Positions 1 through 34,655 of a stretch of DNA of 34,655 nt are shown in pieces. The DNA comes from Nitrosovibrio sp. Nv4. Its GTDB lineage: Bacteria > Bdellovibrionota > UBA1018 > CAIMNF01. The stretch is from positions 1 to 34,655 of the forward strand of contig CALPVV020000015.1 of NCBI GenBank assembly GCA_943327105.2, written 5' to 3'. Position 1 is the stretch's first letter. Each line of letters begins with the position of its first letter. The notes beneath the pieces are model-generated. The model was given only the letters and a program-made list of their open reading frames with translations. It did not search any database and was not told the DNA's origin. The position numbers and the translations under genes are program-made.

Positions 1-1008
1 GTCCCATTCATCAGATGCCTGAAGTACTTCAATTGCTTTTCCTTCTGCATCAAGTGTAGGAGCAACTTCTACTACGTCAAAGCCGATGATTTTTTTGCCT
101 GATTTTGCAAGCTTACGAAGTATTTGAATCGCCTCTGGGTAGTCTAGACCTCCCGGTACTGGTGTACCGGTATGAGGGCAGAATCGAGGGTCAAGGCCAT
201 CAATGTCGAAGCTGACCCAAACATTTTCAGGAAGATGAGCGATCATTTCATCAGCTATTTTATCAAAAGAGTCGCCACTCATTTTTTTCATTCCGATGTC
301 ACGGTCGTAAAACACATGAAATCGGTTTTTCTGAGAAGAAGTGAATTGGAATTCATCTTCACAAAAATCACGAATACCAACTTGTACGAATTTTGAAATT
401 TGAGGAATCTTGGTTGCAGCATTGTACATGATGGATGCATGAGAGTGTTCAAAGCCCATGTATGCATTTCTGGTGTCAGAATGCGCGTCAAAGTGAAGGA
501 TGCCAAAGTTTGAATATGTGTCAGCAGCTGCTTTGAAGGCACCAAAAGGAGTGGAGTGATCGCCACCAATGAGAGCTGGGATTTTACCTGCTTTAAGAAT
601 GGAAGAGATGTTTTTTTGAACGTACTGGTTTAACTGCCCAGAGAGCTGATTCACCATTGCGAGGTTTTGAGTGAGTTCTGAAGAGCCTTCAACAATTCCG
701 TAGGCTTCAATGACGGTTTGTGCGAGTGCCTTCGCTTGAGAGTTAAGTTCGGCAATCTCTTTAGACTCTTCCAATGAATGCATTCCAGCTAGATAGGGTT
801 TTTCTACATCTAAATCGAATAAGTCGATTTGTGAGCTTGCATTGAAGATTGCTTCGGGGCCATGGGAAGTGCCACCACCATAAGAGGTAGTTGCTTCCCA
901 TGAAACCGGTAAGAAAACCAATTTGGATTCTTCGAAAGAATACGGTAGACCGAAAATGCCTGCATTCGGGTCTGCCGCGCCGTTTGGATCAAAAGTATTA
1001 GTAGCCAT
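1..1008 (-). CDS. speB: Agmatinase / ureohydrolase family protein (C-terminus runs off window)
   Basis: Manual reverse translation from ATG at 1008..1006: MATNTFDPNGAADPNAGIFGLPYSFEESKLVFLPV...; arginase-family metal motifs GGDHS, HFDAHSDT, SFDIDGLDP; open to position 1. Not in the ORF track because no stop lies in the window. Confidence 0.93.
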   Translation of the reverse strand, partial: MATNTFDPNGAADPNAGIFGLPYSFEESKLVFLPVSWEATTSYGGGTSHGPEAIFNASSQIDLFDLDVEKPYLAGMHSLEESKEIAELNSQAKALAQTVIEAYGIVEGSSELTQNLAMVNQLSGQLNQYVQKNISSILKAGKIPALIGGDHSTPFGAFKAAADTYSNFGILHFDAHSDTRNAYMGFEHSHASIMYNAATKIPQISKFVQVGIRDFCEDEFQFTSSQKNRFHVFYDRDIGMKKMSGDSFDKIADEMIAHLPENVWVSFDIDGLDPRFCPHTGTPVPGGLDYPEAIQILRKLAKSGKKIIGFDVVEVAPTLDAEGKAIEVLQASDEWD

Positions 1009-1771
1009 TGCTGAGATCAGTGATTTCGCCGGTACCGTAAATTAGGTATTCAGCTGATTGCATTTGATATTTGGTGGTAGTTGGAGAAGACCAAGTGATA
1101 ATGACTTGAGCGCCTGCAATCGGATCGACTTCGTCTCCAAAATTAATCACGCTGGCAAGTTCAACTCTCATTTTTAAAGAACGGTCTGTTCCCAATTTGA
1201 TGTTGGTGGGAACTACGCTGATCTGGCCAATGAATTTTCCCTTACCTTTAAAAGAGCCACTGTGAAAGTAAGTGATACGATAATCAAAGCCGCCTGCCGA
1301 AGCACCGAACGCGTTGGTGAATTCTACACGATATACCTTTGAAACGGGTTTTGACCATTTCATGAGTTGCATCCAACTGGTGATGCCCTCAGGTACTACC
1401 GAAGTTTTAAATACTTCATAGTCAGCACTTGGTTTGTTGGTAACCAGGAAGTTCCAAACTTTTTCACCTAATGCAACGATACGGTCAATTTTAACCATGG
1501 TGTCGTTGAAACCACCCGTTGGAAGGGTGTTGTTTGGAATGGTCGTATTTGGCAAAACAATTGGCGTTCCAGTGTTATTCACGGATGGATTGATATCTAG
1601 TGGGTTCACTGGTGTTGGAGAAGGAGCGGGAGTAGGCGTGGGGAGAAAATCTGGAGCAAACCCCATTTCGTATTCTGCGGTGACATCACGAACTGTTGTT
1701 TTGATTTGATCTTGTGCGTATCCGGTTGAAGAGAAGAGTAATAACCCTAAAGTAATTCCCAAAATTTTCAT
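998..1771 (-). CDS. Exported protein of unknown function with Pro/Thr-rich linker
   Basis: ORF 257 aa, N-terminal signal peptide MKILGITLGLLLFSSTGYAQ, linker PTPTPAPSPTPV; stop overlaps the start of speB. Confidence 0.75.
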   Translation of the reverse strand: MKILGITLGLLLFSSTGYAQDQIKTTVRDVTAEYEMGFAPDFLPTPTPAPSPTPVNPLDINPSVNNTGTPIVLPNTTIPNNTLPTGGFNDTMVKIDRIVALGEKVWNFLVTNKPSADYEVFKTSVVPEGITSWMQLMKWSKPVSKVYRVEFTNAFGASAGGFDYRITYFHSGSFKGKGKFIGQISVVPTNIKLGTDRSLKMRVELASVINFGDEVDPIAGAQVIITWSSPTTTKYQMQSAEYLIYGTGEITDLSNGY

Positions 1772-1855
1772 AAAACCCCCGTTTCGTCGAAGTTTCTATC
1801 GAAGAATGAGGGATTAGGCAAATGCTTCTGGAATTTTAATTTTATGCTATGCGCG

Positions 1856-3064
1856 TCAAATTGATTGAATGGTCTCGATCATTCCTCGGATTGAAACTTG
1901 GCCTGAAAAATTGGAAAAAATCACCCTACCCTGTTTGCTGCAAAACGTCTGATCGAGATGGTTTATGTAATTGCAAAGATTGGAGGAATAAACGGGGATT
2001 GCTCTCGACCATTTGCTGATAGTGATTTGATCAGGTTTGGCTTGTGTATTAAATAGAGTTTGAAGTTCTCTTTCAATGATTGATTCAATATCAGCTTCCG
2101 AAAGGGATACTGCCTCTGGATCAGAGGTTCCTCCAAGCATAACGGTGAGGGATACTTGGTTTGGATTAGCTGTTCGTCCTTTAAATGCACTGGAATTGAA
2201 GAGGCAACCTAGAATTCGAAGTCCTTCCCCACGTGGGATGAGGACTCCAACCCCTTTCGGAGGGGACTTAGGGAATGCATCTCGATTGAAAAAGACAGTC
2301 GCAGTAACGAGTGGGCTGTACTGAATATCAGTAGCTGGTACAGACAAAACAAGATTACCCTTGATCGAATTCAAGTCATGGATCGGTGAATTGAATATGA
2401 TGTTGTCTTTGAGTTTTGCTTCAAGTTTTTGAATGAGTTCTTCTGTTCCGTTTTTGAAGACCATCATCTGCCCACGTGGAGATTTCGGTTTTTTACTCAT
2501 TGAACGAAAGTGTTGAAAAAATGAAAAATCAGGAGAAGCTGGAATCAGCTTTGGGAAACTGAGTTTTGCGTTCAACTCACTAGGGTGACAGGCAAACACT
2601 CCGGTAGTGAAGGGAGCGAGCAAAAATTCCGTTGCCGCTTTTCCTAAATATGCATACCCCCATTCGGCCAGTGTTAGATCAGCGAGTGGTTTATTGAGTT
2701 TTGGCTTTCTGAAAAAACGAAACAAAGTACCGAGAAGTTCAAAAAAGGTAAGCGGCATACGACGCATTTTGCCTTTTCGGTAAATATATCGGGCCTTGGA
2801 GTCGGGATTGACGCCGATCACTTCTACCCCAAGTTCATCGAGTAACGACTTTACCGATTCATTTACAAGAATGCTGTGAGCTGCTGTTTCAACAAGACCG
2901 CAAGCGGTGTGTTTGGATTCAATCAATCCGCCACAGCGATTTGACTTTTCATGGATCGCAACCTGATAGCCTTTTCTTTTGAGCGCGTAACCGATCAGAA
3001 GTCCGCTGATTCCTGCGCCGACCACGGTAACTTGCTTCTCACTAGGGTTTAGTTTACCGATCAT
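1856..3064 (-). CDS. hemG: Protoporphyrinogen oxidase, FAD-dependent (HemY/HemG-type)
   Basis: N-terminal dinucleotide-binding motif VVGAGISGLLIGYALKRKGYQVAIHEKSNRCGGLI; located at the end of a heme operon, ATGA overlap with hemN. Confidence 0.85.
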   Translation of the reverse strand: MIGKLNPSEKQVTVVGAGISGLLIGYALKRKGYQVAIHEKSNRCGGLIESKHTACGLVETAAHSILVNESVKSLLDELGVEVIGVNPDSKARYIYRKGKMRRMPLTFFELLGTLFRFFRKPKLNKPLADLTLAEWGYAYLGKAATEFLLAPFTTGVFACHPSELNAKLSFPKLIPASPDFSFFQHFRSMSKKPKSPRGQMMVFKNGTEELIQKLEAKLKDNIIFNSPIHDLNSIKGNLVLSVPATDIQYSPLVTATVFFNRDAFPKSPPKGVGVLIPRGEGLRILGCLFNSSAFKGRTANPNQVSLTVMLGGTSDPEAVSLSEADIESIIERELQTLFNTQAKPDQITISKWSRAIPVYSSNLCNYINHLDQTFCSKQGRVIFSNFSGQVSIRGMIETIQSI

Positions 3065-4431
3065 ACTGTTTGAGAAAAAAGGCGGGTCTCAGGAGCTTTG
3101 CGAATCAAGCGGGCATCAAAAGCCATACAGACATTCCGCAAGAATGCGCGGCCCTCTTCTGTAACTTCGCATTCCGTTCCTTCGATTTTCACCAAGCCAT
3201 CCCTTTTCATTTCGGCAAGTTTTTCGGCAACATCGGAAAGGATTTCTGTTTTTTCCTGTTCAGAAGACCAGTTGGTTTTCATCTTGGTCATCAAATTCAA
3301 GATGTGCTGACGAAGAATGAGGTCTTCTTGATTCAGGACATGCCCACGCATGATTGGGATTTTTTTCTCATTTACCAAATTGGTATAGGTTTCAAGCAGT
3401 TTTTCGTTCTGAGCAAAGGCCGTCCATGCATCACCAATTGCGGAAACACCAAGTGCGATGATTGGAGAAACATTTCGAGAAGTATAGCCCATGAAATTTC
3501 GATGAAGTGTTTTCTGCTCGGTTGCAAAAGAAAGGGAGTCGGTTTTGAGGGCAAAGTGATCCATTCCAATTTCAATGTAACCAGCTGCTTCAAGAAGTTC
3601 GCGGCCTCGTTCGTAAAGTGCACGCTTTTCATCGCCACTTGGAAGATCTGCTTCGGTGAAGCGACGTTGGCTTGCCTTGATCCAAGGTACGTGAGCGTAT
3701 CCGTAAAAGGCGATGCGATCAGGTTTCAAGTCAATGACGTGAGCAACAGTTTGTTCGACACTTTGAATGGTTTGAAGCGGAAGCCCGTAGATCAGATCAT
3801 AGTTCACGCTATTAAAGCCAAGTTCACGAGCATCGTCGGTAATCTTGCGAACTTGTTCGACGGATTGAACACGGTGAACAATATCTTGGACTTTTGGATC
3901 AAAGTCCTGAATTCCGAGACTGATCCGTTTGAAGTGAAATTTTTTGAGTATTTCGAGATGTTCTTTACTGGTTACACGAGGGTCGACTTCAATTGAAAAT
4001 TCGTAATCAGGATGAATTTCGCAATGCTCGAAAATGCCACCAAGAAGATTGGATAATTCTTCAGGTGTGAGGAAAGTTGGAGTGCCACCGCCAAGGTGGA
4101 GCTCGCTCAAGATGAGTTTTTTGCCGCTCAGTCCGAGCTTTTCTCGGTAGAGGTCGAATTCCTTCAAAAGGGTCTGAATATAAGGATTGGATACCGCATG
4201 ATTGCGGGTGATGCGTGTATTGCATCCGCAATAGGTGCAGAGTGACTCACAGAACGGAATGTGCGCGTAAATTGCTGCTCCGGTATTGTCTTTTTGTGCC
4301 TTATCGAGAGCTCCGCGGAGGGCGTCGATCCATTGGTCTGCGGTAGGGGATGCATCCCAATAAGGAACGGTTGGATAGCTGGTATAGCGAGGACCTGCAA
4401 CGTTGTATTTTTTGTAGAGTTGTTTGTTCAT
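3061..4431 (-). CDS. hemN: Oxygen-independent coproporphyrinogen III oxidase (radical SAM)
   Basis: 456 aa; N-term YNVAGPRYTSYPTVPYW, radical SAM motif CESLCTYCGC, ELHLGGGTPTFL. Confidence 0.95.
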   Translation of the reverse strand: MNKQLYKKYNVAGPRYTSYPTVPYWDASPTADQWIDALRGALDKAQKDNTGAAIYAHIPFCESLCTYCGCNTRITRNHAVSNPYIQTLLKEFDLYREKLGLSGKKLILSELHLGGGTPTFLTPEELSNLLGGIFEHCEIHPDYEFSIEVDPRVTSKEHLEILKKFHFKRISLGIQDFDPKVQDIVHRVQSVEQVRKITDDARELGFNSVNYDLIYGLPLQTIQSVEQTVAHVIDLKPDRIAFYGYAHVPWIKASQRRFTEADLPSGDEKRALYERGRELLEAAGYIEIGMDHFALKTDSLSFATEQKTLHRNFMGYTSRNVSPIIALGVSAIGDAWTAFAQNEKLLETYTNLVNEKKIPIMRGHVLNQEDLILRQHILNLMTKMKTNWSSEQEKTEILSDVAEKLAEMKRDGLVKIEGTECEVTEEGRAFLRNVCMAFDARLIRKAPETRLFSQTV

Positions 4432-5519
4432 TTGGAAAACACCTCATTTTGATATTTCAAGAAGTTGCGAACATTTTGTTCCGGAGTCCATTGTAGAACG
4501 CCGTGACCGAGGCCGCAGATCCAGCCGTTCAATTTTTCTCGAGGAAGTTTGAGAATGGGTTCGAAGAATTTTTCGATCTCAAGCTTACAGGCTTGCTCTG
4601 GAAGAAGCATGAGGTGTGGATCAAAGTTGCCCTGAATGGACCAACGATCACCGAATTCTTGAAGGGCATTCGCCATTGGATAATTCCAATCGATACCAAG
4701 GCATTCAAAGGGTAATGAAGTGAGGTGTTGCCAGTGTGTCGGCCCTGTACCTTTTGAGTAATATACAACAGGAGTGTTTGGATGGCGGCGACGGAACTGG
4801 ATCAGAACTTCACGGATGGTTGGAACGATCAATTCACGGAAAATTGAGGGTGAAACTTCGCCTGCACAGGTGTCCATCATGGCAACGGCATCGGCACCAT
4901 TGGAAGCCTGAAGACACATGTTCTCAACCAGCAATGGAAGGAGAATGTCGAAGAAGCCTTCGTAACGACCGTCAGTGAGGCCCGCGAAGGCATCCTTGAG
5001 CCCTTTGCCGCCTTCTGCGGTTGATGCTTGATGTGAACCCGCAACTGCATAATAGAAGAGAGTCATCGGGCCGCCGACAAAACCAAGAAGAGATTTTTCA
5101 GGAGCAAGCTTTGAGCGGATGAGTTGAAGGGCTTTTCCCTGGTAGGCGATTCCAGCAACCAGTTCTTGGGGCGTTTTTTTCTCTGGATTCAGTTTTACCA
5201 ACATGGATTTGTCGGTGATGTGCCAATCAAGTTTTGGGCCTGGAACATATTGGAGTCCCATACCAAGAACTTCGAGTGGAAAAAGCAGATCGGAAAAAAG
5301 AATTGCCGCATCAAAGTTGAAATCGTTGATTGGGCCGAAGGTCACTTCTGCCGCAGCTTCAGGAATCTTACAAAGATCGATGAAGCTGTAACGTTTTTTC
5401 ATGGATTGATAATGGGAATGATATCGGCCTGCCTGGCGCATGAACCAGACTGGCGGACGATTCGTGTTTTTGCGGAGTACCGCATCGAGATACAAAGATG
5501 GTTTTATTTCAGTGCTCAT
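4428..5519 (-). CDS. hemE: Uroporphyrinogen decarboxylase
   Basis: 363 aa; RPPVWFMRQAGRY, AAILFSDLLFPLEVLGMGL, GWICGLGHGVLQWTPEQNV. Confidence 0.96.
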   Translation of the reverse strand: MSTEIKPSLYLDAVLRKNTNRPPVWFMRQAGRYHSHYQSMKKRYSFIDLCKIPEAAAEVTFGPINDFNFDAAILFSDLLFPLEVLGMGLQYVPGPKLDWHITDKSMLVKLNPEKKTPQELVAGIAYQGKALQLIRSKLAPEKSLLGFVGGPMTLFYYAVAGSHQASTAEGGKGLKDAFAGLTDGRYEGFFDILLPLLVENMCLQASNGADAVAMMDTCAGEVSPSIFRELIVPTIREVLIQFRRRHPNTPVVYYSKGTGPTHWQHLTSLPFECLGIDWNYPMANALQEFGDRWSIQGNFDPHLMLLPEQACKLEIEKFFEPILKLPREKLNGWICGLGHGVLQWTPEQNVRNFLKYQNEVFSK

Positions 5520-6217
5520 GATGATTCTCTTTCAAGGAGGTAGCCGACTCCGCGAATACTGCGGATGAGGGATGGTGAGTTCGGATCGGGTTCGACCCAT
5601 TTTCTAAATTTTAAAATGAAGTTATCAATAGTTCGTGGGGTGGGGTACTCGTCTTCGCTCCAGACTACATTCAAAATATCGTCGCGGCTGACGACTTGAC
5701 CTCGTTTTTCAAAAAGTAGTTTTAAAAGGGCGCATTCCTTGTGGGTCAGGTTGTACTTATTTCCTTCACTGGTGATTTCATATTGTCTAAAGTTGACGGA
5801 TGCTTTTCCAATCTTGATTTCACCAACGATCGGAGCAGGCTCTTCTATGAAACGAAGTCTTTTGCTTGCGTTTTGAATGCGCAGCAAGAGCTCTTTGAAG
5901 TGGAAAGGTTTGACAATATAATCTTCAGCACCAAGTTCCAGTCCGTGAATTCGATCTTCTGTGGTGCCAGCTGCAGTTAGAAATACCATGACCACTTCTG
6001 GGTGTTTTTGACGGATCAAACGCCCCAGATCAAAGCCGCTTCCATCGGGTAATTGAACATCAAGTAACGCAAGTGAAACTTGGGTGTTTTGTAATATGGT
6101 TTTTGCCTGTGCAATGGATTGAGCCCAGTGCACTTGAAATCCTTCCATTTGGAGACGGTCTTTCACAGTGGAGCCCACGTTGATTTCATCTTCGAGCAGG
6201 AGAAGGTTAATCGACAT
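5516..6217 (-). CDS. OmpR/PhoB-type response regulator
   Basis: REC domain LALLDVQLPDGSGF..., VFLTAAGTTEDRIHGLELGAEDYIVKPF and winged helix LTHKECALLKLLFEKRGQVVSRDDILNVVW. The ORF track opens at 6232; I prefer ATG at 6217, preceded by ggggagg. Confidence 0.93.
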   Translation of the reverse strand: MSINLLLLEDEINVGSTVKDRLQMEGFQVHWAQSIAQAKTILQNTQVSLALLDVQLPDGSGFDLGRLIRQKHPEVVMVFLTAAGTTEDRIHGLELGAEDYIVKPFHFKELLLRIQNASKRLRFIEEPAPIVGEIKIGKASVNFRQYEITSEGNKYNLTHKECALLKLLFEKRGQVVSRDDILNVVWSEDEYPTPRTIDNFILKFRKWVEPDPNSPSLIRSIRGVGYLLERESS

Positions 6218-7184
6218 GCTTTGCCTCCCCATCTAATTTAAAGCGAAGCTCGGCAATGAATTCTCCCTTTTGTCCGTCACCGATGCTTTGGAATTTGGCA
6301 TCTCCGGACATTTTGTTCATAAGGGTTTTAATCAAATACAGGCCAACACCTGCGCCTTGTGAATGACTTCCGCGATAAAAGAGCTTCCCAAGCAGCTTGC
6401 TGTCGGCGTGTGGAGAAGAGTTTTCGTGAATGATATCGACTTGTAATTCGCCATTCAGGATACCGCTTCGAATAGAGAGTTTTGCAGGAAGTGAAATGGA
6501 GTACTTGATTGCATTGTCCATCAGGTTGCGAAAGATGATGGTCACTGCAGACGGGTCGGCAAGAACAAACTCATCGCCCATTTCGATATTCAGTTTTAAT
6601 TTGTTTTGAGCAGTAGAGTAAAAAGGGATTATGCGTGTTTGAAGATAGTTTTTGAGGGCGATACTTTCTTTTTGTAAACCGCCGCCACCTTCAACACGCG
6701 CAAGTTCAAGTGTTTTTTGAACCTGTCCTTCAAGACGTTCCACATCTTCAATTAAACGGTTGAGAAAAGGCGTGTGTTTAGGATTGTCTTCGATATCTTT
6801 TAGCGCCTCAGCCTGAAGCTTGATGCTCGTAAGCGGCGTTCTGAATTCATGGGTGAGGGATGCAAAAAAAGCCTGAAGGCTTCTTGATCGTTTTGAATCG
6901 CGAAGAAAAAAGAAAATTAAAACGGCATTGGTGATCAGAATGAGCAATACAAAGGTGCTAGATTCGCCGATGATCATTCTTTCCGTTCGATCGAGTTTGT
7001 TTTGAACTTCGAGCGTAGAAATTCCGAGTTGGGTTTGAAGGTTGGCGATTTCATCACTCTTTTGAAGGAGCAGGGTCCCCCACCAAATGGCAAGCACCAG
7101 GAGCATTCCTGCCCATAGCACTTGCATCAGAATCAACAATTTGATTCTGCGGTCGGGATTTTTAATGAAATCACCTTTGCCCAT
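6207..7184 (-). CDS. Membrane sensor histidine kinase
   Basis: Two TM segments around a short loop, HisKA motif FFASLTHEFRTPLTSIKLQAEAL, N box DPSAVTIIFRNLMDNAIKYS, G box GAGVGLYLIKTLM. Confidence 0.92.
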   Translation of the reverse strand: MGKGDFIKNPDRRIKLLILMQVLWAGMLLVLAIWWGTLLLQKSDEIANLQTQLGISTLEVQNKLDRTERMIIGESSTFVLLILITNAVLIFFFLRDSKRSRSLQAFFASLTHEFRTPLTSIKLQAEALKDIEDNPKHTPFLNRLIEDVERLEGQVQKTLELARVEGGGGLQKESIALKNYLQTRIIPFYSTAQNKLKLNIEMGDEFVLADPSAVTIIFRNLMDNAIKYSISLPAKLSIRSGILNGELQVDIIHENSSPHADSKLLGKLFYRGSHSQGAGVGLYLIKTLMNKMSGDAKFQSIGDGQKGEFIAELRFKLDGEAKHVD

Positions 7185-7187
7185 GTC

Positions 7188-8501
7188 TTAAACCGCTTTC
7201 ACCGACGCAAAAACTTTTTTCGCTTTTTCAATCACTAGCTCAAGATCACCCTTAGTGTGTGCTGTACTTAAAAAGCCTACTTCGTACCCGCTTGGTGCGA
7301 AGTAAACGCCTTCATCCAGAAAGCCGTGAAAGATCTGTGCATAAATTGCTTTCTGTTGGGCAGGGATTGCTTCAATGCTCCGAACAGTGCTGCTTGGCTT
7401 TTGACCCTTTGGTGCGCACACCATCCAGGAAATTGAGCCAAAACTTTGAATGTGCAAGGAGAAGTTTGGAGCCTGGTCGGCAATGGCTTGTAATTCGTTT
7501 GTAAACCATTTTCCAGTTTCAGCAAGCTTTGCATATGGGTTTTCACGAACGATTTTTTTAAGCATCGCGTGACCTGCTGCCATTGCAACTGGGTTTGCAC
7601 TCAATGTTCCTGCTTGATAGACAGGACCGGCTGGGGCAACCATGTCCATGATCTCACGGCGTCCGCCGTATGCTCCAACTGGGAAACCGCCACCAATAAT
7701 TTTACCGTAAGTAACAAGGTCTGGCTTAATGCCGGTAATTTCAGCCATTCCGCCCAATGCGGTACGGAAGCCGGAGATCACTTCATCTAGAATGAGAACC
7801 GTGCCGTGTTTATTACAAAGTACTTCCAGCTTCTTCAGGAACTCATTGCGTTGGAGAAGAAGACCGTTGTTTGCTGGCAAAGGCTCGATGATTGCAGCAG
7901 CAAGCTTGTCGCCGTATTTTACAAAAACTTCTTCAAGCGCTTGCTCGTTATCAAGTGGGCACACCAAGGTTTCTGCAGCAGTGCTTGCTGAAACACCAGC
8001 ACTGTCCGGAGAAGCCATTTCGGCAAGGCCAGAGCCTGCACGAACAAGAAGTGAATCAACGTGACCGTGGTAACAGCCGTCAAACTTCAAAACTAGATCG
8101 CGTTTGGTATAGCCACGAGCTACACGAAGAGCAGACATCACGGCTTCTGTTCCGGAATTCACGAAGCGAATTTCGTCAATAAACGGAAGGTGTTTGATCA
8201 TGTCTTCAGCGAATTCGAGTGAGTAGCGTTCGGCAGCACCGTAAGACCAGCCCCGAGTGAGCGCACTTTTTACGGCTTCACCGATTTCCATGTCTTGGTG
8301 ACCAAAAAGCAATGGTCCCCATGAAAGGCAAAAGTCTACATATTCATTTCCATCTACATCTTTCAGACGAACACCGTTGGCAGATTCGACAAACACCGGT
8401 GTTCCACCAACGCCACGAAAACCACGAACGGGAGAGTGAACACCGCCAGGTACGATTTTTTTGGAACGTTCGAACAATTCAGCTGATTTTTGAAGATTCA
8501 T
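7188..8501 (-). CDS. hemL: Glutamate-1-semialdehyde 2,1-aminomutase
   Basis: 437 aa; KIVPGGVHSPVRGF, FVNSGTEAVMSALRVARGYT, PLP-Lys context VTYGKIIGGGFPVGAYGG. Confidence 0.97.
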   Translation of the reverse strand: MNLQKSAELFERSKKIVPGGVHSPVRGFRGVGGTPVFVESANGVRLKDVDGNEYVDFCLSWGPLLFGHQDMEIGEAVKSALTRGWSYGAAERYSLEFAEDMIKHLPFIDEIRFVNSGTEAVMSALRVARGYTKRDLVLKFDGCYHGHVDSLLVRAGSGLAEMASPDSAGVSASTAAETLVCPLDNEQALEEVFVKYGDKLAAAIIEPLPANNGLLLQRNEFLKKLEVLCNKHGTVLILDEVISGFRTALGGMAEITGIKPDLVTYGKIIGGGFPVGAYGGRREIMDMVAPAGPVYQAGTLSANPVAMAAGHAMLKKIVRENPYAKLAETGKWFTNELQAIADQAPNFSLHIQSFGSISWMVCAPKGQKPSSTVRSIEAIPAQQKAIYAQIFHGFLDEGVYFAPSGYEVGFLSTAHTKGDLELVIEKAKKVFASVKAV

Positions 8502-8525
8502 ATTTTCTTTCCTCGCTATAAAAAT

Positions 8526-9503
8526 TTAATTTCTCTGCAACCACTCGCGGGCATTTCGGGCACCGTAGGTGATGACCATTTCTGCGCCTGCACGGAAGAA
8601 CGCTGTCCACGATTCAAGGTGAGCGCGTTCGCGGTTGATGAGATTGTGTTCTGCCATGAGCTCGATGGCAGCGTATTCTCCGCTTACTTCATATACTGCC
8701 CATGGAAGTGGAATTTTGGTGGTGAGGTCTTTGATGACATCAAGGTAAGGAAGGCCGGGCTTGACCATGAGAATGTCAGCGCCTTCTTCCATGTCGCGAA
8801 CGCTGGAGCGGTAAGCATCAGTCGGATTCGCAGGGTCGATTTGATAAGTGGCGCGATCTTTCAGTTTCATTTCACCTTTTGGAGCGGAATCGGCTGCAAC
8901 GCGGAAAGGGCCATAAAAGCCGGAGTGAAACTTCGCCGAGTAACTCATGAGAAGGGTTTGATCGAGATTGTTTTTTTCGAGTATTTCACGGATAGCACGG
9001 ATACGGCCATCCATCATGTCACTTGGAGCAACGCAATCTGCGCCCGCTTGTGCATATGCAAGGGCTGAATTTGCGAGAGCTTCAACGGTTTGATCATTGA
9101 TCACGTGATCCATGGAGTCGTTCAAGATTCCGCAATGACCGTGAGAAGTGTAGGAGCAGAGGCAGACATCGACAGAGAGAAAAACGTCAGATCCAAAACG
9201 TTTCTTGATCGCAGTAATTTGATTTGCAGTGAAATCGTAATTGAAATTGCATTCATGTTTGTGACCTGGGACACCAAACAAAAGAAAGCTGTGAACGCCT
9301 TTTTCAAGATCACTTTCTACTTGTTGCAACAAAGAAGTTTCCGTTTCGCGGTAAACACCGGTTAGGCCAGGAATGATTTCTTTTTTGCTGAGCCCCTCAA
9401 CGGCAAATAGGGGCTGAATGAGTTTGTCAGGAGAGATCACCACTTCTTTAGTGAGGTTGCGTAGCGCTGGTGTCAGTCGGGTACGGCGATAGTTCAATTT
9501 CAT
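8526..9503 (-). CDS. hemB: Delta-aminolevulinic acid dehydratase (porphobilinogen synthase)
   Basis: MKLNYRRTRLTPALRNL start; Zn-type Cys cluster DVCLCSYTSHGHCG; active-site Lys contexts SYSAKFHSGFYGPFR and MVKPGLPYLD. The ORF track opens at 9548; ATG at 9503 has an upstream ggagt. Confidence 0.95.
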   Translation of the reverse strand: MKLNYRRTRLTPALRNLTKEVVISPDKLIQPLFAVEGLSKKEIIPGLTGVYRETETSLLQQVESDLEKGVHSFLLFGVPGHKHECNFNYDFTANQITAIKKRFGSDVFLSVDVCLCSYTSHGHCGILNDSMDHVINDQTVEALANSALAYAQAGADCVAPSDMMDGRIRAIREILEKNNLDQTLLMSYSAKFHSGFYGPFRVAADSAPKGEMKLKDRATYQIDPANPTDAYRSSVRDMEEGADILMVKPGLPYLDVIKDLTTKIPLPWAVYEVSGEYAAIELMAEHNLINRERAHLESWTAFFRAGAEMVITYGARNAREWLQRN

Positions 9504-9511
9504 GGCCACTC

Positions 9512-11038
9512 CTATTCGGCGTCCATCACTACCGGTTCGATTCCGCAAGACCGGAGAGCCGCCGCTGTTTTTCCGGCACCACTAGCGTGAACTTTTTTAG
9601 CGAATTCAGCCTGTTTTTCCGGTGAGCCAAGCTTACTCCAAACTGTTGAAAAGGGTAAGCCCGAACTCCAATAAAGATGGGTTGCATTGAGGATTTTTTG
9701 CGGGATTGACTTGAAGCTGTGTGAGTACGTGGCAATCAAGGTCGTATCTTTGTCGTTGATTGAGCTTTCAGAATGGGTCAGGAAAGCAGTGCTCAACTTC
9801 ATCCGTAGCAGCTGTTTGTTGCGGAAGGTCTGAAAATGGTCGTAACCCTTGTATTCTACCGAACCTTCAACCCAGATTCCTTGTGAAGCAAGTTTGTGCC
9901 AGCTTTTCATGCCGGAGACCCAGATGCGCTTTTGTTGTAGAAGTTTTGTCTCGGTTTCGCCTAGAAATTCGAGAGCTCTAGAGTGCGCAACGAAGCATAC
10001 TTCCGCATTTTGTAGCGCAGTGGATTCTTCAGTTAATAGCGGTTTTTGATGAAACTCGAATAATTCGCCGGCTTCGACTTTGGTGAACTCATTCATTGAA
10101 TACGGGACTCGGCCGATATTACGGATTTCTTGTTCGTATGCCCCGTTCGGCCGTTCGCCACGAATGTAAAGTTTTCCGCCGTATTTGTTGGCGATGAAGT
10201 TAGCACCTAGTTTCTGGTGGCAGCCGCCACCCCATTCTTGAAGTATTTTACGTTCTTCTTGTACTGCGGTTAGAGTTTCTTCGTGATGAAGTTTTTTCAA
10301 TGCGGCGAGAACGTTGTCACGATCGAGGTGTCCCTCGATAGCCAAAGCGCCTTGAGCTGGTGCTGTAGGACATTCGCGGATTGGTATAACCATGATCTTT
10401 GCATGTTCAAGCAGTTTCCAAAGTTCGAGTGATGCTTTCGCGTCAAGTGCAAGTCTTTCAAGGCCGGCAAATGCAAGCACAACACCATCAAGTTTTCGAT
10501 CGGTGCCTTCGGTTTCATGAATGCGAGAGAGACGCGTGTTCACATTTCCGCGAATCTGAACAAACTCAAGTTCAGGTTCTTTTTCAGCCGAAAAGCGAGG
10601 CAAAGCATTTTTGAGAAAAGCCGGGATCAAGGTGAGTCGGCGCGGAGAGGAGGTTCCGATTCTGATTTTTTTACCTTCACGAAGACGATCGATTGTCGTT
10701 TCATGAAATAAGATGACGTCGTGTTGCAGTTCGCGCGCTGGAACGGCTGCCAGTTTGATTTTTGATGGGCGATCAAGACTCAGGTCTTTCATGGAGTGAA
10801 CCGTGAAATCGACACGACCATCCAGTAGTGCGTGATCAAGTTCGGCAGTGAAGAATTCTTTTCCTTCAATTTGACTCAGGGGTTTATCAAGAATCTTGTC
10901 GCCTTGAGTGTCGATACCGACCAACTCGACTGTGATTCCTGGGTTTAGTTTTTCAATTTCACGAGCGACCCATGAGCTTTGAGCCCAAGCCAAAAGTGAA
11001 CGTCGAGTGCCTAGTTTTAATGTGCGGGGTAATTCCAT
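9512..11038 (-). CDS. hemC: Porphobilinogen deaminase with divergent C-terminal uroporphyrinogen-III synthase-like domain
   Basis: N-term LKLGTRRSLLAWAQSSWVA, FTVHSMKDL, IGTSSPRR, cofactor Cys GGGCHQKLGA; extra ~180 aa C-terminal region ending YWSSGLPFSTVWSKLG...VHASGAGKTAAALRSCGIEPVV, resembling HemD. Confidence 0.92.
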   Translation of the reverse strand: MELPRTLKLGTRRSLLAWAQSSWVAREIEKLNPGITVELVGIDTQGDKILDKPLSQIEGKEFFTAELDHALLDGRVDFTVHSMKDLSLDRPSKIKLAAVPARELQHDVILFHETTIDRLREGKKIRIGTSSPRRLTLIPAFLKNALPRFSAEKEPELEFVQIRGNVNTRLSRIHETEGTDRKLDGVVLAFAGLERLALDAKASLELWKLLEHAKIMVIPIRECPTAPAQGALAIEGHLDRDNVLAALKKLHHEETLTAVQEERKILQEWGGGCHQKLGANFIANKYGGKLYIRGERPNGAYEQEIRNIGRVPYSMNEFTKVEAGELFEFHQKPLLTEESTALQNAEVCFVAHSRALEFLGETETKLLQQKRIWVSGMKSWHKLASQGIWVEGSVEYKGYDHFQTFRNKQLLRMKLSTAFLTHSESSINDKDTTLIATYSHSFKSIPQKILNATHLYWSSGLPFSTVWSKLGSPEKQAEFAKKVHASGAGKTAAALRSCGIEPVVMDAE

Positions 11039-11050
11039 TGTGGTTTGCCT

Positions 11051-11980
11051 TTAGTTGAATACAGCCAAGTCTTCCCAGCCATGAGCGATGTGAATCGAGC
11101 GGGATAGACCGCGAAGTAAAGCTCTTTCATGACAGGCCTGAATGGCTTGACGGACCTGCTTTTGGCGGATTTCGCCTTGTTCTTTTTCCATTTCGAAAAG
11201 ATCGGTTAGTGACAGGGAGTGGAAAGGAAGAAGTTTTGTGTCTTTTGCTTGTGCGCCGAGATGAAGGACTTTGGTACCGGGGATGAGATTCGTGGCAACT
11301 ACATCTTCGATTGATGAGCCTGATGGTGTTGCAATGACCACGATGGTTGCGTTCGAAATCGCTTGGGAAAGTGCTGTGCTGTCAGTGGAGAGCGCAGCCG
11401 TAAGGCCTTTTTTTGCCAAGTCAGCGCCAAGGTCGTTCAGTCGTTGGCTGCTGCGGTTCCAGATGGTCAAGTTTGAATCTGCAAAATAAGGAGCAACGCT
11501 TTTAGAAATATCGCCTGCACCAATGACTAGGACTCGATCGGCTTCAGTTGGATTCATTAGTCTTCTGGTGAGAGCACCGTAAGTGTTACCGCCGATGCCT
11601 TGTAGATAATATGCACGAATTTCTTTTGTATCTTCGAGCAGTTTTTGGAAGATGATATTGAGTGAATGGTAAAGGTCAGGCTTTTCAATCGAGAGATTTT
11701 TAAAAGCAGTTTTTACTTGGCCGAAAACATCGGTCTCGCCTTTGATTTCACTTTCAAGCCCACAGGCAAAACGAAGTAAGTATTCATATGCATCGGCACC
11801 GATGAAATGGCGTCTACTTTGAGAGAAGAAAGTTTTGCCATCTTTGTCGGTTGAGGTTAAATAAAGGCTGCGCTGACAGGTATGAATTTCAAAGCAATTG
11901 AACGCCGGACGAAAATTCGAGTTTGGTTCGAATTCCGCGATCACAAAGTTAGCAATCTCAAGCTGTTCGGGCTGCCACAT
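11051..11980 (-). CDS. hemA: Glutamyl-tRNA reductase (short, divergent)
   Basis: CFEIHTCQRSLYL (catalytic-Cys region), CGLESEIKGETDVFGQVKTAF, NAD-binding VLVIGAGDISKSVAPYF; position upstream of hemC. Confidence 0.85.
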   Translation of the reverse strand: MWQPEQLEIANFVIAEFEPNSNFRPAFNCFEIHTCQRSLYLTSTDKDGKTFFSQSRRHFIGADAYEYLLRFACGLESEIKGETDVFGQVKTAFKNLSIEKPDLYHSLNIIFQKLLEDTKEIRAYYLQGIGGNTYGALTRRLMNPTEADRVLVIGAGDISKSVAPYFADSNLTIWNRSSQRLNDLGADLAKKGLTAALSTDSTALSQAISNATIVVIATPSGSSIEDVVATNLIPGTKVLHLGAQAKDTKLLPFHSLSLTDLFEMEKEQGEIRQKQVRQAIQACHERALLRGLSRSIHIAHGWEDLAVFN

Positions 11981-12016
11981 AGGTTGAAGTCAGTGTAAAA
12001 CAAAACCCCTTCGCAA

Positions 12017-12045
12017 TTGTCATGGAAGTGTCAAAGCGATAAGGT
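12017..12045 (+). promoter_or_regulatory. Candidate sigma70-like promoter for the glycosyltransferase operon in the hemA-divergent intergenic region
   Basis: TTGTCA (12017..12022) - 17 nt - TAAGGT (12040..12045), 18 nt upstream of ATG at 12064. Confidence 0.35.
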
Positions 12046-12063
12046 CTTTATTGAGGAATATTT

Positions 12064-13059
12064 ATGAAAATCGTCATTTTTCATCCTGTTGTATTGCCCG
12101 TTCTTCATTATGGTGGAACCGAAAGAGTGGTCATGTGGTTAGTCGAGGCTTTGCACAAGTTTGGGCATGAAGTGACGGTTTTTGCCGCTCAAGGAAGTAA
12201 GATGCCCGAGGGGATCGAGTGCATGACCGATCGGGTTGAGTTGATCAGACGAGCAGATGAATTTGATGTCATGCATGCCTTTACTAAGGCGGATGATGAA
12301 TTGATTAAAGCATTTCGAGGCCGTTATTTGGTTACGATTGGTGGCAATGGTCAATTGGGCGAAAAGTTCCATTCGAACACCGTATTTGTGAGTCAAAACC
12401 ACGCCAAGCGTCACGGTGCAACGGCATTCGTTTATAATGGACTGGATGTAGGTGACTTTAAGGTGACTCCTTTGCCTCGACCAGACCACTATTTATTTTT
12501 ATCGAAGACCTCTTGGCGAGTGAAGAACCTGAAGGGGGCAATTCGTTTGGTTTCTCTTGCAGGAAAGAATCTTTGGGTTGCAGGTGGTAATGGGCCGATT
12601 TGGTTGAAGGCTCTAGTGCAGCTGAAAAAGATTTTTGGGAAAAATTGGAAATGGGTAGGTTCTGTTGATCAAAAATCAAAAGCTGAATTTCTTGAAGGCG
12701 GTAAGGCAATGGTGTTTCCGATACTTTGGAATGAGCCCTTTGGAATCGTGATCACGGAAAGTCTCGCCTGCGGAACCCCGGTATTGGCACATCCTTATGG
12801 ATCGGTGCCGGAGTTATTGGAGTTTGCGCCACAATGTTTGATGAAATCGGAAGAAGATTGGAAAAAAGCATTTTCTGGACAGATTGAGTTGCCTACCCCG
12901 GAAGAATGCCGTGCTTGGGTAGAGAAAAATTTCACCAAGGAAAAAATGGCTGAAAACTACCTTAAACTTTATGAGATTGTGAAGTCGGGCAAGTCGCTCA
13001 ATGATCGTGAACCGGAAACTTTGGTTACTGCCGAAGATATTGGTGGGGCCAATCTTTGA
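12064..13059 (+). CDS. Glycosyltransferase family 4 protein
   Basis: N-term VLPVLHYGGTERVVMWLVEALHKFGHEVTVFAA, C-term PFGIVITESLACGTPVLAHPYGSVPELLE. Confidence 0.9.
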   Translation: MKIVIFHPVVLPVLHYGGTERVVMWLVEALHKFGHEVTVFAAQGSKMPEGIECMTDRVELIRRADEFDVMHAFTKADDELIKAFRGRYLVTIGGNGQLGEKFHSNTVFVSQNHAKRHGATAFVYNGLDVGDFKVTPLPRPDHYLFLSKTSWRVKNLKGAIRLVSLAGKNLWVAGGNGPIWLKALVQLKKIFGKNWKWVGSVDQKSKAEFLEGGKAMVFPILWNEPFGIVITESLACGTPVLAHPYGSVPELLEFAPQCLMKSEEDWKKAFSGQIELPTPEECRAWVEKNFTKEKMAENYLKLYEIVKSGKSLNDREPETLVTAEDIGGANL

Positions 13060-13754
13060 AGCCGTACATCATCGTTTCAGATGGAGCCTGTTCAAGAAAT
13101 CCCGGCCCGGGCGGGTGGGGGATGATTCTAGTCACGCCCGATGATCGAGTCTTGGAGTTTGGTGGAAACGAAACCGAAACGACCAATAATCGAATGGAGA
13201 TGATGGGGTTTTATCGGGGCTTGCAAGAAGTTTATAAACTGGAAAAGAAAAAGCATCTGTCGACAGCCATTCATTTTATTTCTGATTCAAAATACGTCAT
13301 TGACGGTGCTTCCAAGTATGTGGCGAATTGGTCGAGAAATGCTTGGCGGACTTCAACCGGGTCTGAGGTTAAGAATCAGGATCTTTGGGAAAAAATTCTA
13401 AAAGGTTTCACTGAGCTGAAGAAATTAAGAATGAAGATCGCCTATGAATTGGTAAAGGGGCATTCCGGTCACGATGCAAATGAACGCTGTGATCAAATCG
13501 CAGTTGCATTTTGCAAGGATGAGCCCGTCGAATTGTTTATCGGGGAATTGTCTGATTATCCCGTGAGCGTGGGAACTCATCAAAACGTTGAAGAGTTTAA
13601 GACGACTTATTTGAGCTACGTTGATGGTGTTTTGTCCAGGCATTCGACTTGGGACGAGTGTCAAAAAGCAACTATTGGAAAGTCCGGAGCAAAATACAAA
13701 AAAGTGACCAACACAAAAGAAGAGCGCGATACGCTAAAGTTGTGGGGTCTTTGA
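13056..13754 (+). CDS. rnhA: Ribonuclease HI with C-terminal viroplasmin/hybrid-binding-like domain
   Basis: Catalytic motifs SDGACSRNPGPGGWG, TNNRMEM, ISDSKYVIDG, KGHSGHDANERCD; C-term YLSYVDGVLSRHSTWDECQKATIGKSGAKYKKV. Confidence 0.92.
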   Translation: MKPYIIVSDGACSRNPGPGGWGMILVTPDDRVLEFGGNETETTNNRMEMMGFYRGLQEVYKLEKKKHLSTAIHFISDSKYVIDGASKYVANWSRNAWRTSTGSEVKNQDLWEKILKGFTELKKLRMKIAYELVKGHSGHDANERCDQIAVAFCKDEPVELFIGELSDYPVSVGTHQNVEEFKTTYLSYVDGVLSRHSTWDECQKATIGKSGAKYKKVTNTKEERDTLKLWGL

Positions 13755-13774
13755 ACCCATGCTAGACTTTTTGC

Positions 13775-15319
13775 ATGAGCAATATTCTCTGTCGCAATCC
13801 TCGCACCGGCGTAATACTTAATGAAATTCCGAAAACTCCGATCGAGAGTTTGCCTCAAGTTTTTGAGCGAGCAGCACGAGCTCAGCAACTTTGGTCCAAG
13901 GTTTCACTAAAACAACGTATTCGAAAAATGATTCACCTTCGTGAGGTTCTTTGTCGAAGACTCGATGAGATGGCTCAGGTGATACATGAAGAAAATGGAA
14001 AGCCGGCGATTGAGGCGATAGCCTGTGAGTTGGTTCCTTCGATGGAGTTGATTTCGTATTATATTAAAATCGCTCCGAAAAAACTTAAGAATAAAAAAGT
14101 AAAATTCAGAAATCCATTCATGAATTACCGTAAAAGTACCGTGGTTTACCAGCCGATGGGGACGGTTGCGGTGATTTCACCTTGGAATTATCCATTCTTG
14201 CTCGCCTTTGGTGATTTGGTTTGCGCATTGCTTGCAGGAAACGCGGTGGTCTTCAAGCCAAGTGAGCACACATCATTTGTTGCTCAAAAAATGCATGAGC
14301 TTTTTGAAGAGGCTGGTTTTCCGGTGGATATTTTGCAAACCGTTTACGGTGAGGGCGACCTTGGGGCAGCCATCATTGATCAAAAGCCGGCGAAAGTCTC
14401 ATTCACCGGTAGTGTTGCTACGGGTAAGGCAATCATGAAGCAGGCCTCTCAGTACCTGATTCCGGTTTGCCTTGAATTGGGCGGAAAAGACGCCATGATT
14501 ATTTTGCCAGATGCGAATCTCGATTATGCAACTTCTGCGGCTTTGTGGGGTGGGTTCACCAATTCAGGTCAGGCGTGTGCTTCGACAGAGCGACTTTTAG
14601 TGCATGAATCAATTGCCTCTGCATTCGTTGGCAGGTTGAAGGAAAAACTGGAACTGCTTTCGGTTGAAACCGATATCGGTGTTTGTACGATCGAAAAGCA
14701 AAAGCATATTTATGAAGAGCATTTGGCGGATGCAAAAAAACGAAACCTTGAGATTTTGCTGGGGGGAGAATTTTCATCTGATCGGACGCGATTATTGCCG
14801 ACATTGGTGAGCGGCCAGGGTGTGGAAGATTCAAAAATCTATATCGAAGAAACTTTTGGACCAGTGATCGCAATTACCACTTTCAAATCGGTGCGAGAAG
14901 CCATTGAAAAAGCAAATCGTAGTCCTTATGGGTTATTGGCTAGCGTGATCACCGAAAACATTTCATTGGCTGAAGAAATCGCTCTTGAATTGCAAGTGGG
15001 TACGGTGACGATCAATGAAGTCTTGTTTACAGCTGGAGTTCCAGAAACCCCATGGGGTGGAATGAAAGACAGTGGCTTTGGTCGTAAGCACTCTGAAAAT
15101 GGACTTTATGAATATGTGAATCAAAAGCACATCAACAGACCACGTTACGGAATTTTGACGTTTAAGTCTTGGTGGTGGTATCCGTATTCGAATTATCAAA
15201 AGCAGTTTTTTCATGCTTGGGGTGACATGTATGGAGGCGGAATGTTGGATAAGTTATTGAAGCTTCCACATTTACTTTGGACAATGCTGCAGTTTTTGAA
15301 AAATGAACCGAGGTTGTAA
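13775..15319 (+). CDS. Aldehyde dehydrogenase family protein
   Basis: SPWNYPFLLAFGDLVCALLAGNAVVFKPSEHTS, VCLELGGKDAMIILPDANL, FTNSGQACASTERLLV, EETFGPVIAI. Confidence 0.96.
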   Translation: MSNILCRNPRTGVILNEIPKTPIESLPQVFERAARAQQLWSKVSLKQRIRKMIHLREVLCRRLDEMAQVIHEENGKPAIEAIACELVPSMELISYYIKIAPKKLKNKKVKFRNPFMNYRKSTVVYQPMGTVAVISPWNYPFLLAFGDLVCALLAGNAVVFKPSEHTSFVAQKMHELFEEAGFPVDILQTVYGEGDLGAAIIDQKPAKVSFTGSVATGKAIMKQASQYLIPVCLELGGKDAMIILPDANLDYATSAALWGGFTNSGQACASTERLLVHESIASAFVGRLKEKLELLSVETDIGVCTIEKQKHIYEEHLADAKKRNLEILLGGEFSSDRTRLLPTLVSGQGVEDSKIYIEETFGPVIAITTFKSVREAIEKANRSPYGLLASVITENISLAEEIALELQVGTVTINEVLFTAGVPETPWGGMKDSGFGRKHSENGLYEYVNQKHINRPRYGILTFKSWWWYPYSNYQKQFFHAWGDMYGGGMLDKLLKLPHLLWTMLQFLKNEPRL

Positions 15320-15624
15320 TGTCAGTAAGGTTTTATCGAAAAGGAATTCTGGTGTCTGAGGTTGAATGTTTCCAGAGCTTGAACCTGCTTGCACATGCAC
15401 AGATGGAAGAAGTGGAAACCGGCAGTGAGTGTGGTGGCCATGGCCGTTGTGGCAAGGATCGGATTTGGATACCTGAAGAAGATCGTAAAAAGCTGAATGC
15501 GCCCACCTTTCCAGAAACGAGATTGTTATCAATCGAAATGATTGACAGCGGATGGAGGCTCGCCTGTCAAACTTTCCCCGCTTTGGATGGAATGCAGATC
15601 ACGGTAAAATTTGATGCAGATTAA
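15319..15624 (+). CDS. Plant-type [2Fe-2S] ferredoxin-like protein with incomplete Cys set
   Basis: 101 aa; SECGGHGRCGKDRIWIP ... RLACQTFPALDGMQITV; TAATG coupling with upstream ALDH. Confidence 0.7.
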   Translation: MSVRFYRKGILVSEVECFQSLNLLAHAQMEEVETGSECGGHGRCGKDRIWIPEEDRKKLNAPTFPETRLLSIEMIDSGWRLACQTFPALDGMQITVKFDAD

Positions 15625-15687
15625 ACCGATCTTATGTGTAAAATAGATAGGGTCGATGTCTACCTTTGGGGTAGCTGTAAGGAGACC

Positions 15688-16323
15688 GTGAAAAATAAAG
15701 TTTGGCCAAGGTTGGCCGTTATTATCCTAATGACGACTTTGTTCGGAACGCCTGAAGCTCATGCTGCTTTCGGGTTTTTGAAAAAACTGGGATTTACTAC
15801 CATGCTCGGAGCCGAGGGTGGTCTGGGAACCATGGGTGACGGCAGTGCCAATGTGAATCGTTCAATGTCCAGTTTTGGCCTGCACATGATGCCTTCCATG
15901 AAGTTTGGAAACGTATTTATCGGACCAATGGCTCAATACCGTTTTGTGGGGCAAATGACTGATCCGGCTACGGTAGGTGACATCAACCTTGGTGGTTCTG
16001 GTTACGATGTGGGGCTTGGGATCGGCTTTTTGATGGGGAGTTTTGTGTTTCGCGGTTCTTATGATTTGGTGGGTTCCAATGCGCTATCGTTGCCGACAGC
16101 CAGTGGAGAATCCTCCATGTATCAAAAATCGTCTGGTTTCACCGCTATTTTGAGTTATCGAATCAAGCAAAATTCTCGAGTATTGATCGACTTGTACGTG
16201 TCTCAGCATAGCTTCAAAGAGCAATCACTATCAGGGGCAATTTCGGATATTTCGTCTTCCCCGATGAAGCAGTTGTTTTACTCGCTTGGCTTATCGTTTC
16301 AGCTAGGCGGGATTAAAAAGTAG
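15688..16323 (+). CDS. Exported, probable outer-membrane beta-barrel-like protein
   Basis: GTG start with aaggag RBS at 15679..15684, signal peptide MKNKVWPRLAVIILMTTLFGTPEAHA; Gly/aromatic-rich alternating strands; ends SLGLSFQLGGIKK. Confidence 0.65.
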   Translation: MKNKVWPRLAVIILMTTLFGTPEAHAAFGFLKKLGFTTMLGAEGGLGTMGDGSANVNRSMSSFGLHMMPSMKFGNVFIGPMAQYRFVGQMTDPATVGDINLGGSGYDVGLGIGFLMGSFVFRGSYDLVGSNALSLPTASGESSMYQKSSGFTAILSYRIKQNSRVLIDLYVSQHSFKEQSLSGAISDISSSPMKQLFYSLGLSFQLGGIKK

Positions 16324-16396
16324 TTTGATTCAAAGAGATTCGTTCATCTTTAAATTTCATGGACAGTTGGTCGGCTATCGACGTATGATTCGCCTT

Positions 16397-16767
16397 CCAC
16401 TTCAGACGGGCAATCGCTGGCCAGCAATGGCGGGAGGAAAGTCCGGGCTCCATAAAGTCGAGGTACCGGCTAACGGCCGGGGAGTCTTTTGTAATGAAAG
16501 ATTCACGGAAAGTGCCACAGAAAATATACCGCTTTTCGAAGCAAGGGTGAAAAGGCGAGGTAAGAGCTCACCGCTTTTCGAGCGATCGAAAAGGCACGGA
16601 AAACCCTACCTGGAGCAAGACCAAATAGGAAGGAAGAGCTGACTTTGCTCGTTATACCTTCGGGTTGGTTGCTGATGAACGATGCCAGTAATGGCACGTC
16701 TAGACGAATGATTGCCTCCATTTGCGCAAGCAGATGAAGACAGGACCCGGCTTACAGTCTGGAGTGG
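16397..16767 (+). ncRNA. rnpB: RNase P RNA (bacterial type A)
   Basis: Conserved core gaggaaagtccgggctcc (16434..) and 3' core gaagacaggacccggcttaca; termini form P1 helix ccacttcagac / gtctggagtgg; size about 370 nt. Confidence 0.95.
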
Positions 16768-18089
16768 ATTTTTTTAAATGCGTCTACCATTGCTTCCGAA
16801 TAATGAGGGAAAATGGTTCTTTCGATTTCTGGATACGCATCTTTTTGATTCGAATACTTACTAGAGACATCAAAGCAGGCATTGATCAGGCTTAAAATTT
16901 CAGCCATCGGATGCAGTTGAGTTCCGCCGGTATGGTTTGGAAAACCGGTGCGATCTTTGCGCTCATGATGCTGTCGCAAAACTTGAAGGGTGACTTGAGG
17001 GACATCAGTTTGGTGAGAAATGATGTCGGCACTCAGGATGGGGTGTCTCAAGTAATACTTGAATTCGTTTTCACTGAGGGACTCGAGTTTTCGCTCGGTT
17101 AGATTGCCGAATGGAGTGTTATAAAGAGAAATATCCTGTAATACGCTCGCAATGCCAAGGATTTCAAGTGTGGTTCTTTTTTCAAATTTAAGTTGTTGGC
17201 AAATTAGAATTGAAAGCGAGGCGCAGAAAAGTGAGCGATCGCTGGTGAGAGCCTTATTGATCAAACGAAGTAAAGACCCGTTTTCGGTATTGATGTTGTT
17301 GATCAATCGTTGAAGATCGCTAAGCAGTGTTCTTGCAAAATCCAGCACAGGGTCAGTAGGGCCGGAATTCTTAATCTTGCTGAGCAGCTGTTTTGACTTT
17401 GCCATGACTTCGGCAGTCTTCCAGCTGTCTGGAAAATCCTTGTTTTCGATCATGCCAGCCAGTGTTTCTTTAAGGGTTTTTTGCTGACGAGCAAGGAGCT
17501 CGGATTGGATATAGAGAAACTCGATTTTTTCAGCGAGATTTTCAATATATTTGTGAGCGATTAGAGCGTCTTTTTCGGCAAAAAGGCTCATTTTTCCTTC
17601 GGTATTTTGAATGTATAGATCACAGGGAAAGCGCTCACCCGAAAAAAAGTCTGAAATCGGAACCGCTGTAAAATTGAGAAGTTCTTGTTCGGGGCGAGGT
17701 TTTTTTCTTTTGATTCTAACCGGGTTAGGCGTGTTTGGCTTCAAGTTGGCAACCAGGGTCTCGTAAGACTCGGTTCCGGCAAAGTAACCTTTTATGAATG
17801 TATTGTTTTGAATTCTTTTTGCTGAATCATTATTGGTAAGAAGGGTTTTTTCGAATAGAAATACAGGTATTGCTGGACGATAATTCATTGTGATTTCAAG
17901 AAATTCAAATGTTGAAAATGAAGTATTGTCCGGACAGAGGAATATTCCTGAAATATCTTCTTCATGATTTGCAACCCAGCGAAGCGCTTCAACGAGCGAT
18001 TGGGTCACTCTCGCATTTCCGCCGGACTCTTTTGAGATCCTGTTCAAAACATCTGAATCGTGATGAATGAATACCGGATGACTGTTCAT
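16752..18089 (-). CDS. Pseudo-receiver + degenerate HD-GYP domain protein
   Basis: C-term RHPILSADII...VLRQHHERKDRTGFPNHTGGTQLHPMAEILSLINACFDV is HD-GYP-like, but the HD motif reads VLQDISLYNTPFG; N-term REC-like fold without the usual phospho-Asp context. Confidence 0.85.
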   Translation of the reverse strand: MNSHPVFIHHDSDVLNRISKESGGNARVTQSLVEALRWVANHEEDISGIFLCPDNTSFSTFEFLEITMNYRPAIPVFLFEKTLLTNNDSAKRIQNNTFIKGYFAGTESYETLVANLKPNTPNPVRIKRKKPRPEQELLNFTAVPISDFFSGERFPCDLYIQNTEGKMSLFAEKDALIAHKYIENLAEKIEFLYIQSELLARQQKTLKETLAGMIENKDFPDSWKTAEVMAKSKQLLSKIKNSGPTDPVLDFARTLLSDLQRLINNINTENGSLLRLINKALTSDRSLFCASLSILICQQLKFEKRTTLEILGIASVLQDISLYNTPFGNLTERKLESLSENEFKYYLRHPILSADIISHQTDVPQVTLQVLRQHHERKDRTGFPNHTGGTQLHPMAEILSLINACFDVSSKYSNQKDAYPEIERTIFPHYSEAMVDAFKKIHSRL

Positions 18090-18123
18090 TTAGATCTTCC
18101 CTGAATAGAATTCATTTGTTGAA

Positions 18124-19458
18124 TCAGGCAGCGGCTTTCATGTTGCTGCGAAACTGAATTCCTTTATAGGATAGCACGATCCGGTCGGAGTAGTGTCTGT
18201 AAATTTCATTCTCGTCTTCTAGTGTTTGGGGGTTTTTATCAATAATGTCATTAATCAGACTCAAGACTTCTGCCATCGGGTGTAGTTGCATTCCCCCGAT
18301 TTTTCTTGGAAAGCCGCTTCTGTCTTTGCGCTCATGATGTTGTCTGATCACTTGCAAGGTGACCGCTGGGATGCTGGTGTTTTCGGCAAGAATATCGGCG
18401 CTGAGTGTCGGATGATTGAGGTAGTACTCATTCTCTTGTGGTGTCATTTTATTGATGTCAGTTTTACTCAGGTCGCCAAAAGGCGAGTTGTAAAGTGCGA
18501 TATCTTGAAAAAAGCTTGCGAGCCCCAGTATTTCTTCTATGGCATTTTTTTCATATTTGAGTGATTTGCACATCAGAATGGAAAGGGTTGCGCAAGCAAT
18601 GTTGCGATCACAATTGTGTGCCTGTTCGATAAACCGATTTAACTTTTCTGAATCATTAATCGCCTGAAGTTGTCCAACCAGGTGGAACACCTCGCCAAGG
18701 ATTTCGTGAGAACTGCTTACTGCAGCGTCAGAAAGATTGGTTGATTGAAGGCACTGAAGTAGGGTTTTGGCTTTGTAGAGAGTTTCCGCAGCTTTCCAGG
18801 AAATTGGAAAATGACTGGAGAACACCATTTCTTTTTGTGTCTGCCTGATCTTTGTTTTGATTTCAATGATGTTAGATTCCCGGATGAAGAAATGAATCAT
18901 GCTACCGATGGCTTCAAAAAGTTTCGGTTTGATGATGCTTCCTGCGGTAGCAAAGAGGGTGAGGCTGCCGGTGTCGTCTTCAAGAAAGACGTCGAAAGCG
19001 AATATTTCGTGATGAATAAAATCGACACTAGGAACACAGACAAATCCTGGATGGTTGCTGCTTTTAACCGTTCGATTGATTGATTTAGGGGCGAGTCGAG
19101 AGGGTTTGCATCCGGTTTTTGCATTCAGTTCATCAAAGGCTTCATCACCTCGAAAGGTACGACGGATGTGGTGTTTCGCAAGTAATTCTGTTGCTTCCGG
19201 ACTGGACATTTCAGATTCGCTATCAATAAAAAAAACAGGAGTTGCTGGCCGGTGCGTTACGGCAAGCTCAAGAAACTTAAGTGCGCTGAAGCTGGGGTCG
19301 TTCGGATTCAGAAAGATTGCTTTGAAAGAATTGTTTGGGTTACTGATCAATTCTGCACCGTGAAATAATGACTCTGCGATCACCGTTTCAGATCCGCACT
19401 CCTTGCCGATTCGGTTAATAAAATGTGAATCGTTCGTAATGAACAACAAATGGCCCAT
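18124..19458 (-). CDS. Pseudo-receiver + degenerate HD-GYP domain protein (paralogue of preceding)
   Basis: C-term NHPTLSADILAENT...VIRQHHERKDRSGFPRKIGGMQLHPMAEVLSLIND; FFQDIALYNSPFG. The ORF track opens at 19530; ATG at 19458 (MGHLLFITNDSHFINRIGKECG) matches the N-terminus of the paralogue. Confidence 0.83.
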   Translation of the reverse strand: MGHLLFITNDSHFINRIGKECGSETVIAESLFHGAELISNPNNSFKAIFLNPNDPSFSALKFLELAVTHRPATPVFFIDSESEMSSPEATELLAKHHIRRTFRGDEAFDELNAKTGCKPSRLAPKSINRTVKSSNHPGFVCVPSVDFIHHEIFAFDVFLEDDTGSLTLFATAGSIIKPKLFEAIGSMIHFFIRESNIIEIKTKIRQTQKEMVFSSHFPISWKAAETLYKAKTLLQCLQSTNLSDAAVSSSHEILGEVFHLVGQLQAINDSEKLNRFIEQAHNCDRNIACATLSILMCKSLKYEKNAIEEILGLASFFQDIALYNSPFGDLSKTDINKMTPQENEYYLNHPTLSADILAENTSIPAVTLQVIRQHHERKDRSGFPRKIGGMQLHPMAEVLSLINDIIDKNPQTLEDENEIYRHYSDRIVLSYKGIQFRSNMKAAA

Positions 19459-19464
19459 GCAATT

Positions 19465-19493
19465 ATTATAGCGTCTTAATAGTTGATCATCAA
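19465..19493 (-). promoter_or_regulatory. Sigma70-type promoter for the HD-GYP-like pair
   Basis: On the minus strand TTGATG (19493..19488) - 17 nt - TATAAT (19470..19465); the ATG at 19458 begins 7 nt after the -10. Confidence 0.6.
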
Positions 19494-19567
19494 GCTCAAC
19501 AAGATTAAATGATCTTAGTTTAATATTCATTTAGTCAACATTTATCCATGGTCGTAGGGGTTAGGTC

Positions 19568-21574
19568 ATGTTATTAAAAAAGCCTATGAAACCATGGGGT
19601 GTGTCCGATTCGCTTAAGCAGTATCACGTTGAAAACTGGGGTGACCAGTACTTCAATATTAATCCAGGTGGAAACCTGACTGTCCATCCAAGACAAGGTC
19701 TTGGACCAGGCATTGACTTGATGAAAGTTGTTGCTGAAGCATCTGATTTGAATTTACAGATGCCTTTGCTCATTCGTTTTCAAGACATCATTCGTCACCG
19801 CGTGATTCAGCTGAATGAAGCCTTCAGAAAAGCGATTCAAGAAAACAACTACGCTGGTAAATACCAAGGCGTTTATCCGATCAAAGTAAATCAGATGCGC
19901 GAAGTGGTTGAAGAAGTTGTAGATGCAGGCCGTGAATACAACTACGGGCTCGAGGCTGGTTCTAAGGCTGAACTTGTAGCTGTTATCGCTCAAGACCTTC
20001 CTTCTGAAACATTGATTATCGTCAATGGCTACAAAGATTATTCCGTACTCAAGCTTGCCCTCATGGGTGTGAAACTTGGTAAAAAAGTTTTGATCGTGAT
20101 CGAAAAACTTTCTGAAGTTCAGCAAGTCGTTCAGATCGCTAAAGAACTTGGTGTGAAGCCTTTGCTTGGAATGCGTTGTAAATTGCATTCAAAAGGTTCT
20201 GGTAAATGGGAGTCTTCCGGCGGAGAGCTTGCAAAATTCGGACTGACTACCCCCGAAATGCTTTATACCGTGAACTACCTCAAGTCTGAAGGGTTTCCAG
20301 ATGCAGTCAAATTGCTGCATTTTCATATCGGGTCACAAGTCACGAATATTCGTACCATCAAGGAAGCGTTGAAAGAGGCGACTCGTTTCTACGCAGAGTT
20401 GATCAAGATGGGTGTGAAGCTCGAGTATCTTGATGTTGGTGGCGGCTTGGGTGTTGACTACGACGGATCTCAAACCGATTTCGAAAGTTCAATCAATTAC
20501 ACTCTTCAGGAATATTGTTCAGACGTGGTTTATTCGATTCAAGAAATCTGTGCCGATGAAAAGGTTCCAGTTCCAACCATTGTTTCAGAAAGTGGTCGTG
20601 CGATTGCAGCCCATCACTCGGTATTGATCGTGAATGTTTTTGGTTCGATTGAAGTCGGCAATACGCCGATGGATCTGACTGAGCCGAAAAACGGTGAAGA
20701 AGAGCACAATGTGATCAAGGAAATGCGATATGCATTCCAAAATATCAATTATAAAAACGTGATGGAGACTTTGAACGAGGCACTTCAGAGAAAAGAAGAA
20801 GCACTCAGCATGTTCAAGCTTGGTCTGCTCAATCTTGAAGAGCGCGCCAAGGTAGAGCATTTGTTCTGGCAAGTTTGTCGAAAGGCATCTCAGTGGGCAT
20901 CTGAATTGCGCCACATTCCTGAAGAGCTTGAAAAAGTTCAGAAGTCACTTGCAGATCAATATCTCTGTAACTTCTCCATTTTCCAATCCATGCCCGATCA
21001 TTGGGCGATTCAGCAGTTGTTCCCGGTAATGCCGATTCATCGACTGGATGAAGAACCGTCCCGCAATGCAACCTTGGTTGATATCACTTGCGATTCGGAC
21101 GGCAAAGTGAACAAGTTCATCGACCTTCGTGATGTGAAAGACATGATCAAACTTCACCCGTTGAAAGAGGGCGAACCGTACTATATCGGATTCTTCCTCA
21201 CTGGTGCCTATCAAGACATCATGGGTGATCTTCATAACCTTTTTGGAAAAGTGAATGAAGTGCACGTGTTCCTCGATGAGACAGAGCCGGGCGGATACTA
21301 TATCGAAGAAGTGATTCGCGGTAACAGCATTGCCAGTGTTTTGCAGTGGATTCAGTATTCACCAGAGCATCTTGAACAAGAAATCAAGCAACTCATTGAT
21401 CGCAATGTTCGTGAATCGGTGATCAAGCCAAGAGAGGGTGTTGATCTTCAGAATTTCTACGAGCAAGTGTTGCGTGGTTATACCTATATCGATTCACTCA
21501 AGCCAAATCTCAATCACAAATATTCACAGCTGACGGAAGAACAGATCGGCCGTGGATCGGAGTTCACGCAATGA
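19568..21574 (+). CDS. speA: Biosynthetic arginine decarboxylase
   Basis: 668 aa; HPRQGLGPGIDLMKVV, GVYPIKVNQMREVVEEV (PLP Lys), HFHIGSQVTNIR, LDVGGGLGVDYDGS, VSESGRAIAAHHSVLI. Confidence 0.97.
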   Translation: MLLKKPMKPWGVSDSLKQYHVENWGDQYFNINPGGNLTVHPRQGLGPGIDLMKVVAEASDLNLQMPLLIRFQDIIRHRVIQLNEAFRKAIQENNYAGKYQGVYPIKVNQMREVVEEVVDAGREYNYGLEAGSKAELVAVIAQDLPSETLIIVNGYKDYSVLKLALMGVKLGKKVLIVIEKLSEVQQVVQIAKELGVKPLLGMRCKLHSKGSGKWESSGGELAKFGLTTPEMLYTVNYLKSEGFPDAVKLLHFHIGSQVTNIRTIKEALKEATRFYAELIKMGVKLEYLDVGGGLGVDYDGSQTDFESSINYTLQEYCSDVVYSIQEICADEKVPVPTIVSESGRAIAAHHSVLIVNVFGSIEVGNTPMDLTEPKNGEEEHNVIKEMRYAFQNINYKNVMETLNEALQRKEEALSMFKLGLLNLEERAKVEHLFWQVCRKASQWASELRHIPEELEKVQKSLADQYLCNFSIFQSMPDHWAIQQLFPVMPIHRLDEEPSRNATLVDITCDSDGKVNKFIDLRDVKDMIKLHPLKEGEPYYIGFFLTGAYQDIMGDLHNLFGKVNEVHVFLDETEPGGYYIEEVIRGNSIASVLQWIQYSPEHLEQEIKQLIDRNVRESVIKPREGVDLQNFYEQVLRGYTYIDSLKPNLNHKYSQLTEEQIGRGSEFTQ

Positions 21575-22656
21575 AGTTTTGTAGCGAAGGTTTTGACCAC
21601 GTAGAGTTCACCGTAGCTGACCCGGCACCACATGTAAAAATGTGGAAAGACATGGGGTTTGAAGTTGTGGCCGATGTGAAAATCGCATCAAAAGGAGCCC
21701 ATCAGACTGTTTTGGCCCAAGGGATGGTTCGTTTGGTGATTACCTCTTTCGACCAATCACCGGAAGCGCAAAAACAAGAAGCTTATCGATTCCTGAAATC
21801 TCATGGTGATGGAATTTGTGTTCTTGGTGCTGAAGTTGAAGATGTGAAGCAGACCTATGATGAAGTGGTTGGCCGTGGAGCCCGCTCTGCAATGGCGCCA
21901 CAAACTTTTGAGTCACCCGAAGGCGTCGTGACCATTGCTGAAGTATTCACACCAGCTGATTTTCGTTATCGTTTTGTTTCCCGTAAGAATACGGGTGATG
22001 AAACCAAATCAGCTTTGTTTCTTGATGAATTGAAAGTCGATCGCATGAAGAGCCCGTCTCCGACCGGCGTTTACCGCATCGATCACTTGACCAACAACAT
22101 TGACATGGGTCAGTTCGAGACTTGGCTCAATTTCTACACCAAGGTTTTTGATTTCAAGGCGGTACGTCGCTTTAATATCAAGACGGGCCGAACCGGCCTT
22201 CTTTCAGATGTGGTTCAATCTCAATGCGGCCGCATTAAAGTGCCTATCAATGAAGCAACTGAGAAAGAAAGCCAAGTTCAAGAGTTTGTTGATCGCTTCA
22301 AGGGTGCTGGAGTTCAGCATCTTGCATTTGCTACAACCGACATCATTGGTGGAATCACCAAATATCGTGAAAAAGGTTTCAAGTTTTTGGGTGTTCCTTC
22401 CACTTATTATGAAGTGGTTCCCACTCGTGTGCCGGGCGTGACTGAAGACCTTAAGGTTCTGGAGTCCCTTGGAATCCTTCTTGACGGAGAAGGTGGCGGA
22501 TACCTCATGCAGATCTTTTCTCAAGAGTTGGTGGGGCCATTCTTCCTAGAGTTGATTCAGCGTAAGGGCAATGATGGGTTCGGCGAAGGAAACTTTCGCG
22601 CATTGTTTGAAGCGATCGAGCGTGATCAGATTCTTCGCGGAGTCTTGAAGGCCTAA
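21571..22656 (+). CDS. hppD: 4-hydroxyphenylpyruvate dioxygenase
   Basis: Two vicinal-oxygen-chelate halves; Fe ligand contexts YRIDHLTNN, GVQHLAFATTD, FFLELIQRKG and GFGEGNFRALFEAIE. Confidence 0.95.
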   Translation: MKFCSEGFDHVEFTVADPAPHVKMWKDMGFEVVADVKIASKGAHQTVLAQGMVRLVITSFDQSPEAQKQEAYRFLKSHGDGICVLGAEVEDVKQTYDEVVGRGARSAMAPQTFESPEGVVTIAEVFTPADFRYRFVSRKNTGDETKSALFLDELKVDRMKSPSPTGVYRIDHLTNNIDMGQFETWLNFYTKVFDFKAVRRFNIKTGRTGLLSDVVQSQCGRIKVPINEATEKESQVQEFVDRFKGAGVQHLAFATTDIIGGITKYREKGFKFLGVPSTYYEVVPTRVPGVTEDLKVLESLGILLDGEGGGYLMQIFSQELVGPFFLELIQRKGNDGFGEGNFRALFEAIERDQILRGVLKA

Positions 22657-23942
22657 TGCTCAAGCAATCGGTTTCACCGCGCTTCAAGGCAAGACGAACG
22701 GAGTTGATGAAAAAAGACTCCAACGCTTGTTTTGTCTTTTTTGGCGCTGAAGAGCTGATTCGCAATTACAGCGTTCATTTTCCGTTTCGACAGCATTCCA
22801 CTTTTCACTATTTAACGGGCTACGATGAGCCGGGTGCGGCTTTGGTGCTAGTCAATGGTGAGTCGCATCTGTTTGTACTTGAGAGAGATGAATCTCATGA
22901 GATTTGGGATGGAGAGCGCTACGGAGTGGATCGTGCTGCGAAGGTGTTCGATACTGATTTTTCCCATTCCATTCGAAAATTCAATCAGAAGCTTCCCGAG
23001 TTGTTGAGGGGGGCCGGTAAGGTTTACTACTTACTGAATGATCGCGAGTGCATTCATCCCGCTGATCGTGATCAGCGGGTGTTGAAGTTGATCTATGAAG
23101 CGATCCCGTTCAGGGGAAAAGGAAACCTTGGCAACTTGCCAGTACTTGATCCGACTCCGTTACTGGCAGATTTGCGTGTGTTGAAAGACTCTGAAGAGAT
23201 TGAGTTGATTCGCAAGGCGTGTTCAGTCAGTGCAAATGCGCATAAGCATTTGTTGAAAATTACGAAACCCGGAATGCTTGAGTCTGACCTTGAAACAGAG
23301 TTTCAGTATTTTGTTCGTAAGCACGGACTGATGCAGTTGGGGTATAACCCCATCGTTGCAGGCGGAATGAATGCAACGACTCTGCATTATGTTCGCAATA
23401 ATGAGATTTTAAAAGAAGGCCAAATGGTGTTGGTTGATGCGGGTGCTGAAAATGAACTCTATACCGCCGACATCACCCAGACTTTTCCGGTAGGGGTGAC
23501 TTTTTTTCAGGCCCAAAAAAATGTGTATGAAAAAGTCCTTGAAGTGAATCGTGAAATCATTCGATTGGCAAAACCAGGAGTGAGCTATCGAACGCTTCAT
23601 GATGAATCGGTGAAGATGCTCACCGAGGGACTAAAGTCTCTTGGTGTGGTGCTTTCAGGGCAAGAGTCATTTCGGACTTATTTTCCTCATGGTCTAGGTC
23701 ATTATCTCGGGCTTGATGTTCATGATGCTGGTATTTATCATGAGCAAGGTAAAGATTATGTGCTGAAGCCTGGAATGGTGATGACCAATGAGCCTGGGCT
23801 GTATTTCAGGGGTAATGAGACCGAGTATCAAGGGATTGGTGTAAGGATTGAAGACGATTTGCTGATCACCGAAAATGGCTGTGAGAACCTGACGCACGAA
23901 TTGCCAAGAACAGTAGAAGAAATTGAAGCATTAAAATCATGA
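22656..23942 (+). CDS. pepP: Xaa-Pro aminopeptidase (M24B) with AMP_N domain
   Basis: RTELMKKDS, FRQHSTFHYLTGYDEPGAALVL; metal motifs LVDAGAENELYTADITQTFPV, PHGLGHYLGLDVHD, NEPGLYF, VRIEDD. Confidence 0.93.
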   Translation: MLKQSVSPRFKARRTELMKKDSNACFVFFGAEELIRNYSVHFPFRQHSTFHYLTGYDEPGAALVLVNGESHLFVLERDESHEIWDGERYGVDRAAKVFDTDFSHSIRKFNQKLPELLRGAGKVYYLLNDRECIHPADRDQRVLKLIYEAIPFRGKGNLGNLPVLDPTPLLADLRVLKDSEEIELIRKACSVSANAHKHLLKITKPGMLESDLETEFQYFVRKHGLMQLGYNPIVAGGMNATTLHYVRNNEILKEGQMVLVDAGAENELYTADITQTFPVGVTFFQAQKNVYEKVLEVNREIIRLAKPGVSYRTLHDESVKMLTEGLKSLGVVLSGQESFRTYFPHGLGHYLGLDVHDAGIYHEQGKDYVLKPGMVMTNEPGLYFRGNETEYQGIGVRIEDDLLITENGCENLTHELPRTVEEIEALKS

Positions 23943-24976
23943 GTGAATCATTATTTCCGCGTAAATTAGGCGCCATATCAGTAGAACACCCTTTCATTCT
24001 CGCTCCGATGGCTGGAATTACGAATTCACCGTTCCGACGCTTGATGCGTGAGTATGGCAGTTCGGTCATGATCAGTGAGTTGGTATCGGCAAATGGAATC
24101 GAATATGCCTCCGACCGCACGATCGAGTTATTGAAGTTTCATGAAAGTGAGCGTCCGCTCGGGTTACAGATTTTTGGTGAAGATGAGGAAAACCTCGTTA
24201 AAGCCTGCAAGTTTGTTGAAGAGCAAGGCGCTGATTTTGTTGATTTGAACCTTGGGTGTCCGGTTCCAAAAGTAGTCAAAAAAGGCGCGGGTTCTGCCAT
24301 GTGCCGTAATCCCCTCGGATTGGGTAAGATTCTTGAGGCAATGGTTAAATCGGTGAAGATTCCGGTCACCATCAAAATTAGAACCGGTTGGGATGCTCAC
24401 ACACGAAATGCGATTGAAGTGGTGCGTGTTGCAGCTGATGCCGGGGTGAACTGGGTCGCAATTCATGGACGGACTCGTGCTCAAGGATACAGTGGAGATG
24501 CCGATTGGGATTTTATCGGTGATGTTAAAGCGAAAAGTCCGTTACCGATAATTGGTAATGGTGATATTTGTACGCCCGATCAAGCGGTGATGCGATTCAA
24601 GAATTATGGAGTCGATGCGGTGATGATTGGTAGAGGCGCTCTTCGTAACCCATTTTTGTTCGAGCAGTCTGTTGCTTTATTGAATGGCCGGGAAATGCCA
24701 ATAGTGAATGCAGATCGTTTTCTTGAGCTATTTCGAAAACAGCGTAAATTTCTAAGCGAAACCTTCAATGAAAAGGGTGCGCTTTTGCATGCACGTAAGT
24801 TCTTGGCTTGGTACTCAAGTGGTTATCCGGGGTCTGCTGATTTCCGTAAAAAAGTTTTCCATATTCCAACCGAGCAAGAGCTTTGGGAAACTTCGGAAGT
24901 TTTCTTTTCGACCGCCATGCGTGGTCGAGACATGAGTTTTCTTGCTGAACCGTTCTTGATGGGAGGTCACGGCTAA
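23939..24976 (+). CDS. dusB: tRNA-dihydrouridine synthase (DusB-like)
   Basis: LAPMAGITNSPFRRLMREYGS, VDLNLGCPVPKVVKKGAGSAMCRNP, IHGRTRAQGYSGDADW, VMIGRGALRNPFLF. Confidence 0.93.
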   Translation: MSESLFPRKLGAISVEHPFILAPMAGITNSPFRRLMREYGSSVMISELVSANGIEYASDRTIELLKFHESERPLGLQIFGEDEENLVKACKFVEEQGADFVDLNLGCPVPKVVKKGAGSAMCRNPLGLGKILEAMVKSVKIPVTIKIRTGWDAHTRNAIEVVRVAADAGVNWVAIHGRTRAQGYSGDADWDFIGDVKAKSPLPIIGNGDICTPDQAVMRFKNYGVDAVMIGRGALRNPFLFEQSVALLNGREMPIVNADRFLELFRKQRKFLSETFNEKGALLHARKFLAWYSSGYPGSADFRKKVFHIPTEQELWETSEVFFSTAMRGRDMSFLAEPFLMGGHG

Positions 24977-25362
24977 TGTCAAATTCAACTACTGAGCACG
25001 AAAATCTGCATTTAGTTCAATATCTGAAAAAGATCATGGTTGATTGGCAATTGTCGCCAGAGCAGCTCGCGAAGATTGGCCATGTTTCAACTGAGGTTTT
25101 GAATCAGCATTTTGCGCTTTCGAGTGCCCAACTAGATGAAATGCCATCGATGCCTCTTGGGTTAGAGTCGGCGGTGCCGCTTGTTTCCATCTATAAAAAT
25201 CTAAATCGAATGGTGCCAACATCTGAAAAGCAAAACGAGTGGTTGGTGTCGCCTCATGAATTGTTTGAAGGCAACAAGCCCATCGAAGTCATGGCTATGT
25301 CGCCACAGCATCTGATGTGGGTGAGTTACACGCTTGAAAGTTCAGCGCTGAATCGAATCTAG
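24976..25362 (+). CDS. Small protein resembling Xre/MbcA/ParS toxin-binding (DUF2384-like) antitoxins
   Basis: HTH-like N-terminal half (LSPEQLAKIGHVSTEVLNQHF) then NEWLVSPHELFEGNKPIEVMAMSPQHLMWVSYTLES; start codon overlaps dus stop. Confidence 0.55.
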   Translation: MSNSTTEHENLHLVQYLKKIMVDWQLSPEQLAKIGHVSTEVLNQHFALSSAQLDEMPSMPLGLESAVPLVSIYKNLNRMVPTSEKQNEWLVSPHELFEGNKPIEVMAMSPQHLMWVSYTLESSALNRI

Positions 25363-25881
25363 ATTGCGGCAGCTTCTGATGAGATCAACGAAAAGTTCTT
25401 TGATGTGAAATGCCTGTTCATCATTGATGGTATTGATCGATTCAATGGTGTCGTTCAAAATAGTGTGAGCTTCTGAAGGCCAGCCGTGTTCGAAGGGTCC
25501 TGGTTGGCCAAGAATTCCCCAGACTCGATCGGCAATCTGATCGCGCTTAGGACTGAAAAGGGTAACCGTGTTTGTTTTGTTTTTAGTAACGGATGCTTTA
25601 GCGATTTCAACGGTAACGCTGCTCACTAGTTTGCCTTTTTGACCGGGGCAATTGTAATTCTTGTAAATAGTTGGATTGCAGGCGCCGCCTTCGAATGGAT
25701 TGAAAAAAATACTCTGTTCAAGGCAGTTTACCTTGTTGTTCCTCATCTTATTCAAGCTTGAATTCATATAGTCTCGAAGCTCTTCAATGATTTGCTGCGA
25801 GGATCTTTCGGGCGATTGTGCCATTGCTACGATTGAGGGTGAGTTAAGTGCAAAAACAAGAGCCAAAAACAGATTCTTCAT
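25342..25881 (-). CDS. Exported protein of unknown function
   Basis: 179 aa, signal peptide MKNLFLALVFALNSPSIVAMAQ, five Cys in the mature part; convergent 21-bp overlap with the upstream plus-strand gene. Confidence 0.65.
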   Translation of the reverse strand: MKNLFLALVFALNSPSIVAMAQSPERSSQQIIEELRDYMNSSLNKMRNNKVNCLEQSIFFNPFEGGACNPTIYKNYNCPGQKGKLVSSVTVEIAKASVTKNKTNTVTLFSPKRDQIADRVWGILGQPGPFEHGWPSEAHTILNDTIESINTINDEQAFHIKELFVDLIRSCRNLDSIQR

Positions 25882-25985
25882 GCGCAGATTTATAGCACAT
25901 TGTGATGGAAAAGTGATCTGCTAAGAGCTGGAATTAACGCCTTTTAGGGTTAAATTAAAAAAACTTAATTACCAAGTTCTCTGAT

Positions 25986-26447
25986 TCAAAGTGTGATCTT
26001 CTTGCCTTCGATTGTGACTGAAAAGGATTCACCGTCTTGTTCGAGATACTTCAGAATCTCATAATAAGCGGTGCTGAGAAATTTAGCCTCTTCAAGTATT
26101 CCGGTGTTCGGGTCTGGCACCCTGCAAGTCAGCCGCCCAGGACGATATTTCAGAGTGCTGGGGTCGAGTTCGCCAATGCGCTGGTCGTTTGTGCGAATGG
26201 AGAAGCCAATTTCTGGAGAGCCTTCGATCGAAGTGATGAAGTACATGGTGTCTTCGACGTGAATGGTTTTGCGTTCATGTCCGATTCGAATTTCAAAGCC
26301 ATCTTTACAACGAAAGATGTTGCGGGCAAATGCAAGAATGGTTCGTTCATGAGTGATTTCTTCATTGTCAGAAAGCCATGCCCCGTTTTTCGTGAGGATG
26401 ATGTTTTCGTAAAAACTGAAAATGTTTTGATCTAATTCTGCGCTCAT
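25986..26447 (-). CDS. Uncharacterised protein, possibly DUF1285-like
   Basis: 153 aa in same orientation directly after the thioesterase gene; ILTKNGAWLSDNEEITHERTILAFARNI...HVEDTMYFITSIEG recalls DUF1285. Confidence 0.6.
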   Translation of the reverse strand: MSAELDQNIFSFYENIILTKNGAWLSDNEEITHERTILAFARNIFRCKDGFEIRIGHERKTIHVEDTMYFITSIEGSPEIGFSIRTNDQRIGELDPSTLKYRPGRLTCRVPDPNTGILEEAKFLSTAYYEILKYLEQDGESFSVTIEGKKITL

Positions 26448-26458
26448 GAAATGCCTGC

Positions 26459-26962
26459 TTAGTGGTCTTCGTTTTTGATGTCCTTTGCCAATGCTACGCG
26501 AGATGCGCGTCTCTTGATAGCTGATTTGTATCGTCTTTTTTCGGCTTCGGTCTTGGGTTCCAGTGGATGGACTTCTCTTGGTTTGCCGTCGCTTCCGAGT
26601 GCAACAAACGTCAGATAGGCGCTCACGTTGTGAAAGCGTTCACCGGTGATGAGGTTTTCAGAATCGACTCTAACGCCAACTTCCATCGAGCTTTTTCCGG
26701 TCAGGTTCACGCATGCTTTTAGTTGAACAGCGTGTCCCAGTTTGATCGGTGCGATGAAATGAAGGGCATCGATTGAAGCAGTAACAACCGAGCAGCGTGC
26801 GTATTTACCCGCAGAGATCGCTCCGGCAATATCGATCCATGACATGACCGTTCCTCCGAAGATGGTTCCCAGCGCATTGGTGTGTTGAGGCAATACGAGT
26901 TCAGTCATGATGACGGCTGAATCTGCTGGTGACTTGGTCTTTAACGAATTTGCTTTTTTCAT
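26459..26962 (-). CDS. Hotdog-fold acyl-CoA thioesterase (YciA/BACH-like)
   Basis: VLPQHTNALGTIFGGTVMSWIDIAGAISAGKYARCSVVTASIDALHFIAPIKLGHAVQLKACVNLTGKSSMEVGVRV. Confidence 0.92.
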   Translation of the reverse strand: MKKANSLKTKSPADSAVIMTELVLPQHTNALGTIFGGTVMSWIDIAGAISAGKYARCSVVTASIDALHFIAPIKLGHAVQLKACVNLTGKSSMEVGVRVDSENLITGERFHNVSAYLTFVALGSDGKPREVHPLEPKTEAEKRRYKSAIKRRASRVALAKDIKNEDH

Positions 26963-27095
26963 ATATTTAATTGAATCAAATTTTTTATAAGAAATCTCAA
27001 AATATCAGTTGCAAGTTTTTACACTAAGATAAGATACTTGGTTTGTAAAAGTGTCTCCAGTCAGGATGATGGAGGCGCTAATATCGGGAGAAAGT

Positions 27096-27344
27096 ATGAA
27101 AAAAGAGCAAGGATGTTCTGCTGTCATGTCTGCGCCTACTGAGGCGTCTGGAAACGATGTTTTGAACGAAGTAGTTCAAATGACTGGACTTCCTGCCGAT
27201 TACCTTCACGCCGAGATCAACTCTTTTTTGGGTACCGGCTGCGAAGACGTCAAAGATTTGTCGCTCGATCAGCTTCGTAGTGTGCTGCTTAACTATCTGG
27301 ATACAATAAATGATCAGATGACGCAGGAGCAAATAAAGCATTAG
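27096..27344 (+). CDS. Small uncharacterised protein upstream of clpP
   Basis: 82 aa from ATG 27096 preceded by gggagaaagt; acidic, helical, two Cys. The ORF track opens at 27051. Confidence 0.6.
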   Translation: MKKEQGCSAVMSAPTEASGNDVLNEVVQMTGLPADYLHAEINSFLGTGCEDVKDLSLDQLRSVLLNYLDTINDQMTQEQIKH

Positions 27345-27430
27345 CTTTTTAATTACTTGAGTGCTGGTTTAAAATGTCCGATAGGGGCGTATAGGGATTT
27401 ACAGACGCAACGAAGGAGAGAAGAACCATA

Positions 27431-28114
27431 ATGAGCACTCATATCGCAAGACCGAAAATTCCAGCAGATTTAATCAGACCAGACATCGTTGGCTTTAACT
27501 CTGATCTTTCTCTTTCGCCGATGGGATATATTCCTAATCCGATCGTGGTTGAGCAAACTGCACGCGGTGAAAGACAATACGATATTTATTCCCGACTACT
27601 GATTGATCGAATTATTTTTCTCGGTACCGAAGTGAATGACGTGGTTGCCAATCTTCTCATCGCACAGATGTTTTTCCTTGAATCGAATGATCCTGATAAA
27701 GACATTCACTTTTACATCAATTCACCAGGTGGTTCCGTTTACGCGGGCTTGGGAATTTACGACATCATGAATTTCATTCAGTGTGATGTTTCTACTTATT
27801 GTATCGGCATGGCAGCAAGTATGGGTGCGTTCCTTCTCTCCGCCGGAGCAAAAGGAAAACGCTACAGTCTTCCAAGTGCTCGAATCATGATTCACCAACC
27901 ATTGGGTGGTGCGCGCGGACAAGCATCTGATATCGAGATTCAAGCTAAAGAAATTCTTTATCTAAAGAGCCAGCTGAATGAATCTCTTGCCCGTCACACT
28001 GGCAAGAGCATTGAACAAATTTCAAAAGACACCGATCGTGACAATTATCTCTCTGCTCGTGAAGCAGTGGAATACGGTCTGATCGACAAAGTGGTAGAGA
28101 AAAGAGGTAAGTAA
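27431..28114 (+). CDS. clpP: ATP-dependent Clp protease proteolytic subunit
   Basis: Catalytic Ser [22 protein letters not shown], His [11 protein letters not shown]; ggagagaag RBS. Confidence 0.97.
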
Positions 28115-28116
28115 GA

Positions 28117-29412
28117 ATGGATACACCTAAGTACGGTAACAGCATGGGCAATCTGACCTGCTCTTTCTGCGGCAAGAACCAGCGTGAAGTGAAGAAACTG
28201 ATCGCGGGTCCGAGTGTTTATATTTGTGATGAATGTATTGATCTTTGTAACGATATCATTCGTGAAGAAGGTCAAAAGGCTGGAATTTCGGCATCAGGCG
28301 CTCCTTCAGCTTCTGGTGGAATTCAAAATCTTCCGAAACCCGCTGAAATCAAGTCATTCCTTGATGAGCACGTAATCGGTCAAGATAAGGCCAAACGCAT
28401 TCTTTCGGTTGCGGTTTATAACCACTACAAGCGTATTCAACACCAGGCAACCCTTAAAAAAGGTGAGAAGGGCAATGTTGAACTTGCGAAGAGTAACATT
28501 CTTCTAGTGGGTCCGACTGGTTCAGGTAAAACCCTGTTGGCCGAGTCGCTTGCACGCATCTTGAACGTACCGTTCGCAATTGCTGATGCAACTACTCTGA
28601 CTGAAGCGGGCTACGTGGGTGAAGATGTTGAGAACATCGTTCTAAACCTTCTTCAAGCGGCGGAAAACAACGTTGAAAAAGCTCAGCGCGGTATCATCTA
28701 TATCGACGAGATCGATAAGATTTCCCGCAAGAGTGAAAACCCTTCCATTACCCGTGATGTCAGCGGTGAAGGTGTTCAGCAAGCACTTTTGAAATTGATG
28801 GAAGGTACAGTGGCGAATATTCCTCCTAAGGGCGGAAGAAAGCATCCTCAACAGGAATTCATTCAAGTGGATACCCGCAATATTCTTTTCATCGTGGGTG
28901 GAGCCTTCGTAGGTCTTGATCGAATCGTTTCTCAGCGTAAAGGCAAGAAATCGATCGGAATCAGCGCAAACATCCAGTCGAAAGAAGATTCAACTCTTTC
29001 AAAATTGTTTGCTCAGTCTGAGCCTGAAGATTTGGTTCGCTTTGGTATGATTCCAGAGTTCATCGGCCGTGTTCCAGTGATTGCAACACTCGGTGAGTTG
29101 GATGAAGAAACATTGGTGAACATTTTGACTCAACCTAAAAACGCGTTGACCAAGCAGTATGCAAAACTTCTTGATTATGATGGTGTTCAACTTGAATTTG
29201 AACAAGAAGCTCTCGTTGCAATTGCTCAACAGGCAATCAAGCGTAACACTGGTGCTCGTGGACTTCGTGCAATCATCGAGCAAACCATGCTTGATGTGAT
29301 GTATGATTTGCCAAGTGATCCGACAATTCGTAAGTGCGTAGTTACTCGCGATACGATTGAAAAGGGTGAAAAGCCGGTATTGATTCACGGTGAGAAGCGC
29401 GAGACCGCTTAA
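28117..29412 (+). CDS. clpX: ATP-dependent Clp protease ATP-binding subunit ClpX
   Basis: Zn finger CSFCGKNQ...CDECIDLC; Walker [40 protein letters not shown]. Confidence 0.98.
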
Positions 29413-29433
29413 ATAGTCTGAAATAAAGAATTT

Positions 29434-29470
29434 AAAAGGGCTGGGACCATTGGTTCCGGCCCTTTTTTGT
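29434..29470 (+). terminator. Intrinsic terminator downstream of clpX
   Basis: aaaagggc tgggacc att ggttccg gcccttttttgt: long stem (AAAAGGGC/GCCCTTTT plus inner GGGACC/GGTTCC) followed by a T run. Confidence 0.9.
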
Positions 29471-29612
29471 TGGAGTAACCTACATCGTTGGTTTCGACTG
29501 TAGGTAAAACCACACGAAATTTGATGTGCGATCGGTTTCAAGTCTACTGTATTCGTTTCGGTCTTGGCACTACGCTTGCTCATAGCCTGCCGAACCAACA
29601 GGAGGTTATGAA

Positions 29613-30569
29613 ATGAAATCGCTATTTATAAATTCATTATTCAGTCTTATTTTTTTTGCGGGAACAGCCAATGCGTATCCAGATCTGATGCAGCCGGTGG
29701 GGACGAGTGGTCTTCCATTAAAAGTCTTCAAAGATCACGATCGATCTGATCTTTTTTGGTATATTCCGATTTCGGTTGAACCGTGGACTCGTGACAGCAC
29801 CTATCGCTCGGCGCTTTTTAAAGATGAAAATAATCGAGCATTGAGTTTCGTTTTTCGTGGCCAGCCAAGTGTTGAAGAAAGCATGATTCGCGAGGTTGCC
29901 AAAGGCCAAAAGGTTCCGGTTGCAAATTTCACCCCGATTTTTCTGGAGTATTCTAAAGACTTCACCTGCCAAAACATCTACGCAGGTGATCCGAATGTCA
30001 CATGGCTTTTTCCCAACCAGATCGGAAATTATCTTGAAATGGTTCCAGTTTCCATTCGTGTGAAAAACGATCCTGAGCTAGTCAATGAGGTTTTTAATCT
30101 GATCAATGGTGGAGGTTTGGCTTGCACGGTTTCGGTTGGATTCAAGGCATATTCAATGGCTTATAAGGCACACTACAACTTTGACCTGAACCAGGTTTAT
30201 TCCCGATTTGAATCCTCTGCTCATGCAGAAGGTTTTTGGTGGGAAATTGATCTGCACACTGTTTTGCAAAGTATGAGGCAAGAGGGTGCATTCGATTTTC
30301 ACTTGGATGAAGATACAACAATACCTACCAGTGTATTGGATCAAAAAATGGCGGCGGCATTTGAAGATCTTGAACGTAATGTGATTACGCTTTTGTTTAC
30401 GCCGGCAATGAAACTTCCAAACGGAAGCCTACCAGATCGAGGTAAAGCATTCAGTCTACGCGCTGATTACATCCGTTCAGAGCAAAACTCCCACTTCCTG
30501 TTAAAACTTTCTTCCGACAAGGTAACCGTTAAAAACAGCCAAATTGGAATCCGTTTGGGGGTTAAATAA
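29613..30569 (+). CDS. Exported protein of unknown function, cassette gene 1
   Basis: 318 aa; signal peptide MKSLFINSLFSLIFFAGTANA; consensus-strength aggagg RBS upstream; motif SDLFWYIPISV. Confidence 0.8.
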   Translation: MKSLFINSLFSLIFFAGTANAYPDLMQPVGTSGLPLKVFKDHDRSDLFWYIPISVEPWTRDSTYRSALFKDENNRALSFVFRGQPSVEESMIREVAKGQKVPVANFTPIFLEYSKDFTCQNIYAGDPNVTWLFPNQIGNYLEMVPVSIRVKNDPELVNEVFNLINGGGLACTVSVGFKAYSMAYKAHYNFDLNQVYSRFESSAHAEGFWWEIDLHTVLQSMRQEGAFDFHLDEDTTIPTSVLDQKMAAAFEDLERNVITLLFTPAMKLPNGSLPDRGKAFSLRADYIRSEQNSHFLLKLSSDKVTVKNSQIGIRLGVK

Positions 30570-30570
30570 T

Positions 30571-31470
30571 ATGAAGATCAGTCAATTGTTTCTGATTCTT
30601 TTCATGAGCTCGATTCCAACTATTGGGTTCGCTCAAGTGCCGGTTGGATTCAACCCTCCCGAGTTGAATGATGCTTTCAATGTTGGCCGAGTGGTGGTGT
30701 TTCCAACGGTAAAACATACGGTCTGGTATTCTCCAACGGCGTTTTCCTCTGAATTTAAATGTTTCAGCGGAACTTCTTCGAAGGTGTGTGCTTTAAAAGT
30801 TTTTAATTATTTATCAGATGAGGAATTCAATTCACTAAAAAAAATTCCGTCGTCAGACCAATCAATGACTTATTTCCGAGACATCGAGGTAGGTGTGGTC
30901 AGTGAAATTGATGAACAGATGACTGTGCCTGACGCATTACAAAGCACTCCACCAATGTTGATGAAGACATTGGCTATGAGTAATGATTTTCAATATGCGC
31001 AAGCGATGTCACGAGTGAGTGGAACTGATGCTTATCGATTGCAGCTTCAATATGAAAACGAAGGGTTGGGTTTCTTCCGTAGTACTTTTCGTGTTAGCGG
31101 TGAATGGACAGAAGATTATATTTCTATAGATAACACATCGAAAATGGTCTCAGTTTTAAAAGAGTTGTCTGTTGAACCGAGGAGTTTGCCGGAGATTCGT
31201 AAAAAAATCATTCAGGCGATCAAGGCAAGTCCTATGAAGTTGAAGAATTTTTCGAATGAAGAAGCCGTGATTCTGGCTTATCGCCAGATTGTGGTGAAAA
31301 TGCTTGGCAAGAAGGGTGACGGTAGATACGTCGTTTCTGCCGGTGAGATCGACAAGATCGGTTCGAGTTTCCTCGTGGTAAATGAAAGTCAACCCATGGC
31401 GCTGAAGTGTACAGCTGAGTTGGTTCTCAAAAAAGGTGCGGCAGCTGTCACGCGATGTGAAAAGGAGTAG
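30571..31470 (+). CDS. Exported protein of unknown function, cassette gene 2
   Basis: ATG 30571 right after the TAA of gene 1; signal peptide MKISQLFLILFMSSIPTIGFAQ; motif VKHTVWYSPTAF. The ORF track opens at 30544. Confidence 0.8.
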   Translation: MKISQLFLILFMSSIPTIGFAQVPVGFNPPELNDAFNVGRVVVFPTVKHTVWYSPTAFSSEFKCFSGTSSKVCALKVFNYLSDEEFNSLKKIPSSDQSMTYFRDIEVGVVSEIDEQMTVPDALQSTPPMLMKTLAMSNDFQYAQAMSRVSGTDAYRLQLQYENEGLGFFRSTFRVSGEWTEDYISIDNTSKMVSVLKELSVEPRSLPEIRKKIIQAIKASPMKLKNFSNEEAVILAYRQIVVKMLGKKGDGRYVVSAGEIDKIGSSFLVVNESQPMALKCTAELVLKKGAAAVTRCEKE

Positions 31471-31473
31471 TCG

Positions 31474-31806
31474 ATGAAAAGGCGGATTTGGAAGTCTTTA
31501 TTATTGATGCTTATCACGATTGCATCTGGATGCGGAAACGATACAGAACACTCTACAGCGCAGGATTCGAAGTCTGAAGATGATGTTTGGATACAATGTA
31601 AATCTCGGTTTGAGGCAATATCTTGTCTTCGCTCATTAAGTGACGAAAAAAAGAAGCAATTGATGGGCACTTTCAAGGCTTATGATCAAGTGGGTGAGTG
31701 GCCAATCGAACTGATGGATTCCTCATCGTTTGTTCGACGCTATCAAATCACTGCAAATCAACGAAAATGTATAGAAAATACAATGTGTAGAAGGGTTTCG
31801 AAATGA
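31474..31806 (+). CDS. Putative small lipoprotein, cassette gene 3
   Basis: 110 aa; MKRRIWKSLLLMLITIASGC resembles a lipoprotein signal peptide; ATGA overlap with gene 4. Confidence 0.7.
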   Translation: MKRRIWKSLLLMLITIASGCGNDTEHSTAQDSKSEDDVWIQCKSRFEAISCLRSLSDEKKKQLMGTFKAYDQVGEWPIELMDSSSFVRRYQITANQRKCIENTMCRRVSK

Positions 31807-32534
31807 AGTGGTTTATTGGATTAGGATTATTGTTTACTCAAGTGGTCATGGCGCAAGTCAATTTGGATCAACCAATTACTACCGGCCGAAGTGATAAGTT
31901 GTTCATCTCTACGGAAGATCCGACGGTGGCTTATTATTTTCCGGTGGCTTTGGTTCGCCAGAATGATGCTGTTTTTTTAGACCGAGATCAAAATTCAGCT
32001 GTTGCAACCTTCAATGCGTCTTTTTCACCGACAGATTTGTCGAGGGTCACTCAGGAGTTGCTGAATTCGGATCATGCAAAAATGAAAATCCGGCTGTTTA
32101 GGCCGCTTTCCTATCAGGTTGAGCCAGGCGTCGATATCTCACCGTATTTTCGTCCTAGTATCACAATTATGAATGACCTGAACTTCGACGGCAGTACACA
32201 GTTTTCATTGATCGTTGATTCAAGACACCGACTGTTTCGTAAGAAATCTACTGGGTTGGAGTTATTCAATACACTTTTTGGTGATACCGATGCCGATAAC
32301 GTTGCGATCATCCGGTATGAGATGGCAGCTCAATCACTCGGCCAGCCAGTCCGATTAAGAACGGCTGTTTCGGTGCTTGTAGGAAAAGCAAGAAGCTCAA
32401 ATGCCGTGCGCGCGCAAGAGTCTACCGGTTTTATGGTTGGGGGTAATGCTCCTGTAATCATGGAAGATTCGATGACCGGTTGTTGGAATCGAGTAGAGGT
32501 TGGTCAGTTTTGTATTAAGAAAGTGGAAAACTAA
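31803..32534 (+). CDS. Exported protein of unknown function, cassette gene 4
   Basis: 243 aa; signal peptide MKWFIGLGLLFTQVVMAQ; motif DPTVAYYFPVAL, similar placement to genes 1 and 2. Confidence 0.8.
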   Translation: MKWFIGLGLLFTQVVMAQVNLDQPITTGRSDKLFISTEDPTVAYYFPVALVRQNDAVFLDRDQNSAVATFNASFSPTDLSRVTQELLNSDHAKMKIRLFRPLSYQVEPGVDISPYFRPSITIMNDLNFDGSTQFSLIVDSRHRLFRKKSTGLELFNTLFGDTDADNVAIIRYEMAAQSLGQPVRLRTAVSVLVGKARSSNAVRAQESTGFMVGGNAPVIMEDSMTGCWNRVEVGQFCIKKVEN

Positions 32535-32597
32535 TTTGAAGATCAGTTTTCAGTTACTTCGATTTAACCGAGCAGAATTCTGGGGAATTTTTGCCCG

Positions 32598-32624
32598 ACG
32601 TCAAAGAAGTGACGTGTTTTTTTT
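32598..32624 (+). terminator. Intrinsic terminator downstream of exported-protein cassette
   Basis: acgtca aagaag tgacgt g tttttttt: 6-bp perfect stem followed by 8 T. Confidence 0.75.
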
Positions 32625-32625
32625 G

Positions 32626-32647
32626 TTGTAAAAATATATTTTTACAA
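32626..32647. promoter_or_regulatory. Perfect 22-bp palindrome upstream of lon
   Basis: TTGTAAAAATA|TATTTTTACAA, exact self-complementarity, 54 bp before the lon start codon. Confidence 0.6.
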
Positions 32648-32701
32648 AGCACCCACAAGCCCTTCCGAATATGTAAAATGAAACTTGGAAGGAGCTTCTT
32701 A

Positions 32702-34655
32702 ATGAGCAAGCCCAGCAAAACAGAAAAAATGGTCGTACCAGTCCTCCCGCTTCGTGAGGTAATCGTGTTTCCACACATGGTGGTGCCTCTTTTCGTAGGA
32801 AGAGAGAAATCCATCCATGCACTCGAGGAGTGTGTGGAAAAGAAAAAGGAACTGTTTCTCGTTGCACAAAAACAAGCAACAACAGTGAACCCTACCGATA
32901 AGGATATTTATCAAATCGGTACTCTTGGGACCATTCTTCAGATTCTTCGCCTTCCGGATAATACTGTTAAGGTTTTGATCGAAGGTAAGCGTCGCGCAAA
33001 AATGATCAAGTTCATCGACGGCGAACAAATGGTTGAAGCCGAAGTTGAAGTGGTGAATGAAGCGGCTGACAAAGTGAATGTTGAAACAGAAGCACTGGTT
33101 CGTTCACTGAAAGCTACTTTTGAAAATTACGTAAAACTGAACAAACGCATCCCGCCAGAGATGCTCATGAGCGTGAATGGAATCGAAGACCCTTCTCGCC
33201 TTGGTGATGTGGTTGTGGCTCACTTGAATCTTCGTTTTGAAGATAAACAAGGTGTGCTTGAGATTACTGACCCGATGAAGCGACTTGAGCGCTTGCTTGA
33301 GTTAATGCAAGGCGAGATCGAGATTCTTCAAGTTGAACGTCGCATTCGTACCCGCGTGAAGAAGCAGATGGAAAAGTCCCAAAAGGAATACTATCTGAAC
33401 GAGCAGATGCAGGCGATTCAGAAAGAACTTGGCGAGAAGGATGAATTCAAAGCCGAGATTCTTGCGATTGAAAAGCAGATCAAATCCAAGCCGATGAGCA
33501 AAGAGGCTAAGGAAAAAGCGATCAAAGAATTGAAGAAGTTGAAAATGATGTCACCAATGAGCGCGGAAGCGACAGTGGTGCGCAACTATATCGACTGGCT
33601 CATTACTCTTCCTTGGGGCGAATTCACTGAAGACAGTCATGACCTGAAGGTTGCTGAAGATGTCTTGAATGAAGATCACTACGGTCTTGATGAAGTGAAA
33701 GAGCGTTTGCTTGAGTATCTTGCGGTTCGTACCCTGACTGAGAACTCCAAAGGGCAAATCATTTGTTTCCTTGGGCCTCCAGGCGTAGGTAAGACTTCAT
33801 TGGCTAAATCAATTGCAAAAGCACTCAACAAGAAGTTCGTCAGAGCTTCCATGGGTGGGGTGAGAGATGAAGCTGAGATCCGCGGTCACCGTCGTACCTA
33901 TGTCGGCGCGCTTCCAGGTAAAGTGATTCAATCGCTCAAGAAAGCTGGTTCTTCGAACCCGGTATTCTTGCTCGATGAAGTCGATAAGATGAGCATGGAC
34001 TTCCGTGGTGACCCTTCTTCAGCGTTGCTTGAAGTATTGGACCCGGAACAGAATGCGACTTTCGGCGACCACTATCTTGAAGTTGATTATGACCTTTCAA
34101 AAGTCATGTTCGTGTTGACGGCGAACTCCTTGAGTGGGGTACCTCGTCCGTTGCTTGACCGTATGGAAGTGATCACGATCTCTGGTTACACCGATATCGA
34201 GAAATTCAACATCGCGAGAAAATACCTTCTTCCGAAACAGATGGAACTTCATGGTTTGAAGGTTGAAGACATTTCTGTCGATGATGAAGCCCTCAAGAAC
34301 CTTGCTGCGCTTTACACTCGTGAAGCCGGCGTGCGTAACCTTGAACGCATCATTTCTACCGTTTGCCGTAAGGTAGCGAAGAAATTAGTCGATGGACGCA
34401 CTGAAGCTGCAAATGCGAAAAAACCAGCTCCTAAAGGTGCGATTCGTGTGAAAGCTGAAGATCTTGAAGACATGCTTGGTGCTCCACGCATTCCGAACAA
34501 GCTCGAAGCCAACAACGAAGTGGGTCTGACCAATGGTCTTGCTTACACCGAAATGGGCGGCGAAATGCTTCAAATCGAAGTGTCGGTTGTTCCAGGTAAA
34601 GGTGCAGTGAAGATCACGGGTAAACTCGGTGATGTGATGCAAGAGTCGGCTTCAA
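32702..34655 (+). CDS. lon: ATP-dependent protease Lon (C-terminus runs off window)
   Basis: Manual translation from ATG 32702 (ggaggag-type RBS ggaaggagc): [38 protein letters not shown]...; Walker [42 protein letters not shown]. Open to the window end, hence absent from the ORF track. Confidence 0.97.

Follow-up and report, generated by a model that had tools for sequence, protein, structure and literature searches.

The four genes considered here, A to D, all lie on the plus strand between clpX and lon in a stretch of 34,655 nucleotides (hereafter the window) that is part of a 2.3-Mb draft genome; the identities of ClpP, ClpX and Lon were confirmed by Pfam, and the coordinates of all features are collected in Table 1. 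Genes A and B are separated by 1 nt (30569 to 30571) and genes B and C by 3 nt (31470 to 31474), and C and D overlap in the ATGA at 31803-31806; open reading frames, spacing and strand match a preliminary description of this DNA, which had reported four tightly packed plus-strand genes. Elsewhere in the window, on the minus strand at 16752-19530, two adjacent paralogous proteins of 445 and 468 aa resemble by eye HD-GYP-type proteins and would represent a tandem duplication.

Table 1. Features of the A-B-C-D block and its flanks (positions in the window)
Feature	Position	Strand	Remarks
clpX	28117..29412	+	left flank, outside the module; Pfam
Intrinsic terminator, upstream boundary	29434..29470	+	-24.1 kcal/mol, z -5.6
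Left copy of 10-bp direct repeat TTTTTTGTTG	29463..29472	+	left homology breakpoint
Possible hairpin CCTACA...TGTAGG in the leader, 5' of gene A	29478..29505	+	-10.7 kcal/mol, z -2.3
Gene A	29613-30569	+	318 aa; predicted Sec-type signal peptide, residues ~1-21
Gene B	30571-31470	+	299 aa; predicted Sec-type signal peptide; four conserved Cys in type I
Gene C	31474-31806	+	110 aa; predicted lipoprotein, lipobox Cys20
Gene D	31803-32534	+	243 aa; predicted Sec-type signal peptide; Cys227/Cys237
Downstream terminator-like hairpin, then T8	32598..32624	+	6-bp stem, -6.9 kcal/mol, z -1.4
Right copy of 10-bp direct repeat TTTTTTGTTG	32619..32628	+	right breakpoint, where homology with the empty site resumes
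lon	32702..34655	+	right flank, outside the module; runs off the contig

In the nearest genome, G005, whose ClpX and Lon are 90% and 96% identical to those of the window, the stretch between clpX and lon is about 160 nt long and contains a strong terminator and no cassette, and more distant relatives also show clpX beside lon without it. The homology between the window and G005 ends within the left terminator, in its T-tract (CCC TTTTTTGTTG GAG), and picks up again in that of the right one (TTTTTTTTGTTGTAAAAATATATTTT); the 34.7-kb window has exactly two copies of the 10-mer TTTTTTGTTG (0.54 expected), one at each breakpoint. Since clpX and lon are adjacent in G005 and the homology breaks at the bounding 10-bp repeat, the block is an insertion, and its simplest history would be that it entered the terminator of clpX, this 10-mer having either been duplicated in the process or provided microhomology. 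The alternative, that recombination between the repeats removed the block from G005, is less parsimonious, though possible, because other relatives also lack the block at the clpX-lon site. The GC content and codon use of the cassette are close to those of the chromosome and thus give no compositional sign of recent transfer.

The upstream terminator folds better than any of its shuffled versions (0 of 200 shuffles fold as well) and, since the empty site of G005 has a strong terminator at the equivalent position, it is clpX's own and not the cassette's. The downstream hairpin is modest, 21 of 200 shuffles folding as well; thus, of the strong terminators that the preliminary description had placed at both ends, the left one stands and the right one was overstated. 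The boundaries it had drawn, 29471-32624, fall almost precisely on the points where homology breaks, at 29463-29472 and 32619-32628, and its proposal that the block had settled between two housekeeping protease genes is borne out by the empty site in the nearest genome and by the unrelated places at which the other copies are found. The possible hairpin at 29478-29505 could either belong to the leader as an element of its own or be left over from the insertion.

A, B and D each start with a hydrophobic N-terminus that has a basic end and an AxA-like site, and C carries a lipobox (...IASGC) whose Cys20 is invariant in 18 of 18 homologues; an export signal of the Sec type on A, B and D and of the lipoprotein type on C, as proposed earlier, is therefore found again, the signal peptides being judged by simple rules and not by a trained predictor. 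The predicted signal peptide II of C, with its lipobox Cys, supports the assignment of this protein as a bacterial lipoprotein. The C-terminal Cys pair of C (C99/C105) is likewise invariant in 18 of 18 homologues, and each mature protein has paired conserved cysteines whose positions differ between the two types of cassette distinguished below. In A these are Cys119/Cys171, conserved in full-length type I members, versus residues ~189/317 in type II; B has four conserved cysteines in type I versus two in type II; and the pair of D is C-terminal in type I versus mid-protein in type II. Such pairs fit disulfides in an oxidising compartment, and export, lipidation and disulfide formation are supported by sequence; the envelope location of A to D is a prediction from the signal sequences, the lipobox and the paired cysteines. 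No pattern of conserved catalytic residues was seen.

A and D are homologous (hhalign probability of 99.6% over 183 columns), the common domain corresponding to the N-terminal ~165 residues of mature A; the D profile matches A in many carriers, including the window's own A at 2.3e-5. In B, the order of motifs is the same as in D, although a D-like domain in this protein is unproven, the hhalign probability against D being just 56%. AlphaFold models were obtained for the A protein of the window (pLDDT 72) and for a type II A protein (L081; pLDDT 76). The type II model has two long beta-hairpins, at residues 199-247 and 287-320, with middling confidence in these parts, whereas residues ~199-247 form helices in the model of the window protein; because of this disagreement, no mechanism is to be read from the models.

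Comparisons with databases of known families gave nothing usable for the four window proteins in Pfam, NCBIfam, PADLOC or PHROGs; for A, B and D the Pfam scans covered as many as 19 members per protein, and NCBIfam was also run on members of A, while C was scanned as the window protein only. No PADLOC component was matched, the best value being 0.017, on the signal-peptide region of C, and the profile scans found no NTPase, EAD or effector-enzyme domain in A to D. Searches of PDB by sequence and, with both A models, by fold returned nothing at E<=0.001; the secretin fold matches of the type II model were insignificant and probably reflect just the long beta-hairpins. Rfam had no match in the cassette, no relatives were found in scans of viral contigs or by tblastn against phages, and the literature consulted contained no description of an A-B-C-D operon. 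The earlier statement that no known family could be recognised for any of the four genes has thus withstood profile searches, which place none of them.

A single-sequence search with A over the first 91 genomes found homologues in four other genomes, among them G006 (3.3e-90), G050 (1.6e-82) and G010 (4.5e-32), and a profile search covered 370 genomes of the phylum, in which homologues of B and D were found by profiles that include the window sequence and those of C were recognised by alignment of the lipobox and the Cys pair. B is present in 24 of the 370 genomes (~6%), and all 24 also have A and D (hypergeometric P ~8e-37, phylogeny being ignored in this estimate); among the 370 genomes there is none with B and without A and D. 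Full cassettes occur in several families of the phylum, at unrelated sites, and the gene order is A-B-C-D in every cassette read intact. The co-conservation proposed as a check in the preliminary description is therefore strict. The one clear exception is G006, which has an A protein 53% identical to that of the window and no B, C or D, and which may indicate either that A can stand alone or that this A is a remnant. In G003 and G242 the copies are interrupted by stop codons or frameshifts. Together these data show that A-B-C-D is a true unit, and the block in the window is one instance of an accessory operon that occurs across the phylum and is distantly related to genes outside it.

The neighbours of the cassette vary from locus to locus: an M64 peptidase in G010 (by Pfam) and clpX and lon in the window and, as read from sequence by eye, response regulators of the sigma-54 type in G178, G187 and G202, genes resembling VirB2 in G160 and cytochrome genes in G153 and G156. 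In G010, the M64 (IgA-type) peptidase gene lies directly upstream of a type I cassette (L009, contig C11, 8290-9921). Other arrangements of related genes were also noted. In G006, a divergent A homologue is the first protein of a three-gene exported cluster (395, 436 and 356 aa; L013, contig C198, 871-4421), another multi-paralogue version within the genus of the window. In another family of the phylum, a tandem exported pair (358 aa and an open 216 aa) carries an A/D-like motif (L139, G087, contig C62, 1474-3200), and two further loci (L017, 1492-3162, and L018, 1378-3489) encode larger exported proteins of 556 and 703 aa that are related to A in their N-terminal part only, the latter with a long Gly/Tyr-rich repeat tract.

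In the trees of all three of A, B and D, the same two types separate at 100/100 support, and the split cuts across host families; these genes have been inherited together. Type I comprises the window and G010 (both f1), G050 (f2) and G247 (f13), to which the trees of B and D add G293 (f26), and type II comprises all other carriers. One genus, g115, has both types, with type II in G232, G234 and G241 and a decayed type I copy in G242, the latter assigned to its type by similarity. Within the genus of the window, ClpX is at least 84% identical versus only 27-53% for A. Since the trees cut across families and A has diverged far more than ClpX, the best explanation of these patterns is that the set moves horizontally as a whole and diverges fast. 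Purifying selection acts on A and B in the one measurable pair, G156/G155 (dN/dS of ~0.11 for A and ~0.16 for B, with dS near saturation). The decay in G003 and G242, together with the absence from most relatives, fits a dispensable function that is gained and lost.

Outside the phylum, the survey covered records of plasmids and phages, contigs of viruses and one scan of genomes by pattern. In a scan of genome contigs, the only named matches were two 'Oligoflexia bacterium' MAGs. Among the plasmids, tblastn pointed to Ruegeria sp. YS9 (E 9e-6) and Paracoccus (1e-3), and relatives of A and D form clusters of paralogues on plasmids of Ruegeria sp. YS9 (NZ_CP102414), Paracoccus SMMA_5_TC (NZ_CP102356) and Pararhizobium qamdonense (NZ_CP119567). 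The motif of the A/D domain is common to these clusters (..vtlYpDh.dP..fYyfPn..., followed by ..LTp.Ga..... and then ..VDw.rvY..f...), and no Pfam model covers the domain. In hhalign, the Alphaproteobacterial family matches type II A with a probability of 99.8%, type I A with 98.2% and type II D with 98.4%, B serving as an internal negative at 0.2%. With a profile built from the Alphaproteobacterial proteins alone, type II A is recovered at 3e-21, and type I A at 1.7e-12 in G050 and at 5.3e-10 in G247, but the window's own A is not matched at E<=0.001. Profile comparison thus supports common descent of A, D and the plasmid paralogues. The plasmid proteins have no functional name in their records, apart from a Ruegeria member named for its peptidoglycan-binding domain.

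The Ruegeria run of exported paralogues starts directly after a MobQ relaxase gene; the cluster (L148, 7992-14254) also lies near AbiE toxin-antitoxin genes. The Paracoccus paralogues adjoin genes for an EAD1 protein, a PLD protein and a trypsin-like peptidase and one for a protein predicted to bind ATP, and this large cluster (L151, 3476-26865), in which a tyrosinase gene is also found, looks like an undescribed conflict-type locus.

With about as much confidence as doubt, the explanation favoured here is that the four genes form a mobile accessory operon that builds an exported multi-subunit assembly of the envelope. A, B and D would be exported by Sec and acquire their disulfides in the periplasm; they may assemble, through mutual binding, by the repeated beta-rich domain common to A and D and perhaps present in B, and the small lipoprotein C would tether the complex to the outer membrane. 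The exported Ruegeria cluster, with its peptidoglycan-binding member, speaks for such an assembly. In the lineage of the window, the block would have entered the T-tract of the clpX terminator and would be functionally unconnected to clpX and lon. The autonomous envelope or periplasmic module of the preliminary description survives both the profile searches and the comparison of co-conservation, its envelope location being predicted. What such an assembly serves is addressed with more reserve: the sporadic presence, the transfer of the whole set, the decay in some lineages and the fast divergence suggest, tentatively, an interaction with other organisms (competitors, prey, hosts or phages) and not a housekeeping role.

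Several other readings deserve consideration. The operon would also agree in its features (small, sporadic, horizontally moving, rapidly diverging and with a short lipoprotein) with a secreted antibacterial toxin cassette, in which A and/or D would be released and inserted into the membrane of a target by long beta-hairpins such as the two in the type II A model, and in which lipoprotein C (or B) would protect the producer. Nevertheless, the model of the window protein places helices in the corresponding stretch, where the confidence of either model is middling, toxin, pore and immunity families are unmatched and the PDB fold matches insignificant, and C, although fast-evolving, is found in every intact cassette with no evidence of specific protection; this reading, including the protective role of C or B, is considered unlikely. 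Equally unlikely is that the operon represents an exported branch of an immunity or conflict superfamily, with the A/D domain as a sensor or effector-recognition module, a part that its cytoplasmic relatives next to STAND ATPase, EAD1 and trypsin-like genes would also play. The runs of A-domain paralogues on the Paracoccus and Pararhizobium plasmids, the ATP-binding, EAD1, trypsin-like peptidase and PLD genes beside the Paracoccus run and the detection of type II A at 3e-21 by a profile from the plasmid paralogues alone speak in its favour, but this is one neighbourhood only, the Pararhizobium and Ruegeria clusters are without those partners in the stretches read, and no NTPase, protease or nuclease is encoded by the operon of Bdellovibrionota.

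The position between clpX and lon might suggest an accessory of protein quality control or envelope stress that is functionally tied to these two genes; however, all other copies lie elsewhere, the relatives with clpX beside lon have no cassette, and a strong terminator separates the block from clpX and a modest one from lon, so that neighbourhood comparison leads to the rejection of this tie, which is very improbable. Finally, the lack of a known family for any of the four could be expected of a chance run of unrelated exported genes or of spurious reading frames, but strict co-occurrence and order across many lineages, conserved cysteines and purifying selection are hardly compatible with such an origin; co-conservation refutes it, and its probability is close to nil.

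Returning to the operon as a mobile envelope assembly, the sequence comparisons indicate that A-B-C-D is a real, undescribed accessory system, since the four genes recur together in order and match no named family; its newness lies in matching no described kind by sequence or fold, and a new mechanism is not thereby claimed. A compact, strictly co-inherited, mobile module in the phylum of the predatory Bdellovibrio is a concrete candidate for a surface system of a new kind, and its small size would allow deletion or transplant in laboratory relatives of Bdellovibrio. It would also link an unnamed superfamily, found on Alphaproteobacterial plasmids as well, to export and to peptidoglycan or outer-membrane anchoring. 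More speculatively, and with doubts prevailing, the operon may be the exported form of an undescribed superfamily of repeated paralogous subunits used in inter-organism conflict, acting anywhere from the cytoplasm, where STAND, EAD and trypsin would be its partners, to the surface of the cell, and present in a number of bacterial phyla and perhaps in giant viruses; in Bdellovibrionota it would be a lipoprotein-anchored surface machine affecting encounters with prey, competitors or phages.

Among described systems, lineage-specific families of the phylum have been treated in PMC11656739, which, in the part consulted, deals with peptidoglycan enzymes. Four closely related type II A proteins weakly match the HMM of BREX BrxC (NF033441, PF25791), with 3e-5 and 22.5 bits at best; this resemblance is regarded as spurious, the cut-off being 400 bits and the match disappearing in other members and in the window's A, and BrxC is a P-loop protein, whereas A is predicted to be exported and matched no P-loop family. 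The sole significant structural match of the A models is an uncharacterised protein of Medusavirus stheno T3, a virus of amoebae (A0A7S7YF07; Foldseek E 1.5e-6 and probability 1.0 over 182 columns against the type II A model), with a TM-score of 0.33 to what is itself a predicted structure. NTP-dependent assemblies of the EAD/STAND/trypsin type have been described as conflict systems (PMC7159879); although the window operon is without their defining parts, such genes stand beside A-domain relatives in Paracoccus, and the possible link of the A/D domain to conflict systems comes from this one plasmid neighbourhood, whose paralogues have no signal peptides. The closest comparison is with the Alphaproteobacterial plasmid clusters themselves. 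Their paralogues are mostly longer and are accompanied by no recognised B or C, and those of Paracoccus and Pararhizobium lack the signal peptides that are predicted for A to D; like the operon, however, all consist of several paralogues in tandem, and the Ruegeria cluster is also exported, one member carrying an added peptidoglycan-binding domain.
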